NCBI GenBank assembly: GCA_945878405.1 | Contig: CAMCTJ010000010.1 | Span: 1-64,000 of the forward strand | Source of the DNA: Bdellovibrio sp. ZAP7 | Lineage (GTDB): Bacteria; Bdellovibrionota; FAC87; UBA2466 | Direction: 5' to 3' | DNA length: 64,000 bases | In this document: piece by piece, positions 1-64,000 of the stretch | Position numbering within the stretch: the first letter of the stretch is position 1 | How the letters are laid out: each line of letters starts with the position of its first letter | The notes under the pieces: model-generated | What the model was told of the DNA's origin: nothing | Databases searched by the model: none | Seen by the model: the letters and a program-made list of their open reading frames with translations, nothing else | Program-made: the position numbers and the translations under genes

Positions 1-132
1 CAGCGAATCATTGAGCTCGAGGGAAAGACGTCCTCAGGTGTACCGTTTAAACGCAGCGTTTCTCTCTGTCCAAGCCAAATCAACCCGCGTGCAGATGCTG
101 AAGCTCTTTTATCCCTGGGAGTTAAAAAGTAG
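1..132 (+). CDS. 3' end of an unidentified gene (partial)
   Basis: Frame 1 is open from the first base of the window to a TAG stop at 130-132, giving 43 codons (QRIIELEGKT at the start, LLSLGVKK at the end). The stop lies only 5 bases before the ATG of the lytic transglycosylase gene, which is the tight spacing seen between cotranscribed genes throughout this window. No start is present, so this is the tail of a gene that begins upstream. The peptide is too short to assign a family. A second frame open over the same stretch is rejected as a shadow because it runs through the transglycosylase start. Confidence 0.55.
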   Translation, partial: QRIIELEGKTSSGVPFKRSVSLCPSQINPRADAEALLSLGVKK

Positions 133-137
133 AGATT

Positions 138-830
138 ATGAAGAGGTTGATTCTTTTATTTATTTTGTTGGGCCTCATTCAGGTTCTCCCGGCGGCAGCA
201 GAGCCGGACATGTCTGTTGAGCAAATTGAAAGAGCCATTCTTTGGGTGAAGCCCAGTATGGAAAATAAACGTATCTCACTCTACGCCAAGGCCATTTCCA
301 AAGCGTCAAAGCAGTTTCGTATCGATCCCGTTACATTAATCGCTATTGCGCATCAGGAGTCTTCCTTTCGTGAGAACCTTCCCATGGGAAAAGCAGGCGA
401 ATTAGGAATGCTTCAAATTCGAAGGAATTGGATAAAAAACCCAAAATTCCTAAAAGCATTTAAAAAGGTGCGAGAACAAGACCTTAAAAATCCGGAAAAG
501 GCCTTTTCCTATGCGGCATGGATATTAAGAGATTTAAGAAAATCAAATCGATCGGGAAAACTGCCTTTTTGGACTTACTACAATGCTCGAAAATTTGAGA
601 ACCGACTGAGGTACTATCTGAGAGTGAAGAGACACCTCACTGCGATTGAGGTAAAGAAAGAAAGATTTAGAATGATTGCTACTTCAAAGATGATTAAAGC
701 CACGCAAAGAAGTATCAGCGAGACTCCACTCGTCCCAGTAGCGGTTCCGTCTGTTCAGCCTCGTGAGATTTTAAACCATATCAACTGGCATGAGAAAGCA
801 CTCCAGCTTTTTCAGGAACAAGAAAGCTAA
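138..830 (+). CDS. Lytic transglycosylase, SLT domain
   Basis: A 230-residue secreted protein that should cleave the MurNAc-GlcNAc bond of peptidoglycan in the periplasm. Residues 1-21 form a signal peptide (MKRLILLFIL core, ending AAA). The SLT fold starts near residue 45. The catalytic glutamate is E74 in AHQESSF, followed by GELGMLQI at 87-94, which matches the family G-x-M-Q block, and a tyrosine-rich helix WTYYNAR near 150. The C-terminal 60 residues are basic and outside the domain. Its stop overlaps that of the convergent MBL hydrolase by three bases. The family is clear; the specific role (division, recycling or secretion-system insertion) cannot be told from sequence. Confidence 0.88.
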   Translation: MKRLILLFILLGLIQVLPAAAEPDMSVEQIERAILWVKPSMENKRISLYAKAISKASKQFRIDPVTLIAIAHQESSFRENLPMGKAGELGMLQIRRNWIKNPKFLKAFKKVREQDLKNPEKAFSYAAWILRDLRKSNRSGKLPFWTYYNARKFENRLRYYLRVKRHLTAIEVKKERFRMIATSKMIKATQRSISETPLVPVAVPSVQPREILNHINWHEKALQLFQEQES

Positions 831-1456
831 GACAGAAACGGGTTAGTTCGCTTTTCTTTCCCAATCAGCGTAGAAGGTCCATGCCCTGGAAATACGCAAA
901 TATCATCATTCAGAACAAGGAGTCGCTTTTTGATTGAGGTGATAAGTTGATCAAAGTTTCCACCCCAAAGATCGGTTCGTCCGATACTTCCTTCAAAAAG
1001 CGAATCGCCCGAGAAAAGAGTTTCCTCCCCGCTAGTCAGTTTAAAGCAAACACCCCCGGGACTATGCCCTGGTGTGTATATCACTTGAATTTCGTGCTCC
1101 CCGAAACGGAGCCTTTCTTCATCCTGAAGAAACTTTTCAATTGGGGGAGCGGGCTCAAATTCCATCCCGAACATTTTGCCCTGTACCGGAAGCATTTCAT
1201 AAATAGACTGGTCTCCTGGATGCAAACACACAGCGGCCGACGTGTGGGCTTTAACATCCTTCGTGCCCCCAATATGATCAAAGTGAGCGTGGGTATGCAG
1301 CAGGTACTTAACGGTAACACCCATCTGGCTTAGATGCTGGATGATTTTCTGTGGTTCGTCTCCCGGATCAATAATCACCGCTTCAAGAGTTTTCTCACAA
1401 GCTAAGATAGTACAGTTGCATTGGAGTGGGCCAACAGTGAAGGTCTTTTGAATCAT
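827..1456 (-). CDS. MBL-fold metallo-hydrolase, glyoxalase II-like
   Basis: A 209-residue cytoplasmic beta-lactamase-fold hydrolase. The zinc-binding HxHxDH motif is at 56-61 (HAHFDH), with GDSLF and PGHGP motifs further on, the layout of the small YcbL/glyoxalase II-like thioesterases. Two ATGs lie 6 bases apart. The second (1456) is preferred because AGGGG sits six bases before it, whereas it abuts the first ATG. The second start also makes an ATGA overlap with the stop of the upstream membrane mannosyltransferase gene. The substrate is not predictable; lactoylglutathione or a related thioester is plausible in a genome that makes glutathione. Confidence 0.87.
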   Translation of the reverse strand: MIQKTFTVGPLQCNCTILACEKTLEAVIIDPGDEPQKIIQHLSQMGVTVKYLLHTHAHFDHIGGTKDVKAHTSAAVCLHPGDQSIYEMLPVQGKMFGMEFEPAPPIEKFLQDEERLRFGEHEIQVIYTPGHSPGGVCFKLTSGEETLFSGDSLFEGSIGRTDLWGGNFDQLITSIKKRLLVLNDDICVFPGHGPSTLIGKEKRTNPFLS

Positions 1457-2865
1457 GGGCATCCCCTAGGTGATAACAAGAAAATACTTCCTCGCCGTGC
1501 ATTTTGTCGAGGATTCAAGCGCACCAGAAGTGCTTCGAGCGGTCCCGGTTTAAAAATGCCACGAATGGGAAAACCCTTCTCAAATTCTGGGTTTGCTTTG
1601 TATTTATCACTCCTCACTGCGAGTACCGAACGGCATCCGGTATCAGCGCTGTAACGAGAGAGTTCTTGAGAGAAAGGCACAGCTGCAAATGGACGCAAGG
1701 AGAAAGCCTTTGGTTCTAGCACCACTGAATCTTCATAAGAGTAAACAGTCTCAATTTCCTCGTGATCATTAAAGAACCGAACTAACGAAATGACATTGTT
1801 TTGGGGAACGGAAAAGCTTGCAAGCGGCAAAAGTGTAAAGTTAATTACACAAAAATAAGCGACTCTCCAAAAACTCCTTTTTTCAAAAATCCAAAACTGT
1901 GCAAGAGGTGTCAGGAGGATCAAAAACAGAACCAACACCGGTACCATAAACCGCTCTTCTTTGTGTGGGATCAACGAGTGAGCGACAACAAAGACTAAAA
2001 AGAAAACGAGCACTGGTATGAGGGAACGATAGTTTTTTTTCCAATGAAATCCTTTGTAGCGTCCAATAAAAGCGGGGGGAAGTGAAAGGCCGAGAAACAA
2101 AAGAATGAAAGTGTAAAAAGGAGTCGTGCCATAGCCAGAAGCATAGTGGATGTTGTAATCAACATAAGACAGTAGAGAGCGGTGAAATCCACCGGTCAGG
2201 GCGAAATCCATTAACCCCGTGAGAAAAAAACACAAAATGCCGGAGCCTAAAAAAACTAGCCATGCTCGATGGGTTCTTCTCCAGAAAAAAAGCAGCGGGA
2301 GTGCAAGGACACAGATTCCAGATTGGAACCTAAAAAGAGAAGCGAGAGCGATGGCTAGCACAGAAAGAGCCACCCAGCTATGTCGGCCCTCCTCAAAAAA
2401 TCGATAAGCAAAAAAGGCCCCGAGGGTGACAAAAGCACCACTCATGTTTTCGATGAGGGGCCGGCTGTAAAGCAAGGGAAGTATGAAATAAAAAGAAGTG
2501 AAAACCAGTGCGATGGTTTTCTCGCGATCCGTTTTAAAAAAAAGAGGAGCACAAAAGGTGTGAGCACAAAAAACGAGAGCTCCCAAGATCATCAAAACAA
2601 AACGAAGTTGCGAAAGGGGCTGAGAGAGCCCCAAAGTAAGCCCCCATTTGCTGAGAGCAAGAAGAAATAAAGATTGAAAAGGAAGCCGAATTCCCGAAGT
2701 GTCGGCGTTTCCTTGAAAAGTAAGGTTCTGTGCTGGGATAAATCGGGCAAACCCTTCCGAATAATCATCGAGTGCAATGATTCCCTGATTGAAATAACCC
2801 ACGCTGAGAGTCAGGAGAAGACCAAGACCCCAGATCAAACGATGTCGACCGTTCCCGGATTTCAC
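1453..2865 (-). CDS. GT22-like membrane mannosyltransferase (Alg9/PIG-B type)
   Basis: A 470-residue polytopic membrane protein with roughly ten hydrophobic segments. An acidic loop after the first segment (ALDDYSE, near residue 32) fits the catalytic Asp loop of GT-C glycosyltransferases. The PHKEERF motif near residue 300 is the hallmark of the GT22 family, which includes the eukaryotic ER mannosyltransferases of N-glycan and GPI synthesis. It would transfer a sugar from a lipid-phosphate donor on the outer face of the inner membrane. The GTG start overlaps the dusB stop (GTGA), so the gene is translationally coupled to dusB. The acceptor is unknown; a surface glycolipid is a reasonable guess. 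Confidence 0.7.
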   Translation of the reverse strand: MKSGNGRHRLIWGLGLLLTLSVGYFNQGIIALDDYSEGFARFIPAQNLTFQGNADTSGIRLPFQSLFLLALSKWGLTLGLSQPLSQLRFVLMILGALVFCAHTFCAPLFFKTDREKTIALVFTSFYFILPLLYSRPLIENMSGAFVTLGAFFAYRFFEEGRHSWVALSVLAIALASLFRFQSGICVLALPLLFFWRRTHRAWLVFLGSGILCFFLTGLMDFALTGGFHRSLLSYVDYNIHYASGYGTTPFYTFILLFLGLSLPPAFIGRYKGFHWKKNYRSLIPVLVFFLVFVVAHSLIPHKEERFMVPVLVLFLILLTPLAQFWIFEKRSFWRVAYFCVINFTLLPLASFSVPQNNVISLVRFFNDHEEIETVYSYEDSVVLEPKAFSLRPFAAVPFSQELSRYSADTGCRSVLAVRSDKYKANPEFEKGFPIRGIFKPGPLEALLVRLNPRQNARRGSIFLLSPRGCP

Positions 2866-3872
2866 CCATGCCCTCCCATGAGAAAGGGCTGGCCATTATC
2901 AACAGGCTTTTGAAATCCCTGTTTTCCAAAAAATTCCAAAGCCAGATCTCGAAGTTCATCGACATCATTCGTCTGAAAAATACTTCCTCTAAAGGCAGAA
3001 CTATAGGGGTACCCAGCTGCATACCAACCCATAAACTTCTTCAGAGACAGAAAAGCGCGATCCCGATCTTTCTTTTCAATAGCGAGCTGGAAATGTTCGT
3101 GAATCAATTGAACGAGATCATAGGTAGAGGTGCGTTCCGTTTCTAAAATATCCTGAAAGATCCAAGGGTTTTTTAGAGCCCCTCGTCCAATCATGACAGC
3201 GTGTGAATACCCTTCTTCTATTCGCTTTTTTGCTTGAGAAGCGGTGATGATGTCACCGTTTCCAATAATGGGTATGGGGCTTGAAATAGCTACTTCTCTG
3301 ATAAGTTCCCAGTCTGCTAGGCCTGAATAGCCTTGTGCCCTTGTTCTACCGTGAATGGCCACCCAACTTACTCCACACTGAGCGGCAACTTTTACTACTT
3401 CTTTAACGTTTCGGTTTTGGTCATCCCAACCCGTTCTGACTTTGATCGTAAGAGGGATCCGAAGGTTTGACTTGAGTGTGCTTAAAAGTTCTCCCATTTT
3501 AGATGGAGTTTTAAGCCAGGCAGATCCGCTTCCATCGCACACCACTTTTTTTACCGGGCAACCAAAATTGATATCGACAAAGTCAGCGCCTTCTTCCTGA
3601 ACAATTTTTGCTGCCTCGACCATCGTTGAGATGTGAGAGCCGAAGATTTGAATTCCAACGGGCCGTTCTCGTTCATCAAATTGCATCATTGAGCGGGTGC
3701 GAGCCCCACCTCGAACTAATCCCTCTGCAGAAAGAAGCTCGGAAATAACCACCTGACTTCCCATTTTTCTCATGAGCAGGCGAAAAACCGTGTCGGTAAT
3801 TCCTGCCATGGGCGCCAGGACAAAACGGACATCTCCAAAGCGTTCTTTAAAAGTTTGAATTGGGGTAAGCAC
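2862..3872 (-). CDS. dusB: tRNA-dihydrouridine synthase
   Basis: A 336-residue FMN-dependent reductase that converts uridine to dihydrouridine in tRNA. The TIM-barrel signatures appear in order: LAPMAGITD near residue 20, the catalytic NFGCP block near 103, KVRTGW near 145, IHGRTR near 172, IIGNGDI near 200 and IGRGAL near 227. A helical tRNA-binding C-terminal domain follows. Length and motif order fit DusB. The start is GTG with no clear ribosome-binding site. It lies 64 bases after thyX on the same strand and is followed by the overlapping GT22-like gene, so the run xerC-thyX-dusB-GT-MBL may be one transcript. Confidence 0.92.
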   Translation of the reverse strand: MLTPIQTFKERFGDVRFVLAPMAGITDTVFRLLMRKMGSQVVISELLSAEGLVRGGARTRSMMQFDERERPVGIQIFGSHISTMVEAAKIVQEEGADFVDINFGCPVKKVVCDGSGSAWLKTPSKMGELLSTLKSNLRIPLTIKVRTGWDDQNRNVKEVVKVAAQCGVSWVAIHGRTRAQGYSGLADWELIREVAISSPIPIIGNGDIITASQAKKRIEEGYSHAVMIGRGALKNPWIFQDILETERTSTYDLVQLIHEHFQLAIEKKDRDRAFLSLKKFMGWYAAGYPYSSAFRGSIFQTNDVDELRDLALEFFGKQGFQKPVDNGQPFLMGGHG

Positions 3873-3936
3873 GGGGGGAGACTACACCAAACTGTGGCCA
3901 GAGATCCACACCTAAAAGAGCAGCAAAAACAATTAT

Positions 3937-5511
3937 TTACAGACTCTTTCGATCGTAGTCGTCAATCGAGTATTTCCAAACCGGAAGACCGCAGTACCTG
4001 TCTCCTTCCGGACAATAAGGAGTAATCCCAGCTCGTAAACGTAAGTAGCAGGGAGCACGCAAGTGTTCCGCTAGGATGGGCGCTACTTCTTTAACTTGTT
4101 GAATCTCATCGATGGTCGCTCGGAAAATTTCCTCTTGGGCGTTGTAACAGCTTCGCATTTTCCACTTGTGTTGATAGGCCTGTAAGTCACCACTGGAAAC
4201 CATTCGAATGGAAGTGCTATTGGGAAGGAGGTAAAAGGCCGACTCGGCACTTTCTCCCATCTCGATCAATTGTGAAACTGCGGCAAACGAATCAACCATC
4301 GACTGATTATAACTTTCCAAAGCCTCCTCAGATTGAGTGATCCCATAAGGAGTTATAAAGTCAGGCTTGCCCGTGAAGTGGGTGGCCATTAGGGGCCGAC
4401 TCGACATTACCATTCGGTGTCTTTGATCTTGTGAATCCGCAGTGTGGCTGATCTTCTTTTTAAAAGTAAAATGAACGTGATGAAAAATCTGAGAAAGCCT
4501 ATCAAATGTTCCGGCATTGAGGGCATCTGCGAGCAGGGGATTCATTTTGGGGTCTAAGAGCAACTCAAGAGCTTTAGCATTTCCCAGTTCTTTCTCAGTT
4601 TTTCCAATTGCTGTTCTCAAAGCGTCTGCCAATACTTTTTCAGCGCCCTGAGTAAATTGAACAAGTTTGGAAGTTCTTTTTCCCAGATCTTGATCAAATT
4701 CCTGGATAAATTCTGAGGCGCTTTCCACAGAAAACTTTCCCTGCTGATCACGCATCAAAGAAAATTCCAGTGTCTGCTCTAAAGGAACCGGGTCTTGAAT
4801 TTCCTTTTCAAAAAGAGGATCCGTGGCTTTGACGGCTTCCAACATTTTGTGAACAACCACCTTTTGTTCTTCGGGAGTTTCAAACTCCTGACACAATCTC
4901 CAATATCTTAGGAGGGTCAGCGCGCTTACTGTGTGATACAGGTAAGCGGTGGTGCCAACTCCCAGCGCGTATCGGGCGACTTCATAGAGGCGCTTTTCTA
5001 CTTGGGGATCCCACTTGTCTGAATATTTTTTTCGGGACTTAAATCGCTCATAATAATCTGAGCGAATCGGCGGTCGTAAAACTTCAATCAACTTCTCGTA
5101 CGTTGCCATTTGATTTTGAATGGCCGTTTCATAGAGTCGTTGGCCTTTTTCGGAGAGAGGGGGGATGACAAAGCTTGAGGGCTTTACTCTCACATACCGC
5201 TGACTGACTTGTTCAGAATTATAAAAAGGATGGCTGTGAAGAAAACTCCAAATGAATTGCCGAGAAACTCCGCTCAGTGCAAAAACAAAATGAGCATGCT
5301 GTCTGGTGGTTAAATGACCTGCTTCTAGCGTTGAAGATGCAATTTTATCTCTGAGAGCAATCGCCTTATCATCTTTAGAAATATCCTGTGGGTAGATGAC
5401 TCCCTTGCCTGAATAACAGGTACGGGCCGATGCCACAGATAGTTCATAAGGATTTTGAACCGTTCCCACCAACTCGACTTTGATATTATTAAAGGTGCTT
5501 AGAGTTTCCAT
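3937..5511 (-). CDS. thyX: Long two-domain FAD-dependent thymidylate synthase
   Basis: A 524-residue ThyX-type protein, about twice the length of the usual 220-250-residue enzyme, which makes dTMP from dUMP using FAD and methylene-tetrahydrofolate. It looks like two fused ThyX folds. The N-terminal half has an altered signature, RQF then YNSEQVSQRY (about 84-105), and a LLRYWRL helix near 205. The C-terminal half has QRHRMVMSS near 368 and the distal NxxxIR-type segment MRSCYNAQEEI near 453. The canonical RHR-x2-S-x-NE-x-S-x-RY motif is therefore split between halves. Long ThyX forms are known, for example in Chlamydia. The start overlaps the recombinase stop (TAATG). No thyA is in the window. 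Confidence 0.85.
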   Translation of the reverse strand: METLSTFNNIKVELVGTVQNPYELSVASARTCYSGKGVIYPQDISKDDKAIALRDKIASSTLEAGHLTTRQHAHFVFALSGVSRQFIWSFLHSHPFYNSEQVSQRYVRVKPSSFVIPPLSEKGQRLYETAIQNQMATYEKLIEVLRPPIRSDYYERFKSRKKYSDKWDPQVEKRLYEVARYALGVGTTAYLYHTVSALTLLRYWRLCQEFETPEEQKVVVHKMLEAVKATDPLFEKEIQDPVPLEQTLEFSLMRDQQGKFSVESASEFIQEFDQDLGKRTSKLVQFTQGAEKVLADALRTAIGKTEKELGNAKALELLLDPKMNPLLADALNAGTFDRLSQIFHHVHFTFKKKISHTADSQDQRHRMVMSSRPLMATHFTGKPDFITPYGITQSEEALESYNQSMVDSFAAVSQLIEMGESAESAFYLLPNSTSIRMVSSGDLQAYQHKWKMRSCYNAQEEIFRATIDEIQQVKEVAPILAEHLRAPCYLRLRAGITPYCPEGDRYCGLPVWKYSIDDYDRKSL

Positions 5512-6446
5512 TAGGCATTCTCTTCTTCTTGAATTTGTTCTTTTGGATGAGTTTTCTGGTACGCAGTTCTGAGTCGTTCCACATCTACTTGAGTATACTT
5601 TTGAGTAGTAACTAACGATTGATGTCCCAGTAATTCCTGAATTTCTCGCAAACCCGCGCCTCTTGAGAGCAAGTGAGTGGCACAGGAGTGGCGTAGGGTG
5701 TGCGGGGTAACTTTTGCCCCTAGGGGCCCCAAAATCTCAATTGCAAATTCCCGTAGGTTTCTCTGAATGCTGCGTACGGAGAGGGCTTCCCCTTCTTTGT
5801 TGAGAAAAAGAGGAGTCTGAGACCCCCGCTTTTGATGCGTTGGCATCGAATCGATATAGTTCAAAAGAGCTTGTTGACAGTGCCGACCGATCGGAACAAC
5901 GCGTTCCTTATTTCCTTTTCCAAGAACTAAAATGGTTCCTGCGCGAAAATCGATTTTTTCATGAGTTAATGAAGCAAGCTCTGAAACTCTGATTCCGGTT
6001 GAGTAAAGAAGCTCAGCAATTCCTCGAATTCTTTTTTCTCGTAACGTATCAGAGGAAATCCCTTCAATCAGTTTGATCACGTCTTCTGGTTTTAAAACAA
6101 AGGGCAACCGTTCCCCTTGCTTAGGAAGAGAGATGAGCTTAGCAATATTGGTTTCTAAGATCCCTTCACGGTGCAGGTATTTAAGAAAACCTTTAATGAC
6201 CGAAAGCCTTCTCCCTACGGTCGCTCTTGAATATTTTTTCATCTCTTCGCCCAAATATTCTCGAAGCAATTTAAAATCAGAAAAACAGTCAAGGCTGAAA
6301 GAGCCCACTGCGTGATCAAAAAGAAACTTGAACCAACTTCTTAGATCTATTTCGTAGTTTAGAATGGTGTAGTGACTGGCGCTTTTTTCGGACTTGAGGT
6401 GTTCCAAATACCCTTGCAAAAGCTGATTTACTTTGGGTTCCGCCAT
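5511..6446 (-). CDS. Tyrosine recombinase XerC/XerD
   Basis: A 311-residue site-specific recombinase that resolves chromosome dimers at dif at division. An N-terminal SAM-like core-binding domain (about 8-95) precedes the catalytic domain. The full active site is visible: R153 (STGIRVSEL), K177 (LGKGNK), H249 and R252 (HTLRH), H275 (GHQS) and nucleophile Y284 (QKYTQVD). The length suits XerC or XerD; choosing between them needs a tree, although phage integrase-like features are absent. It is the first gene of the minus-strand run and is coupled to thyX through TAATG. The region upstream is a 110-base divergent promoter region shared with the barrel gene. Confidence 0.88.
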   Translation of the reverse strand: MAEPKVNQLLQGYLEHLKSEKSASHYTILNYEIDLRSWFKFLFDHAVGSFSLDCFSDFKLLREYLGEEMKKYSRATVGRRLSVIKGFLKYLHREGILETNIAKLISLPKQGERLPFVLKPEDVIKLIEGISSDTLREKRIRGIAELLYSTGIRVSELASLTHEKIDFRAGTILVLGKGNKERVVPIGRHCQQALLNYIDSMPTHQKRGSQTPLFLNKEGEALSVRSIQRNLREFAIEILGPLGAKVTPHTLRHSCATHLLSRGAGLREIQELLGHQSLVTTQKYTQVDVERLRTAYQKTHPKEQIQEEENA

Positions 6447-6543
6447 GCGCTTGATATTTCACAACGATAAAGCCCTTGGCAACGAAGTATTTTTATAACG
6501 ACTAATGCGGGGCGCAAAATTCGAGTTCTTAGCCGAATCAGGA

Positions 6544-6549
6544 TACAAT
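6544..6549 (+). promoter_or_regulatory. Candidate -10 element close to the barrel gene start
   Basis: TACAAT (five of six to TATAAT) ends seven bases before the ATG at 6557, and no Shine-Dalgarno sequence lies between. If it is used, transcription would start at or next to the ATG and the mRNA would be leaderless. No convincing -35 hexamer is seen 16-18 bases upstream. Confidence 0.35.
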
Positions 6550-6556
6550 TAATTTC

Positions 6557-7312
6557 ATGGCGACCCGAAATTTGATTTTAATTTTGAGCTTATGCCTTTT
6601 TCCCAGGCTGACGTGGGCAGGAGCAAAGCTGGGCGGGGGTTTGAAGCCTGCCGAGGTCGAAAATATTGTTCAAAAAGTAGGGTTTGGATCCGTTAGCCGA
6701 CTCATGAGATCGGCTGAGACTTATCCGATTTGGGCAGGGATCAAAGTGGGGCTGGAGCTTCCCATTACTCCTGCTGGTGGAATTGGAGATTATGGAGATG
6801 GAAAAGGAACCATCGGGGGCGTCCTTTTGGGGCCTCGACTTTATCTGTGCAAGGGATTGGCGGATGGGTTTGAGATAACCTTTAATTTTTTTAAACCGCA
6901 GATGCTCAACACCCCGGGAACTTTTGGAGCGATCCTTAAATATAATTTTGTAACAGAAGAGCAAAACTGGGCGACCTCCTCTATTTACGTTGGCTATACC
7001 AGCGTTTCTTCCTTTAATTCCTCGAAATCGTCAGAATTAAATCCGGTGATTGCTTACAATGGAACGGATATCGAGTTTGGTGCTTATGCCAGTAAAGACT
7101 ACGTCAAACTAAAACCCTATGCAGGTCTAGGAGTCTTATTAGCAAACGGAGAAATTGATCCAGAGTTGGTGGTAACCCAAGCATCTGCTTGGCAGGGAAC
7201 AATTCATTTATTTGTGGGTTCCGAATTTGAATGGCCAATGAATTTTACAGCCCAACTCGACTTTATGAATTTGGCTATGATGGGATCACTAGCCTTCACC
7301 TTTAAGTTCTAA
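6557..7312 (+). CDS. Putative outer-membrane beta-barrel protein
   Basis: A 251-residue exported protein with a signal peptide over residues 1-21 (LILILSLCLF core, cleavage after TWA). The mature part is rich in alternating hydrophobic and polar strands, glycines and aromatics, and ends in a strand finishing with Phe (LAFTFKF), the usual outer-membrane sorting signal for BamA. I cannot assign it to a named porin or transporter family. It stands alone on the plus strand between two minus-strand operons, and its stop overlaps that of rfaE2 by four bases. Translation may start without a leader, given the TACAAT element just upstream. Confidence 0.68.
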   Translation: MATRNLILILSLCLFPRLTWAGAKLGGGLKPAEVENIVQKVGFGSVSRLMRSAETYPIWAGIKVGLELPITPAGGIGDYGDGKGTIGGVLLGPRLYLCKGLADGFEITFNFFKPQMLNTPGTFGAILKYNFVTEEQNWATSSIYVGYTSVSSFNSSKSSELNPVIAYNGTDIEFGAYASKDYVKLKPYAGLGVLLANGEIDPELVVTQASAWQGTIHLFVGSEFEWPMNFTAQLDFMNLAMMGSLAFTFKF

Positions 7313-7788
7313 TGCTTTAATTTTTCAATCAAAGAAGACGTTGAAAATCCGGAGGCGAGGGGAAGACATTTCACTTTTCCACCATTTTTTTCAACAACGG
7401 CTCTTTCGGGTAAATCTTCTGGCTTATAATCTCCCCCCTTCACGTGTAACGAAGGTTTAATAAGTTCCAAAATTTGATTGGGAGTATCTTCGTCAAATAT
7501 AACTACGTAATCAACCGCCTCAAGGGCTGCTAATTGTCTGGCTCGGATCAACTCCTTATTAATCGGTCTTGAAGGCCCCTTAAGTTTTTGAACGGAGTGG
7601 TCGCTGTTCACCGCACAGATGAGGACATCTCCGAGTTCTCTCGCCTTCTCAAGGTACTGCAAATGTCCCCAATGAAGAATATCAAAGCAACCATTCGTAG
7701 AAACAATCGTTTTTCCTGATCTCTTTAAGTCCTGACACACAGACCGCAGTTGGTCTTGCTGGATTACTTTACTTTGAATACTTCGCAT
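7309..7788 (-). CDS. rfaE2: D-glycero-beta-D-manno-heptose 1-phosphate adenylyltransferase
   Basis: A 159-residue nucleotidyltransferase that makes ADP-heptose from heptose-1-phosphate and ATP for the LPS inner core. The HxGH motif is HWGH at 39-42 in the NGCFDILH context, and the second motif SGFSTSSLI lies near 144-152. The length matches the stand-alone C-terminal (RfaE2) half of bifunctional HldE; no kinase half is fused. It is the last gene of the minus-strand run that begins with sua5. A glycerol-3-phosphate cytidylyltransferase is the main alternative, but the residues after HWGH and the overall length favour RfaE2. Confidence 0.87.
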   Translation of the reverse strand: MRSIQSKVIQQDQLRSVCQDLKRSGKTIVSTNGCFDILHWGHLQYLEKARELGDVLICAVNSDHSVQKLKGPSRPINKELIRARQLAALEAVDYVVIFDEDTPNQILELIKPSLHVKGGDYKPEDLPERAVVEKNGGKVKCLPLASGFSTSSLIEKLKH

Positions 7789-7799
7789 AAGTTTAAAGA

Positions 7800-8540
7800 C
7801 TAACTTAAGTACAGATTACTTCCTGAGAGGGCATCCACTAAGTTCCTCTCATTCTTTCTGAACATAAGAAGCAGAGAAGGAAAAATCGGGGCATAAAAAG
7901 CAAAGCTCCAAAGAATTCGCATGAGTTTTCGCAGACCATAATTTTCGTCTTTTTGGTTTCCGTAGGAAATTCGAATTCCCCAAACCCACATTCCAAAGGT
8001 CATGTTAAAAATTCCCAAACTGACTGCCAAATAGCCGAGCCAAATAGCTGCAAACTCAAGAATAGCAAAACGAAAGAATAGCGGATCTGAAAAGCCCTTG
8101 AATACTCCCGAAGATAAACCCGTTTCAAAACCAGAAAAGATATTTGAAGTAATCACAAGAGCAATCACCCAGAGGGTTTGAACAAAAACCTGATCTAAAA
8201 ACAAAGAGGCCGCTCTTTTAACTAAAGAAACTGAAGGCAGTGGAGGAGGTGCCATGGTTTCTGTAGGTTCAGGGCTAATGAAGGAAGTTAATTCTTGCTT
8301 TGGAATGGGGGGGGGCACCGGAGTAGGAGTAGCAGAAGGAGTTGCAACTCGTCGTGGAGTGTGAACATCTGCTTTGGGCTTCGGAGACACCACAGGTTCA
8401 GTTACAGCTTTTTTTTGCAGCGGACTTTCAAGACCCAATCCATGAGTGATTGGTCGTACGCCTTCTAGTTTTTTCTCTTGTTCATCTTCTAGAAGCTCGC
8501 CTAAAAAAGCTTGAAAATCTTTGATCGTTTCCAAATTCAT
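7800..8540 (-). CDS. RDD-family membrane protein with proline-rich N-terminus
   Basis: A 246-residue protein in two parts. Residues 1-105 are hydrophilic and rich in Pro, Thr and Glu (TPTPVPPPIPK), probably a disordered cytoplasmic tether. Residues 106-246 form an RDD-type membrane domain with three or four helices: the first carries KRAASLFLD (normally R-x3-A-x2-D), a central MTFGMWVWGIRI turn matches the family G-x2-L-GK-x4-R segment, and the tail has RNLVDALSG. RDD proteins are small membrane proteins of mostly unknown role, some reported as ion antiporters. It sits between mfd and rfaE2 with short gaps, which gives no functional hint. Confidence 0.72.
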   Translation of the reverse strand: MNLETIKDFQAFLGELLEDEQEKKLEGVRPITHGLGLESPLQKKAVTEPVVSPKPKADVHTPRRVATPSATPTPVPPPIPKQELTSFISPEPTETMAPPPLPSVSLVKRAASLFLDQVFVQTLWVIALVITSNIFSGFETGLSSGVFKGFSDPLFFRFAILEFAAIWLGYLAVSLGIFNMTFGMWVWGIRISYGNQKDENYGLRKLMRILWSFAFYAPIFPSLLLMFRKNERNLVDALSGSNLYLS

Positions 8541-8579
8541 GCCCCAATCATAGCTTTGACCAGGGAGGTGCGCAATGCC

Positions 8580-11500
8580 TTAGTCAGCCAGGAGTGCGCT
8601 CAACTTTTGAACTTCTCTTAACTGATATTCCAGGCCTGAGTCCTCAGCAACAAAGACTAACTTTTGGTCGGGGGTGATTGAATAGAGTTTTGGTTGGCCT
8701 TGGATGAGCTTAACTAATTTTTCGGCACTAGCAGGGGTAGTTGGCGCGAATTGCAATGAAGTTCGTTTGGGACCGCAGCTCATTTTAAGGACATGAAGAC
8801 GTTTCAAGTGTAACTTCAAAGCCATTAACCCCAGAAGATTTACTACTTCCTTTGGAGGAGTGCCAAACCGATCACGAATTTCACTTTCAATTTCTGAAAG
8901 AGCCTCTTCCGATTCAATCGAGGACAAACGTCTATAGAGGACCACTCGTTCTCCAATGTCGGGCAAATAACTTTCCGGGAAGTACGCTGCCAGTTTCAAA
9001 GTAATTTCGGGCTCGATTTGTAAGCGCTTCTCTTGGCCTCTCAACTCTCGAATCGCTTCGTCTAGGAGATCCATGTAGAGGTCAATCCCAATTGAAGTCA
9101 GGTGCCCGGACTGTTCTTTTCCCAAAAGGTTTCCAGAGCCCCGGATATCCATGTCATGGCTGGCAATATGAAAACCGCTTCCGAGCTCTGTGTAACGTTG
9201 AATTACCTGGAGCCTTTGTTTTGCATCCTCGGTCATTTGATTCTCATTATCGACAAGTAAATAGCAGTACGCCCGTTTATCTGAACGACCCACTCGACCA
9301 CGAAGTTGATACAATTGGGCTAGTCCCAGGTTTTGGGCTTTGTCGATGATAATGGTATTTGCCTTTGGAATATCCAGCCCCGACTCGATAATGGCCGTGG
9401 TCAGCAGAAGATGGAATTCTCCCCGATAAAAGCTGAGCATTTTCTTTTCGAGTTCGTCCCCGTCCATCTGACCGTGGACGACTTCGAAAGTAAGCTTAGG
9501 GAAAATACGCTTTAGTTCTTCTCCAACTTTATGAATCGTTTCAATGCGATTATGTAAAAAGAAGATTTGCCCATCTCGCGCAAGCTCATTGGAAATAGCA
9601 TCTCTGATTACTTCTTCAGTGCGCCGACAAACGAAAGTGCGCACGGAAAGGCGATCTGGAGGGGGAGTGGTAATAATCGAAATATCTTTGATTCCCGTCA
9701 TTGCCATATTCAATGTTCTAGGAATCGGAGTTGCTGTCATAGTCAATAAATGAACGGACTCTGACATGCGCTTCAGTTTCTCTTTGTGGGAAACCCCAAA
9801 CCGATGTTCTTCGTCGATAACAATTAAACCTAAATCTTTAAAAATAACATCCGCAGACAAAAGGCGATGAGTGCCAATGATGACGTCTATCTTCTTTTGA
9901 GCCAAATCTGAGAGAGCTTCTTTGCTTTGTTTGGAGGTTCTCAACCTTGAAACCATCTCGATTCGAGCGCCCGTGTTTTTGAAGCGATTTTTGAAGTTTT
10001 CAAAATGCTGAAATGCCAAAACGGTTGTGGGGACCAAAACCGCAACTTGTTTGCCGCCAAAGACAGCTCTCGCAGTCGCTCGCATGGCAACTTCCGTTTT
10101 TCCGTAACCCACATCTCCACAAAGCAAGCGATCCATGGGATGAGTTTTAGAAAGATCAACATTTACCTCCTCAATCGTTTTGAGTTGGTCTGGCGTTTCA
10201 TCAAATGGAAACTCCATTTCGAATTGATGGTAATCGGTGCCTTCTGCTGAGAATGGATTAACTGGAATGAGTTTTCTGCGAGCCTGAATATTCAAAAGCT
10301 CTGCAGCAAGTTCTGCAATGGCCCTTTCAGCCTTGGCTTTAGTCTTGGTCCACTGCTCAGTACCCAATTTATCGAGCGCTACGTCGTTGCCTTCGCTGCC
10401 TTGGTACTTTTGAAGAATGCTCAGCCGATAGATGGGAATGTAAAGCTTGTCTCCATCTCGATACTCCAAAAGCACATAATCATTGGGGACGCCTAGAAAA
10501 TCCATGGACTTGAGACCCAAGTACCGGCCAATCCCAAAGTCTCTGTGAACGATATAATCACCGGTTTTGATGTCTCGAAAACCCGCCAGTAGTTTTTCCG
10601 GAGATACTTTCGGAGCCGTGCTTTGTCTCGAGGCCCGCTTTTTGTGACCAAAAATCTCATCTTCGCTCAGCAAAACAAGCTTTGTATCAGGATAAACCTG
10701 GCTTTCAGTGATAAAGCCAACCCACAAATTGAGGAGTTGAAAGTCAGTTTTCTGAAATTGTTCGGCGGGTACAAGACTTTCATCTTGAAGCTTTGTAGGG
10801 AGTCCGTAGGGCTCAAAAAGAAGACTCATTCGGTCAGCATGATTTTTGGTGTGACAGACAATTTGAATTCGATACCCCTCGTCCATCCAGGCTTTAAAGC
10901 GTTGAGAAATCGACTCCAATAAAGCCAGCTGAGTCTTGGATTTGATGTTCGTGCGTTCTTTAGAAAAATCGATTTTCGAATGGTTTGCCAGGAGTTCCTG
11001 ATCGCCGTGATGATGCGAAAAATCCTCGAACGAAAAAAAAGGCTTCTGGGTGAGGAGTTCCGAAAGAGCTTTTTCATCCAAAAACAGACTTTCTATGGGT
11101 GCGATGGGCAAATGATTTTCTTCAAAAAGCTTCGCATGGTTTAGCAGCCGAGGAATTTCCAGTTCCTTTGCATCTTCAATCAGAGCTTTTTTTCCGTGCC
11201 ACACAAATAAGGTGTCGGAGGGAAAGAACTCAGTGATGGGGCTAGAGCCATTCGAAAGCAGCGGGAATAAAAATGAGAAATCCGAAGGTAGTATTCCATT
11301 AGACAAAGTTTCTAATACTTCATCTCTTTTTTGTTTTGGTACTCCCAAACCATCCATGCGTTCTTTGATTCTTAGGGCAGCTTTTTCAAACTCGATCCCC
11401 CGAGGAATGAGGCTTAACCCCACCGGAACGCACTCAATTTTATCGATGCCTTCCAGGGACAGTTGGGTTTGAGGATCAAAAAAACGAATTTCCTCGATGA

Positions 11501-12089
11501 AGTCGCCAAAGAATTCAAGTCTCACGGGCTTCGAATAAAGAGGGCTAAAAATGTCAACCGTACCTCCCCTTACCGAGAAAACTCCTGGATCTGAGACTGC
11601 AGGCTGACTTTGATAACCGGCTTCAAGGAGATTGTGGACTAACGTATCTCGGTCCACTTCAGCTTCTTTTTGGAGGGAAAGCGTGCCCTTAAGAAACGCT
11701 TCCGGAGTAACATTTTTTTGAAGGAGGGCATGCAGAGTAGTGATGAAAACACGTTTTTCAGGGTTGTTCAGCGCATGAAAAAGAGATGTGTTTCGCTCAC
11801 AAAGAGTTTCGGGATTGGGAAGAAGCCCTCGATAAAAATCAAAATCTAGAGGAGGTAGGTAGTGAATCTTTTTTTTGAGGCCGGCCCCCCCTAAAAAGTT
11901 CAAATTATCGATTACATTTCGAGCCTCTGAGTGAGTTCGAAACACAGCCAAGATAGGTTGTTTGGTTCTTTCGTGTAGAGCACTGAGAGTCCATGCTTGA
12001 GAAAGACTATCTAAGCCACAGAAATGCAGCCCCAACGGCGGAAGGGCGGCAGAATCCGAGATCCAGCTTTCCCAGCCCTTACCATTCAT
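8580..12089 (-). CDS. mfd: Transcription-repair coupling factor
   Basis: An 1169-residue ATP-dependent translocase that removes RNA polymerase stalled at lesions and recruits UvrA. The usual order is complete: a UvrB-like N-terminal module (about 1-330), the CarD-like RNA polymerase interaction domain with FGIGRYLGL near 516, the RecG-like helicase with Walker A GDVGYGKTE near 655 and DEEHRFG near 757, the LRGRVGRS motif VI region, and the C-terminal TRCF domain. The length is typical (E. coli 1148). Its start lies inside the last codons of gpsA (11-base overlap), so translation is coupled. Confidence 0.97.
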   Translation of the reverse strand: MNGKGWESWISDSAALPPLGLHFCGLDSLSQAWTLSALHERTKQPILAVFRTHSEARNVIDNLNFLGGAGLKKKIHYLPPLDFDFYRGLLPNPETLCERNTSLFHALNNPEKRVFITTLHALLQKNVTPEAFLKGTLSLQKEAEVDRDTLVHNLLEAGYQSQPAVSDPGVFSVRGGTVDIFSPLYSKPVRLEFFGDFIEEIRFFDPQTQLSLEGIDKIECVPVGLSLIPRGIEFEKAALRIKERMDGLGVPKQKRDEVLETLSNGILPSDFSFLFPLLSNGSSPITEFFPSDTLFVWHGKKALIEDAKELEIPRLLNHAKLFEENHLPIAPIESLFLDEKALSELLTQKPFFSFEDFSHHHGDQELLANHSKIDFSKERTNIKSKTQLALLESISQRFKAWMDEGYRIQIVCHTKNHADRMSLLFEPYGLPTKLQDESLVPAEQFQKTDFQLLNLWVGFITESQVYPDTKLVLLSEDEIFGHKKRASRQSTAPKVSPEKLLAGFRDIKTGDYIVHRDFGIGRYLGLKSMDFLGVPNDYVLLEYRDGDKLYIPIYRLSILQKYQGSEGNDVALDKLGTEQWTKTKAKAERAIAELAAELLNIQARRKLIPVNPFSAEGTDYHQFEMEFPFDETPDQLKTIEEVNVDLSKTHPMDRLLCGDVGYGKTEVAMRATARAVFGGKQVAVLVPTTVLAFQHFENFKNRFKNTGARIEMVSRLRTSKQSKEALSDLAQKKIDVIIGTHRLLSADVIFKDLGLIVIDEEHRFGVSHKEKLKRMSESVHLLTMTATPIPRTLNMAMTGIKDISIITTPPPDRLSVRTFVCRRTEEVIRDAISNELARDGQIFFLHNRIETIHKVGEELKRIFPKLTFEVVHGQMDGDELEKKMLSFYRGEFHLLLTTAIIESGLDIPKANTIIIDKAQNLGLAQLYQLRGRVGRSDKRAYCYLLVDNENQMTEDAKQRLQVIQRYTELGSGFHIASHDMDIRGSGNLLGKEQSGHLTSIGIDLYMDLLDEAIRELRGQEKRLQIEPEITLKLAAYFPESYLPDIGERVVLYRRLSSIESEEALSEIESEIRDRFGTPPKEVVNLLGLMALKLHLKRLHVLKMSCGPKRTSLQFAPTTPASAEKLVKLIQGQPKLYSITPDQKLVFVAEDSGLEYQLREVQKLSALLAD

Positions 12090-13068
12090 CTTTAAGTTCT
12101 CGGTTCATCAGATCGGCCACTACTTGTTTTGGATTCTTTCCAGCATAAAGAATTTGATGGATTTGTTCCAAAATGGGCATTTCAATTTTCAGTTTCTGTG
12201 AAAGTGAATAGGCAGACTTTGCGGTGTAATACCCCTCAGCAACTCCTCCAACGGATTTTAGAGCTTCATTAACGGTTTTCCCCTGGCCAAGGGCTACGCC
12301 AAAATTTCGATTCCGGCTGAGCGGTCCTGTGCAAGTCAAAATAAGATCGCCCATACCGGCCAAACCAAAAAAGGTCATGGGATTTGCATTTAAAACCTTT
12401 CCCAGACGCATGATTTCAATCAGTCCACGATTGATCAAAGCAGCTTGGGTATTGTATCCCAAACCCAGACCGCTCACGATACCTGAGGCGATGGCGATAA
12501 TGTTTTTTAAAGCTCCTGCTAATTCCACCCCCACTACGTCTTCTGAGGTATAAGTTCGAAAGTAGGGCACCATCATCATTTGCTGGATCTTCTCAGCTTC
12601 TTCTCTGTGGACCGAAGCTAAAGTAACGGCGGTGGGTTGTTTCTGAGCAGTCTCCAAAGCAAAACTCGGTCCTGACAAAATGGAGTAGGTAACTGTTCCC
12701 TGAATTTCCTGAAAGATTTCGCTAACTCTCTGATTCGTACCGATTTCGATTCCCTTTGCAGTATTCACGATGTGCTTATTTTTTAAAAGACTAGCGCAAG
12801 GGGCGAAAACTTCTCGAATGGCCTGTGTTGGAAGAGCATTCACCACGAGGTCACAGTGACTTAAACAAGATTTAAGATCTTGAGAAGCGGTTAGCTTTTT
12901 TGAAAGTCGAATTCCCTTTAAGTAATGAGAGTTTTCATTTCGTTCATTGATGGATTTGGAAACTTCGGGATCTCTACCCCAAATCACGGTCGTTTGGCCT
13001 GCTTCTGCAAAGATATTTGCAACCGCAGTTCCCCAGGATCCTTGACCCACGACACACACAGATTTCAT
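12079..13068 (-). CDS. gpsA: Glycerol-3-phosphate dehydrogenase [NAD(P)+]
   Basis: A 329-residue cytosolic enzyme that reduces dihydroxyacetone phosphate to sn-glycerol-3-phosphate for phospholipid synthesis. The Rossmann loop GQGSWGTA is at 8-15, and the catalytic lysine lies in ELAGALKNI near 190. The GLGLGYNTQAALI and FGLAGMGDL segments that follow are diagnostic of GpsA. Length and motif order are normal. The gene follows sua5/tsaC by five bases and overlaps mfd, in the middle of a minus-strand operon. Confidence 0.96.
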   Translation of the reverse strand: MKSVCVVGQGSWGTAVANIFAEAGQTTVIWGRDPEVSKSINERNENSHYLKGIRLSKKLTASQDLKSCLSHCDLVVNALPTQAIREVFAPCASLLKNKHIVNTAKGIEIGTNQRVSEIFQEIQGTVTYSILSGPSFALETAQKQPTAVTLASVHREEAEKIQQMMMVPYFRTYTSEDVVGVELAGALKNIIAIASGIVSGLGLGYNTQAALINRGLIEIMRLGKVLNANPMTFFGLAGMGDLILTCTGPLSRNRNFGVALGQGKTVNEALKSVGGVAEGYYTAKSAYSLSQKLKIEMPILEQIHQILYAGKNPKQVVADLMNRELKDEW

Positions 13069-13073
13069 TTGAA

Positions 13074-14021
13074 TTAATTTAGATGAGAAGCTCTCTCAAG
13101 TCGATCGTTAAGTGCTTTTCCAAGTCCTTGGTCGGGAAATCGGTAGGCAATGATCGAATCAAGAGAGGCTTCATCAAGTCTTCGCAAGGCACTATAAAAA
13201 CCGGAGGCAGCTTCTTCCAAATTTCCTTCGGGCGATAGTATTTCATAAGCTTGAAACGCCTCTTTGTTTGTAGACCGATTCAAGGTAAGCAAACCCAGTT
13301 TTCCATTGGGAAGGGGATCTTTTTCTTCAAGAATAATAAGACGCGTTCTGGGTGCATAGTGCTGGGGAAGCATTCCAGGGGCAATTGACTGAGCTGACTT
13401 TCCTACTTGAGCCACAGGGCCGATTACTTTTTCAATTTCTTCAACCGCGAGACCTCCCAACCGCAAGATGCAGGGGGTTTCATCAAGAAAACTGATAATA
13501 GTGGATTCCACGCCCACCTGACAGGGGCCCCCATCAAAAACCAACGGAGCCCCAGCTCCAAAACTTTGTTCGACATGAAGAGCAGTTGTTGGACTGATTC
13601 GCCCGAAAGGGTTGGCACTGGGAGCCGCTAGCGGAAAACCACACTCTTCAATAATCGCTAGCGGTGCGGGATGATTAGGGACCCGAAGGGCCACACTTTG
13701 CATTCCCCCAGTAGTAAGTTCCGGAACCCGATCATTCTTAGGGAGAACCAGAGTTAGGGGACCTGGCCAAAAAGCTTTTGCTAATTTTTCAGCTTTGTCT
13801 GGAAAAGATGTGACCAGGCTTTTTGCTTGTTCGATATTTAAGACGTGAACAATGAGGGGGTGGTCCACAGGGCGTTCTTTAAGAGCGAAAATTTTTGCAA
13901 CCGCTTTTGCGTCTAACGCATTGGCTGCGAGGCCATAAACGGTCTCGGTGGGAACAGCTACTAGTTGCCCTTGTTTTAGTTGAGTTACGGCATCGGTAAG
14001 GTTTTTAGTAATCATCTCCAA
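13074..14021 (-). CDS. L-threonylcarbamoyladenylate synthase, Sua5 type
   Basis: A 315-residue enzyme that makes threonylcarbamoyl-AMP from threonine, bicarbonate and ATP, the first step of t6A37 in tRNA. The YrdC domain (about 8-195) shows PTETVYGLAANA, the KERPVDHPL loop and APSANPFGRIS. The extra C-terminal region from about 205 marks the longer Sua5 form rather than the short TsaC. Two starts are possible: TTG at 14021 or ATG at 14015. GGAG lies directly against the ATG, so neither has ideal spacing. It is the first gene of the operon with gpsA, mfd, the RDD protein and rfaE2, and is divergent from the AlkB-like gene. Confidence 0.93.
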   Translation of the reverse strand: MEMITKNLTDAVTQLKQGQLVAVPTETVYGLAANALDAKAVAKIFALKERPVDHPLIVHVLNIEQAKSLVTSFPDKAEKLAKAFWPGPLTLVLPKNDRVPELTTGGMQSVALRVPNHPAPLAIIEECGFPLAAPSANPFGRISPTTALHVEQSFGAGAPLVFDGGPCQVGVESTIISFLDETPCILRLGGLAVEEIEKVIGPVAQVGKSAQSIAPGMLPQHYAPRTRLIILEEKDPLPNGKLGLLTLNRSTNKEAFQAYEILSPEGNLEEAASGFYSALRRLDEASLDSIIAYRFPDQGLGKALNDRLERASHLN

Positions 14022-14091
14022 GCGCTTTTACTTAAATTCTTTAGAAAAAGCGACTTGCAAAAACAAAAGGAACAGGTTGCCATAGATCCCA

Positions 14092-14907
14092 ATGCGGCAT
14101 CCCGGACTCTATTACGATTCAAAGTTTTTGATGGATTCAGACGAAAAAAAGGTTTTGGATTACCTTTCCGAGCTTCATCCGATTTGGGAAAATCGATATT
14201 CAAAACACCGACCGCCGCCCCAAGGGGAATCCCAGCGCCAGTTACTGAGACCTGTTTATTGGCTCGGGAATTGGCAATTTGCCTGTTTGGATTATTACCG
14301 GCCCCCCAAAGGAACCGCTTTTAGGTGTGTGCGCGCTGAACCCTATCCTGAAGTTTTACAAAGGCTTGTAAATAAGATGGAAAAGATAACTTTTCAGCAG
14401 TTTCGCCCCAAAGAAATTCCCAAGGGATGGAAACTGAATACTTGTTTAGTGAATTTTTACGGCAGTCACTTGGAAAATGGAAAGCTCGTTGATGTAGCGC
14501 GAGTGGGAGAGCATAAAGATTTTGAACCAGGGCCTGTAGCTTCTCTTTCTTTGGGAGAAAGGGCGTTTTTTCAGTTTGTGGATAGCCGAGGAAGAGGAAT
14601 GCCCAGCCGAGTTGTTTTCCAACAATGGCTTGAAAATGGATCACTTCAGATTTTTGGCGGAGAGCGTTATAAAGACCGGTTATTTCATCGTGTCCAAAGG
14701 GTTGAAAAGAAACAAGGAATCCAGCTTCCTATAAAGGTGGAAAACTTTCAGACGCGACGAGTAAATTTTACGTTCCGATTTGTTCCTGATGAACACATTC
14801 TTCCTCTCAAAAAATTTCCGAAGGATCTCTTAGAAGATCTCCTTCCCTACGCGAAAGAGCTTGCTCAACACTCTGAGTTCTTTTCCTCAGAAATAAAAAA
14901 TATTTGA
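14092..14907 (+). CDS. AlkB-like 2-oxoglutarate/Fe(II) dioxygenase
   Basis: A 271-residue protein with the active-site layout of AlkB-type dioxygenases, which oxidatively remove alkyl groups from nucleic acids or sometimes proteins. N121-x-Y123 precedes the HxD iron motif H141-K-D143, the distal iron histidine is H199 in LFHRVQ, and arginines at 222-229 (RRVNFTFR) can bind 2-oxoglutarate. The N-terminal 60 residues probably form the nucleotide-recognition lid. The start is uncertain: no ribosome-binding site precedes the ATG at 14092, and an in-frame ATG at residue 14 is possible. The substrate cannot be told from sequence. It is a single gene, with nuoA 89 bases downstream. Confidence 0.8.
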   Translation: MRHPGLYYDSKFLMDSDEKKVLDYLSELHPIWENRYSKHRPPPQGESQRQLLRPVYWLGNWQFACLDYYRPPKGTAFRCVRAEPYPEVLQRLVNKMEKITFQQFRPKEIPKGWKLNTCLVNFYGSHLENGKLVDVARVGEHKDFEPGPVASLSLGERAFFQFVDSRGRGMPSRVVFQQWLENGSLQIFGGERYKDRLFHRVQRVEKKQGIQLPIKVENFQTRRVNFTFRFVPDEHILPLKKFPKDLLEDLLPYAKELAQHSEFFSSEIKNI

Positions 14908-14917
14908 TTCCCTTTTC

Positions 14918-14946
14918 TTGACTTTAAGTATGCCCCACCATTAACT
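14918..14946 (+). promoter_or_regulatory. Candidate promoter for the nuo operon
   Basis: TTGACT at 14918-14923 is separated by 17 bases from TTAACT at 14941-14946. The -35 match is good and the -10 match is weak. It is the only recognisable pair in the 89-base gap before nuoA, and no other gap of any size occurs until 29630. Confidence 0.35.
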
Positions 14947-14996
14947 TTTGCGAGATTTGTAATTTCAAATAGTTATATCCTTTTTGTGAGGGCATC

Positions 14997-15401
14997 TTGG
15001 AGACGGGATACATCAGTGCGTTTTGGTTCATCGTGGTCGCAGCTATCACAGTGCCTCTAATGTTAGGGGTCGGCGCTCTTCTTAGACCTAAATCCATTCC
15101 CACCCGACGGGGAACTCAAGCCTACGAATGCGGTGAAGATCCCATAGGAAGTGCTTGGGTCAAGTTCAACATTCGTTTTTACGTGGTTGCCATTATCTTT
15201 ATTATTTTTGATGTGGAAGTCGCGGCTGTTTTACCCGTGGCAACTCAGTTTAAGGAAGCTGTTTTGAGTGGCAGTGCCGGCTTTGTGTTTGCAGAAATAT
15301 TTTTGTTTGTAGCTCTCTTAGTCTTGGGCCTGATCTATTGTTGGGTTCGAGGTGATTTGGAGTGGGTAAAAGGCGTGACTCAAAACGCCCCCAGAAAATA
15401 A
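14997..15401 (+). CDS. nuoA: NADH-quinone oxidoreductase subunit A (set 1)
   Basis: A 134-residue membrane subunit with three helices at the interface of the membrane and peripheral arms of complex I. The loop motif YECGEDP near 42 and the IFDVEVA segment in helix 2 are diagnostic. Translation starts at TTG, supported by GTGAGGG eight bases upstream and the lack of a better start. It is the first gene of a 14-gene run; nuoH begins immediately after its stop. Confidence 0.93.
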   Translation: METGYISAFWFIVVAAITVPLMLGVGALLRPKSIPTRRGTQAYECGEDPIGSAWVKFNIRFYVVAIIFIIFDVEVAAVLPVATQFKEAVLSGSAGFVFAEIFLFVALLVLGLIYCWVRGDLEWVKGVTQNAPRK

Positions 15402-16550
15402 ATGCCAGTGAACTCTGCACTTTTTGCTCAATCATTAACTCAGTGGACTCAAGGCACTTGGTTTGCCTCTGTTCCTATCTGGGTTTGGGCTTTGGTTTCT
15501 GCTCTTATCATTATTTATATGTTGGCCCTGCCTTTTGGGGGCATTGCTACTTACGTAGAGAGAAAAATTGCGGCTGATCTTCAAGATCGCATTGGTCCAA
15601 ACCGTGTGGGTCCTTTGGGAATTTTTCAATTCGCAGCAGACGCTATAAAAATGATTTCAAAAGAAGATTACGTTCCACCCGGGGGAGATCGTTTTCTCTT
15701 TAATATCGCCCCTGTTCTCGTGGTGGTGGGTTCTTGCGCTGGTTTTGTGGCTTTGCCATTGGGTCAGTATCTCGTTGCTGGGGACATCAACATCGGGGTT
15801 TTTTATATCATGGCTATCACCACTATTATTGCCCCCGGAATTTTATTGGGTTCTTGGGCCTCGGAAAACAAGTGGTCTCTCTTGGGCGGGTTACGTTCGG
15901 CTGCTCAAATTGTGAGTTACGAAATTCCAGTCGCCCTTTCAATTGTCCCCATCATCTTGATTAGTGGCAGTCTTCAAATTGGTGAGATTGTAAAACAACA
16001 AGGCTGGCATGATCATTTTTGGAATGTTTTCCACAACCCGTTCACTTTCATTTCTTTCTTTATTTTATTTGTAGGGGGGCTTGCAGAAACAAATCGTATT
16101 CCCTTCGACCTTCCAGAAGCTGAGTCTGAACTCGTCTCCGGATTTAATACGGAATTTTCAGGGATGCGTTTTGGGCTCTACGCGCTCGGCGAATTCGTAG
16201 ACGTTTTTGTGATGTGTGCGCTTGTTACCTCTCTTTACTTGGGAGGATGGCAAATTCCCTTTTTAGAGCTCGATAAATTCTGGGTGACGCTACCATCAGG
16301 TTTAATTGCGCTCATTCACGTTTCCTTCTTCTTGGGAAAAACTTTCTTGCTCGTTTTTGTGGTGATGTGGCTTCGATGGACTTTACCCCGATTGCGAGTG
16401 GATCAGTTGATGGGTCTTTGTTGGAAGGGAATGGTACCGGTTGCCCTATTCAATATTTTAGGAACGGCTATTTGGATGTGGGCTTTCAAGGGCCAATCAA
16501 TGCTCCAAGTAGTTTCGGGACTTTTCTCCGGTGGAGGCGGTTCCCATTAA
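15402..16550 (+). CDS. nuoH: NADH-quinone oxidoreductase subunit H (set 1)
   Basis: A 382-residue, eight-helix subunit that forms much of the quinone-binding channel. Signatures are YVERKIAADLQDRIGPNRVG after helix 1, the conserved acidic loop ETNRIPFDLPEAESELVSG near 230, and LRWTLPRLRVDQLM near the C-terminus. It is longer than E. coli NuoH (325) through an extended N-terminus and an extra C-terminal tail ending GGGGSH. nuoB, C, D, G and I, which normally lie between nuoA and nuoH or nearby, are absent here. Confidence 0.95.
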   Translation: MPVNSALFAQSLTQWTQGTWFASVPIWVWALVSALIIIYMLALPFGGIATYVERKIAADLQDRIGPNRVGPLGIFQFAADAIKMISKEDYVPPGGDRFLFNIAPVLVVVGSCAGFVALPLGQYLVAGDINIGVFYIMAITTIIAPGILLGSWASENKWSLLGGLRSAAQIVSYEIPVALSIVPIILISGSLQIGEIVKQQGWHDHFWNVFHNPFTFISFFILFVGGLAETNRIPFDLPEAESELVSGFNTEFSGMRFGLYALGEFVDVFVMCALVTSLYLGGWQIPFLELDKFWVTLPSGLIALIHVSFFLGKTFLLVFVVMWLRWTLPRLRVDQLMGLCWKGMVPVALFNILGTAIWMWAFKGQSMLQVVSGLFSGGGGSH

Positions 16551-16565
16551 AGTGGAAGTGATGTC

Positions 16566-17087
16566 ATGACCAATGGAATGAAATGGATACTTCTCATCGC
16601 AGAACTTCTGACGGTGGGGTCTGCTCTTATTGTAGCTATTAATCCCAACATCCTTTATTCAGCAGTTTTTCTGCTCTTTTCCTTTTTGGGCATCGCGGTG
16701 ATGTATCTTTTTGCCGGAGCTGATTTTCTAGCAGGGGTACAAGTGGTGGTTTATGTTGGCGGCGTTACCATTTTGATTCTGTTCGCCATCATGTTGACCC
16801 AGTGGCTTTATCGCTTAAAGCTGAAAGATATTGGAAGCAAGTTTGTGGTTCCTGGAGTTGTTTTAGCTTTGGGACTAGTTCCCTTTCTGCATCGAGGCTT
16901 AACTCAGCTTGGAAAAATGGTTCAGGCTGCGCCTCCCGAAAAAATGGCAGAGTTTGCAGCTTCTCCTAAGACGGCCATGATTGGAAAAGCTCTTCTAACT
17001 AACTATGTACTGCCGTTTGAAGCCGTGACGATTTTATTACTGGGCGCTTTAGTAGGCGCCGTTTGGTTAGCGAGACCCAAAGCATGA
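16566..17087 (+). CDS. nuoJ: NADH-quinone oxidoreductase subunit J (set 1)
   Basis: A 173-residue membrane subunit with five predicted helices. The helix-3 segment YVGGVTILILFAIML, with the family pi-bulge glycines, is clear. It follows nuoH by 15 bases with GGAAG before the ATG, and its stop overlaps the nuoK start (ATGA). No Fe-S nuoI gene precedes it, unlike the common H-I-J order. Confidence 0.93.
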   Translation: MTNGMKWILLIAELLTVGSALIVAINPNILYSAVFLLFSFLGIAVMYLFAGADFLAGVQVVVYVGGVTILILFAIMLTQWLYRLKLKDIGSKFVVPGVVLALGLVPFLHRGLTQLGKMVQAAPPEKMAEFAASPKTAMIGKALLTNYVLPFEAVTILLLGALVGAVWLARPKA

Positions 17088-17407
17088 ACTTACTTGATTT
17101 TTCAAACAGCATTGAAGGTTATCTTTTAGTCAGTTCCATTCTTTTAACGTTGGGAATTTTTTCGGTTCTTACTCGAAAAAATGCCATTGGAATTCTTTTG
17201 GGAGTTGAACTGATTCTCAATGCGGCCGGAATCAATTTTGTGGCCTTCAGTAAATTTCACTCAGCTGCCATTGATGGTCAGATGGTGACCTTATTTATTA
17301 TTTTAATCGCAGCCGCCGAAGCAGCAGTGGCTTTGGCTATTATTTTAAGATTTTATCGTTTGAAACAGACCATTGATGCTGATGAAGCATCGCTGCTTCG
17401 AAATTAG
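17084..17407 (+). CDS. nuoK: NADH-quinone oxidoreductase subunit K (set 1)
   Basis: A 107-residue, three-helix, MrpC-like subunit. The two proton-path glutamates are present: E42 (GVELILNA) and E79 (AAAEAAVALAI). The ATG at 17084 is chosen over an upstream in-frame TTG because it makes the ATGA overlap with nuoJ and gives the family length. The nuoL ATG follows nine bases after the stop. Confidence 0.95.
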   Translation: MNLLDFSNSIEGYLLVSSILLTLGIFSVLTRKNAIGILLGVELILNAAGINFVAFSKFHSAAIDGQMVTLFIILIAAAEAAVALAIILRFYRLKQTIDADEASLLRN

Positions 17408-17415
17408 AGGAGATT

Positions 17416-19488
17416 ATGGCTCAGTCTTGTCTTTGGATAGTAGCTTTACCGCTGACAGCGTTTGTGATTCAGGCGCTCGTTGGAAAGAGGCTCCCTCGCC
17501 AGGGGGATTGGGTTTCTGTGCTTGCGATTCTGGGTTCTTTCGCCCTTGCTACTCCGATTTTCCTAAAGCTCTTGGCTACCGGAGCTGTCCATGAAACTTT
17601 GCAGTTCAATTGGATGGTGATGCCTGGAGTGGACGCAGTTTCAAATAGTCCCATTCTAAACAAAGCAGTGACGCTGACTGTAGGGGTTTTAGTAAATAAC
17701 CTGACGGCCATCATGTTGTTCATGGTTACACTGTGCGCTTCTCTTATTCATATTTTCTCCACGGGTTACATGCACGGAGAGAGCCGTTATCACCTCTTCT
17801 TTGCCTACATCTCTCTTTTTTCGGCGGGAATGTTGGGCCTTGTGATCTCCGATAATCTCCTGACGCTCTTCATGTGTTGGGAAGTGATGGGGCTTTGCTC
17901 CTATCTTCTGATTGGTTTTTATTACCAAAAACTTTCTGCTAACAACGCTAGCCTAAAAGCTTTCATGACCACTCGAGTAGGGGACGTGATGTTCTTCTTG
18001 GGAATTTGTGGTCTTTATTATGTCTTTGGCACAAGCAACTTAAGTCAGATCTATGAAGGAATTAAAACTGGAGTAGGCAGCGACGTCACTCTGCTAGGGA
18101 TTCCAGCTCTCGCGTTCATTGGTTTCATGCTCATGATGGGAACCATTGGTAAGTCCGCACAGTTTCCTTTGCAGGTTTGGTTACCCGATGCGATGGAAGG
18201 CCCCACTCCGGTATCAGCCCTTATTCACGCTGCCACGATGGTGGCCGCAGGGGTTTTCTTGCTGGTGAGAACTTATCCTGTTCTTGAAGCTGCGAAAGTT
18301 GTGTTGCCAGTTATCGCAACGGTCGGGGCACTCACTGCTTTTCTGGCTGCTTGCATTGCTCTGGTTCAAGTCGATATCAAAAAAGTGCTCGCTTATTCCA
18401 CGATTTCACAATTGGGTTTCATGGTTTTAGGAATGGGAGTTGGATCTTTTGCTCCAGGCTTCATGCACGTGATTACGCATGCTTGTTTTAAAGCCTGTCT
18501 CTTCTTGGCTTCAGGCTCAGTGATTCACTCCGTTCATACGCAAGACATGCGCGAAATGGGCGGACTCAGATCGAAAATGCCCATTACTTTCCTAACGATG
18601 TTTATTGCAACACTTGCGATTGCCGGCGTACCTGGTTTTAGCGGCTTTGTGAGTAAAGACAGAATCCTGGGTGACGCTTTAGCTTATGGGATGACCCACC
18701 CTAGTCAGATGTGGATTCCAGTTTTGGGATTCATCACTGCGGGTTTAACGGCGTTTTATATGTTCCGCCTCATCTTCATGACCTTCTTTGGACACGCGCG
18801 AGATGAACACAAGCATCACCATGCCCATGAATCTCCTATCACGATGACTTTCCCGTTGATGGTCTTGGCCGCTCTGTCGTTTGCTATCGTCTTTGCAGGA
18901 CCTACGGGAATTCACTCCGTGGATGCTAATTTATTACCCATTCACTGGTTTGATCACGCACTGGATCATGTGAAAACAGAAATGGGCGTTCAAGGTTTGC
19001 ATGCCAGTGAAGAAGTTGAGCACCATGCTCACAGCCTTGCCATGATTGTTTCCTTGGTAGTGGCCGGTCTGGGTATTTTCCTTTCGGCACTGACCTATTT
19101 AAAGAAGGTCATTTCAGCTGCGGCTTTTGAAAAGGCTCTCAAGCCAGTTCACACGCTTTTGTGGAACAAATATTACTTTGATGATCTCTATATCAAGGTC
19201 GTCATCCAGAAGTTGTTTTTACCACTTACTGTATTGATGGCGAAATTTGACGACAAAGTCGTGGATCACATTTTTGTGGATGGCTGGGCCAAGGTTGCGA
19301 TGGTCTTAAAATCTGTCATTGCGAAATTTGATGATGTGGTTGTCGATAAATTGGCTGTTGATGGCTCTGGAACGGTTGTCTCCGCAGGGGGATGGGTTTT
19401 GCGCCAATTTCAGACCGGTAAAGTTCAGCAGTATTTGATTCTAACTTTCATTGTTTTTGGAATGTTACTTTTTTATATGACGAGGTGA
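17416..19488 (+). CDS. nuoL: NADH-quinone oxidoreductase subunit L (set 1), long form
   Basis: A 690-residue antiporter-like proton-pumping subunit, preceded by GAGGAG. The core has FMCWEVMGLCSYLLIG near 155 and GKSAQFPLQVWLPDAMEGPTP near 240, with the usual HAATMV segment after it. The region after helix 14 has a His-rich loop (HKHHHAHE) and a long C-terminal part that should form the lateral helix along the arm. That part contains a near-perfect repeat, AKFDDKVVDHIFVDG at 609-623 and AKFDDVVVDKLAVDG at 636-650, spaced 27 residues apart. The protein is 61 residues longer than the set 2 NuoL. Confidence 0.95.
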   Translation: MAQSCLWIVALPLTAFVIQALVGKRLPRQGDWVSVLAILGSFALATPIFLKLLATGAVHETLQFNWMVMPGVDAVSNSPILNKAVTLTVGVLVNNLTAIMLFMVTLCASLIHIFSTGYMHGESRYHLFFAYISLFSAGMLGLVISDNLLTLFMCWEVMGLCSYLLIGFYYQKLSANNASLKAFMTTRVGDVMFFLGICGLYYVFGTSNLSQIYEGIKTGVGSDVTLLGIPALAFIGFMLMMGTIGKSAQFPLQVWLPDAMEGPTPVSALIHAATMVAAGVFLLVRTYPVLEAAKVVLPVIATVGALTAFLAACIALVQVDIKKVLAYSTISQLGFMVLGMGVGSFAPGFMHVITHACFKACLFLASGSVIHSVHTQDMREMGGLRSKMPITFLTMFIATLAIAGVPGFSGFVSKDRILGDALAYGMTHPSQMWIPVLGFITAGLTAFYMFRLIFMTFFGHARDEHKHHHAHESPITMTFPLMVLAALSFAIVFAGPTGIHSVDANLLPIHWFDHALDHVKTEMGVQGLHASEEVEHHAHSLAMIVSLVVAGLGIFLSALTYLKKVISAAAFEKALKPVHTLLWNKYYFDDLYIKVVIQKLFLPLTVLMAKFDDKVVDHIFVDGWAKVAMVLKSVIAKFDDVVVDKLAVDGSGTVVSAGGWVLRQFQTGKVQQYLILTFIVFGMLLFYMTR

Positions 19489-19499
19489 GATAAACGCGT

Positions 19500-21029
19500 A
19501 TGGCTCAATTACCTATTCTTAGTTTAATGACCTTCATTCCCTTATTGGGAATGTTTGTGATTTTGGCTCTTCCAAAAGGCAAGCCGAACATGGTTCGCTG
19601 GGCATCAGTGATCTTCACTGGAATTCCCCTTCTCCTGGGCATTTGGCTTTACTTCAACTTTGATAGAACTACAGCAGCAGTTCAGTTTGTTGAACGAGTT
19701 TCCTGGATTAAGGCATTCAACATTGAATACTACATGGGTATTGATGGATTAAGCGTGCCGATGGTTCTTTTAACGGTTCTTTTGTCCTTCCTCTGTGTGT
19801 TTGCTTCTTGGGGAATCGAAAAGGGCGTCAAAGGTTACTACGCCATGTTCTTATTTTTAGAAGCGGGGATGATGGGAGTTTTCTGTGCTCTGGATTTCTT
19901 TCTTTTCTTCATTTTCTGGGAAGTGATGCTTCTTCCTATGTATTTCCTGATTGGTATTTGGGGAGGAAAAGACAAAGTCTACGCAGCTATTAAGTTTTTC
20001 CTTTATACGCTGGCGGGTTCTGTGTTGATGCTTCTTGCGATGCTCGCAATGTACTACTACTCCGAGCCGCACACTTTTGATCTTTTAGCGCTTGCTCAAA
20101 ACCATACACAGTTTTTGAACAAGACAGTGACTTTGTTTGGAGCTCAATACGCTCTAGACAAAATTCTGTGGATTGGTCTCTTTATCGGTTTTGCTATCAA
20201 GGTTCCGATTTGGCCTTTCCATACCTGGTTGCCATGGGCGCACGTGGAAGCACCGACTGCAGTTTCTGTGATTCTGGCGGGTGTTCTATTGAAAATGGGA
20301 ACTTACGGACTACTTCGTATGAATTATCCCATTTTTCCTGAAGCGACCCTTTGGGCTTCAACCGCCATGATGATTCTTGGGGTGATCAACATTATCTACG
20401 GCGCCTTCTGTGCTATGGCTCAAAAGGATTTGAAAAAGCTGGTTGCTTACTCTTCAGTTTCTCATATGGGTTATGTCATCATGGGAATGGCTAGCTTTAC
20501 CACAGCAGGGGTAAACGGAGCTGTAATGCAGATGTTTAATCACGGCACATCTACTGCGATGCTCTTTCTTTTGGTCGGTGTTGCTTATGACCGAGTCCAT
20601 CACCGGTGGATTATCAAACCCGATGGTTCCAAAGGATTTGGAGGAATTGCTTCCGTTGTTCCTGTCTATACCGGAATGATGGCAATTGCTTTGTTTGCTT
20701 CTTTAGGACTTCCTGGCTTGTCCGGGTTCATCAGCGAAGCCCTCGTTTTTCTGGGAACTTTCTCAAATCCAAAATACCAAAGTTATGTAGTGGTGGGTTC
20801 ACTAGGGATTTTGTTGGGAGCGGCTTATTTGCTGTGGATGTTCATGAGAGTGTTCTTAGGTCCTTTAAATGAAGAGCACAAAGATATGACCGATATGAAC
20901 TGGAGAGAGAAACTGACGTTGTTACCTCTTTGTGTGTTGGTCATCGTTTTGGGGGTTTATCCCATGCCAGTGCTTAATCTCATGGGGCCAACTCTCGCAA
21001 AGCTATTAAGCGCATTGGGGGTAGCATAA
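19500..21029 (+). CDS. nuoM: NADH-quinone oxidoreductase subunit M (set 1)
   Basis: A 509-residue antiporter-like subunit. The key proton-path residues E141 (FWEVMLLP) and K234 (AIKVPIWP) are present. It departs from the family in the following loop: W246 replaces the usual Asp in WLPDAH, and V255 replaces the usual Gly in APTAGS. GAGGTGAG precedes the ATG at a workable distance. nuoN follows after one base. Confidence 0.95.
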   Translation: MAQLPILSLMTFIPLLGMFVILALPKGKPNMVRWASVIFTGIPLLLGIWLYFNFDRTTAAVQFVERVSWIKAFNIEYYMGIDGLSVPMVLLTVLLSFLCVFASWGIEKGVKGYYAMFLFLEAGMMGVFCALDFFLFFIFWEVMLLPMYFLIGIWGGKDKVYAAIKFFLYTLAGSVLMLLAMLAMYYYSEPHTFDLLALAQNHTQFLNKTVTLFGAQYALDKILWIGLFIGFAIKVPIWPFHTWLPWAHVEAPTAVSVILAGVLLKMGTYGLLRMNYPIFPEATLWASTAMMILGVINIIYGAFCAMAQKDLKKLVAYSSVSHMGYVIMGMASFTTAGVNGAVMQMFNHGTSTAMLFLLVGVAYDRVHHRWIIKPDGSKGFGGIASVVPVYTGMMAIALFASLGLPGLSGFISEALVFLGTFSNPKYQSYVVVGSLGILLGAAYLLWMFMRVFLGPLNEEHKDMTDMNWREKLTLLPLCVLVIVLGVYPMPVLNLMGPTLAKLLSALGVA

Positions 21030-21030
21030 C

Positions 21031-22512
21031 GTGACTCCGGAAATGCTGGTTAGTTTAAAGGCGTTTGCTCCCGAGCTCACTCTCGTGGGCTTTCTCTCTC
21101 TGTTGTTTTTGCTCGATGGGTTTGTACCCAAACTTCGAGAGAACCGGTTTCCCCTTATCTGGGTGATTGTTTCCTGCTTTGCTGCTGGAGTTGCAACGGC
21201 TGTTGGAAAAGGCCTTTCGGGAGATTTCTTTTCAGGGTTGGTTACCGAAACTGGGTTGGTCGCTTTTTTTCGTTACTTCTTCTTCTTTGCTTGTGGAGTG
21301 ACTGCCTATGTGACTTTGGGGTCCAAAGAAATCGAGGAGCGGGGCCGCTCGGAATTTTCTTTACTCATCCTTTGCATGACTTTTGGAATGAGCCTCATGG
21401 TTTTGGCGAATCATTTCCTCATGCTCTATATCGGAATTGAAACCGTCTCTATTATTTCCTTTGTCCTAGCCGGGTTCAATCGAGAAAGTTCTCGTTCAAA
21501 CGAAGCTTCATTTAAATATTTAGTTTATGGGGCTGTTTCCTCGGGTCTTATGATCTACGGAATCAGTTTAGTTTATGGGTACACAGGCGCTCTCAGTTAC
21601 CCTGCGATTGCCGAAGCTTTGATCAAAAATAATGGCACCCATCCCTTTGTTTTCTACCTAGCTTTGGTGATGATCTACGCGGGATTTGCCTACAAAATTT
21701 CCTCTTTTCCCTTTCACTTTTGGACCCCTGACGTTTACGAGGGTTCCCCAACTCCTGTGGCAACTTTCTTTTCCGTCGGGCCTAAAGCGGCTGGATTTGG
21801 TGCTCTCCTACACTTTGTTTTAACCGCTCTCTCACAAAAGCAAGAGGGTGGGGTGTTTACTCCGATCGCAGGCATTCAGTTAGCTCCTGTAATGGCTTTG
21901 ATTTCTGCAGCCACGATGGTCGTTGGAAACTTGAGTGCAATTGCTCAAACCAACGTGAAAAGAATGCTAGCTTTTTCCAGTATTGCTCACGTGGGCTATG
22001 TGCTCATGGGGTTTGTTGTCATGACGCCAGCTGCTTTCTCCTCCATTATTTTTTATCTCATTGCTTACTGTGCAATGAATCTGGGCGCTTTTTGGATCGT
22101 AGGAATTGTAACCGACGAGAAAAAAGGGTCCGAACTCAGTGATTTCAAGGGAATGGGCTGGAGAACACCCGTGATGGGGGTTTGCATGGCCATCTTCCTG
22201 TTTTCTCTCACTGGAATTCCTCTCTTTTCGGGCTTTATTGGTAAGTTTCTTATCTTTGGAAATCTTATCCAGAGCCAATCCTATCTTTGGTTAGCTCTTT
22301 TAGGAGTTTTGAACAGCGTCGTATCTCTCTATTACTACACCAAAATTCTTAGAGCGATGTGGTTAGAAAAGCCAGAGAGTTCAGATTCAGCAGAGCTCCG
22401 ACTTCCCTTGTCCCAATTAGTTGGCTTATTGGGATTAGCACTTCCAACAGTAATTTTAGGATTATTCTTTTCACCTGTTTTGGAAATGGCTCAGCGTTGG
22501 ATCACTCAGTAA
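21031..22512 (+). CDS. nuoN: NADH-quinone oxidoreductase subunit N (set 1)
   Basis: A 493-residue antiporter-like subunit beside NuoK. The lysine helix is KISSFPFHFWTPDVYEGSPTP near 225, and the KRMLAFSSIAHVGY segment, typical of NuoN, lies near 310. Translation starts at GTG, one base after the nuoM stop. The stop is followed without any gap by the ATG of the second nuoA, so sets 1 and 2 are physically one operon. Confidence 0.94.
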   Translation: MTPEMLVSLKAFAPELTLVGFLSLLFLLDGFVPKLRENRFPLIWVIVSCFAAGVATAVGKGLSGDFFSGLVTETGLVAFFRYFFFFACGVTAYVTLGSKEIEERGRSEFSLLILCMTFGMSLMVLANHFLMLYIGIETVSIISFVLAGFNRESSRSNEASFKYLVYGAVSSGLMIYGISLVYGYTGALSYPAIAEALIKNNGTHPFVFYLALVMIYAGFAYKISSFPFHFWTPDVYEGSPTPVATFFSVGPKAAGFGALLHFVLTALSQKQEGGVFTPIAGIQLAPVMALISAATMVVGNLSAIAQTNVKRMLAFSSIAHVGYVLMGFVVMTPAAFSSIIFYLIAYCAMNLGAFWIVGIVTDEKKGSELSDFKGMGWRTPVMGVCMAIFLFSLTGIPLFSGFIGKFLIFGNLIQSQSYLWLALLGVLNSVVSLYYYTKILRAMWLEKPESSDSAELRLPLSQLVGLLGLALPTVILGLFFSPVLEMAQRWITQ

Positions 22513-22875
22513 ATGGAAACTTTACTCCCATTAGCTATTCTTCTGATTGTTTCTCTTCTTCTTTGCGCAAGCATTTTAATTGTTACTCAATTATTGGGGC
22601 CAAAAAATCCCGTCCCTTCCCGATTAGAATCCTACGAATGTGGGATAAAGCCTGAGAGTGGACCCCATGTTCCCTTTAAAAGTAGCTTTTATTTGATAGC
22701 GGTCTTATTTCTCCTTTTTGACGTAGAAGCCGCTTTCTTTCTGCCTTGGGCTCTTGTTTATAAAGAATCTTTGGCAGAGGGCCCCGCACTTCTTTGGGCA
22801 CTCCTCGTTTACTTGGGGCTAATGGCAGTGGGCCTTTTTTATATTTTGCAAAAGAAGATACTGAGACTGAATTAG
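22513..22875 (+). CDS. nuoA: NADH-quinone oxidoreductase subunit A (set 2)
   Basis: A 120-residue second copy of subunit A. It keeps YECGIKP near 37 and LFDVEAAFFLPWA in helix 2. It is not a recent duplicate of the copy at 14997: the sequences differ over most of the length outside these motifs. It starts at the base after the nuoN stop. The nuoH ATG follows its stop by one base. Confidence 0.93.
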   Translation: METLLPLAILLIVSLLLCASILIVTQLLGPKNPVPSRLESYECGIKPESGPHVPFKSSFYLIAVLFLLFDVEAAFFLPWALVYKESLAEGPALLWALLVYLGLMAVGLFYILQKKILRLN

Positions 22876-22876
22876 T

Positions 22877-23941
22877 ATGACGGTACTTGATTTCATTATT
22901 GCTGGGCTCAAAGCCATCGTAATTTTAGTGGCTGTGATCCAGGTGGTTCCTGTCATGATTTATGTCGAGCGCAAAGTAGCAGCTTTGATTCAAGATAGAC
23001 CAGGGCCAAACCGAGTGGGCCCCTTTGGGTTATTACAACCTGTTGCCGACGCTTTGAAGTTTCTTTTAAAAGAAGATCCCATTCCCCTTTATACCCATCG
23101 ACTTCTTTACACTTTAGCTCCGTTTCTTTCTTTGATTCCTGCTTGTTTGGTGATTGCTGCACTTCCCATTGCAGATAAGGCCATTTTGTTTGGAAAAGAA
23201 ATCACGATTCAGATATCGGATCTCGACGTTTCTTTAATTTACGTGCTCGCTATTGGGTCCTTGGGAGTTTATGGAATTTTGTTTGGAGGATGGGCCTCCA
23301 ATAATAAGTATTCCCTCATTGGGGCTTTAAGATCCGCATCCCAAATGGTCAGTTATGAATTGCCCCTTGGTCTCGCCGCTGTGGGGGCAGTAATGGTTTT
23401 TGGGACTTTTTCTTTGAGAGAAATGGTTCTGCAACAAGAAGGAACGCTATTAGGTGTTCTTCCGAATTGGGGAATTTTCTATCAGCCTATTGGATTTCTT
23501 ATTTTTCTCGTGGCCTCATTCGCCGAGACAAACCGACTCCCTTTCGATCTCCCTGAGTCAGAAGCCGAGTTAGTGGCTGGCTTTCATACGGAATATGGAA
23601 GTATGAAGTTTGCGACTTTCTTCATGGCCGAATACATGAATTTGGCAACGATGTCGGGCTTGATGACGGTTATTTACTTTGGGGGATGGCACTTGCCTTG
23701 GGTGACCGATGCTCAACTGTTGGAACTTCTTGGCTCACAGAATCTCCTCTGTTTGATTCAAGTGGGCACCTATATTTTCAAAGTTTCTGTTTTCATGTTT
23801 TTGTATGTACTTATTCGTTGGACCTTACCTCGATTTCGTTTCGATCAGCTCTTAACTCTCTCCTGGGGAAGTCTTATTCCAATAGGGCTACTGAATATCG
23901 TCGTGAGCGCTATCCTCATGTATGTCTTGGGGGGGAAATAA
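22877..23941 (+). CDS. nuoH: NADH-quinone oxidoreductase subunit H (set 2)
   Basis: A 354-residue second subunit H. YVERKVAALIQDRPGPNRVG and ETNRLPFDLPESEAELVAG are intact, and the C-terminal RWTLPRFRFDQLL segment is present. Compared with the first copy it lacks the extended N-terminus and the Gly-rich tail. The stop overlaps the ATG of nuoJ (TAATG). Confidence 0.95.
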   Translation: MTVLDFIIAGLKAIVILVAVIQVVPVMIYVERKVAALIQDRPGPNRVGPFGLLQPVADALKFLLKEDPIPLYTHRLLYTLAPFLSLIPACLVIAALPIADKAILFGKEITIQISDLDVSLIYVLAIGSLGVYGILFGGWASNNKYSLIGALRSASQMVSYELPLGLAAVGAVMVFGTFSLREMVLQQEGTLLGVLPNWGIFYQPIGFLIFLVASFAETNRLPFDLPESEAELVAGFHTEYGSMKFATFFMAEYMNLATMSGLMTVIYFGGWHLPWVTDAQLLELLGSQNLLCLIQVGTYIFKVSVFMFLYVLIRWTLPRFRFDQLLTLSWGSLIPIGLLNIVVSAILMYVLGGK

Positions 23942-24444
23942 TGAAAGAAGCGGTTTTTACTTTTTTCTCATTATTCACGCTTCTGACAGCAGCTGGTGTG
24001 GTGCTCTCCCGAAACGTGATCTATAGCGCTTTTAACTTGGTGCTGTGTTTTTTTGGGCTAGCTACTCTGTATCTTTTGTGGGGAGCTACCTTCATTTCCA
24101 TGGTTCAAATCCTGATTTATGCAGGCGCTATTGTTGTTTTGTTTGTATTTGTGGTGATGCTTCTTAACTTTGAGAAGCCGAATGAGCGCAAGACCCGACT
24201 TCCCATAATTCTTTTGTCCAGCGCTGGAGTTTGGACCTTTGCCCTCATTCTCCTTCGCGTTCTTTCAAAGAGCGTGGGCGAGATTCCAGTTTTGGAAACA
24301 ACGGCTCGGGCTTCGGTCCGAACGGTTTCTAAATTGTTGTTCTCTCAGTATTTATGGCCATTCGAGGTCTTAACTGTTTTTCTCTTGGCTCTGATCGTGG
24401 GTATTTTTGTATTGGCTCGGCCGGAAGGGGAGGAAGTGAAATGA
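23941..24444 (+). CDS. nuoJ: NADH-quinone oxidoreductase subunit J (set 2)
   Basis: A 167-residue second subunit J with YAGAIVVLFVFVVMLL in helix 3. The start at 23941 is chosen for the TAATG overlap with nuoH; the longer in-frame extension upstream lies inside nuoH and has no homology to the family. The stop overlaps the nuoK ATG (ATGA). Confidence 0.93.
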   Translation: MKEAVFTFFSLFTLLTAAGVVLSRNVIYSAFNLVLCFFGLATLYLLWGATFISMVQILIYAGAIVVLFVFVVMLLNFEKPNERKTRLPIILLSSAGVWTFALILLRVLSKSVGEIPVLETTARASVRTVSKLLFSQYLWPFEVLTVFLLALIVGIFVLARPEGEEVK

Positions 24445-24764
24445 TTCTCGCAGAAAAGCTCACTTCCATGGCCTATTGGAGTCACTTCGTTAGCATCGCT
24501 TTGTTTGCTTTAGGGTTACTGGGATTTCTCACTCGAAGAAATGCGCTGATCGTTCTCATGAGTTTGGAACTGATGCTCAATGCCGTGAATTTACTTCTAG
24601 TTCAAATTGCAATGCGCACTGGAACTTCTGAAGGGATTGTCCTGGTGGTTTTTGTAATCACGGTAGCTGCGGCTGAGGTGGCTGTTGGATTGGGAATCAT
24701 CTTAAATCTTTACCGAATGAAAAAAACAGTAGATTTGGGTTCGTTTAGGAATTTATCGGGTTAA
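24441..24764 (+). CDS. nuoK: NADH-quinone oxidoreductase subunit K (set 2)
   Basis: A 107-residue second subunit K with both functional glutamates, E43 (SLELMLNA) and E79 (AAAEVAVGLGI). The start is set by the ATGA overlap with nuoJ and matches the length of the first copy exactly. nuoL begins two bases after its stop. Confidence 0.95.
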   Translation: MILAEKLTSMAYWSHFVSIALFALGLLGFLTRRNALIVLMSLELMLNAVNLLLVQIAMRTGTSEGIVLVVFVITVAAAEVAVGLGIILNLYRMKKTVDLGSFRNLSG

Positions 24765-24766
24765 CT

Positions 24767-26656
24767 ATGCAGAGCATTTTCCTATTAATGATGGTCGCAC
24801 CCTTGTTGGGCAGTATTGCTAATGGTCTTGTTCTCCGTTCGAGTGAAGCAAAGCGAGCAGGGACGTTAGCCACTGTTGCAGTGTTTGTCTCATTTTTCTG
24901 CGCACTCATTCTATTTTCTCAAGTTGCCTCAGGAGCTGGGGAGCCCATAGAAATGTCCTGGCCGTGGATTCAAATTGGAAATTTAAACATCGAATGGGGT
25001 TTTCGATTTGATCGCCTAACATCCGTGATGAGCTTAGTGATTACCGGTGTGGGTAGCTTGATTCATCTTTACTCGATCGGGTACATGTCGCATGAAAAAG
25101 GCAGTTACCGCTATTTTGCGTATTTAAACCTGTTCGTTTTTCTCATGTTGGTCTTGGTGAGCGCAGGCAACTTAGCTGCCCTCTTTGTGGGATGGGAAGG
25201 AGTAGGGCTTTGTTCTTATTTACTCATTGGTTATTGGTTTGAAGATCCCGAAAAGGCAAAAGCAGGGATGAAGGCATTTCTTGTTAATAGAATCGGAGAC
25301 GCCGGATTCTTAATGGGAATGTTTTTTTGTTATCAGCTTTTTGGAACGTTAGATTTCCAGAAAATTAACGCCGCTATTGATGCTCAATCAGGTTTCAATA
25401 TTCAGCTCATGAACATTGCTGCTTTCTTTTTGTTCGTTGGTGCTACGGGAAAGTCGGCTCAAGTTCCACTCTATGTTTGGCTGCCCGATGCTATGGCGGG
25501 TCCGACTCCGGTTTCTGCTTTGATCCACGCAGCGACCATGGTTACTTCGGGCATTTATTTAATTGCTCGGTTGGAGCCCCTTTTTGTAATGACTACCGAC
25601 ACCAACACGGTGATCGCATTCACCGGCTTGGGAACTGCGCTCTTAGCCGCCTTCATAGCGACTAGCCAAAGAGATATTAAAAAAGTTTTGGCTTATTCTA
25701 CCGTAAGCCAGTTGGGACTAATGGTGTTGGCCTTGGGGTGTCGGGCCTATGTGGCTGCCTTATTTCATCTCGTGACTCACGCGTTTTTCAAAGCACTTTT
25801 GTTTTTGGGATCGGGGAGTGTCATTCATGCTCTTGAAGGGGAACAAGATATCAGCAAAATGGGCGGACTTCGAAAGAGTCTTCCTGTTACCTCGCTGACT
25901 TTTTTAGCGGGTACCGTGGCGATTGCAGGCATTCCCCCTCTCGCTGGGTTCTTTAGTAAAGATACGATTCTCCATGCGGCTCTGGTTGCAGATTTTCGAC
26001 TTTGGATTGGCGGAGCAGTCGTAGCCACTCTGACAGCTTTTTATATGTTTCGACTTTATAGTCTGACCTTCTTGGGGACCTATCGAGGCAAAGCCCATCC
26101 CCACGAGAGCCCCTGGGTGATGACTTTGCCTTTGGTGATTTTAGCAGTTGCCAGTGTGTTTGCTGGATTTCTGGGAGTCCCGCACGAATTTCATTGGATC
26201 CCAAACTTCTTTGAAGAATACCTTAAGCCGGTGATCCCACCTTATGAGTTCGAGGGTACCCTCGCTATTTCCTCTCACCAGGCAATGTTAATCACAACGG
26301 GTTTGGCCTTTTTGTCGAGTGCATTGGCCCTAGTTATTTTTTCGAGAGCGAAATCAACGGAAACCAAGATTTCGTTATTTCGTCCCTTTCAGATGGTGTT
26401 TGAAAATCGTTTTTGGGTAGACGAGCTCTATGGTGCTTTGTTTGTGAGACCCTTCCAGGCGATATCTAAGTTTTTTGCGGCGATCGTGGATCCGAAAGTT
26501 ATCGACGGCGGAATTCTTTTGATGTCTCGAGCGGCAAAACGTCTCGGGGGAGTAGTCGTTCTCGTCCAGACCGGAAATGTTCAGTGGTACCTGTTCCTGA
26601 TGATGATTGGGGTTGTCGGGGGACTGTTTTTACTTCTCCGAGGGAGAGTGATCTAA
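24767..26656 (+). CDS. nuoL: NADH-quinone oxidoreductase subunit L (set 2)
   Basis: A 629-residue second subunit L of ordinary length. FVGWEGVGLCSYLLIGYWF near 145, GKSAQVPLYVWLPDAMAGPTP near 230 and the HAATMV segment are all canonical, as is the RFWVDELYGALFV turn into the lateral helix near 545. It lacks both the His-rich loop and the 27-residue repeat seen in the first copy. The stop overlaps nuoM (TAATG). Confidence 0.95.
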   Translation: MQSIFLLMMVAPLLGSIANGLVLRSSEAKRAGTLATVAVFVSFFCALILFSQVASGAGEPIEMSWPWIQIGNLNIEWGFRFDRLTSVMSLVITGVGSLIHLYSIGYMSHEKGSYRYFAYLNLFVFLMLVLVSAGNLAALFVGWEGVGLCSYLLIGYWFEDPEKAKAGMKAFLVNRIGDAGFLMGMFFCYQLFGTLDFQKINAAIDAQSGFNIQLMNIAAFFLFVGATGKSAQVPLYVWLPDAMAGPTPVSALIHAATMVTSGIYLIARLEPLFVMTTDTNTVIAFTGLGTALLAAFIATSQRDIKKVLAYSTVSQLGLMVLALGCRAYVAALFHLVTHAFFKALLFLGSGSVIHALEGEQDISKMGGLRKSLPVTSLTFLAGTVAIAGIPPLAGFFSKDTILHAALVADFRLWIGGAVVATLTAFYMFRLYSLTFLGTYRGKAHPHESPWVMTLPLVILAVASVFAGFLGVPHEFHWIPNFFEEYLKPVIPPYEFEGTLAISSHQAMLITTGLAFLSSALALVIFSRAKSTETKISLFRPFQMVFENRFWVDELYGALFVRPFQAISKFFAAIVDPKVIDGGILLMSRAAKRLGGVVVLVQTGNVQWYLFLMMIGVVGGLFLLLRGRVI

Positions 26657-28176
26657 TGATGTCGGCGATTTTAGTGAGTCTCTGTGTGTTGCCAATCATT
26701 GGAGCTTCTCTCATTTTCTTGGGCCCCGAGAAATTGGCTAGAAAAACCGCTTTAGCGGTCAGTCTTCTTTGCCTTGCCTTGAGTATTCCGCTCTACTTTG
26801 GTTTTGATGGGACACAATCTCAGATCTTCCAAGGTGTTGTTTCCATTCCTTGGGTACCTGCTTTGGGAATTAAATTCGCTTTGGGAATAGATGGACTCAG
26901 CTTTCCGTTAGTCCTTTTGACTCAGCTGATGTTACCCATTGCGATTTTGGCTAGCTGGCATGAGGAAAGAAATCCGAAGGCGTTTATGGCCTGCTTCCTG
27001 GTTTTGAGTTCCTTTATGACAGGAACTTTCCTGGCGACCGATCTTTTTCTATTCTATGTTTTCTGGGAAGCGATGCTCATTCCCATGATTTTGTTAATTG
27101 GAGTGTGGGGAAGCCAAGAAAGAATTTACGCTGCTTTAAAGTTTTTTCTTTTCACTTTCGCTGGGAGCCTGCTGATGCTTTTGGCTGTGGTAACCCTTTT
27201 CGTTTCCTACAAGACACAGACAGGAGTCATGACTGCAGATATTTCCGAGCTGACTAAAGTCGTGCTTTCTAAAGAGCCGATTCTTTTTGGTCTGAATATC
27301 CAGGATCTTGTTTTTTGGGGGTTTACCTTAGCGTTTTTAGTGAAGGTACCTTTATTTCCTTTGCACACTTGGTTGCCGGATGCCCACGTCCAAGCGCCCA
27401 CTGGCGGCAGTATTCTTCTGGCTGCTGTTCTTCTGAAAATGGGAACTTACGGGCTTCTCAGGTTTTCTATTCCCTTTGGGTCTGAGAGTTTTTCTCGGTT
27501 TGCACCTTTGATTGCTGTCCTGAGCCTTGTGGGGATTTTGTACGGGGCATTTGTAGCTTTTCAACAACAGGACATGAAAAAGTTGGTTGCTTACTCCTCT
27601 GTGAGTCACTTGGGCCTAGTCGTACTCGGCATTTGCACTCAGAATCTCGAGGGACTAACGGGTTCGGTTATCCAAAATATCAACCACGGTCTGAGCACTG
27701 GGGCTTTATTTTTCATGGTTGGTTTTCTGTATGACCAAAGGCACTCCCGTCTTTTTTCTGATTACGGTGGTTTAGCAGCTTTGATTCCCTGGTATTCCTT
27801 CTTTTTAGTGTTGGTAGCTTGTTCCAGCATGGCGGTTCCCGGGCTTAATGGGTTTGTAGGGGAAATGCTCATTTTATTGGGTACGTTTGAAGCGAATCCC
27901 TGGTGGGCAGGCATCGGAGTTTTGGGAGTTGTTTTTGGAGCCCTCTATACTTTGACTCTTCTTAAGAAAACACTCTTTGGTCCGGTCACTGCTAACGAAA
28001 ATCGTTCTTTGAAAGACCTGAGCTGGAGAGAGACAGTTCCTCTCATCATCCTAGCTCTTTTTATGTTGTGGATAGGTTTGGCCCCGGGGTTTTTAATCAA
28101 CAAAATGAAGCCGACCCTTGAAAACTATTGGAAGAAGCCCCAGTCGGCTTATGCAATGAGTGGGAATCCAAAATGA
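26656..28176 (+). CDS. nuoM: NADH-quinone oxidoreductase subunit M (set 2)
   Basis: A 506-residue second subunit M. E138 (FWEAMLIP) and K230 (LVKVPLFP) are present, and the loop keeps the canonical WLPDAHVQAPTGGS, unlike the first copy. The start at 26656 is chosen from two adjacent ATGs because it makes the TAATG overlap with nuoL; an in-frame extension into nuoL is rejected. The stop overlaps nuoN (ATGA). Confidence 0.95.
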   Translation: MMSAILVSLCVLPIIGASLIFLGPEKLARKTALAVSLLCLALSIPLYFGFDGTQSQIFQGVVSIPWVPALGIKFALGIDGLSFPLVLLTQLMLPIAILASWHEERNPKAFMACFLVLSSFMTGTFLATDLFLFYVFWEAMLIPMILLIGVWGSQERIYAALKFFLFTFAGSLLMLLAVVTLFVSYKTQTGVMTADISELTKVVLSKEPILFGLNIQDLVFWGFTLAFLVKVPLFPLHTWLPDAHVQAPTGGSILLAAVLLKMGTYGLLRFSIPFGSESFSRFAPLIAVLSLVGILYGAFVAFQQQDMKKLVAYSSVSHLGLVVLGICTQNLEGLTGSVIQNINHGLSTGALFFMVGFLYDQRHSRLFSDYGGLAALIPWYSFFLVLVACSSMAVPGLNGFVGEMLILLGTFEANPWWAGIGVLGVVFGALYTLTLLKKTLFGPVTANENRSLKDLSWRETVPLIILALFMLWIGLAPGFLINKMKPTLENYWKKPQSAYAMSGNPK

Positions 28177-29630
28177 TTATCAATGAGTTTTTAGTTCCCG
28201 TATCCCCCGTTTTGAGTCTGATGCTTGCGGCTGTGGTTCTGATTGTTTTGGAAACCGTTTTTAAAGGAGAGAGAGGGCAGGCAGGAAAATTGTTGGTAGC
28301 ACTGGGCGGACCTCTTCTTTCTATCTTATTTGTTTCACTTTTAGTTCCCGTTGCGAATGCAGGTTCTTTGGCGACTGATAATTCTCAACTGCCCTCGTGG
28401 CTGATGGAGTTTAAAAATTCTTATCAGCTAGACCGACTCAGCGGAGCTCTCTTCCTCGCAATAGGTTTTTTCATGCTGCTTACTCTTGTATTTGTTGAGT
28501 CGTTTTTAACGGGGTTGAAGGAAAAAACAGAAGTATTCGCGCTGCTTTTATTTGCCGGGTCGGGAATGATGCTTTTGGTATCGGCTGGAAATCTATTAAT
28601 GCTCTTCATGGCCCTGGAACTGATGTCTTTGCCCACTTACATTCTCGTGGGGCTAAGAAAAAATGATCTGCGATCTTCAGAGGCGGCTTTAAAATATTTC
28701 CTTTATGGCTCTTTCGCGACTGTCTTGCTGGTCTTTGCGATCGCTCTGCTCTATGGCCAATTTGGAACACTTCAACTAAATGCGATTTCAGGGCTATTTA
28801 AATCCCAAGTACCTACGGGGGTTGCTACCCTCGCGGCTTTTGGACTTCTTTTAGCGGCTATCGGGTTTAAAGTGGGAATGGCTCCTTATCATCTTTGGGT
28901 TCCAGATGCTTACCAGGGTGCACCCACTCCGGTAACTGGCTTTATGGGGAGTGCCATTAAACTCGCGGGTTTTGGTTTAGCTATTCGGGTCTTTGGACAA
29001 ACCCTTCTTCCTCTGGTTCAGGAGTGGGCTACCCCCCTTTCTTATTTTTCAGTTTTTACGATCTTTGTGGGTAACTTGGCAGCACTTCGCCAAACAGATC
29101 TTAAGAGGCTCTTTGCTTATTCAAGCATTTCCCACGCAGGATATCTTTTTCTGGGGGTCATCTCTTTAGGAGGAAGCCCCCAAGCTCTCGAAGCTCTTCA
29201 ATACTACCTTTGGGTTTATGGCCTTTTGTTCTTGGGGACTTTTGGATTGTTGTCTTTGGTTGAAATGCATAAAAAGAATTTGGAATTTGACCGCTTGAAC
29301 GGTCTTGGATTTCAAAGGCCAGTTTTGGGTTTTTGTTTCCTCTTGTTTTTGTTGTCTGCGGCGGGCATTCCCCCGACAGCTGGATTCTTTTCGAAATATT
29401 TTATTTTGATTCAAGCCTTTCAGTCGGGCCAGCGCCTCTCGGTGGTCTTAGCTGCTATGAGTAGCTTGATTGGCGTGTTTTATTATTTGAGAGTAATTTC
29501 CCACCTGTATATGAAATCAGCAGGAACTGCCGAAGCCAGTGTTCCTCGAGCACCGAAAGCAGCTTTCTTGGGAATCTTACTTTGTGGTTTAGCAATGATC
29601 TATTTTTCTTTCGTTCCGGTTTTCTTTTAA
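28173..29630 (+). CDS. nuoN: NADH-quinone oxidoreductase subunit N (set 2)
   Basis: A 485-residue second subunit N. KVGMAPYHLWVPDAYQGAPTP near 235 and KRLFAYSSISHAGY near 310 are canonical. It is the last of 14 consecutive nuo genes. The start is set by the ATGA overlap with nuoM. No intrinsic terminator is recognisable in the 114 bases before hsp20. Confidence 0.94.
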   Translation: MIINEFLVPVSPVLSLMLAAVVLIVLETVFKGERGQAGKLLVALGGPLLSILFVSLLVPVANAGSLATDNSQLPSWLMEFKNSYQLDRLSGALFLAIGFFMLLTLVFVESFLTGLKEKTEVFALLLFAGSGMMLLVSAGNLLMLFMALELMSLPTYILVGLRKNDLRSSEAALKYFLYGSFATVLLVFAIALLYGQFGTLQLNAISGLFKSQVPTGVATLAAFGLLLAAIGFKVGMAPYHLWVPDAYQGAPTPVTGFMGSAIKLAGFGLAIRVFGQTLLPLVQEWATPLSYFSVFTIFVGNLAALRQTDLKRLFAYSSISHAGYLFLGVISLGGSPQALEALQYYLWVYGLLFLGTFGLLSLVEMHKKNLEFDRLNGLGFQRPVLGFCFLLFLLSAAGIPPTAGFFSKYFILIQAFQSGQRLSVVLAAMSSLIGVFYYLRVISHLYMKSAGTAEASVPRAPKAAFLGILLCGLAMIYFSFVPVFF

Positions 29631-29744
29631 TTTGCAATCCAGGGCCTTTCAAAAAAACGGAATCTCTTCGAGTTTCATTCTTATTACTCCGTAAAACAAC
29701 GGCACAGAGTCTGCAACCACCTGTGTTCAGAAAAGGAGTGAAAT

Positions 29745-30272
29745 ATGAATACACGACTGTCCTTGTGGCGACCTGAAAGATCCATCTCATTTAGAGATCT
29801 TAACAACCTTCAGAGACGATTTGACCGATTGTGGGAAGATGTCTTTACCCCTGTCTCCAGCGAGGCAGAAACAAGTGTGGATTACGTTCCCCCCTGTGAT
29901 GTTGAAGAAACCGAGTCTCACTACGTAGTGAGCCTGGATGTCCCAGGAATGAGCAAAGAGAATCTGCATGTCGAAGTGACAGGAGAAAACCTGGTCATTA
30001 CTGGAAGTCGAAAAGAAGAACGAATGACAAGAAAGGGCGAGCCCCACATTTCCGAGCGGTATCAAGGAAGATTTTATCGAAGCATGAGTTTTCCTGGCCT
30101 CTCAGAGGATTCTAAAATTGAAGCAGTTTACAGAAATGGAGTGCTTCGGGTCGCAATTCCTAAGGCTCCTGAGGCAAAAAAGAAAACGATACCCATTGCG
30201 GATGAAAAAAGCAGTTTTTGGTCAAAACTGCTGGGTCAAGTAGAAGAAAAAAAGGCGGAAAAAGCTGCTTAA
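29745..30272 (+). CDS. Small heat shock protein, Hsp20/alpha-crystallin family
   Basis: A 175-residue ATP-independent holdase that binds unfolding proteins in the cytoplasm. The alpha-crystallin domain spans about 45-145 (VSLDVPGMSKENL, GRFYRSMSFPGL, NGVLRVAIPK), and IPI near 151 serves as the C-terminal IxI oligomerisation motif. AAAAGGAGTGAA precedes the ATG at good spacing. The 114-base upstream gap shows no clear sigma-32-type or CIRCE element. It is followed 10 bases later by the SIMPL gene, so the two are probably cotranscribed. Confidence 0.93.
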   Translation: MNTRLSLWRPERSISFRDLNNLQRRFDRLWEDVFTPVSSEAETSVDYVPPCDVEETESHYVVSLDVPGMSKENLHVEVTGENLVITGSRKEERMTRKGEPHISERYQGRFYRSMSFPGLSEDSKIEAVYRNGVLRVAIPKAPEAKKKTIPIADEKSSFWSKLLGQVEEKKAEKAA

Positions 30273-30282
30273 GGAGAACTCA

Positions 30283-31035
30283 ATGAAACAAATTACTATT
30301 GCAATGGGATTGTCTTTGCTCGCGCAGGCCGCCTTCGCCATGGATGGCAGCGTGGAAATTCTTGGTCGTGGAACTGTAGAGAAGGCTCCGGAGTTTGTAG
30401 AAATGCAAGTTCGAGTGACTTCTCTGTGTTATGAAAAACCTGTTCTTGCTCAAGAAGAAAACGCCAAGCTTTCAACTAAGATTATAGAAGTGATGAAAGC
30501 CTATGTCCGAACAGAAAAAGATAAACTCTTAGCAAGCGGAGGCCATACGGTTCGACAAACTGAATATACTGCTGATGATGATGGTCAATCTAAGATTTTT
30601 TGTGAGCAAAAGTGGCGAACAAGCAATGTGCTCACCTTACAGACAGAGGACATGGTTTCAGCATCAAAAATCCAAGAGAAAATTCTAGAAACAATAGTTG
30701 AAGAAGAGGGAATGAATGCGGGAGAGAAGCAACAAACCTATGCTGAGTTAGAACGGCCCGCCTTTGCTGTTTACCAGGAGACCTACTCTGCAATGAAAAA
30801 AGAAGCGCAGGCCAAAGCCTGGGGGGATGCTTTTGGACAGTTCAAAGGGTTTCTCGAACAATGTAAGCTTCAAAACACGAAGTTGGCCAAGATCAGCGAG
30901 CCTGAATACTTTGGCTTAGCTAAATCGGCCCCACTCAGTGAAGAAATAGGAACTCCGATTATTCCTGATTCAATTTCGGTCAGTGCTAATTGGAAGTTTG
31001 TTTGGACTTTTGATCCAACGCCCTGCTTTCGTTAA
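30283..31035 (+). CDS. SIMPL/DUF541-domain exported protein
   Basis: A 250-residue protein with a signal peptide (residues 1-19, ending AFA) and a SIMPL domain, a family of periplasmic proteins linked in a few species to oxidative-stress tolerance. The mature start SVEILGRGTVEKAPEF is the typical first strand of the family. AAGGAGAA lies before the ATG. The mature chain has four cysteines (near 49, 107, 204 and 249), which could form disulfides in the periplasm. The stop overlaps the convergent unknown gene by four bases. The exact role is not known. Confidence 0.72.
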   Translation: MKQITIAMGLSLLAQAAFAMDGSVEILGRGTVEKAPEFVEMQVRVTSLCYEKPVLAQEENAKLSTKIIEVMKAYVRTEKDKLLASGGHTVRQTEYTADDDGQSKIFCEQKWRTSNVLTLQTEDMVSASKIQEKILETIVEEEGMNAGEKQQTYAELERPAFAVYQETYSAMKKEAQAKAWGDAFGQFKGFLEQCKLQNTKLAKISEPEYFGLAKSAPLSEEIGTPIIPDSISVSANWKFVWTFDPTPCFR

Positions 31036-31652
31036 AGGCGGTGTTTCAAACTGAACTTTTCCTGAGGGCTCATTCGATAAAGAGCCCTCAGGTTCTTTAA
31101 AAACTCCGAAAATGTTTCAGAAGAATTAAAATGGTGACGGTGTTTAACAATAAATTCTCGAGCTAGTTGATTGGCAGACTGATAGCGCTCCTGCTCCTGG
31201 ACAGTTAATTGATCGGAAAGAGAAAAGCCTTCAAAGAGCTTGCTATAAACCGATTCAAAATTTTTTATTAAGAGATGAAACATCAGAAATTTGTCTATTT
31301 CGCCATGAAACTCTAGTTCTAATTGACTGACCTGACGGTCTTTTTCGGCGTGGAATACAAAGTATCGAAAATGGCTGATTTCCTCAGCGGCGACCGAGAA
31401 AGCCTGATTCTGCTCTAGGTTCCAAGATGAAGAAACATCCAAATTGAGTGTGTTTAGAGCTGATTGGACTTCAGAATTAAACGCGATTGCCACTTCAACT
31501 TCTGTGTTTTCAGGTGAGGGCGGTCGAATCAGAAGGACGCCTTGTTGTCTTAGACTTGTATGGCTTGAGATAAATTCGGTTGCGCTGAGTTTAATATCAA
31601 TTTCATAGATTGAACCTAAGGCCGCATCGATTTTTGAAATGAGAGACTTCAA
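31032..31652 (-). CDS. Unknown protein, second gene of a conserved-looking pair
   Basis: A 206-residue soluble protein with no signal peptide or membrane helix. I do not recognise the family. The first 90 residues are a mixed alpha/beta region. The rest is helical, with an acidic and His-rich stretch near 90-125 containing EEISHFRYF (an ExxH spacing) and ELEFHGEIDKF, which could bind a metal but could equally be structural. The basic tail has HRHH. It follows the gene at 31667 by 14 bases on the same strand, so the two probably work together. Confidence 0.6.
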   Translation of the reverse strand: MKSLISKIDAALGSIYEIDIKLSATEFISSHTSLRQQGVLLIRPPSPENTEVEVAIAFNSEVQSALNTLNLDVSSSWNLEQNQAFSVAAEEISHFRYFVFHAEKDRQVSQLELEFHGEIDKFLMFHLLIKNFESVYSKLFEGFSLSDQLTVQEQERYQSANQLAREFIVKHRHHFNSSETFSEFLKNLRALYRMSPQEKFSLKHRL

Positions 31653-31666
31653 CGAGGCTCCAGCGA

Positions 31667-32272
31667 TTATTGTTTGACCGATTTAGAATGAGCAACAGGC
31701 TGTATTCCCTGTTCATTTAAAATTTTTCTCAGCCGGTCGCTCCCGGTTACCATCCAACGATCATAAATTCGTAAGATGTCCTTATTCGATTGTAGTCCGC
31801 TTCGCTCACTCATTTCTCCCAATACATTTGAAAAGGGTTGAAACTTTCCGGACAATTCTTGGTACACGCCCTTACTTTGTGTGTTGTTTTCAAGCAGTGA
31901 GAGCGTCTCATAGGCTGTACCACCCATCCCAAAGTAGTATTCAACGTCCACTAATTTAGATTGGAGGCTTTCGCCAAAGTAACCAGAAATCACTAAACAG
32001 AGGTCACCAATTCTTTGAAGAATGGCCATTTGTTGTTCTTTCGGGGACTGGGTGTACTGAACGTACAAATCAAAAAGCAGAGTATCTTCGTAGTTTCCCG
32101 AGGGATTAACTTTAAAAAAATTCTCAGACGAGATGGTTTTGACGAGCAATTCGACTAAGTACTCAAAGCTAGAGGGTTGGGCAGAAATGCCATGATTTTG
32201 CATCGTGAGTTTAAGCTCTGAAGCAAAAAACTCCCTAGCATCAGCAACGGTAGCAGGTTTTAACCGATCCAT
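31667..32272 (-). CDS. Unknown helical protein, first gene of the pair
   Basis: A 201-residue soluble, mostly helical protein with no signal peptide and no family I can name. Notable segments are FEYLVELLVKTISSENFF near 45, a central VEYYFGMGGTAYETL near 115 that looks like a conserved core, and a basic C-terminus. The gene has a strong ribosome-binding site (GGGAGGT, four bases before the ATG), so it is well expressed or at least well initiated. It is divergent from the BtuF-like transporter gene across a 210-base gap, which contains no obvious riboswitch. Confidence 0.6.
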   Translation of the reverse strand: MDRLKPATVADAREFFASELKLTMQNHGISAQPSSFEYLVELLVKTISSENFFKVNPSGNYEDTLLFDLYVQYTQSPKEQQMAILQRIGDLCLVISGYFGESLQSKLVDVEYYFGMGGTAYETLSLLENNTQSKGVYQELSGKFQPFSNVLGEMSERSGLQSNKDILRIYDRWMVTGSDRLRKILNEQGIQPVAHSKSVKQ

Positions 32273-32482
32273 CAGACCTCCCTCAGTTAGGAAGTTTGAG
32301 TTCTCACGGCTGTCCTACAAGATGCGTTATTCGTCGTGTACTTATCTTATTTTAGCATTATCTCAACGAACTCAGCAAGTTATCGGATTTTTTGACGGGC
32401 TGCATGAGGGTTTTTTTCGGGAGAGCCGTAAGAAATTGAAATTCTTGTAAAAATAGGTCACCTTACTGACTGGATTTTTGAC

Positions 32483-33292
32483 ATGAACCTGTCCAAATTC
32501 TTTCCTAAAATTCGCGTAAGCCTTGTGGGGCTTGTGTTTTCGGCCGTCACATTTGGATGGGTTTCTACCAGCCCACAACTCACGGAGCTCCTCTTTCAGT
32601 TAGATTTGGGAGAACGACTTGCGGGAACCACTGAACAGAGTCATTACCCAGAAGCTGCAAAGAAACTCAGACGCGTAGGACAACTCTTTGATGCAAATTT
32701 GGAGGCCATACTCTCTTGTTCCCCGAGTTTAGTTCTCTGGGACGGGTCCTCTTTTAACCCCTTGGTGGAGTCTCGTTTAATTTCATTAGGTATCCCCACC
32801 GTTAAAATTTCTTTAGATAGCGTGGAAGACCTACTTCGCAGTTCTAGTTTTCTCGTGCAAAAGTACAAAGCTGGAAAAAAATCAGGCGATTTGATTCGAG
32901 CTGAGATCGAATGGGATGGCCTGAAAAAAAAGAAACGGAACTTTTCATTTCTGGCATTGGCTTGGGGAGATCCTCCGATAGTTTTTGGTAAAAATACTTT
33001 CTTGTTTAGCTTATTAGAAGGACTGGGAGGAACTGGGATTTTGCCCAAGCTCTGGAACCGCAATTACTTGAAAGTATCGGAAGAATGGATGATGGCTCAA
33101 AACCCCGATCAGGTTATTTACCTGAAACATGATGAAGCCAGCGCTTCTTTCATGACAAAACAATGTGAAAAGTGGTGGCCCAGACGTGAAGTCAAGTGCG
33201 TCGGAATTTCGGCAGAAAAGTTTGCGCGGGCTAGTTTAACCCCACTGCTCTTTCTTTCTGACTTACAATCTGTTTTGGGGCCCACGCAATGA
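32483..33292 (+). CDS. BtuF/FhuD-like periplasmic metal-chelate-binding protein
   Basis: A 269-residue substrate-binding protein of a class that carries vitamin B12, ferric siderophores or heme. The N-terminus is hydrophobic (signal peptide or anchor, about 8-25) and leads directly into the family opening strand STSPQLTELLF and GERLAGTT. VGQLFDANLEAIL and SPSLVLWDG near 70-88 match the ligand-lobe motif of the helical-backbone receptors. The permease gene overlaps the 3' end by four bases, and an ATPase follows. No B12 riboswitch or Fur box is evident upstream, so the ligand is unassigned. Confidence 0.82.
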   Translation: MNLSKFFPKIRVSLVGLVFSAVTFGWVSTSPQLTELLFQLDLGERLAGTTEQSHYPEAAKKLRRVGQLFDANLEAILSCSPSLVLWDGSSFNPLVESRLISLGIPTVKISLDSVEDLLRSSSFLVQKYKAGKKSGDLIRAEIEWDGLKKKKRNFSFLALAWGDPPIVFGKNTFLFSLLEGLGGTGILPKLWNRNYLKVSEEWMMAQNPDQVIYLKHDEASASFMTKQCEKWWPRREVKCVGISAEKFARASLTPLLFLSDLQSVLGPTQ

Positions 33293-34248
33293 ACCGGAAA
33301 ACCTTAATTGTGGCTGCTCTCTTCTTGTTAGTGGTAGCGGCTGTTCCCTGGCTTGGAGCCGAGCCTATTTCCTTTTTAGAAATGAGTAATCCCACTTCTC
33401 TGAGTTACCGTATTTTTTGGGAACTAAGAATACCGAGACTCCTAGTGACGCTCTCGCTGGGAGGGGTTTTGGCTTCCGTTGGCAGCACCTACCAGAGCCT
33501 TTTTAGAAATCCTCTTTGTGAACCCTATATTTTGGGGATTTCTTCAGCTGTTTTATTGGGAGTGGTAATCGCAGAGACTTTCTTTCAACAAAAAGTGGGG
33601 ACACCTCTGAGTTTCCTTTTTGGTTTTGGATTGGCACTTATGCTGATTCTCCTTTTGATGATTTTTACTTCAAGCACAAAATTTTCTTCGGATAGAGTAA
33701 TTTTGTTCGGTATGGGAGCTAATTTTGTTTTGTCCGCCCTTCTTTTTCTTTTGCTTTCATTTCAAACCCAAAGCGTTGGGGGAGGAACGCTCAAATGGTT
33801 TTTTGGGTTTCTTCCATGGGTAGAAACCAGCAAGGCAGTTTGGTTTGGCTTCGGTAGTTTACTTTTTTTGATCTTGCTCATGGTTTTCTCTCGGCCAATT
33901 GATGCTTTGAGACTGGGGGATTCGGTCGCAAGAACCTTGGGAGTCTCGCCACTTGTTTCGAGAAATAGTTACTTAGTTTTTACTTCGCTGGTTGTCGCTA
34001 TTACTGTTTCGGTTTCGGGCACTATCGGGTTTGTTGGGTTAGTGGTTCCTCAGGTTTGTCGAATTATATTCCGTCCTTCCTCCATGCGCTCTTTGCTTCT
34101 CCAATCATTTCTCCTAGGAGCTCTGTTTCTCTCAGTAGCTGATGGAATTTCTCGAAGCATCATTCCGCCCTTTGAGTTTCCAGTGGGAGTGATTACGACT
34201 CTCCTCGGAGGCCCTTTGTTTTTGATTACGCTGTGGAAAAAATCATGA
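33289..34248 (+). CDS. FecCD/BtuC-type ABC transporter permease
   Basis: A 319-residue inner-membrane protein with about nine or ten helices, of the family that moves B12, heme and ferric siderophores. RIPRLLVTLSLGG near 45, the glycine-rich FRNPLCEPYILGISS near 65-80, and GTIGFVGLVVPQVCRI near 245 (the loop that contacts the ATPase) are the family signatures. The start overlaps the binding-protein stop by four bases, and the stop overlaps the ATPase start (ATGA). Confidence 0.93.
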   Translation: MNRKTLIVAALFLLVVAAVPWLGAEPISFLEMSNPTSLSYRIFWELRIPRLLVTLSLGGVLASVGSTYQSLFRNPLCEPYILGISSAVLLGVVIAETFFQQKVGTPLSFLFGFGLALMLILLLMIFTSSTKFSSDRVILFGMGANFVLSALLFLLLSFQTQSVGGGTLKWFFGFLPWVETSKAVWFGFGSLLFLILLMVFSRPIDALRLGDSVARTLGVSPLVSRNSYLVFTSLVVAITVSVSGTIGFVGLVVPQVCRIIFRPSSMRSLLLQSFLLGALFLSVADGISRSIIPPFEFPVGVITTLLGGPLFLITLWKKS

Positions 34249-34982
34249 AGGCTCCGGGAATTAAAATAAAAAATCTTATGGTTGGCTTCTCTGAGCACTT
34301 GCCCATCAATCAAATAAAGTGGGAGCTCGACATTAACCCCGGCGAACTAGTTGGAATTATTGGACCCAATGGGAGTGGGAAAACCAGTTTCTTACGAGCG
34401 CTGATGGGGGATGAGACCTTTTTATCGGGGGAAATTTTGATAGGAGGCGAGAGCGAATCGGTTCAGTCATGGAGTAGCAAGAAAATTTCCCAGCACTTTT
34501 CTTACTTGCCCCAGGAATCGTTTTTTGATTCCTTTCAGGAAACGGAAGCGTATCTGAGACTTGCTTTTTTACCTCGTCTCGGGTTGTTAGGTCGAATGTC
34601 GCAAGAAAACAGCGCTCAGCTCGATTCTTTCGCGCGCGATTTCGAATTGAGTTCCTATTTGAAAAAAAGACTTCAGGATTTAAGCTCCGGTGAGCGACAA
34701 AGGGTTTTTCTGGGAAGAGTGCTTTTACAGCCGTCGCAGATGGTTCTTTTAGATGAACCCACTAATCATCTAGATCCCAATGTCGTCGAAAAAACGTGGG
34801 TGTTTTTAAAGAACCAGAAGAATAAAAAGACGGTATTAGTAGCTACTCACGACCTCTCTCAAGTTGAGCGGCATTGTGACCGAGTCATCGTTCTTTCAGG
34901 AAGAGAGATGCTTTTTTCAGGGACGGTATCTGAATACCAGACGCGAGAAATCAAGCGCTTGGTATTTCCTTTTACTTACTAG
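34245..34982 (+). CDS. ABC transporter ATP-binding protein, BtuD/FecE type
   Basis: A 245-residue cytoplasmic ATPase that energises the neighbouring permease. Walker A GPNGSGKTS is near 40, a Q-loop YLPQES near 85, the signature LSSGERQR near 150, and Walker B with D-loop VLLDEPTNHLD near 172. An ATHD switch histidine lies near 205. The ATG at 34245 makes an ATGA overlap with the permease; a GTG four codons upstream is less likely. Its last 11 bases overlap the end of the convergent unknown gene. Confidence 0.93.
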   Translation: MKAPGIKIKNLMVGFSEHLPINQIKWELDINPGELVGIIGPNGSGKTSFLRALMGDETFLSGEILIGGESESVQSWSSKKISQHFSYLPQESFFDSFQETEAYLRLAFLPRLGLLGRMSQENSAQLDSFARDFELSSYLKKRLQDLSSGERQRVFLGRVLLQPSQMVLLDEPTNHLDPNVVEKTWVFLKNQKNKKTVLVATHDLSQVERHCDRVIVLSGREMLFSGTVSEYQTREIKRLVFPFTY

Positions 34983-36342
34983 CAGCAGTATTGATGAGGT
35001 CTTGTGGGGTCATTTCAAGTTCATTGGTTGGAATCGTGCTGACTTTCTCACTTGATAAATCACGTCGTGATTTTTCAGCTAGGTTTAATTTTACCCCATT
35101 GATGGGACCATTAATTTGATTCGCTAAAATTCTATTGGACTCGTCTGCGATGTGACCAATCGTTGCTTTCGAAAAGTCTTTATAAGACTGGGCAGATTTT
35201 TTTAGCATTTCATTATAGGCCTCAATTTGGTCTTTAGGTGTTTCGTAGATGGTTTTTTCATTACCATTTTCGCTAATCACAACAGGACTAGCTACTTCTT
35301 CTTGGGTGAGATTTGCGTCTGCTGGTTTTGCAATGCTGGAAGCATCCTTTTGGAGATTATCTACAAGTTCAATACTAGCTCTGATTCTCCATTGATCAAC
35401 CTGTTCAGAATTGGGATCGCCGCTGGTAATTTGACCGTCCTTAACCTGAGGATTCACGGTACTAACAGATTCGGACATCATCTGACGACAGAGCTGGACT
35501 CGTTGCTCTAAGTCCATGTTCCGGGTTGTCTCATTCAGAGGACCTTGATCTCTGAGTTTTTCGTCTGTTTCCTCCGAGTTTTGCTGGCTCATGATAACGT
35601 TACAATCAGTTAGGTTAACGCCCCCGGGGATTTCGATACCCTCTGCATTTCGTCGTAACCCTCCAAGAAGACCTACTAAATTGTTTCGGTAAGCCATCGT
35701 TAAACTTCCGGCCATTGCTCTCAAGGAGTCTAGGTTTGGCATCGTTTCTTTGGGTTCATCTTTATCTACTGCTTGAACCATTAAATCTCCGGCAGCATCT
35801 TTTCCAACTTTATCGAGCTCCTGCTTTACCTCTTCTTTGAGTTCAAATTTGGTGAGGGCTTTTCGATTTAGGCGTCCTTGTTCATCCTTAATCGATTGTC
35901 CTGATTTTGCTTGGACATCCCAGATCGCCCATTGATTCTCGCTTTTGTTTTCTCGCATTCCTGCGTAGAGCGAAGCGATTTTTCCTTCTAAAACTGATTT
36001 CTCATCGCCAAAACCGTGCTGGGAGACATAAGGGTCTAACCATTTTTTGCAAGTTTCCGCATCTAACCATTCTTCACAAACATCCCAAGTATAACTGTGA
36101 TAAGTCGTGGTGCTGCCGAAAGGGTTTCCATCATTTTTGTTTACGTCTTGTCCTTTGCCTGAAGCAGAGCGAGTTTGAGCGACTCGAATATTAGGATTGT
36201 CCATGACCCGATTGATCTTCTCAGCTAAAGATTTGTTCGGATTTTGGGAGCTGGGAGAGCTGCTCATCAGACCGAACCCACCAATAATGGTGGCTCCGAT
36301 CACAAGAGCAGTTACCGAATTGAGTTTACTCCCGTTAGCCAT
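34972..36342 (-). CDS. Unknown signal-anchored extracytoplasmic protein
   Basis: A 456-residue protein I cannot place in a family. Residues 10-27 are a short hydrophobic segment (VTALVIGATIIGGFGLM) after a basic start, fitting an uncleaved signal anchor or a signal peptide. The remainder is hydrophilic, rich in Asn, Glu and Lys, with a paired cysteine stretch DVCEEWLDAETCKKWLDP near 87-105 and further cysteines near 248 and 286 that could be disulfide-linked. AAGGGGAAAG precedes the ATG. It is divergent from the ferritin-like gene across 259 bases that hold direct repeats and a palindrome. Confidence 0.62.
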   Translation of the reverse strand: MANGSKLNSVTALVIGATIIGGFGLMSSSPSSQNPNKSLAEKINRVMDNPNIRVAQTRSASGKGQDVNKNDGNPFGSTTTYHSYTWDVCEEWLDAETCKKWLDPYVSQHGFGDEKSVLEGKIASLYAGMRENKSENQWAIWDVQAKSGQSIKDEQGRLNRKALTKFELKEEVKQELDKVGKDAAGDLMVQAVDKDEPKETMPNLDSLRAMAGSLTMAYRNNLVGLLGGLRRNAEGIEIPGGVNLTDCNVIMSQQNSEETDEKLRDQGPLNETTRNMDLEQRVQLCRQMMSESVSTVNPQVKDGQITSGDPNSEQVDQWRIRASIELVDNLQKDASSIAKPADANLTQEEVASPVVISENGNEKTIYETPKDQIEAYNEMLKKSAQSYKDFSKATIGHIADESNRILANQINGPINGVKLNLAEKSRRDLSSEKVSTIPTNELEMTPQDLINTAASK

Positions 36343-36440
36343 TCTTTCCCCTTGCAGCTAAGTAAAGCAAGAGGCAGACCACGTTCTAAGTATTCAATCT
36401 TACTGTGGGTGGGACATCAGAAAGTTTCGGGTTTTGAGGT

Positions 36441-36459
36441 GTATTCCAAAAGTATTCAA
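36441..36459. repeat. Direct repeat GTATTC at 10-base spacing
   Basis: GTATTCCAA (36441-36449) and AGTATTCAA (36451-36459) sit one helical turn apart, and AGTATTCAA occurs again at 36389-36397, nearer the minus-strand gene. This spacing suits a protein binding one face of the DNA. The sites lie in the divergent region between the unknown anchored protein and the ferritin-like gene. Confidence 0.4.
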
Positions 36460-36521
36460 AAAAAAGATAATCATTCCAGGGCATTTAGGTTGTCTAAGAA
36501 TAAGACAGTGTTAAAGGGCCT

Positions 36522-36533
36522 ATTGTATACAAT
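36522..36533. promoter_or_regulatory. Perfect palindrome overlapping a -10-like TACAAT
   Basis: ATTGTATACAAT is a perfect 12-base palindrome whose right half, TACAAT (36528-36533), could be the -10 box of the ferritin-like gene 70 bases downstream. An operator overlapping the -10 would allow repression. Upstream lie a TGTCT/AGACA inverted repeat (36491-36507) and GATAATCATT (36466-36475), which matches one half of the Fur consensus. None of these is proven. Confidence 0.4.
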
Positions 36534-36601
36534 TCGGTCGATTTCTTGATTAAGTCTCGTCCTTAGCGTAACCTCTCTTAACTAATTTAGAGGAGACTTT
36601 T

Positions 36602-37030
36602 ATGAGCGATAACAAAAATCAAGTTTTGGCACAGTTGGATAAAATTTTAGAAGCTGAGTTATCAGGGGTTGTTCGCTACCTCCATTATAGCTTTATGATT
36701 TTTGGACCTAATCGCATTCCCATAACCGGTTGGTTTCGAAGCCATGCAAATGAAGGCATCACCCACGCTGTTTCTATTGGCGAAAAAATAACTGCTTTGG
36801 GCGGTCACCCCTCCGTGAAGGTGAAGCCTGTTCCCGAGACTAACAAGCACAATGTGCTGGATATTTTGGAAGAGTCTCTTGAGTTTGAAAGAGAAGGGCT
36901 CCGGCTGTATCACGACTTATTGGGAATGGTCGGCAACGATGTCGCTTTAGAGGAAATGGTTCGCGGATTCATTCTGGATGAGACCACCCATATTGAGGAA
37001 GTTGAAAAAATGATTCGCGGCTCTAAGTGA
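36602..37030 (+). CDS. Ferritin-like (bacterioferritin-type) protein
   Basis: A 142-residue four-helix diiron protein, probably an iron store or ferroxidase of the bacterioferritin superfamily. Candidate iron ligands are E19, E51 with H55, E96, and E127 with H130 (DETTH). The first Glu-His pair is spaced by three residues rather than the usual two, so the site may be atypical. It is shorter than bacterioferritin (about 158) and no haem-binding methionine is obvious. AGAGGAGAC precedes the ATG. The 259-base upstream region has operator-like palindromes, so iron or oxidative-stress control is likely. Confidence 0.82.
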   Translation: MSDNKNQVLAQLDKILEAELSGVVRYLHYSFMIFGPNRIPITGWFRSHANEGITHAVSIGEKITALGGHPSVKVKPVPETNKHNVLDILEESLEFEREGLRLYHDLLGMVGNDVALEEMVRGFILDETTHIEEVEKMIRGSK

Positions 37031-37081
37031 TGCCGCATGGCGGCTAGCCAATTATCCAGCGGGCCGGTACTCCCTTAGCCC

Positions 37082-39529
37082 ATGCTTTCAACGAGTCATC
37101 CGGGTGCTTTGACCCCATTAATGCAGCAATATTTGGGGATCAAAAAAGACTATCCGGACTCGGTTGTTTTTTTTAGGCTGGGCGATTTTTACGAAATGTT
37201 TTTTGAAGATGCGGTGACCGCTGCACCCCTCTTGGAAGTCCAGCTTACTTCTCGTGATAAATCTTCGGAAAACCCCATTCCGATGTGCGGGATTCCCTAT
37301 CATGCCGCCAGTAATTACATTCAAAAATTAATCCAAAAGGGCCTTAAAGTAGCTATTTGTGAGCAAACCGAGGTTCCGGTTTTAGGAAAAGCAGGAAAGA
37401 CTATCATTAAAAGAGAAGTCGCCCGTGTTGTGACCCCAGCTCTAGTTGGGGATCCGGATCTTGTTTCTGATACGAATCAAAATCTTCTTTTAACGATTCA
37501 TTCTCTAACTGACAGTGAATTTGAACTAGCCATTTTGGATCTGTTGGGTGGAGAGCTTCGACTCGGTCACGTTTCAGACTTGGAAGGCCTTTTTGATTGG
37601 GTCCTGAGATTAAATCCAAAAGAATTTCTTATTCATGAATCTCAACGAGATTCTGAATGGTTCTCGGCGCTAAAAACGCGATTCGCAAAAATTACGACCA
37701 CTTTTCGATCGGGTATTTTTACCAGCGGCGCTTTGGCTGCTTCTAGAGCCTATCTTCGAGAAACCATTAAACGAGAAACCCCATTCTCTTTTTTAGAGCC
37801 CACCTCACTCGAAGAGTGTGATCGTTTGTCTTTGGATGCTACAGCGCTGGGTGCCCTTGAAGTCATTCACTCTCACTCAGCATCCGGTGAAAGCAGCAGT
37901 CTTCTCTCCGTGCTGGATTGTTGTGTGACGCCCATGGGCCGTCGAAATTTGAGAGATTGGCTCAGTCGTCCTCTTTTGCATATTTCTGCCATTGTTCAGC
38001 GACATGAGTCGGTTGAGTTTTTAGTTAATACCCCGACTCTTTTTGAATCTTTAAGAAAAGAGTTAACAGAAATCAGAGATTTGGAGCGCCTGACTTCCAA
38101 GACGGTTCTCGGATTATCAATGCCCCGAGATTTGGTGGCCATTCGAGAAAACCTAAAACATTTGCCGTCGATAAAAGCTGCTTTAAGAAAGTCCCAAGCG
38201 CCTCTGTTGAGAGAGTTTGAGACCCAGCTGAATTCCCTCCCAGAACTGGTTCAGTTGCTTGAGGAGAGCCTAAAAGACGAGGTTCCTGCAACCCTCCGAG
38301 ATGGAAATATTTTTAAGGATTCTTATCGATCAGAAATCAAAGAATTGAGATCACTTTCCCAAAATGCAAAAAGCATGATCGCAGCTATTGAAACGAGAGA
38401 AAGAGAATCAACTGGAATTTCGAGTCTTAAGATCAAATTTAGCAAAGTTTTTGGATACACTTTCGAAGTCACTGCATCCCATCTAAAAAAGGTGCCCGAA
38501 CATTTTATAAGAAAACAAACCATCGCTAATGGTGAGCGATTTATTACAGAGGAATTAAAAAAGTTTGAAGAAAAAGTGATGACTGCGGAAGTCCGCTTGA
38601 AGGCAATTGAAGAAGAGCTTTTCCTGGAGCTGCGAGGAAAAGTAGCCGAGCAAAGTTCAGCTCTCATGAAAAATGCAAAAATTTTAGGGGCTCTCGATTG
38701 TCTTCTCAGTTTTGCCAAAGTCTCGCGTGAAAGAGGTTACCAGCGTCCCACGCTTCACACAGGCTGGGACTTATCGATAAAAGCAGGGCGGCACCCTGTG
38801 GTTGAGACGAAAGTCGAAAGAGGAAAGTTTATTCCCAATGATATTGTTTTTGAGGAAGATACATGCCGCACACTTTTAATTACTGGCCCAAATATGGCGG
38901 GGAAATCTACTATCATGCGCCAGGTAGCTTTGATCTCTATTATGGCTCAGGCCGGTTGTTTTGTTCCTGCTAGCCGAGCGCAATTGCCGATTTTAGATGC
39001 TATTTTCACCCGAGTCGGAAGTTCAGATGACCTTGCAAGAGGGCAATCTACTTTTATGGTGGAGATGAGCGAAGTAGCTCGGATTTTAGAAAGGGCTACT
39101 TCGAAAAGTCTTTTGGTTGTTGATGAAATCGGCCGGGGGACAAGTACTTATGACGGTTTGTCACTTGCCTGGGCTCTTTTAGAAAATATTCATACTCACT
39201 TGCGAGCTAAAACTCTCTTTGCAACACATTTTCACGAATTAACGGCACTGGAAAAAAATCATCCGTCTTTGCGAAATGCGAATGTGCTTGTGAAAAAGTT
39301 AGAACAAGAAGTTATTTTTCTGCATCAGTTAGAATTCGGGTGTTGTAATCGCAGCTACGGGATAGAAGTCGCTCGTTTGGCGGGCCTTCCAGCTCCGATT
39401 TTGGAAAGAGCAGCCGAACTTTTAGAGTCGTTAGAAAATGAGAAGCGAAGTGTTAAATCTTTTAAGTCAATTTTTGGAAAAAAACACATTTCAAAATCCC
39501 CGGAAAGTGGCTCCCTGATTGAATCCTAA
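37082..39529 (+). CDS. mutS: DNA mismatch repair protein MutS
   Basis: An 815-residue mismatch-binding ATPase. The mismatch-wedge motif F36-Y37-E38 (GDFYEMF) is in place, followed by the connector, lever and clamp domains. Walker A GPNMAGKST is near 602, and the signature DDLARGQSTFMVEM and Walker B VVDEIGRGTS follow. The C-terminal dimer region is short. The full MutS1 domain order, including the Phe-x-Glu, separates it from MutS2. No mutL is in the window. The 51 bases before the ATG contain no convincing ribosome-binding site. Confidence 0.97.
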   Translation: MLSTSHPGALTPLMQQYLGIKKDYPDSVVFFRLGDFYEMFFEDAVTAAPLLEVQLTSRDKSSENPIPMCGIPYHAASNYIQKLIQKGLKVAICEQTEVPVLGKAGKTIIKREVARVVTPALVGDPDLVSDTNQNLLLTIHSLTDSEFELAILDLLGGELRLGHVSDLEGLFDWVLRLNPKEFLIHESQRDSEWFSALKTRFAKITTTFRSGIFTSGALAASRAYLRETIKRETPFSFLEPTSLEECDRLSLDATALGALEVIHSHSASGESSSLLSVLDCCVTPMGRRNLRDWLSRPLLHISAIVQRHESVEFLVNTPTLFESLRKELTEIRDLERLTSKTVLGLSMPRDLVAIRENLKHLPSIKAALRKSQAPLLREFETQLNSLPELVQLLEESLKDEVPATLRDGNIFKDSYRSEIKELRSLSQNAKSMIAAIETRERESTGISSLKIKFSKVFGYTFEVTASHLKKVPEHFIRKQTIANGERFITEELKKFEEKVMTAEVRLKAIEEELFLELRGKVAEQSSALMKNAKILGALDCLLSFAKVSRERGYQRPTLHTGWDLSIKAGRHPVVETKVERGKFIPNDIVFEEDTCRTLLITGPNMAGKSTIMRQVALISIMAQAGCFVPASRAQLPILDAIFTRVGSSDDLARGQSTFMVEMSEVARILERATSKSLLVVDEIGRGTSTYDGLSLAWALLENIHTHLRAKTLFATHFHELTALEKNHPSLRNANVLVKKLEQEVIFLHQLEFGCCNRSYGIEVARLAGLPAPILERAAELLESLENEKRSVKSFKSIFGKKHISKSPESGSLIES

Positions 39530-39548
39530 CAAAATCCTAAAAAGTGCA

Positions 39549-39577
39549 TTGACAAGGATAAGGGCCATAAATAAAAC
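39549..39577 (+). promoter_or_regulatory. Candidate promoter for trmJ-grpE-dnaJ
   Basis: TTGACA at 39549-39554 is a perfect -35 hexamer, 17 bases before TAAAAC (39572-39577), a four-of-six -10. It lies in the 191-base gap after mutS and is the best promoter match in this stretch. Confidence 0.45.
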
Positions 39578-39631
39578 CTTCAAATTGCGATTTTAGTCCA
39601 TAAGAAGTAGCTTGCGTACTCCCTGTAAAAC

Positions 39632-39650
39632 AATCCACAACCTGTGGATT
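39632..39650. repeat. Perfect inverted repeat AATCCACA-ACC-TGTGGATT
   Basis: Two 8-base arms separated by 3 bases, 55 bases downstream of the candidate promoter and about 128 bases before the proposed RNA methyltransferase start. Each arm matches seven of nine bases of the DnaA box TTATCCACA, in inverted orientation. It could be an operator, a DnaA site or a small hairpin. Confidence 0.4.
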
Positions 39651-39777
39651 TCTATAGGCCTTCCAGCTCTCCTAAAGGAAAAAAGTGTATCGACGCTTGG
39701 TTTCCCGTATCAAATAAGGTATGAAACTTCCTCATAAAAATGGCTTATGCAGAGCTCAAAACGAAGGAAGAGTGAGC

Positions 39778-40632
39778 TTGAACAACCCCTATAAATCTTT
39801 CCACAGCTCCTGTGAAGAATTCAGGAAACAGATCCATATTGTCTTGGTGCGTCCAGAGTATGGGGGCAACATCGGTTCTACCGCTCGGGCCATAGAAAAC
39901 ATGGGTGTTTTGGGCAGTTTTCATATCGTGGCTAATAAAGACCAATTGGAATGGTCGGAAGTAAGAAAAATGGCCAAGCACGCATTCTCAAGAGTTGTAG
40001 AGGCACAGTTTTTTGAAACTCTCTCTGATGCGCTCGTTATCGGGCCCGATCGAAAAAAATTGGTTTTGGGAGCCTCTGCTCGGGTGGGATCTGCAAGTCG
40101 CCCCCATCCCCTAAAGGTCAGACCAGCTCTTGAGAAAGCTGTTCGTAAGGTAAAATCGGGGGAGATAACTGACTTATTCTTGGTTTTTGGTCCAGAAAGC
40201 GATGGACTTAGCAATGAGGACATTGAGCTCTGTGATTGGCTGGTGACCATCCCCAGTCATCCTCGGTATCGATCATTGAACTTGGCCCAATCCGTTTTGG
40301 TTTTTGCTCACGAGATAAACGAAAATCTTCAAGAACCCTGGAGTGAATTTAAATCCGATAAGCCAAATCAAAAGGAAAAATTGGTACAACATTTACTTAA
40401 GCTGGCAGAAGACAGTGGTTTTATTTTGCCGGGTGACCCTCTTAAAATGCGTCCGCGGCTGGAGGAAATATTTGGACAGATTCCCCATCACATCCCGCAA
40501 GCTTCTACTTTGCATGGACTCATCGACCAGGTCAGTCGGAGTATGAAAAAAGGTGAGCCTGATATTAAAGGAAGGTATAAGTATTTTTTAGAGGGTTCCT
40601 CAGGAGGTAAAGATGGAATCGAACCAAAATGA
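39778..40632 (+). CDS. SpoU/TrmH-family RNA methyltransferase, TrmJ-like
   Basis: An RNA 2'-O-methyltransferase of the SPOUT superfamily. Motifs are IHIVLVRPEYGGNIGSTARA near the N-terminus, LVFGPESDGLSNEDI in the middle and SLNLAQSVLVFAHEI near 180, the knot that binds SAM. TrmJ, which methylates position 32 of tRNA, is the closest match by length and motif order. The start is uncertain: TTG at 39778 has AAGGAAGAG well placed before it, whereas an ATG at 39721 has none and would add 19 residues unlike the family. The 3' end overlaps grpE by 20 bases. Confidence 0.82.
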   Translation: MNNPYKSFHSSCEEFRKQIHIVLVRPEYGGNIGSTARAIENMGVLGSFHIVANKDQLEWSEVRKMAKHAFSRVVEAQFFETLSDALVIGPDRKKLVLGASARVGSASRPHPLKVRPALEKAVRKVKSGEITDLFLVFGPESDGLSNEDIELCDWLVTIPSHPRYRSLNLAQSVLVFAHEINENLQEPWSEFKSDKPNQKEKLVQHLLKLAEDSGFILPGDPLKMRPRLEEIFGQIPHHIPQASTLHGLIDQVSRSMKKGEPDIKGRYKYFLEGSSGGKDGIEPK

Positions 40633-41149
40633 AAATAGAGAAAATGAAAATCCCGTAAATACGGAAACTGACAATGAAGCTCTGCTTGAAGCTAAAAAGC
40701 AGGCCGAGGATGCCAAAAAAGAAGTTCTTTATGTGAAGGCTGAGTTCGAAAACTATCGAAAACGAATTCTCAAAGAACAAGAACAGGCGATTAAATTTGC
40801 AAATAAGAATCTGATTTCAGAGCTGGTTGGGATCATTGATTATTTTGATAGAGCAATCCAGCATTCAAAGGTTTTAAAGGCCAAAGAAGATTCAGAGATC
40901 TCTAATTTCGTGAGTGGCGTTGAAATGAGCCAACATGAGTTTGTTCAACTTTTGACTCGATTCGGAGTAGAATTTGTTGGAAAAGTTGGCGAATCATTTG
41001 ATCCTGAAAAACATGAAGCTGTGGGAAGCCGTGAAGTAGAAAAAACCCAAGTGGATACTGTTTTAGAGGTTTTTCAAAGAGGCAGTCTCTTGAATGGTCG
41101 ATTGATTAAGCCAGCCAAAGTAGTGGTCGGTAAAGAAAAGACTAATTAA
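40613..41149 (+). CDS. grpE: Nucleotide exchange factor GrpE
   Basis: A 178-residue co-chaperone that releases ADP from DnaK. An acidic, Asn/Glu-rich N-terminus (1-30) precedes the long dimerising helix (about 30-75: [10 protein letters not shown]) and the beta-wing ending [15 protein letters not shown]. An AGGAGG ribosome-binding site inside the end of the upstream gene supports the start. dnaJ follows 16 bases later, but dnaK, which commonly separates grpE and dnaJ, is not here. Confidence 0.94.
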
Positions 41150-41165
41150 AAAGCAGCTGAACGGT

Positions 41166-42263
41166 ATGGCAAAACGGGATTATTACGAAGTTTTAGGGGT
41201 AAGTCGAAATGCTTCAGAAGAGGAGCTTAAGAAGGCTTATCGCAAAGTAGCCATTCAGTACCATCCTGATAAAAATCCGGGAAACAAAGAGGCGGAAGAA
41301 AAATTCAAAGAAGCTAACGAGGCTTATCAAATCCTGGGCGATCCGAAGCGCAAAGCCGCGTACGATCAGTTTGGCCATGCTGGTTTAGGAGGCCAAGGTT
41401 TTGGGTTTGATCCCGGTTTTGGGGCGGGTTCTTTTTCTGATATTTTCGATAATATTTTTGGGGATATGTTCGGTGGGGGAGGACGGGCGGCTTCGGGAAT
41501 CGATCTGCGTTACACCTTAGATATTGAGTTTGAAGAAGCTGCAAAGGGAATCGAGAAAAAAATTACCTTCGAGAAGGAATTTTCCTGCGAAACCTGCAGT
41601 GGATCAGGAGCCAAGCCCGGAACAAAACCAAAAACATGCGGGACTTGCCGAGGCTCTGGACAGGTTCGTCTCAATCAGGGCTTCTTTACTTTGGCCAGAA
41701 CCTGTAGTTCTTGCTCGGGGACAGGTGTCATCATTGAGGAACGCTGCAAATCTTGTAAAGGGAAGGGCAAAGTAAAAAAGCCTCACAGCGTTGTTGTGAA
41801 TATTCCAGCGGGGATTGATAGCGAGCAACGACTGCGGCTACGCGGCGAGGGAGAAAGCACTGGCCCATCAGGACTTGTAGGTGATTTGTACGTGCTGATT
41901 CGAGTCAAAGAGCATCCTTTATTCAAAAGAGAGGATGAGCATGTTATTTTAGATATGCCGATTACTTTTACGCAGGCAGTTTTAGGATCGGATGTCGAAG
42001 TCCCAACACTTCACGGTTCTGTTGAGATAACGATTCCCTCAGGAACACAGCCCGGTGAAACCTTGAGACTAAAAGGCAAAGGGATTAAGCGGTTGAATGG
42101 GTCGGGCTATGGCGATCAGTATGTTCGACTTCATATTGAAGTTCCCAAGAATCTGACGAGTCGGCAAAAGGAACTTTTAAAAGAATTCGATAAAGAGGGG
42201 CGTTCGGAATCCTATCCAGGTGTTACGAACTTCCTCGAGCGATTCAAAGAGGTTTTTAAGTGA
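41166..42263 (+). CDS. dnaJ: Chaperone protein DnaJ
   Basis: A 365-residue Hsp40. The J domain has the HPD motif at 33-35, the G/F-rich linker runs from about 68 to 105, and four zinc-binding CxxCxGxG repeats lie between about 140 and 205 ([32 protein letters not shown]). The substrate-binding beta domains follow. All type I features are present. The stop overlaps the GTG start of the downstream lipoprotein gene. Confidence 0.97.
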
Positions 42264-44206
42264 AACTAAACCTAACCAAGCTAGTCATCGGATTTTGTTT
42301 GGTGGGATGTGCAGTTAAGCCGGCAAAGCCAGAAATCAGTGGTTTAAAAGGAGAGACAGCTGTCTCTGTCTTTATTGAGCCAGAAACAAAATCACTTTTT
42401 ATTCAAGCCGAAAAAGATCTTCAAAATCGAAATTACAGTTCGGCTCTTTCTAAATTTCAAACAGTTCGGAGCCGTTGGCCAAGAAGCAAAGCTGCAGAAC
42501 TCTCTCAGTACCGAATTGCTTCTCTTTTTTATACAAAAGGGGAATATTCGAAAGCGGGATTGGAGTTCGAAAGTTTCATAAAAAAATACCCTCTCTCAAA
42601 CTTTTCATTTGATGCTCACTATAATCTAGGAGCTTGTCAGTATCAGCTAGGACAACACGACAAATCTCAATTGACTCTGAATAGACTCAAAAAAGATGAA
42701 ATTCGAAGACAGGGAAATAAAAGAGCGATCACTTTTTATCAACTCCAAGCGCTGAATGCTAATGTCCAATCGGATGATCGAGGAGCGGTTCTGGCGTATT
42801 CAAATCAGCTTGCTTTAATTTCCGATGAAGTCGGTAAATCCATTTTGGAAGAAAAAATTGAGAAATACCTACAAAAGATATCGAATGAAAGTCAGCTTCA
42901 GGACATTGTTGCCAATGGACCGGAATTATTTAGCAGAAATCGAGCTGCTAAAAGATTAAGTGCTTTGACTGCAAAAGATTCTCCCAATGAGTACGAAGAA
43001 CTGGCTAAGGTTCGGCCGACCGAAGTTTCTGTTCCCCCAATGGATCTGGGAATGGGAACCAAAGGATCTCGCAACAATATTGGGGTAATTCTTCCCTTGA
43101 AGGGCCGTTTAGCCCCCTATGGGAAAAAAGCTCTGGAAGGTATCTTGCTGGCTTCCAAGATGTTCCAATCTGCCTCTGGAGAAGGATTTAATGTTTTTGT
43201 TGAAGACTCAGGCTCTAGCCCCACCATGGCTCAGGCTGCATTGGAAACTTTAGTCCAAGATAAAAATGTCATCGCTGTGATAGGTCCCTTAAATTTTAAG
43301 GAAGGTTTGGCAGTTGCAGAGAAGGCTCAAAGCCTAGGAGTCGTAAATATTTCTCTGGCCTCCAAAGCAGGGGTTTCAAGTCAGGGACCTTACATTTTTC
43401 AGAATGCTCTGACTCCTAAAGTTCAATTGGAGAACTTAGTTCGCTTTTCTGTAGCAGATAGAGGATTCCAACGATTTGCTATTTTAAGTCCATCGAACGC
43501 TTTTGGACGAGATATGACGAATGAGTTTTGGGATCAAATCGAGAGTCGGGGGGGGAAGGTAGTTGCTGTTGATTTTTATGATCCCACCGAAACCGATTTT
43601 CAGGATTCGATTAAGTCATTGGTGGGTTTGAAAGACCCCAGATTTAGACGAAACGAATGGACTGCTCTCCAGGATTATTCAAAGGAGACAAAGGCCAAGA
43701 CAGGAAAAGAACCAAAACTTAAACTAAAACCCATTACCGATTTTGATGCCATTTTCCTTCCAGACTCACCGAAAACAGTTGCGTCGATTGCTGCAAGTCT
43801 TGCTTATTTAGATGTCGGAGATATGCCACTCTTGGGAATTACAGAATGGAATTCTGATCAATTATATAAACGGGGCGGACGATTTGTTGAAAAAGCAGTT
43901 TTTCCTGGCGTCATGAATCCTGTGACTCGAAGCTCCGCGCAAAGAGATTTCATGCGAAATTATCAAGAAGCTTTTGGTACTCAGGCGGACCTTTTGGCTG
44001 CACAAGGCTTTGAGGCCATGGAAATTATTTCGAAGGGTTTACAGAAAAGCCAATCGAGTAATCGAGCTGATTTAGCAAAGCAAATCAACGCAATCCAAAA
44101 CCTCGAAGCTCCCATCGGAATAACGAGTTTCGATGAAAATCGAATAGCCCAGCGAAGCATTCCTTTGTACATGCTGGATAAGTTTGGAAACTTTGTGGAG
44201 CAATAA
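42260..44206 (+). CDS. LpoA-like lipoprotein: TPR plus periplasmic-binding fold
   Basis: A 648-residue lipoprotein. The lipobox is L14-V-G-C17. Residues about 45-240 form TPR-like helical repeats of the outer-membrane YfiO/YbgF kind ([18 protein letters not shown]). Residues from about 270 to the end form a leucine-binding-protein-like fold ([29 protein letters not shown]). This is the architecture of LpoA (LppC), an outer-membrane activator of penicillin-binding protein 1A. GTG is the start and overlaps the dnaJ stop (GTGA). An amino-acid-binding role is the alternative, but no transporter genes are adjacent. Confidence 0.78.
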
Positions 44207-44346
44207 ACCCACTGACGCATGTAGGTTATTGCAGGTTTTTACAAACTGTTAGAATAAGATTCATCTTTAGTAACTTTCCTTATTTAAACGTTTTACACAA
44301 CAAGTAGGCAGTTTTTGGAATTCGGGGCTATCCGAAGGAGTGCGAT

Positions 44347-44715
44347 ATGACTTTAAAAAAAAATGAATTAAAAAAGTTTGCGATGGCTCTCAAAGAAGAA
44401 AAAGCCCGAATTCTTAATCAGCTTGATAAGACAAAAAAGCATGATCTTACTTTGCAGACTGAGGATTTACCCGACGAAGTGGATCTAGCCTCTTCTGAAC
44501 TAAATCAAAGCATGAGCTTACGTATTCGAGATCGTGAGCGTGAATTGGTTCTCCGAATCGAAGAAGCACTGGGCAAAATCGAAGACGGAACGTTTGGTTT
44601 ATGTGAAATGTGTGAAGAGCCAATCGATATTAAACGACTAGAAGCCCAACCCGTTGCTGAGATGTGTATCCGTTGCAAGGAACAAGAAGAAATCCAAAGA
44701 AAAATCTACGCTTAG
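44347..44715 (+). CDS. dksA: DksA/TraR-family zinc-finger regulator
   Basis: A 122-residue RNA polymerase secondary-channel protein that tunes transcription with ppGpp. A coiled coil at about 5-75 carries the tip motif DEVDLA at 43-48, matching DxxDxA. The C4 zinc finger is CEMCEE ... CIRCKEQ near 87-112. The length is between TraR and DksA, but the intact tip favours a true DksA. AAGGAGTG precedes the ATG. A -10-like TAGAAT at 44250 lies in the 140-base upstream gap, with TTGCAG 15 bases before it. Confidence 0.87.
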   Translation: MTLKKNELKKFAMALKEEKARILNQLDKTKKHDLTLQTEDLPDEVDLASSELNQSMSLRIRDRERELVLRIEEALGKIEDGTFGLCEMCEEPIDIKRLEAQPVAEMCIRCKEQEEIQRKIYA

Positions 44716-44725
44716 CATCTAACAC

Positions 44726-44752
44726 GCCTTGAAATCCCTATTGTTTCAAGGC
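44726..44752 (+). terminator. Hairpin after dksA, possible terminator
   Basis: GCCTTGAAA (44726-44734) pairs perfectly with TTTCAAGGC (44744-44752), giving a nine-base-pair stem and a nine-base loop 11 bases after the dksA stop. The following CTTCTCC is only moderately T-rich, so it may be a weak terminator or an mRNA-stabilising hairpin. Confidence 0.45.
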
Positions 44753-44878
44753 CTTCTCCAAGTCCCCGATTTCTGAAAAAAAAAAACCAAAAAGCCACTC
44801 AAGACTTCCTACAAGTTCTCCGATCAGTTCACTAGTAAAACCAGGTGTTTTAGGTAGAAGCTAACGGGGGATCCATCT

Positions 44879-47338
44879 ATGCCAAACGATTTCTCAGAGA
44901 ATGAAGAAATCTCAATACCCGACCAACTGCCCTTACTTCCCGTAAGAGACGTCATTGTCTATCCGTACATGATATTGCCGTTGTTTGTTGGGAGAGACGC
45001 ATCGATTCGTGCTGTTAACGAAGCGCTCTCAAAAGATCGCCTTATTTTCTTAGCTGCACAAAAGGAAATAGCTGACGAAAATCCAACTCCGGACAATATC
45101 TATCCGGTGGGTACTATTGCCATGATTATGCGCATGCGAAAGCTGCCAGATGGTCGTGTCAAAATCCTGGTACAAGGTTTGATGAAGGGGACAGCAGTTG
45201 ATTACACCCAAGAAAAACCCTTCTTTGTAGCTAAGGTTAAACAAATTAAGGAAAAAGCAGCCTCCAGAGAGCAAGTTGAAGTTGAAGCCGTGATGAGAAC
45301 GGTAAAAGAACAGCTCGAAAAGGTTATCTCCATGGGGCGTGTTCTTTCTCCAGATATCCTGATGGTAGTTGAAGACATCGCGGATGCCGGCCGACTCGCT
45401 GATCTCGTTGCTTCAAACTTGGGATTGAAAGTCGCTGACGCTCAAGAGCTTCTGGAAGTTTTTGATCCTGTCGATCGCCTGAAGAAAGTAAACGAGATCC
45501 TCATAAAGGAACTTGAAATTCTGGCAATGCAGGCGAGAATCCGTTCGCAGGCTCGCGATGAAATGACCAAGAGTCAAAGAGAATACTTCTTGCGAGAGCA
45601 AATTCGAGCAATCAAAACCGAGTTGGGCGATAACGAATCAAAATCGGAAGAGATTACTGAGCTTCGGGCAAAAATTGAAGCCGCAAATATGCCTGAGGAA
45701 GTATATCAGGAAGCGATTAAGCAAGCAGGTCGTCTTGAGAGAATGCATCAAGACGCGAGCGAAGCCACAATCGTTAGGACTTATCTTGATTGGCTTGTAG
45801 ATATACCGTGGAGCAAAATATCCCAAGACAATCTCGATTTAAACATCGCTCAGAAAGTTTTGGATGAAGATCATTTTGGTCTGAAGAAAATCAAAGAGCG
45901 AATTCTTGAGTTTCTAGCGGTACGGAAACTGAAGCCAGGTGGAAAAGGACCAATCTTGTGTTTCCTCGGACCTCCAGGAGTAGGAAAGACGAGCCTTGGA
46001 AAATCAATCGCGAAGGCGATGGGCAGAAGGTTCGTGCGCATTTCCCTCGGTGGAGTCCGTGACGAAGCGGATATTCGCGGACATCGCAGAACCTATGTCG
46101 GGGCGATGCCGGGAAGAATTATTCAGGGCTTAAAGCAAGCTGGTTCAAATAATCCCATCTTCATGCTCGACGAAATCGACAAGTTGGGTGCAGATTTCCG
46201 AGGCGATCCAGCAGCTGCTTTACTTGAAGTTCTAGATCCAGAGCAAAATTTTAGTTTTAGAGATCACTATCTCAATTTGCCCTTTGATCTGTCGAACGTC
46301 ATGTTCATTGCAACAGCGAATATGATCGACACGGTCCCAGCAGCGCTGAGAGATCGTATGGAGGTCATAACTCTTGCTGGGTACAGTGAAGAAGAAAAAT
46401 TGAGTATTGCAAAGCGGTTCCTTATCGGTAAGCAGACTGAGGAAAACGGTTTGACTCCGAGTCAATTAGAGTTCGAGGACGAGGCCATCGAGAGAGTGGT
46501 TGAACAGTATACTCAGGAATCGGGCTTGAGAAATCTCGAGCGAAACATTGCAGCAATATGTCGAAAAGTTGCGAAACGGTTCGCAACTGAGGAAGTTAAA
46601 GGCGACAAAGTTGTTGTGAATGGAAATTCGATTCCAAAGTATTTGGGACCACCCCGAAATCTGAAGGAAGAAGAACGAGAACGAGACGAAGTAGGTGTCG
46701 TTACGGGATTGGCCTGGACCCAGTTCGGTGGAGATATCTTAAACATCGAAGTGACCATGATGAAGAAGATGGGAGGCGGTGTAATCCTAACGGGTTCACT
46801 TGGGGATGTAATGAAAGAGTCAGCTCACACAGCTCTGAGTTATATCCGTAGCAAGGCCCCCATGTACGGCATCGATGAGAAGGTGTTTAGTCGCTATGAA
46901 ATTCACGTTCACGTTCCGCAAGGAGCCATTCCAAAAGATGGACCTTCGGCTGGGGTAACGTTAGCTACGGCAATCTTAAGTCTTCTGACAGGAAACCCTG
47001 TGAGAAAAGACGTGGCGATGACCGGTGAGGTCACTCTGAGAGGAAAAGTGCTTCCGATCGGAGGAGTGAAAGAAAAAACTCTTGCTGCCTTAAGACACGG
47101 AATAAAAGAGATCATCATTCCTTATCGCAATCATAAAGATTTGGATGATGTTCCAAAAGAGCTCAGAAAACGTTGTAAATTCCAGTTGGCCAAAGAAGTG
47201 AACGAGGTTTTTGCTGAAGCTTTGGTTCACGATCCTCTGGAATGGGGTAAGCAGTTAAGAGAGCAACGTGAAAACGCTGAGAAAGGCTCTGCAGGAACTT
47301 CTGGTCGATCAGGCAAAGGCGTTGAAAAAGCGGCTTAA
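44879..47338 (+). CDS. lon: ATP-dependent protease Lon
   Basis: An 819-residue LonA protease that degrades damaged and regulatory proteins. The N-terminal substrate-binding domain (about 15-215, LPLLPVRDVIVYP) is followed by the AAA+ module, with Walker A GPPGVGKTS near 363 and Walker B FMLDEIDK near 425. The protease domain has catalytic S690 in DGPSAG and K733, the same 43-residue spacing as in E. coli Lon. A Gly/Ser-rich tail ends the protein. It is a single gene with its own upstream gap (163 bases) and a strong terminator after it. Confidence 0.97.
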   Translation: MPNDFSENEEISIPDQLPLLPVRDVIVYPYMILPLFVGRDASIRAVNEALSKDRLIFLAAQKEIADENPTPDNIYPVGTIAMIMRMRKLPDGRVKILVQGLMKGTAVDYTQEKPFFVAKVKQIKEKAASREQVEVEAVMRTVKEQLEKVISMGRVLSPDILMVVEDIADAGRLADLVASNLGLKVADAQELLEVFDPVDRLKKVNEILIKELEILAMQARIRSQARDEMTKSQREYFLREQIRAIKTELGDNESKSEEITELRAKIEAANMPEEVYQEAIKQAGRLERMHQDASEATIVRTYLDWLVDIPWSKISQDNLDLNIAQKVLDEDHFGLKKIKERILEFLAVRKLKPGGKGPILCFLGPPGVGKTSLGKSIAKAMGRRFVRISLGGVRDEADIRGHRRTYVGAMPGRIIQGLKQAGSNNPIFMLDEIDKLGADFRGDPAAALLEVLDPEQNFSFRDHYLNLPFDLSNVMFIATANMIDTVPAALRDRMEVITLAGYSEEEKLSIAKRFLIGKQTEENGLTPSQLEFEDEAIERVVEQYTQESGLRNLERNIAAICRKVAKRFATEEVKGDKVVVNGNSIPKYLGPPRNLKEEERERDEVGVVTGLAWTQFGGDILNIEVTMMKKMGGGVILTGSLGDVMKESAHTALSYIRSKAPMYGIDEKVFSRYEIHVHVPQGAIPKDGPSAGVTLATAILSLLTGNPVRKDVAMTGEVTLRGKVLPIGGVKEKTLAALRHGIKEIIIPYRNHKDLDDVPKELRKRCKFQLAKEVNEVFAEALVHDPLEWGKQLREQRENAEKGSAGTSGRSGKGVEKAA

Positions 47339-47380
47339 AAGGACCTGTCGTACAAAAAAATAAAACGGTAATAAAATCAG

Positions 47381-47427
47381 TCACTTGTTTCGAGGGAACA
47401 CCACCCCGAAACAAGTGATTTTTTTTT
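47381..47427 (+). terminator. Rho-independent terminator of lon
   Basis: TCACTTGTTTCG (47381-47392) pairs perfectly with CGAAACAAGTGA (47407-47418), a 12-base-pair stem with a 14-base loop. Nine T residues follow directly (47419-47427). It starts 43 bases after the lon stop and is the clearest intrinsic terminator in the window. Confidence 0.92.
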
Positions 47428-47487
47428 CAGACAAGGGCAATAATTGTCCATTGCACCTTTTTTCCATAGGAGTAGATTAGAAAAAGG

Positions 47488-49044
47488 ATGACCTATTCAC
47501 GAATCATTCCATTCTTTGCAGCCGTTTTTCATTTTACGGTAGCTGCGGCACTCGCTTCTCCTAACCTGGAGGCTTGGACTGGAGCGGTGACTGGAAATGA
47601 ATCGGTGAGTGTCCTAGTTAAAATGGATAAGCCGCTCAACTTGTCTGAGTTAAAAGGACTTTCTCAAGAGCCCCAGCAGAGAAGTCTGCAGATTGCTCAA
47701 GCTTTGGAAGTTCATTTAAATAAAGAAGTTGAGAAGCAAGCCCCTTGGTTGAAAAAAGGGCCCGCAGAAGGAGTGGAGGAAGTAACTCCCCTTTGGCTAG
47801 TCGGAGCTGTTCGAGTGCGAGCAAAACCGGGTGCTATTGAAAAATTACTTATCGTCAAAGGGGCCTCTTCCATGACGATTGAGAAATCCAAACCTATTCA
47901 TAACCTTTTTGATAGCTACGTTACTCGTCGATCAGCGGATATTCAGGAAAGAGTGGAGCCTGAGGAAATCGGTTGGGGAGTGAGAAAAATCGGTGCTCCC
48001 GAAGCTTGGAAGTTAGGAGCGGAAGGCGAAGGCGTAGTGGTTGCGGTTTTAGATAGTGGCGTGAATGTAAATCACCCCGATCTTCAAGGAAACGTTTGGA
48101 CAAATGTCGGTGAAACTGGATTAGATGCCAATGGCTACGATCGATCCACCAATGGCGTTGATGATGATCAGAATGGATATATAGATGATGTTCACGGTTG
48201 GAATTTTGAAGAGAACTCACCGGACATCTCAGACTACTTAGGACATGGTACTCAGGCAGCCGGAATCATTGCTGGGCAAGGAGCTGGAGGAACTCACACT
48301 GGGGTAGCCCCCAAAAGTAAAGTCATGGCTCTCAGGTCGTGTTGCATGCTTGGTGGAGAAGTGGCTGAGTCGGCCATTTGGGAATCGGTTCAATATGCCA
48401 TGAAGCAGGGAGCTCGGGTTGTGAGCATGTCAGTAAGTCTCAAGCATTGGGGCAAACCGAATTACCTCCATTGGAGACGAGCATCCGAAGTTTTAAATAC
48501 TGCTGGGATCATTCACGTAAATTCTGCTGGCAATCGAGGGCATGGAAATGAGCCCTACAATATCGGTGCACCGGGGTCGAACCCACCTGCTTGGTTGCAC
48601 CCGCTTCAGTCTCAAGAGGGAGCTGGGCTGTCTTCCATGATCACCGTGGGAGCAGTAGACTTTGAAGATCACTTACGGCCTTATTCGAGTGTTGGCCCTG
48701 TGACTTGGGAACAAGTCTCCGGCTACCAAGATTTCCCTTACCAGAAGGGACAAAAGAGGGGGCTAATCAAGCCTGACTTGTGTGCTCCCAGCGAGACTCC
48801 CAGCTTATCGATGGATGGTCTAAATTACACTCTTTCCTTTGGAGGCACTTCATCTTCCACTCCGCACGTTGCAGGAGCGGTTGCTTTACTTTTATCTCAG
48901 AATCCCAAACTCACAGTGGCTCAAGTGACCGAAAGTCTTCAAATGTCAGCTGTACCAATCGATGGGGAATTCACCAATCGTTGCGGAGCTGGACGATTGG
49001 ATATTCTTGCGGCCGTCGAATACGCTCGTCGTAGCTTTAAATAA
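47488..49044 (+). CDS. Secreted subtilisin-like serine protease (S8)
   Basis: A 518-residue exported protease. Residues 1-23 form a signal peptide (ending LAS). A pro-region of about 130 residues precedes the catalytic domain, with active-site D189 (VLDSGVN), H253 (GHGTQAAG) and S455 (GGTSSSTPHVAG, where SS replaces the more usual MA). An acidic, Asn/Asp-rich loop at about 210-240 may bind calcium. There is no C-terminal sorting domain. It is a single gene after the lon terminator; its last 99 bases overlap the end of the convergent comF gene. Its targets are unknown; such enzymes are often secreted or periplasmic in predatory and soil bacteria. Confidence 0.92.
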   Translation: MTYSRIIPFFAAVFHFTVAAALASPNLEAWTGAVTGNESVSVLVKMDKPLNLSELKGLSQEPQQRSLQIAQALEVHLNKEVEKQAPWLKKGPAEGVEEVTPLWLVGAVRVRAKPGAIEKLLIVKGASSMTIEKSKPIHNLFDSYVTRRSADIQERVEPEEIGWGVRKIGAPEAWKLGAEGEGVVVAVLDSGVNVNHPDLQGNVWTNVGETGLDANGYDRSTNGVDDDQNGYIDDVHGWNFEENSPDISDYLGHGTQAAGIIAGQGAGGTHTGVAPKSKVMALRSCCMLGGEVAESAIWESVQYAMKQGARVVSMSVSLKHWGKPNYLHWRRASEVLNTAGIIHVNSAGNRGHGNEPYNIGAPGSNPPAWLHPLQSQEGAGLSSMITVGAVDFEDHLRPYSSVGPVTWEQVSGYQDFPYQKGQKRGLIKPDLCAPSETPSLSMDGLNYTLSFGGTSSSTPHVAGAVALLLSQNPKLTVAQVTESLQMSAVPIDGEFTNRCGAGRLDILAAVEYARRSFK

Positions 49045-49653
49045 AGTCCATCCAAAAACTTCTTTAACCCGGGCCTTGTAAAGACACTCTCTGCAGGCCT
49101 CCAAGGTACTTCCGGTTGTTAAAACATCATCAACAATACAAACGCGCTCTGGTGCCGGTCGCTTCGCATTCCATTCGAAAGCTCCGACTAAATTGTTTTT
49201 CCGATCTTCACGAGAGAGGGTGCTTTGAGCTTTCGTTTCTCCTTTCTTAAGTAATGCTCTTGTTTCAACTTTCAAATTGAGCTTTTTTCCCAGTTCAGTT
49301 GCTAGCCACTCAGATTGATTAAATCCGCGCTCAAAAAACCTCAGGGGAGACAGAGGGACGGGAATGAGCACCGTTTTGGTATCCAAAGCTAGAGGAAGAG
49401 AGCTGGGAAGTAAGGTACGAAGCAATTTCACTCTTTCAAAGTGGCGCTGGTACTTAATCGAGTGAAGAAGAAGCTTTGCGGAATCAGTAAACAGATAGCT
49501 AGAAGCAAGCCAGGGATGTTCATTTTGTGGCTCTGTTTTTAACCACCCAGAACACTGGGAACAAAGACTGATGCTCATCACAGGATTACCGCAAAGGGGG
49601 CATTGGGGTTCAAACACAAAGCAAAAGGCCTTTTCCAGAACTGTGAAATTCAA
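48946..49653 (-). CDS. comF: ComF-family phosphoribosyltransferase-like protein
   Basis: A 235-residue protein of the ComF family, needed for DNA uptake in competent bacteria. A zinc-ribbon-like start (CPLCGNP ... CSQC, about 18-37) precedes a PRTase domain with the pyrophosphate-binding VCIVDDVLTTGST near 170. TTG at 49653 is preferred because it overlaps the comM stop (TTGA) and has AGAGAG before it; TTG at 49683 is possible. The end runs 99 bases into the convergent subtilase gene, beyond the PRTase core. It is coupled to comM, which suggests a shared natural-transformation role. Confidence 0.82.
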   Translation of the reverse strand: MNFTVLEKAFCFVFEPQCPLCGNPVMSISLCSQCSGWLKTEPQNEHPWLASSYLFTDSAKLLLHSIKYQRHFERVKLLRTLLPSSLPLALDTKTVLIPVPLSPLRFFERGFNQSEWLATELGKKLNLKVETRALLKKGETKAQSTLSREDRKNNLVGAFEWNAKRPAPERVCIVDDVLTTGSTLEACRECLYKARVKEVFGWTLFKATTSVFDGRKNIQSSSSATIGEFPIDWYS

Positions 49654-51140
49654 ATTAGACTCTCTGGTGAGCGAAGAGCCCAAGCCTCTTCTAAATCCGT
49701 CTTGGAAATGATGTCTCTTTTATCTAAGAGTGCGGTAGTCAATGAAACTCGAAGAATATTCTCGATTCTTCTGAAGCTTGCTCGGCTCTTTGTCTCCCAT
49801 TTTGAAAGGAGCTGAGAGGACGGCAAATCCAAATGAGCCTTGAGTCTCAACCACCCTCCCCCCGAAAGACCGAGCTCTCTTAGCTTTTTACGGGTGGCCT
49901 CAATTAACTGGCGAGTCTCAGAGGAGGTGTTAGTTGATTCTTGTTTCTGATTCCAAGAGGTTTCCATCCATAGGTAAAGTGGGAACCGGTCTAAAATGGG
50001 GCCAGAGATTTTCTTTCGATAACTTCTAATGGCTTCCGAAGAGCAGGAACAACGTTCGTGATTTGAGTTCGAATAACCGCAAGGACAAGGATTCATAGCA
50101 GCAATTAGGGAGAATCTAGCTGGCAAGAGAATGCTTTTCGAAACTCGATGGAGATGAATTTCTCCGCTTTGGAGAGGTTCTCTTAAACCTTCGATGGCAT
50201 CACGACGAAACTCCGGTAGTTCATCTAAAAAAAGAAGACCCCGATGTGCCAAGGACAACTCTCCCGGCATTACTTGACTGCTACCTCCTCCTAGAAAAGC
50301 AGCAGAGGAAATCGAATGGTGGGGCGATCGAAACGGAGCAATCCGATTACCCTCCCGCTGTTCTCCGAAAAAGCTATACACTCGACTCACTTCAACTAGT
50401 TCCTCATCATTTAAACTTGGCAACAGAGAGGCTGCCGAATGGGAGAGAAGCGTTTTGCCGGACCCTGGTGGCCCTTCCAAAAGAAGGGGGTGGCAACCAG
50501 CTAAAGCAATTGTCAGAACTCGTTTTGCATATTCCTGCCCGACCACCTGCTCGATAAAAGGGAACAAAGGCTGATTTTTCGGGGGGTGGTGTTGGTTCGC
50601 TTGGGGCACGCTCAAGATTGGTTCATCATAAAAACAAAAGCGTATCGCCTCCTTCAAATCCCTACAGTGAAAGACCTTATCGCTCCTGAACAAGCCGGAT
50701 TCGAGCTGGTTATCACAGGGGACTAAAATTTTTTCAATCGTAGGATGTTTGAGCAGAGCTTCCAGCAGGGGAATAAAATGTGATACGGGTCTTAACTCTC
50801 CAGACAAAGTCAGCTCTCCCAAAAAGGCGCATTTTTCAATTTTTTTTGGAGGAAAAAATCCATCTGCGGAAAGGACATTCATAGCAATTGCAAAATCAAA
50901 ATGACTTCCTGTTTTTTTTGTCTCGGCGGGTGAGAGATGAATCAGGATCTTTTTTGACGGAGTATCAAATCCGAGATGATTGAGACTCGCCTTTACTCTC
51001 TCGCGACTTTCTTGAACTACCGTTCCGGGAAGACCCGTGATGTGAATCTGGGGAAGAGAGTTTTGTCTCGAAGCTTCAAGAACTACGAGTTGACCATCGA
51101 AACCATCAAGACAAGAGCTAAAAGTTTTACTAATCATCAT
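49650..51140 (-). CDS. comM: ComM/YifB-family AAA+ ATPase (Mg-chelatase-like)
   Basis: A 496-residue hexameric helicase-like protein that extends branch migration during natural transformation. The N-terminal domain (GLPGTVVQESRERVKASL near 35-55) is typical of the family. The AAA+ core has Walker A EGPPGSGKT near 220, Walker B LFLDELPEF, and a MNPCPCGY cysteine loop near 345, the hallmark of YifB. The ATG at 51140 aligns with the family start; a GTG at 51167 would add nine residues. Downstream comF is coupled, so the two form a competence-type pair. Confidence 0.93.
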   Translation of the reverse strand: MMISKTFSSCLDGFDGQLVVLEASRQNSLPQIHITGLPGTVVQESRERVKASLNHLGFDTPSKKILIHLSPAETKKTGSHFDFAIAMNVLSADGFFPPKKIEKCAFLGELTLSGELRPVSHFIPLLEALLKHPTIEKILVPCDNQLESGLFRSDKVFHCRDLKEAIRFCFYDEPILSVPQANQHHPPKNQPLFPFIEQVVGQEYAKRVLTIALAGCHPLLLEGPPGSGKTLLSHSAASLLPSLNDEELVEVSRVYSFFGEQREGNRIAPFRSPHHSISSAAFLGGGSSQVMPGELSLAHRGLLFLDELPEFRRDAIEGLREPLQSGEIHLHRVSKSILLPARFSLIAAMNPCPCGYSNSNHERCSCSSEAIRSYRKKISGPILDRFPLYLWMETSWNQKQESTNTSSETRQLIEATRKKLRELGLSGGGWLRLKAHLDLPSSQLLSKWETKSRASFRRIENILRVSLTTALLDKRDIISKTDLEEAWALRSPESLI

Positions 51141-51242
51141 CGACAGACAATGCAGAAAAAGGACCACCGCAGTGGAGCTCAGAAAACCCTTGGTAGCAAA
51201 AGGGCGAGATTATAAATCGAATGGTCGGTCCAGAAAAAAAAC

Positions 51243-52253
51243 CTAGAACAGATTGAAAACTTCGATAGCCCCAAAGACTAAGAAGAGTAATTGAATTGCT
51301 TTAAGCAGAGGGGGAGCACAGGCTTCGGCCAATCCAGTAAAAACGGGTGAAATGAGGGGAGCTGCAGTCGCAAGGTCGCCATAGGGAGTGGTTATCAAGA
51401 GTGCCAGGAGGAGTGTCATGGGCAGTAATCGATGAATGAGTGTTGAAAAAACAAATAAGCAAATCAGGGATCCGGTAACCAGGATCAGAAGAGCTATGGT
51501 TTGGCCCAAATAGGTGGCCGTTAAAGTCCAAGATAGCCCTGCCTGAATATCCACGGAAGAAATGAGATTGAAAAGTGCTGAGTTTCCTAAGATTGCCGTG
51601 ATGTCACGGTAGAGGTCCCATCGGTAGTAAATGGCACCTGCCAACGGAAGTAAAAGGTAGATGAGTTTCCTAGCTAGGGCGTCAGAAGAGGCGTAGCGAT
51701 TTTGACCCACGAGGATTAAGAGAAGGAAAGGGGTCAGAAAAACTGCAAAAGGTTTAGTAATCGCCAAAAGGGCCAGACAGATTCCCGAAATTAACCACCG
51801 ATCATCATTTCCAGATCGCAAAACTAGCACCGTTAATAAGCAACTTAAGGATAACGAGGAACCAAAACTAAGCTCATAGGAAGTCAGCCAAACAATTACC
51901 AGGATGCAGGTGTTTACTGCGACATCTGGGAGGGCTAGAGAGTTTACAAATAAATTGAGTTCCCAAAGAAATAAGACCAAAAAAAGATTCGATAAAATTA
52001 AAATTAAAACTTCAGCTCTTATGCCCGTGTAGCTCTGAATAAGGCGACCGATCCAAATAAATGGATCTTTACTGGGAGTGTTGGCTCCCATGATTTGTGT
52101 GGCTTCAGACGACTGAGCAACTCGTCCTAAAAAATTTTCCCAAAGGACCGAAGTATTATGTGGCTGGTCAGATAATGTAAAATGAATAGCACCTAAAGCA
52201 ACAACCAGAATAAAAAAGCGGTGCGTAATTAAACTGAGTGAGACTCTCCACAT
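51243..52253 (-). CDS. Polytopic membrane protein of unknown function
   Basis: A 336-residue protein with about nine hydrophobic helices and a short periplasmic loop after helix 1 (about 30-75) that lacks the acidic pair of classic GT-C transferases. TKPFAVFLTPFLL near 160 recalls sugar-transferase membrane regions, but no family motif is convincing. No function is assigned. The gene follows rsmE by eight bases and no ribosome-binding site is clear, so translation may depend on the upstream gene. Confidence 0.6.
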   Translation of the reverse strand: MWRVSLSLITHRFFILVVALGAIHFTLSDQPHNTSVLWENFLGRVAQSSEATQIMGANTPSKDPFIWIGRLIQSYTGIRAEVLILILSNLFLVLFLWELNLFVNSLALPDVAVNTCILVIVWLTSYELSFGSSLSLSCLLTVLVLRSGNDDRWLISGICLALLAITKPFAVFLTPFLLLILVGQNRYASSDALARKLIYLLLPLAGAIYYRWDLYRDITAILGNSALFNLISSVDIQAGLSWTLTATYLGQTIALLILVTGSLICLFVFSTLIHRLLPMTLLLALLITTPYGDLATAAPLISPVFTGLAEACAPPLLKAIQLLFLVFGAIEVFNLF

Positions 52254-52261
52254 GGGGATAA

Positions 52262-52972
52262 CTATATTTCACTCAACTGGGATTTGACGAGAGCTAAAGC
52301 GACCAGGCATGCAGTTTCGGCACGAAGCCGATTTGGGCCAAGTCCAAGTGAGAATGTCGTGAGTTCCGTAAACTGGTTCCGTTCCGCTTCACTCCACCCA
52401 CCCTCCGGACCAATTAAGATATCAGCGGGAGAGGAGAGCTTGAGATCGTGTTTTGTTTTTCGAAATGCTTCATCGCAGACTACCAAAGAATGATTCAACT
52501 TTCTTTCCTTGAGCCAGGTTCCCAGGGAAATGGGAGCGAAAATTTTGGGAAACCAAAGTTCCTGAGATTGTTTGCACGCCTCAACTACAATCTTCTGCCA
52601 GCGTTCTTCATTCCAAGAGTCGGGATGAAGCGAATGATCAGTTATCAGAGGCTGGAAAGAAGCGATTCCTAATTCCGTGCATTTTCTAAAAATCAGTTCA
52701 AGGGCGGCGGGTTTTGTAAGGCCAAAAGCTATTTGAACTTGAGAGCCTTCCCCTCGAGATTCGATGGATTTAACTTCAATCATCGTTCTTTTTGGATTTG
52801 CTTCCAGGATGATTCCTTCGCCTAAGATCCCTTTTCCATTAATCACGGAGACGCTATTACCCACTCGCAAGCGCAGCACTCGAACACAGTGAGCTGATTG
52901 CTCGAAATCCAGAGTGAGTGGATTTCCAACATTGGGAATTTCAGGTGATAAAAAACGAGGATTGTTTGACAT
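52262..52972 (-). CDS. rsmE: 16S rRNA m3U1498 methyltransferase
   Basis: A 236-residue SPOUT methyltransferase that modifies U1498 of 16S rRNA. An N-terminal PUA-like domain (AHCVRVLRLRVGN near 27-40) precedes the knotted SAM domain, with LIGPEGGWSEAE near 187-198 and LGPNRLRAETA near 213-223. The length and both signatures are standard for RsmE. The ATG lies 32 bases inside the end of the REC-GGDEF gene, so the two are cotranscribed. Confidence 0.92.
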   Translation of the reverse strand: MSNNPRFLSPEIPNVGNPLTLDFEQSAHCVRVLRLRVGNSVSVINGKGILGEGIILEANPKRTMIEVKSIESRGEGSQVQIAFGLTKPAALELIFRKCTELGIASFQPLITDHSLHPDSWNEERWQKIVVEACKQSQELWFPKIFAPISLGTWLKERKLNHSLVVCDEAFRKTKHDLKLSSPADILIGPEGGWSEAERNQFTELTTFSLGLGPNRLRAETACLVALALVKSQLSEI

Positions 52973-53960
52973 TGCGATTGGTCATTACTCGGTTTCTGCC
53001 CGATTGTTTTGCTTCATAAAGTGCTTTGTCCGCCCCATTGATAAGGGCATCAGAACTTTCGCCAGACTCTGGGAATTCACAAAGCCCCACGCTGATCGTA
53101 AGATATCCTGCTCGCTGTTGGCCCTGGAAAGAATGATTTTCCACAGCGGAACGAAGTCTTTCACAGATTTCCACACCTGAAGCCAGTTTCGTTTCTGGCA
53201 TCATAATAATGAACTCTTCGCCACCGTAGCGAGCCAGAGAATCGCTCTTTCTTAGATTTCCAAGAAAAAGCTGGGCAATCTTTTTGAGCGCTTCGTCTCC
53301 TAGGACATGGCCTTCCGTATCGTTAAAATGTTTAAAATGGTCTACATCAATCATAGCGATAACCATCGAATGCTTGTATCGAGAGGAACGATCAATTTCC
53401 TCAAGAAGCTTCTTAGAGAAGGCTCTCCGATTCATGACTTTCGTCAGGGGATCGGTCATTGCCAACTCAGAAAGTTTCTCATTGGCTAATTTAAGTTCTA
53501 AGGTACGTTTTTCTACCAAGCTCTCTAAGTTTTTATTAACAGCTTCTAATTCGCGAATGAGTCTTTGGTTTTGACTCAGTAAATCATAATGGTCGACGGC
53601 TTGTTGAAGCGTGATGAGAAGTTCCTGATTTTCCCAGGGCTTTGTAATGTAGCGAAAAATTTCAGCTCGATTAATCGCCTCTAAGATTTCGCCGGTTTCT
53701 GTGTGGGCAGTTAAAATGACCCTGGTCGTCAGAGGGTTTTTCTTGGCTACCTGAGCCAAAAGCTCAGTCCCCTTCATGTCGGGCATTCGCTGATCAGAGA
53801 CTACTACTGCAAAATCTTTGTCTTCGATGGCTTTCAGCGCGGCTTGGCTGCTGGAAACCGTAGTGCATTCAAATTTGGTTTGAAGCGTGCGCTCGAGTGC
53901 TTTTAAATTTTCGAGTTCATCGTCAACAATCAGAATACGGGCTAGGCGTGGAGCGTTCAC
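52941..53960 (-). CDS. REC-GGDEF response regulator, diguanylate cyclase
   Basis: A 339-residue regulator that makes c-di-GMP on phosphorylation. The receiver (about 8-125) has the acidic pair DD at 13-14, phosphoacceptor D56 (SDQRMPD) and the switch lysine in YITKPWE near 107. A coiled linker (about 125-165) joins the GGDEF domain. The active site is GGEEF at 246-250, and an inhibitory I-site RKSD sits at 237-240, five residues before it, so feedback by c-di-GMP is expected. No kinase is nearby. A nine-base-pair hairpin lies in its leader. Confidence 0.93.
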   Translation of the reverse strand: MNAPRLARILIVDDELENLKALERTLQTKFECTTVSSSQAALKAIEDKDFAVVVSDQRMPDMKGTELLAQVAKKNPLTTRVILTAHTETGEILEAINRAEIFRYITKPWENQELLITLQQAVDHYDLLSQNQRLIRELEAVNKNLESLVEKRTLELKLANEKLSELAMTDPLTKVMNRRAFSKKLLEEIDRSSRYKHSMVIAMIDVDHFKHFNDTEGHVLGDEALKKIAQLFLGNLRKSDSLARYGGEEFIIMMPETKLASGVEICERLRSAVENHSFQGQQRAGYLTISVGLCEFPESGESSDALINGADKALYEAKQSGRNRVMTNRNVKQSSFFIT

Positions 53961-53994
53961 GGGTTCTTATTCCCTTTAAATACAGAAGATAGGG

Positions 53995-54030
53995 GTTCCA
54001 AACCCAGGAAGGCCGTTCTGTGTTTGGAAC
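53995..54030. repeat. Inverted repeat in the diguanylate cyclase leader
   Basis: GTTCCAAAC (53995-54003) and GTTTGGAAC (54022-54030) are perfect nine-base arms with an 18-base loop, 35 bases upstream of the REC-GGDEF start. No T-run follows on either strand, so it is not an ordinary terminator. It could be an mRNA hairpin or a dimer-binding site. Confidence 0.45.
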
Positions 54031-54158
54031 TTAAGCCCCATCTTCCAAAAAGATAAGAATGCAACGGGGATACCAATTGGTAAAGGCGCAGCTTTGCATA
54101 AATTATAAAAAAAATGGCTATTTTTAGATCAAAACGTGATGACAAATTTCCGCTCTGG

Positions 54159-54164
54159 TACACT
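54159..54164 (+). promoter_or_regulatory. Candidate extended -10 next to the dacB start
   Basis: TGGTACACT carries an extended -10 (TGn then TACACT), ending eight bases before the ATG at 54173. AGAGGG lies between but is only two bases from the ATG. The transcript would have almost no leader. Confidence 0.35.
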
Positions 54165-54172
54165 AGAGGGTC

Positions 54173-55654
54173 ATGAGATCTATCTTTTTAGGGCTGCTTT
54201 CAACCGCATTTATTTGGGATTCGCTGGTTTTGGCTTCAGGATCAGAAACACGTATTCAGCCAGATTCGGTGGCTATTCGAGAACGCCTCTCTCACGTTGT
54301 AGACCAAGTCCTTCCTCCAAAAAAAGTTAAAGACTTGAAGTATGGAGTGATTGTTGGCTCGGTTGGAAGCGGAGAGGTTTTATTTGAAAAGGGCGCCGAT
54401 AACCTAGTTATTCCAGCGTCTGTCAGTAAAATTTTTACGAGTTATTCTGCTCTTAAAAAATTAAAGCCAAACTTTGTTTTTAAAACTGCGCTCTACTACA
54501 GCGGGATGGTTAAAGAAGGAAAGCTTTCGGGAGACCTCTATGTTAAAGGAGGCGGAGATCCGAGTCTCGTCTCTGAGCGCATGTGGATGTTGGTTAATGA
54601 GTTTCGTCGTAAAGGTATCAAACAAGTCATGGGGAAGATCATCATCGACTCTTCCTATTTTGATGCCGAGAAAAACCCAGATAGCCGCCCCAAGTATCTA
54701 AAGGATCAGGCCTATAACGCTCCCGTTGGCGCTTTTTCTTTCAACTTCAACACAACCACTGTTTTTGTGAATCCAGGAGATGCGCCTGGAATGCCACCAA
54801 AGGTTTATACCGATCCTGAAAACTCCTATATAGACGTAGTGAATCAGGCTACGACAGGAAATCCCGATAGCAATAATACTATTCAAGTAAGTCGAACTGA
54901 TTATGTAAAAGGGGATATTGGCGATACGGTTCTTTTACGAGGTTCCATCCCGATTGACGCAAAAGAAATGCGGTTCTTTCGTAACATCGTTAATCCCGCT
55001 CTTTATGCGGGGCACATGTTAGAAACTTTTCTAGAGCAGCGTGGAATTCGAGTGGATGGAAACGTTGAAGAGGGATCAGTCCCCTCAAATGCGAAACTCA
55101 TTTTAGAATTTGAATCCCAACCCCTCTGGCAAATTGTTTGGGGACTCAATAAATTCAGTAACAATTTTGTTGCGGATCAGCTCATGAAAAAGTTAGGGGC
55201 CGAGATGTGGGGGGCTCCTGGGACACTTCAAAAGGGCCTGGCTACGGTACAAGATGTTCTAGAAGACATGGGCATTTCTAAGAACGCTTACAATATCGCC
55301 GATGGCAGTGGACTAACACGTGCTACGCAGGTTACTCCCCGTCAGATATTAAAAGTTCTCATTGCGGCTCATCGGGATTTTGGTATTTATCCAGAGTTTT
55401 TATCGAGTCTTGGGGTTGCCGGAGAAGATGGAACCCTCAGAAACCGTTTACCGAGTTCTTCCGGTCTGGGCGTACTCAGAGGAAAAACCGGATCGTTAGA
55501 TGGAGTAGCAAGTCTCGCAGGTTATGTACCTTCTCGAGATGGCGAGCTCCTGGCCTTCGCAATCATTTTGAATGATCCCAAAGTCCAATATGGGCGAATG
55601 ACCGGCTGGGTAGATCAAATAGCAAGGGCAATTCGAGATATCACTCGAAAATAA
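54173..55654 (+). CDS. dacB: D-alanyl-D-alanine carboxypeptidase/endopeptidase, PBP4 family
   Basis: A 493-residue periplasmic class C penicillin-binding protein that trims or cuts peptidoglycan peptides. A signal peptide covers residues 1-22 or so. The serine-acyl active site is complete: S83-V-S-K86, S329-N-N331 and K438-T-G440. The large insert between the first two motifs (about 110-320), typical of PBP4, includes GDLYVKGGGDPSL. It is the first gene of a plus-strand run that continues with the NamZ-like enzyme 24 bases later, which fits shared work on the cell wall. Confidence 0.94.
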   Translation: MRSIFLGLLSTAFIWDSLVLASGSETRIQPDSVAIRERLSHVVDQVLPPKKVKDLKYGVIVGSVGSGEVLFEKGADNLVIPASVSKIFTSYSALKKLKPNFVFKTALYYSGMVKEGKLSGDLYVKGGGDPSLVSERMWMLVNEFRRKGIKQVMGKIIIDSSYFDAEKNPDSRPKYLKDQAYNAPVGAFSFNFNTTTVFVNPGDAPGMPPKVYTDPENSYIDVVNQATTGNPDSNNTIQVSRTDYVKGDIGDTVLLRGSIPIDAKEMRFFRNIVNPALYAGHMLETFLEQRGIRVDGNVEEGSVPSNAKLILEFESQPLWQIVWGLNKFSNNFVADQLMKKLGAEMWGAPGTLQKGLATVQDVLEDMGISKNAYNIADGSGLTRATQVTPRQILKVLIAAHRDFGIYPEFLSSLGVAGEDGTLRNRLPSSSGLGVLRGKTGSLDGVASLAGYVPSRDGELLAFAIILNDPKVQYGRMTGWVDQIARAIRDITRK

Positions 55655-55678
55655 TCAATCTTTAAGTGAGGTTTTTCT

Positions 55679-56842
55679 GTGCGTTCAGGATTAGACGAAT
55701 TTCTGAGTGAAAAGTGGAAGAAGTATAAGTCGGGACGGTGGGGAGTTCTTTGTAATCAAGCTTCTGTCGATAAGCACCTGGTTCACATTCGAGATATATT
55801 AAAAGAAAAAAAAGGGATCTCCTTGGGGGCATTTCTCGGCCCACAACACGGAATTCGTGGTGAAAAACAGGATAACATGAAAGAGTCCTCGGATTTTTTT
55901 GATCCTGAACTCAAGGTTCCAGTCTTTAGTCTCTATTCTCATACTCGTGTTCCCACTGCTGAGATGATGCAAGCTTTCGATGTTTTAATTGTAGATCTGC
56001 AAGATATTGGCACTCGCATTTATACGTTCATGTATACGATGGAAAATTGCATGTGGGAGGCCAAAAAGCTTGGGAAAAAAGTGGTTGTTTTAGATCGGCC
56101 GAACCCTATTGGGGGAGTCAATATCGAGGGAAATGTTCTCGATATGAACTATCGTTCCTTTGTCGGTCAGCTCCCTATTTGTACTAGACATGGAATGACC
56201 ATGGGTGAGCTCGCCGTTCTTTTTAACGAAGCTTTTGAGATTGGGTGTGATTTGGAGGTTATCACTCTTAAAGGATGGAAGAGAAAACATCTAGCCTGTG
56301 ATTGGGACAGAGACTGGGTTCCCCCTTCGCCCAATATTCCTGTTTGGGATTCCGCGCTTACCTTTCCAGGCACGGTTCATTTTGAGGGAACCAATATTTC
56401 AGAAGGACGAGGAACGACAAAGCCCTTTGAGTGGATAGGGGCTCCCTTTGTGGACGCAGATAAGTTAGCGAAAGAAATGAATCAAAAAAAGCTGAAGGGA
56501 TTTTATTTTAGGCCAATTTATTTTCAGCCCACCTTCCAAAAGCATCAGGAGCAGGTTTGTGGTGGGGTTCAAATTCACATGGGTCATCTCAGTAAATTAA
56601 ATGCTTTTGAAATGGGCGTTCACCTGATAGCGGCTTTCTGGAAGCTCTATCCAGAAAAATGCGAATGGAAAAAACCTCCCTACGAATATGTCGAAGACAA
56701 GCTTCCGATTGATGTCATTGCCGGTACCGATGCTTTTCGTCTTGCTGTTGAATCAGGTTCCGTTAAATCCTTTTTGGAGAGGTCGGAAGAGGAATTAGAG
56801 ATGTTTAGAAAAATGAGAAAGAACTACCTTCTTTATGCTTAG
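55679..56842 (+). CDS. NamZ-like exo-beta-N-acetylmuramidase (DUF1343)
   Basis: A 387-residue protein of the DUF1343/GH171 family, whose Bacillus member NamZ releases MurNAc from the non-reducing end of peptidoglycan fragments. Family blocks are LCNQASVDK near 23-31, FLGPQHGIRGE near 56-66, VDLQDIGTRIYTF near 106-118, LDRPNPIGG near 140 and FEGTNISEGRGTT near 238. No signal peptide is visible, so it may act on recycled muropeptides in the cytoplasm, or the exported start may be missed. GTG start with AGTGAGG seven bases upstream. The 3' end overlaps the next gene by eight bases. Confidence 0.82.
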   Translation: MRSGLDEFLSEKWKKYKSGRWGVLCNQASVDKHLVHIRDILKEKKGISLGAFLGPQHGIRGEKQDNMKESSDFFDPELKVPVFSLYSHTRVPTAEMMQAFDVLIVDLQDIGTRIYTFMYTMENCMWEAKKLGKKVVVLDRPNPIGGVNIEGNVLDMNYRSFVGQLPICTRHGMTMGELAVLFNEAFEIGCDLEVITLKGWKRKHLACDWDRDWVPPSPNIPVWDSALTFPGTVHFEGTNISEGRGTTKPFEWIGAPFVDADKLAKEMNQKKLKGFYFRPIYFQPTFQKHQEQVCGGVQIHMGHLSKLNAFEMGVHLIAAFWKLYPEKCEWKKPPYEYVEDKLPIDVIAGTDAFRLAVESGSVKSFLERSEEELEMFRKMRKNYLLYA

Positions 56843-57593
56843 GAGAAAGAAGTCCCAGGGCTTTACTTTAATCGGAGCCTTAGCGGCAGCACTCGTTTTA
56901 TCTATTTTGGCCACCTTTATCGGGAAAAATCTCTTTTACCTCATCAAATCTCGGATGCGATCCGAGGCCAAAGTATCCATAGTGGACAATGAAAGTACTT
57001 TTACTGAGTTGATAGCTGCCAAAATATTTACGATGGCCAATTCTAATGCCTGCAGTATTGCAAACTTTGCGAGTACATTTAATACAAATCCCCCCACCTT
57101 TCCCGGGGGACTTGTTACAGTTAGGATCGAAAGTCCAACTTTAGTGGATTTCGGCCTCAGTGGTACTCCACCGAGTTTTCAAGCCGATTTGAAAACAGCT
57201 ATTGCCTCGTGTGCAACTAAACCAATACTGCCTTTAAAGAAAGTAGACAACACGTGGACCGGAACCTTTCTGTTCTGTGCTAAGGTAAATAACCCAGTCG
57301 TTAGGAGAGATCGTAAAGATCAAACCGGATTTTTAAACTCACCAGCTGCTTTTGCCGAGATTCGAATCGACTTGTCGAGTGAAGAAGTTTCCCAGGTGGA
57401 TAAAGTGCTGGGGGATGCTCTACCCTGTAATACTTGGGTCCCGCCAGCAAGTGGTTCAGCTGATCCTGACACCCGCCAAATGAAACTGAGCTATCGTATT
57501 TTTTGGAAAAGAAGCAATGGCAATTCGGATCTCGATTATTTTAGTAAAATAGATACCAAAATTATTAATGTTTCCGAATTGCGGACAAATTAA
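56835..57593 (+). CDS. Prepilin-like protein lacking Glu+5 (minor pseudopilin)
   Basis: A 252-residue protein with a type III signal: basic MLRRKKSQG, cleavage after G9, then F10-T-L-I and a hydrophobic helix of about 20 residues. Position +5 of the mature chain is Gly instead of the almost universal Glu. GspK-type and a few minor pilins lack this Glu, which helps the subunit sit at the tip. The rest is a soluble domain with several cysteines. It overlaps the NamZ-like gene by eight bases and the next prepilin gene follows in six bases. The system (type II secretion or type IV pili) is not identifiable here. Confidence 0.75.
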   Translation: MLRRKKSQGFTLIGALAAALVLSILATFIGKNLFYLIKSRMRSEAKVSIVDNESTFTELIAAKIFTMANSNACSIANFASTFNTNPPTFPGGLVTVRIESPTLVDFGLSGTPPSFQADLKTAIASCATKPILPLKKVDNTWTGTFLFCAKVNNPVVRRDRKDQTGFLNSPAAFAEIRIDLSSEEVSQVDKVLGDALPCNTWVPPASGSADPDTRQMKLSYRIFWKRSNGNSDLDYFSKIDTKIINVSELRTN

Positions 57594-57598
57594 ACAGA

Positions 57599-58492
57599 AT
57601 GGTTATTAGGAAAAATAATTCTGCATTTACCTTAGTAGAAATGATGGTGGCCACCGCCATTACTTCTTTGATCGCTTTAGCTTCAATAACCCTTCAAAAT
57701 GCTGAATACGAAGCAAAAGCCACCAATGATCGTTTGAACAATGCGACTCTGATGGGACGAGAATTTCTCGATCAACGAGGAAAAGTATTAATGGCTGCAT
57801 GGGATGATTCCGCTTCCGGCAAAACTATCAACTTTTATGACTTTACAGATACCCCCCTAGCAACCGGGGACCTGACTGCTAACGATTTTTATTCGTCGGA
57901 TCAGATACAGCCCCCAACTCCAACTCAACAAATTCCGGGAACGAGCATCACTAGTTACCGTTCTATTCTAGTACCTTCCGAGGGCTGTTTTGGAAGCTTT
58001 ATCGAAGTCTTAACGACCGAATGTGTTCTGCCTCCACAATCACTGGCTACCGTTGATTGGTCAACCCTGAGCGCATCAGATTTAGATGATTTAAGAGCGT
58101 GCGCTCCGCAACCGGATCCTAACAGCAGTGAAAAAGATGCTCCTTGTCCCACAGGGAAAATTCCTCGGATTAAAGTTGTTCGGGCTGGAACACTCAAAAG
58201 TAATAATACGAAGTTTAAGACGACGATGCTTTTTCCCGTGGGTGATAACACGGGAGCCGATGGAAATCCCCTAGGAGCTGCTTTGTGTATGAGTAATAAT
58301 GGCACTAAAACAAACTATCGAGATATCAATTTGAAGGTTCTGACTTTGGTTCGAACCGCTAAAAATAAAATTAAGTTAATTCGTCAGGAAGCGAACTATC
58401 CAAGGCCTAAAACAATAGTCCCCAGCAGATCCCTGAAGCCGGCACCGACGGGTTGCGATCGTTGTGCCTCGGGAAGGGCAAAATGTCCTTAA
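57599..58492 (+). CDS. Prepilin-like protein, PilW-type minor pilin
   Basis: A 297-residue prepilin with the type III signal MVIRKNNSA, cleavage after A9 (Ala instead of the usual Gly at -1), then F10-T-L-V-E with the normal Glu at +5, and a hydrophobic helix. The soluble domain is Asp/Ser/Thr-rich with cysteines near 125, 131, 162 and 174, and the C-terminus ends CDRCASGRAKCP, suggesting a disulfide-knotted tip. It lies between the other prepilin and gshA. Gene order resembles a minor-pilin pair, but no pilin-peptidase or assembly ATPase is in the window. Confidence 0.75.
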   Translation: MVIRKNNSAFTLVEMMVATAITSLIALASITLQNAEYEAKATNDRLNNATLMGREFLDQRGKVLMAAWDDSASGKTINFYDFTDTPLATGDLTANDFYSSDQIQPPTPTQQIPGTSITSYRSILVPSEGCFGSFIEVLTTECVLPPQSLATVDWSTLSASDLDDLRACAPQPDPNSSEKDAPCPTGKIPRIKVVRAGTLKSNNTKFKTTMLFPVGDNTGADGNPLGAALCMSNNGTKTNYRDINLKVLTLVRTAKNKIKLIRQEANYPRPKTIVPSRSLKPAPTGCDRCASGRAKCP

Positions 58493-58508
58493 GAAGATTG
58501 GAGCCCCG

Positions 58509-59852
58509 GTGAAAAGTGAACAACAAAAACCCTGGCAGTGGCTAACAGATCTTTTTAGGTCTGAAGAGCGAGGAGTTTCCGAGCGTCAAATCGGACTTGA
58601 GGTTGAAAGAATAGCCATCTGGAAGGACGGTTCTCCGTTTCGTTACCAAACGGATCCAAAAACGGGTAAACCTGGGGCGGGACAGCTTCTTAAAAAGTTA
58701 CACGAGGTTTATGGTTGGAAATTAGTGGATAGTGCACTTTCGGAACCGATAGGGTTAGAAACACCGCATGGGAAAATTTCACTTGAGCCGGGGAGTCAAC
58801 TCGAGTGTGCCGTTTATCCGCAAAAGAATCTAGTCGAGGTTGCCCGTCACTTGGAAGAGTATGACGGGCAGGTCGATAAGGTCATTCAATCTTGGGACGG
58901 TTTGGTTTTCTTGGGGTTAGCAGTAAATCCGATTCATCGCCTCGATGAGATCGATGTCATTCCCTCTCCTCGCTATCACATCATGACCGATGTTCTTGGA
59001 AGGACTGGCCGATATGGAACTACCATGATGAGAAGGACCAGTTCCGTTCAAATCAATTTGGATTACACCAGCGAATCTGAAGCCATCGAAATGCTCAGAG
59101 TTTCGCTCCTGGTTGCACCGATCTCAACGGCATTATTTGCTAATTCGCCCCTGTTGGAGCGGAAACCCACGGGATTTCTATCCACTCGAGCAGAAATTTG
59201 GAGGCACACGGATCCTGCTCGAACAGGTCTTATGAAAGAAGCTTTCGAAATGGGTTTTAATTTTGACCGGTATTCGGCCTATCTGTGGAAAATGCCATTG
59301 ATGTTTGTTCAGGATAACAAGGGTGATTATGTAAATGCCCAGGGCTGTTGTTTAGAAGATATTGCGAGTGGAAAGCTCCCTGGTATTGAAGTGACTCCCA
59401 CGAATATGCGTTGGGCTATCCAACAGCTGTTTACCGAAGCTCGATTGAAGCCAGGCTATGTGGAGGTCCGATCGGTAGATGGCCAACTTCCCGCTTATCG
59501 CCTTGCCTCAGCTGCATTTTGGATGGGGCTTCTGTACGATCCTCAAGCCCGAAAGCTTGCCTTTGAGCTCTTAGGAAAATTGAGTTCGGCAGATAGAGAA
59601 GAATTATGGAATGAGACCAGTCGAAAGGCGCTCAAAACGGAATTTAAGGGCCTTAAAATTCGAGAGATTGCTGAGAAGTTGGTTCAAGCAAGTTTAGAAG
59701 GCTTGAAAAAAAGAGGGTTTGGGGAAGAAGTATATCTAGCTCCCCTTATTGAAAATGTTAACCGGGGTTCTTGTCCCGCCGATCGCATAATGGAAAATTT
59801 GCAAACTCGTTGGCAGGGAAATGTTTTGGAAATATTGAAAGGTGAATCATGA
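58509..59852 (+). CDS. gshA: Glutamate-cysteine ligase (GCS2/plant type)
   Basis: A 447-residue ATP-dependent ligase that makes gamma-glutamylcysteine, the first step of glutathione synthesis. IGLEVERIAI near 28, the metal-binding LEPGSQLECAVYP near 96-108, and MMRRTSSVQINLDY near 176 are typical of the GCS2 family, which resembles the plant and alphaproteobacterial enzymes rather than E. coli GshA. GTG at 58509 is chosen because GGAG precedes it; a GTG at 58464 lies inside the previous gene. The stop overlaps the glutaredoxin ATG (ATGA), so the two genes are coupled. Confidence 0.9.
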   Translation: MKSEQQKPWQWLTDLFRSEERGVSERQIGLEVERIAIWKDGSPFRYQTDPKTGKPGAGQLLKKLHEVYGWKLVDSALSEPIGLETPHGKISLEPGSQLECAVYPQKNLVEVARHLEEYDGQVDKVIQSWDGLVFLGLAVNPIHRLDEIDVIPSPRYHIMTDVLGRTGRYGTTMMRRTSSVQINLDYTSESEAIEMLRVSLLVAPISTALFANSPLLERKPTGFLSTRAEIWRHTDPARTGLMKEAFEMGFNFDRYSAYLWKMPLMFVQDNKGDYVNAQGCCLEDIASGKLPGIEVTPTNMRWAIQQLFTEARLKPGYVEVRSVDGQLPAYRLASAAFWMGLLYDPQARKLAFELLGKLSSADREELWNETSRKALKTEFKGLKIREIAEKLVQASLEGLKKRGFGEEVYLAPLIENVNRGSCPADRIMENLQTRWQGNVLEILKGES

Positions 59853-60097
59853 TTGAAATCTATCTGGCTGAGCGTTGTCCTTTTTGTGTAAAGGTCCGAA
59901 TGTACATGGAACAAAAAGGGATATCCTATATCTTAAAACCAGTCCTACTCGGCTCTGCTCCATCGGAAGTAAAAGATGAACTGAAACGCTTAGGGGGTAA
60001 AGCCCAAGTTCCCTTTTTAGTTGATCCAGAGCGAAATATAAAAATGTATGAAAGCGATGACATTATTGCTTACGTCGAAGAACATTACGCTCGATAG
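59849..60097 (+). CDS. grxC: Glutaredoxin
   Basis: An 82-residue thiol-disulfide oxidoreductase using glutathione. The redox site is C10-P-F-C13, followed by the glutathione-binding VPFLVD with its cis-proline near 54 and ESDDI near 70. The size is normal for a monothiol-reducing dithiol Grx. It is translated from an ATGA overlap with gshA, a direct link between glutathione synthesis and use. The last 35 bases overlap gshB from the opposite strand. Confidence 0.92.
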   Translation: MIEIYLAERCPFCVKVRMYMEQKGISYILKPVLLGSAPSEVKDELKRLGGKAQVPFLVDPERNIKMYESDDIIAYVEEHYAR

Positions 60098-61028
60098 CAT
60101 CTAGCACATCAGTCGCTAGGTTTTTTCCGGTTAATTTTTCAAAGGATAAAAATCCAGTTGGTGAAGTAACGTTGATTTCAGAAACTTTAGAACCGATCAG
60201 ATCGACTCCAGCAAATAAGATCCCCGTTTTTTTCAAAAACCGAGCGACTCTATCTGCGACTGAAAGTTGAGCTCTCGAGAGGGGGCGGTTTTCGGCGGAA
60301 CCTCCTTGGGCTAAATTAGCAATAAACCCTCCTTTAGGAGGAACGCGAACAAATTGACCTTTGAGCTTTCCATCAATGATCAGAAGGCGCCTATCTTCTT
60401 GAAGAACCTCCTCTAAAAAGGGTTGAACAACTACCCCTTCCCATTTCTCCGGTTGCTTCAGTCCATTATCAATAAAATCTTGGCGTTTAACTTGAGAAAT
60501 GTTTCTGCCCCCATGGCCCAGGAACGGCTTAGAGATAATCAAGGGCGTTTTGAGATTCTGTACAAAAGCCGCCGCACTCGGCCCACTCCCTAGATGAGTT
60601 GGGATGAGATCTCCCTTTTTTAGAAACCCTTCTGCAAAGCCCTCGAGCGGCAGTAGCTTTTCATGGTAGCGAACCAAGAGAGAGGGTTTATTGACGAAGA
60701 AAACTTTCTTTTCAACTAAAGCTAAAATCCAACAGAGTCTTACATAATCTTCGTTAAAAGGGGGATCCTTTCGAATAAAACCAACATGAAAGTTCTCAGC
60801 TGGCAGAACCTCAATTTCTCCCAGATTGGGAATTCCCTCAGGGCGAAAAGAGAGGAAAGGACGAGCTCTTAACATGACCCTTCCGTTTACATACTCCACT
60901 TCGGATTCCGTTAACCAATAAGCACGATGCCCACGTTTAACCGCTTCTCTCAGAAGCGCTAGAGATGAGTCTGACTCCGGGCGCAGGTTATCAATAGGGT
61001 CTGCTACAAAAAAAATTCGAAGTTTCAT
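60063..61028 (-). CDS. gshB: Glutathione synthetase
   Basis: A 321-residue ATP-grasp enzyme that joins glycine to gamma-glutamylcysteine. The N-terminal FVADPIDNLRPESDSSLALL matches the bacterial GshB opening, FIRKDPPFNEDY near 88-99 is the substrate loop, LIISKPFLGHGGRNI near 165-180 holds the ATP-grasp lysine and Gly-rich loop, and INVTSPTGF near 288 is the family metal-site signature. It is read opposite to gshA and grx, with its 3' end overlapping grx by 35 bases and its start overlapping the ggt stop (ATGA). Confidence 0.93.
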   Translation of the reverse strand: MKLRIFFVADPIDNLRPESDSSLALLREAVKRGHRAYWLTESEVEYVNGRVMLRARPFLSFRPEGIPNLGEIEVLPAENFHVGFIRKDPPFNEDYVRLCWILALVEKKVFFVNKPSLLVRYHEKLLPLEGFAEGFLKKGDLIPTHLGSGPSAAAFVQNLKTPLIISKPFLGHGGRNISQVKRQDFIDNGLKQPEKWEGVVVQPFLEEVLQEDRRLLIIDGKLKGQFVRVPPKGGFIANLAQGGSAENRPLSRAQLSVADRVARFLKKTGILFAGVDLIGSKVSEINVTSPTGFLSFEKLTGKNLATDVLDAIERNVLRRKQ

Positions 61029-62746
61029 TTCGCTTCTGCTCCTCCCTCATCTCGAGGATCAAACACGGCTTCTAAATTTCCCGACTTATCTTTGAACACT
61101 GCTTGAACTAAAGCCGTTCTATCGGTTGCGACTACAGAGTGCCCGATTTTTCTTAGCGCTTCCACGGTTTCTTCGTCAAAACCGCTTTCAACGCTCAATT
61201 CATCAGGAGTCCATTGGTGATGAATCCTGGGCTTAAAAAGAGCCGCTCGCAGTCCTTCCTCTGGATGTTCCAACACATTAATGAGGACTTGAAATACGTG
61301 CGAGGTAATTCGCGAACCACCCGCAGCACCCACTGCGAGGATGTTGCGATTGTTTTCAAGAACTAACGTGGGGCTCATGCTGGAGGCCGGCCTTTTTAGG
61401 GGCTCAATGGCATTAGCTTCACCTCCCACCAATCCAAAAAGATTGGGAGTTCCTAACTGAATACTAAAATCGTCCATTTCGTCATTGAGAAAAATTCCGG
61501 TTCCGGGTACTGCGATTCGACTTCCAAAGTGATCATTAATCGTCAAAGTCATAGAAGCCCCGTTACCTTCATTGTCCAAAATGCTTAAGTGGGTCGTGTG
61601 TCGATCTCGTAATTTGGAGACATCCAGTGGGGTGATTTGGGTTGCCGGCGTTGCTCGTTCGAGATCAATCGATTTTCGCCGAGCGACTCCATAAGACGTT
61701 TCCAAAATCGGCTTTAAGTTCAACTTGGTGAAATCGGGATCTCCAATGATCTGAGACCGGTCGGCATAGGCCCGTTTCATAATCTCAGCCAGCAAATGGA
61801 GTTTCTGCACTCGGTCGGTTGGTGTGGGGGGGGCCGCAGTCAACATCTGCAGCATCTCAATAGTTAAAACACCTCCAGCACTCGGGGGGGGAGCTAATAG
61901 AAGCTGTCTTTTTCCCCAAGTGAATGTGAGGGGTTTTCGAATTTTGGGTCGGTAAGATGCTAAATCTGAGATTGAGAGAATACCACCCAGACTTCTTATG
62001 TATTCTACGATTTGATTTGCGGTTTGCCCCGTTTTAAATTCAATCTGTGGATTAAGAGAAACCCTTTCTAAGGTTTCTGCTAAATCGGCTTGAATCAAAA
62101 TATCACCGCGGCCAAGGGGACGATCATCTCGTGACAGAAGATTCTTTACGTAACTTTGTTGAAATAAAAGTTTGCGTTGCTCTCGAATGGCCTTTGCCAG
62201 AGAGGGATAGATGGGAAATCCATTTCGGGCCAAACGGATGGCAGGTTGCAGGACGCTCTTCCAGGAAAGTTTTCCCCAGCGTTGATGAATGAAGTAGAGC
62301 CCTGGAACAAAACCTGGAGTAGCGACAGATAAAACGCCATAGCGGCTTAAATCCGGTTGAGGTTTACCAGTAGTATCCAGATACATATCTCTTTTTGCCC
62401 GTCCGGGGGCTGTTTCTCTAAAATCTACAAAAACCTGCTGGGGTTTTTTTCCTGCCAAGGATAATAAAAGAAAACCACCTCCCCCCAATCCCAGCGACTG
62501 AGGTCGTTCCACCGCGAGTGCGAAAGCAGTCGCTACAGCAACATCCACGATATTGCCACCCAGTTCTTTTATTTCTTTCCCTGCTCTCGAGGAAAAGGTT
62601 CCCCCCGAAGCAACAGCGAACTGACTTCCTACAGCTTGGCAACACTCAGGTTGGCGTTCCCAATCGGTAAAGTTGATATGAGGGTAGGGAGATGAGGAAC
62701 AAGAGACGAGAGTTAAGATGAGAAAAAACAAAAGAAAATGTCTCAT
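61025..62746 (-). CDS. ggt: Gamma-glutamyltransferase, lipoprotein form
   Basis: A 573-residue N-terminal nucleophile hydrolase that cleaves glutathione outside the cytoplasm. The autoprocessing Thr is T384 in TTHLSILD, giving the large and small subunits, and the later GGEANAIEP and PASSMSPTLV segments are the family substrate site. Residues 1-16 form a lipoprotein signal with lipobox LVSC, so the enzyme is probably membrane-anchored. The ATG at 62746 is chosen over an upstream in-frame extension that lacks a signal. Its stop overlaps gshB, coupling breakdown and synthesis on one transcript. Confidence 0.92.
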   Translation of the reverse strand: MRHFLLFFLILTLVSCSSSPYPHINFTDWERQPECCQAVGSQFAVASGGTFSSRAGKEIKELGGNIVDVAVATAFALAVERPQSLGLGGGGFLLLSLAGKKPQQVFVDFRETAPGRAKRDMYLDTTGKPQPDLSRYGVLSVATPGFVPGLYFIHQRWGKLSWKSVLQPAIRLARNGFPIYPSLAKAIREQRKLLFQQSYVKNLLSRDDRPLGRGDILIQADLAETLERVSLNPQIEFKTGQTANQIVEYIRSLGGILSISDLASYRPKIRKPLTFTWGKRQLLLAPPPSAGGVLTIEMLQMLTAAPPTPTDRVQKLHLLAEIMKRAYADRSQIIGDPDFTKLNLKPILETSYGVARRKSIDLERATPATQITPLDVSKLRDRHTTHLSILDNEGNGASMTLTINDHFGSRIAVPGTGIFLNDEMDDFSIQLGTPNLFGLVGGEANAIEPLKRPASSMSPTLVLENNRNILAVGAAGGSRITSHVFQVLINVLEHPEEGLRAALFKPRIHHQWTPDELSVESGFDEETVEALRKIGHSVVATDRTALVQAVFKDKSGNLEAVFDPRDEGGAEAK

Positions 62747-62799
62747 GGTGGGCTCAACCTTATCGAGACCTAAGTCTGGGGTCAAAGAAAGAAATTTGA

Positions 62800-62805
62800 T
62801 ACAAT
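62800..62805 (+). promoter_or_regulatory. Candidate extended -10 before the Nit-family gene
   Basis: TGATACAAT has the extended -10 TGn followed by TACAAT, ending nine bases before the ATG. GGAG lies between, four bases before the ATG. The divergent ggt promoter must lie in the same 68 bases. Confidence 0.4.
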
Positions 62806-62814
62806 CGGAGTCCG

Positions 62815-63627
62815 ATGAAAATCGCCCTTGCTCAAATTCAATCCAGTGAATTTCTGGATAGTAACTTGAAAAAAATGAAGAGCTTTGTTCAAAAAGCAAA
62901 AGAACAAGGTGCGCGGCTTGTGGTATTTCCCGAGATGGCTTACTTCACTGCCAAAAGAGAAGGGGTTGAAAAAATTATTTCGCGGTATCCCGAACTAAGC
63001 GAAATGTTTCAATCGTGGGCTAAGGAATTTGAGTTGGGGCTCATTCCCGGAACCTTGAGAGAGCCAGTCGTTGGAGAGCCGAAAAAGTTTTTTAATACTC
63101 TCCTGATGATCGGTTCCGATGGTCAGGTGCTCGCAAAGTATCGGAAAATTTTTCGTTTCAAGGCAAATCTTCCGCACCATAGTTATGACGAAAGTCGCTT
63201 TTGTGAAGCGGGTCATCAAATTGTTACTTGCGAATTCGAAGGTTGGACCTTGGGATTTGCGATTTGTTATGACCTTCGATTCCCTGAGCTGTTTAGAAGT
63301 CTCCGGAACAGGGGCGCTCGAGCCATTATTATTCCTTCAGCTTTTACCGTTCCGACGGGGGAGGCTCATTGGGAAGTTTTGCTGAGATCTCGAGCGATTG
63401 AAAATCAATCCTATGTGATTGCCCCGGATCAGACCTCAATTTCAGGGGAGGGTCTCTCCCAATTTGGACACTCCTTGGCGATTGACCCATGGGGACAAAT
63501 CCTGAGTTGCCATAAAACGGAAGAAGGCATCAGTGTGATTGAGCTCTCACGTGAGCGAATCGAATCCGTTGAATCCCAAATCGCCTTATGGCAGAGCCGA
63601 AATGAGGTTCTCTTTCCGATAGCCTAA
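62815..63627 (+). CDS. Nitrilase-superfamily amidase, Nit1/Nit2-like
   Basis: A 270-residue carbon-nitrogen hydrolase. The catalytic triad is E40 (FPEMAYF), K111 (YRKIF) and C151 (ICYDLRFPEL). The closest functional match by motif is the Nit branch, whose bacterial members remove deaminated glutathione or act as omega-amidases. Its neighbours are gshB and ggt on the opposite strand and gshA/grx beyond them, which supports a glutathione-repair role; that is an inference from context. No signal peptide is present. Confidence 0.83.
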   Translation: MKIALAQIQSSEFLDSNLKKMKSFVQKAKEQGARLVVFPEMAYFTAKREGVEKIISRYPELSEMFQSWAKEFELGLIPGTLREPVVGEPKKFFNTLLMIGSDGQVLAKYRKIFRFKANLPHHSYDESRFCEAGHQIVTCEFEGWTLGFAICYDLRFPELFRSLRNRGARAIIIPSAFTVPTGEAHWEVLLRSRAIENQSYVIAPDQTSISGEGLSQFGHSLAIDPWGQILSCHKTEEGISVIELSRERIESVESQIALWQSRNEVLFPIA

Positions 63628-63660
63628 CCCCGTGTTACCATTAGATTATTGAGGTGAATC

Positions 63661-64000
63661 ATGACGTCTTTACTTTGGACCTTGGTCTTTCTATCCGGCA
63701 TGGCCTTTTTCAGTTTTCAGATCTGGGGTCGAATGAAGGTGCTTTTAAAAGCACGCCGAGATGATGGTCGTGATTACAGCCAGAAAACTTGGATCCCCCG
63801 ACTCAAAAACACTCTTATTTACGGTTTCGGGCAATTCAAATTTCTAAAAGGCGATCAACCCGCAGGGATTCTTCACATCTTTATCTTCTGGGGCTTCATC
63901 ACACTTGGTTTGCAAGTGATGACGATGTTTATTCGGGGCTGGATGCCCGACTTTATTTTGCCCGGTCTGCATGCAGATCAGTTGGGTAAGTTCTATGCCT
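63661..64000 (+). CDS. 5' end of a membrane Fe-S oxidoreductase (partial)
   Basis: An open frame starts at ATG 63661, with GAGGTG before it, and runs off the end of the window (113 codons). A first membrane helix (LLWTLVFLSGMAFFSF) is followed by a cytoplasmic loop and a second helix pair around GILHIFIFWGFITLG. This is the start of the long nitrate-reductase-gamma-like plus 4Fe-4S proteins (CCG/heterodisulfide-reductase-related). The iron-sulfur part is not in view, so the assignment is tentative. The partner is often an electron-transfer flavoprotein, also not seen. Confidence 0.65.
   Translation, partial: MTSLLWTLVFLSGMAFFSFQIWGRMKVLLKARRDDGRDYSQKTWIPRLKNTLIYGFGQFKFLKGDQPAGILHIFIFWGFITLGLQVMTMFIRGWMPDFILPGLHADQLGKFYA

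Follow-up and report, generated by a model that had tools for sequence, protein, structure and literature searches.

Two complex I membrane arms encoded head to tail in one bacterial gene cluster, with two peripheral arms encoded elsewhere in the genome

The canonical complex I, i.e., the NDH-1 of E. coli, is made of 14 subunits (NuoA-N), and an 11-subunit form, found in Desulfitobacterium (a strict anaerobe) and also in cyanobacteria and chloroplasts, carries no NuoEFG. This 11-subunit enzyme occurs in several phyla, its electron donor is unsettled, and no common donor protein emerged when one was searched for (PMC11238625). Sulfurospirillum multivorans is a described case of a genome with two complex I types (cited in PMC11238625); its second type is epsilonproteobacterial, and a tandem of its membrane arms is not reported. 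In Chloroflexi, nuoBCDI is located apart from the other nuo genes (PMC7117926), and the products form one complex that has an additional NuoM.

In this study, we analyzed a stretch of 64,000 nucleotides of bacterial DNA (the window, contig C10), from a genome (G000) of 2.24 Mb in 24 contigs that is 95.75% complete. The window contains two membrane arms in one cluster (sets 1 and 2), and the peripheral arms are encoded on contigs C24 and C21. Set 2 and C24 together encode all 14 subunits of the canonical enzyme, with matching key residues, but unlike in E. coli the membrane-arm genes form one cluster and the peripheral genes an operon far from it, and NuoG has 499 aa rather than about 908. Set 1 and C21 together have exactly the 11 subunits of the Desulfitobacterium enzyme, differing from the known 11-subunit systems in that the membrane and quinone modules are at separate loci and that a 14-subunit enzyme is encoded alongside. 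Two non-equivalent complex I enzymes per cell would be a feature shared with S. multivorans, and the position of the quinone module away from the membrane arm is shared with Chloroflexi, which have a single complex where we find two membrane arms. Our literature search, which covered few subscription journals, found no published case in which a single cluster encodes two membrane arms while both peripheral arms are located elsewhere; the enzymes themselves are of known kinds, and the new part is the gene arrangement.

Sets 1 (14997-22512) and 2 (22513-29630) both read nuoAHJKLMN, and are located head to tail on the + strand (Table 1). A preliminary description of this DNA had reported nuoAHJKLMN twice in 14 adjacent genes, with the second nuoA abutting the first nuoN; both the coordinates and the NCBIfam models bear this out, with the nuoN stop at 22512, the next nuoA ATG at 22513, and therefore a gap of 0 nt. 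All 14 nuo genes are free of internal stops, neighboring genes overlap by no more than 4 nt, and the spacers are no longer than 15 nt. The key residues compared are those established for the E. coli enzyme. In both sets, the compared lysines and glutamates of NuoL, NuoM and NuoN, both NuoK glutamates, the Asp/Glu residues of NuoA, the NuoJ tyrosine, and the acidic loop and arginines of NuoH are kept relative to E. coli, so that, as had been proposed, neither set looks dead. The proposal that the sets are not recent copies also holds, since they share 33-42% identity subunit by subunit and are deeply separated in our tree, where the set 1 subunits and their set 2 counterparts are not recent paralogues. 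Promoter and terminator scans gave no clear excess. A gene encoding an AlkB-like 2OG-Fe(II) oxygenase is present on the same strand (14092-14907), ending 89 nt upstream of the cluster.

Table 1. Genes of the tandem membrane-arm cluster, in window coordinates; the subunit identity of each gene is from NCBIfam models. A longer open reading frame from 23686 is an in-frame upstream extension of set 2 nuoJ.
Gene	Coordinates	Strand	Product and remarks	Evidence
set 1 nuoA	14997..15401	+	134 aa, TTG start	NCBIfam
set 1 nuoH	15402..16550	+	382 aa	NCBIfam
set 1 nuoJ	16566..17087	+	173 aa	NCBIfam
set 1 nuoK	17084..17407	+	107 aa; both membrane glutamates kept	NCBIfam, alignment
set 1 nuoL	17416..19488	+	690 aa	NCBIfam
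set 1 nuoM	19500..21029	+	509 aa	NCBIfam
set 1 nuoN	21031..22512	+	493 aa, GTG start	NCBIfam
set 2 nuoA	22513..22875	+	120 aa; ATG starts at the base after the set 1 nuoN stop	NCBIfam
set 2 nuoH	22877..23941	+	354 aa	NCBIfam
set 2 nuoJ	23941..24444	+	167 aa	NCBIfam
set 2 nuoK	24441..24764	+	107 aa; both membrane glutamates kept	NCBIfam, alignment
set 2 nuoL	24767..26656	+	629 aa	NCBIfam
set 2 nuoM	26656..28176	+	506 aa	NCBIfam
set 2 nuoN	28173..29630	+	485 aa	NCBIfam

No match to NuoB, C, D, E, F, G or I was found among the open reading frames of the window, so the absence of a peripheral arm noted earlier stands for the window, but not for the genome: the genome search for nuoBCDEFGI copies proposed at that time, which we carried out, identified a nuoB-C-D-E-F-G-I locus on contig C24 (L004, 7240 down to 1239) and a nuoB-C-D-I locus with a rhodanese-like gene on contig C21 (L005, 650-3950), both uncut by contig ends. 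Genome-wide, there are two NuoD, two NuoH and one NuoF, and all six antiporter-type subunits of the genome are located inside the window. The NuoB, C, D and I proteins of the two peripheral loci share 36-55% identity, and their NuoB and NuoI keep the Fe-S cysteines. NuoE and NuoF of C24 score above the model cut-off, and NuoG scores 406.6 bits against a cut-off of 470, with a short C-terminal part. In the C21 locus of G000, the gene for the rhodanese-domain protein (L005, 3348-3950) is directly 3′ of nuoI; in G001, G007 and G009, a gene of one common cluster, rhodanese-like in G001, follows nuoI. In the nuoBCDI locus of G016, a gene encoding a 635-aa protein with CCG and 4Fe-4S domains (L110, 9524-11431) overlaps the end of nuoI, and this protein is a candidate redox partner in that genome.

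Comparison of the nuo loci of related genomes, together with subunit trees, both of which had been proposed as checks, indicated that each membrane arm pairs with its own peripheral arm. For example, in four genomes of family f7 (G019, G033, G040 and G046) and in G031 of family f14, set 1 (AHJKLMN) is followed by A-C-E-F-H and the rest of set 2, i.e., set 1 is immediately upstream, and nuoC, E and F interrupt set 2 after its A gene and before its H gene (in G046, the set 1 nuoA falls beyond the contig end). Four f9 genomes that are 99-100% complete (G021, G028, G053 and G057) contain set 1 with a C21-type NuoD and no NuoF, and G018, G055 and G029 contain only set 2 with C24-type peripheral genes including EFG. 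The same division is seen in other phyla, where contiguous A-B-C-D-H-I-J-K-L-M-N operons without EFG (Poribacteria, Ignavibacteriota, Calditrichota, some Bacteroidota and some Planctomycetota) best match set 1 and C21, and contiguous 14-gene operons (A to N, EFG included) have their best matches in set 2 and C24 for most subunits. In the tree of NuoH, M and N, set 1 of G000 and its relatives form one clade within a 39-row group free of EFG operons (SH-aLRT 99), and set 2 is located outside this group, among EFG-bearing rows; in the tree of NuoB, D and I, C21 is within an EFG-less group of 33 rows (SH-aLRT 97), with C24 outside. Set 1 and C21 thus cluster with the 11-gene operons of Ignavibacteriota, Poribacteria, Calditrichota, Bacteroidota and others. 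Both trees are quick searches with SH-aLRT support only, and a few long rows, above all L107, are placed unsurely, none of which touches the pairing. Taken from sequence, these data argue strongly that set 2 and C24 encode an ordinary 14-subunit NADH complex I, and that set 1 and C21 encode an 11-subunit complex I without an NADH module. The f7/f14 linkage and the trees place the set 2 membrane arm and the NADH module in one predicted complex.

The preliminary description had offered two alternatives, namely two complex I types sharing one peripheral arm, or an antiporter-like machine formed by one set. Sharing, in which the two enzymes would differ only in the pump, might be read from the location of the peripheral genes next to neither membrane arm in the window, but the genome encodes two full peripheral sets, BCDEFGI and BCDI, each tracking one membrane arm by linkage, co-occurrence and phylogeny, and we regard it as very improbable. 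An antiporter-like or Mrp-like machine working without a peripheral arm is a still slighter prospect: NuoL, M and N have relatives among the Mrp subunits, but both sets also contain NuoA, H, J and K and retain the acids of the quinone loop, complex I models score best, and cognate BCDI genes are present for both sets. An Mrp-type antiporter, defined by the Mrp subunit set and no quinone module, was rejected on these last two findings. Because there are two peripheral arms, each with a phylogenetic partner, the membrane arms neither share one peripheral arm nor include a separate antiporter.

Alternatively, the 11-subunit complex could borrow NuoEFG from the 14-subunit one and thereby also oxidize NADH, and the encoding of both peripheral arms in the same cell with a single NuoEFG in the genome would allow this; a similar loan was left open in a genomic study of Desulfurivibrio (PMC12142623). 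We consider such borrowing unlikely, with some chance left for it in genomes that encode both complexes, since set 1 and C21-type BCDI occur without any NuoF in the near-complete f9 genomes, and the set 1/C21 clade is free of EFG in several phyla. An origin of the tandem by misassembly or by recent duplication has next to no probability: we found no support for it, the identity between the sets is low and their separation in the tree deep, and 16 other genomes show the same junction, the gap being 0-76 nt. Since other genomes have the same tandem, it is not an assembly error.

Scoring set 1 presence by NuoM identity, we identified set 1 in 31 of the 59 genomes covered. Every f1 or f2 genome that has set 1 (13 in total) carries the two arms next to each other, as do four f7 genomes, G031 and G048 (f9), with measured gaps of 0-76 nt across f1, f2, f7, f14 and f9; in G050 (f4) the arms adjoin with a wider gap of 368 nt, and in G024 the gap is 3.5 kb. 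Five families of the phylum contain the membrane-arm tandem, and this spread indicates that the arrangement is old within the phylum. The phylum is probably Bdellovibrionota, since the nearest named set 1 arms are those of Bacteriovorax sp. and other Bacteriovoracia.

Our survey also identified other complex I-like loci. In the family of the window, G008 (L262, L263) and G005 (L264, L265) contain a 14-gene-type nuo set that is 35-63% like the family set 2 and C24, and that is possibly a replacement from outside. In G041, G020 and G052 (L197, L198, L205), a divergent complex I-like block, with B, D, H, I and M, N at 22-50% identity, adjoins a 14-gene-type nuo operon. A divergent nuoB-nuoCD-nuoI triplet is present in G021 (L107, 7904-10411), with the NuoB and NuoI Fe-S cysteines kept and no membrane-arm partner nearby; similar NuoCD frames occur in G028 (C89), G035 (C76) and G042 (C2), and a whole-genome search of G042 gave no NuoH match. 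This type of triplet is possibly a remnant, or else a soluble redox module.

Based on the pairing described above, set 2 and C24 would form a normal 14-subunit NADH:quinone oxidoreductase, and set 1 and C21 an 11-subunit quinone reductase and proton pump fed by a non-NADH donor; we infer that both enzymes would assemble, pump protons, and share a transcript. Our guess is that electrons would enter the 11-subunit enzyme at NuoI from reduced ferredoxin, and that this ferredoxin would be reduced by, e.g., the contig C2 enzyme (L212), a 2-oxoacid (probably 2-oxoglutarate):ferredoxin oxidoreductase. This enzyme has fused alpha and gamma subunits with a beta subunit, and NCBIfam places it in the 2-oxoacid:acceptor subfamily; since its make-up resembles that of the Mycobacterium tuberculosis enzyme (PMC2773412), 2-oxoglutarate is its inferred substrate. 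We suggest it as the ferredoxin source because the E1 component of 2-oxoglutarate dehydrogenase was not detected in G000, nor in nearly all of its family. G008, from this family, contains neither set 1 nor this oxidoreductase, and has a 14-gene-type nuo set and E1, and the pattern in the family, G008 included, is consistent with a ferredoxin-fed 11-subunit complex.

Across the sample used for an rpoB tree, set 1 is present in 21 of 22 E1-less genomes vs. 8 of 27 with E1, with only three well-supported independent pairs on the tree, which are too few for significance. In a second sample, 13 of 15 E1-less genomes contain set 1, against 30 of 91 E1-bearing genomes; all 30 are from f9, so that the link between set 1 and E1 absence fails within f9, which mostly keeps set 1 together with 2-oxoglutarate dehydrogenase. 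In G021, a POR_N-type oxidoreductase was not detected although the 11-subunit enzyme is kept. Among relatives, no donor gene adjoining nuoBCDI is common to all, with a rhodanese-like gene in f1 and unrelated genes elsewhere, and the CCG/4Fe-4S protein of G016 is not shared either. A KorA-like 2-oxoacid:ferredoxin oxidoreductase gene is present near the 14-subunit peripheral operon in f4 (G016:C5, G024:C9, G044:C5, G050:C135, G054:C18), rather than by nuoBCDI. All of these points count against the ferredoxin guess. Judged from gene content, the chances that reduced ferredoxin is the general donor of the 11-subunit enzyme are roughly even. We propose only tentatively, as somewhat improbable in its full form, that the 2-oxoglutarate step of the TCA cycle would reduce ferredoxin, which would feed a dedicated, proton-pumping 11-subunit ferredoxin:quinone complex I, with one membrane-arm operon serving both this complex and the NADH complex I.

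In these bacteria, complex I genes are grouped by module, with the pumps together and the inputs apart, and not by enzyme. This co-location would probably be an old arrangement in the phylum that puts both pumps under one control, with the input modules regulated apart. A lineage with both enzymes and co-encoded membrane arms, together with relatives that contain a single type (G021 with the 11-subunit type only, G018 and G055 with the 14-subunit type only), provides natural contrasts for finding the donor. If the proposed route is true, electrons from the 2-oxoglutarate step would return to the respiratory chain with proton pumping.
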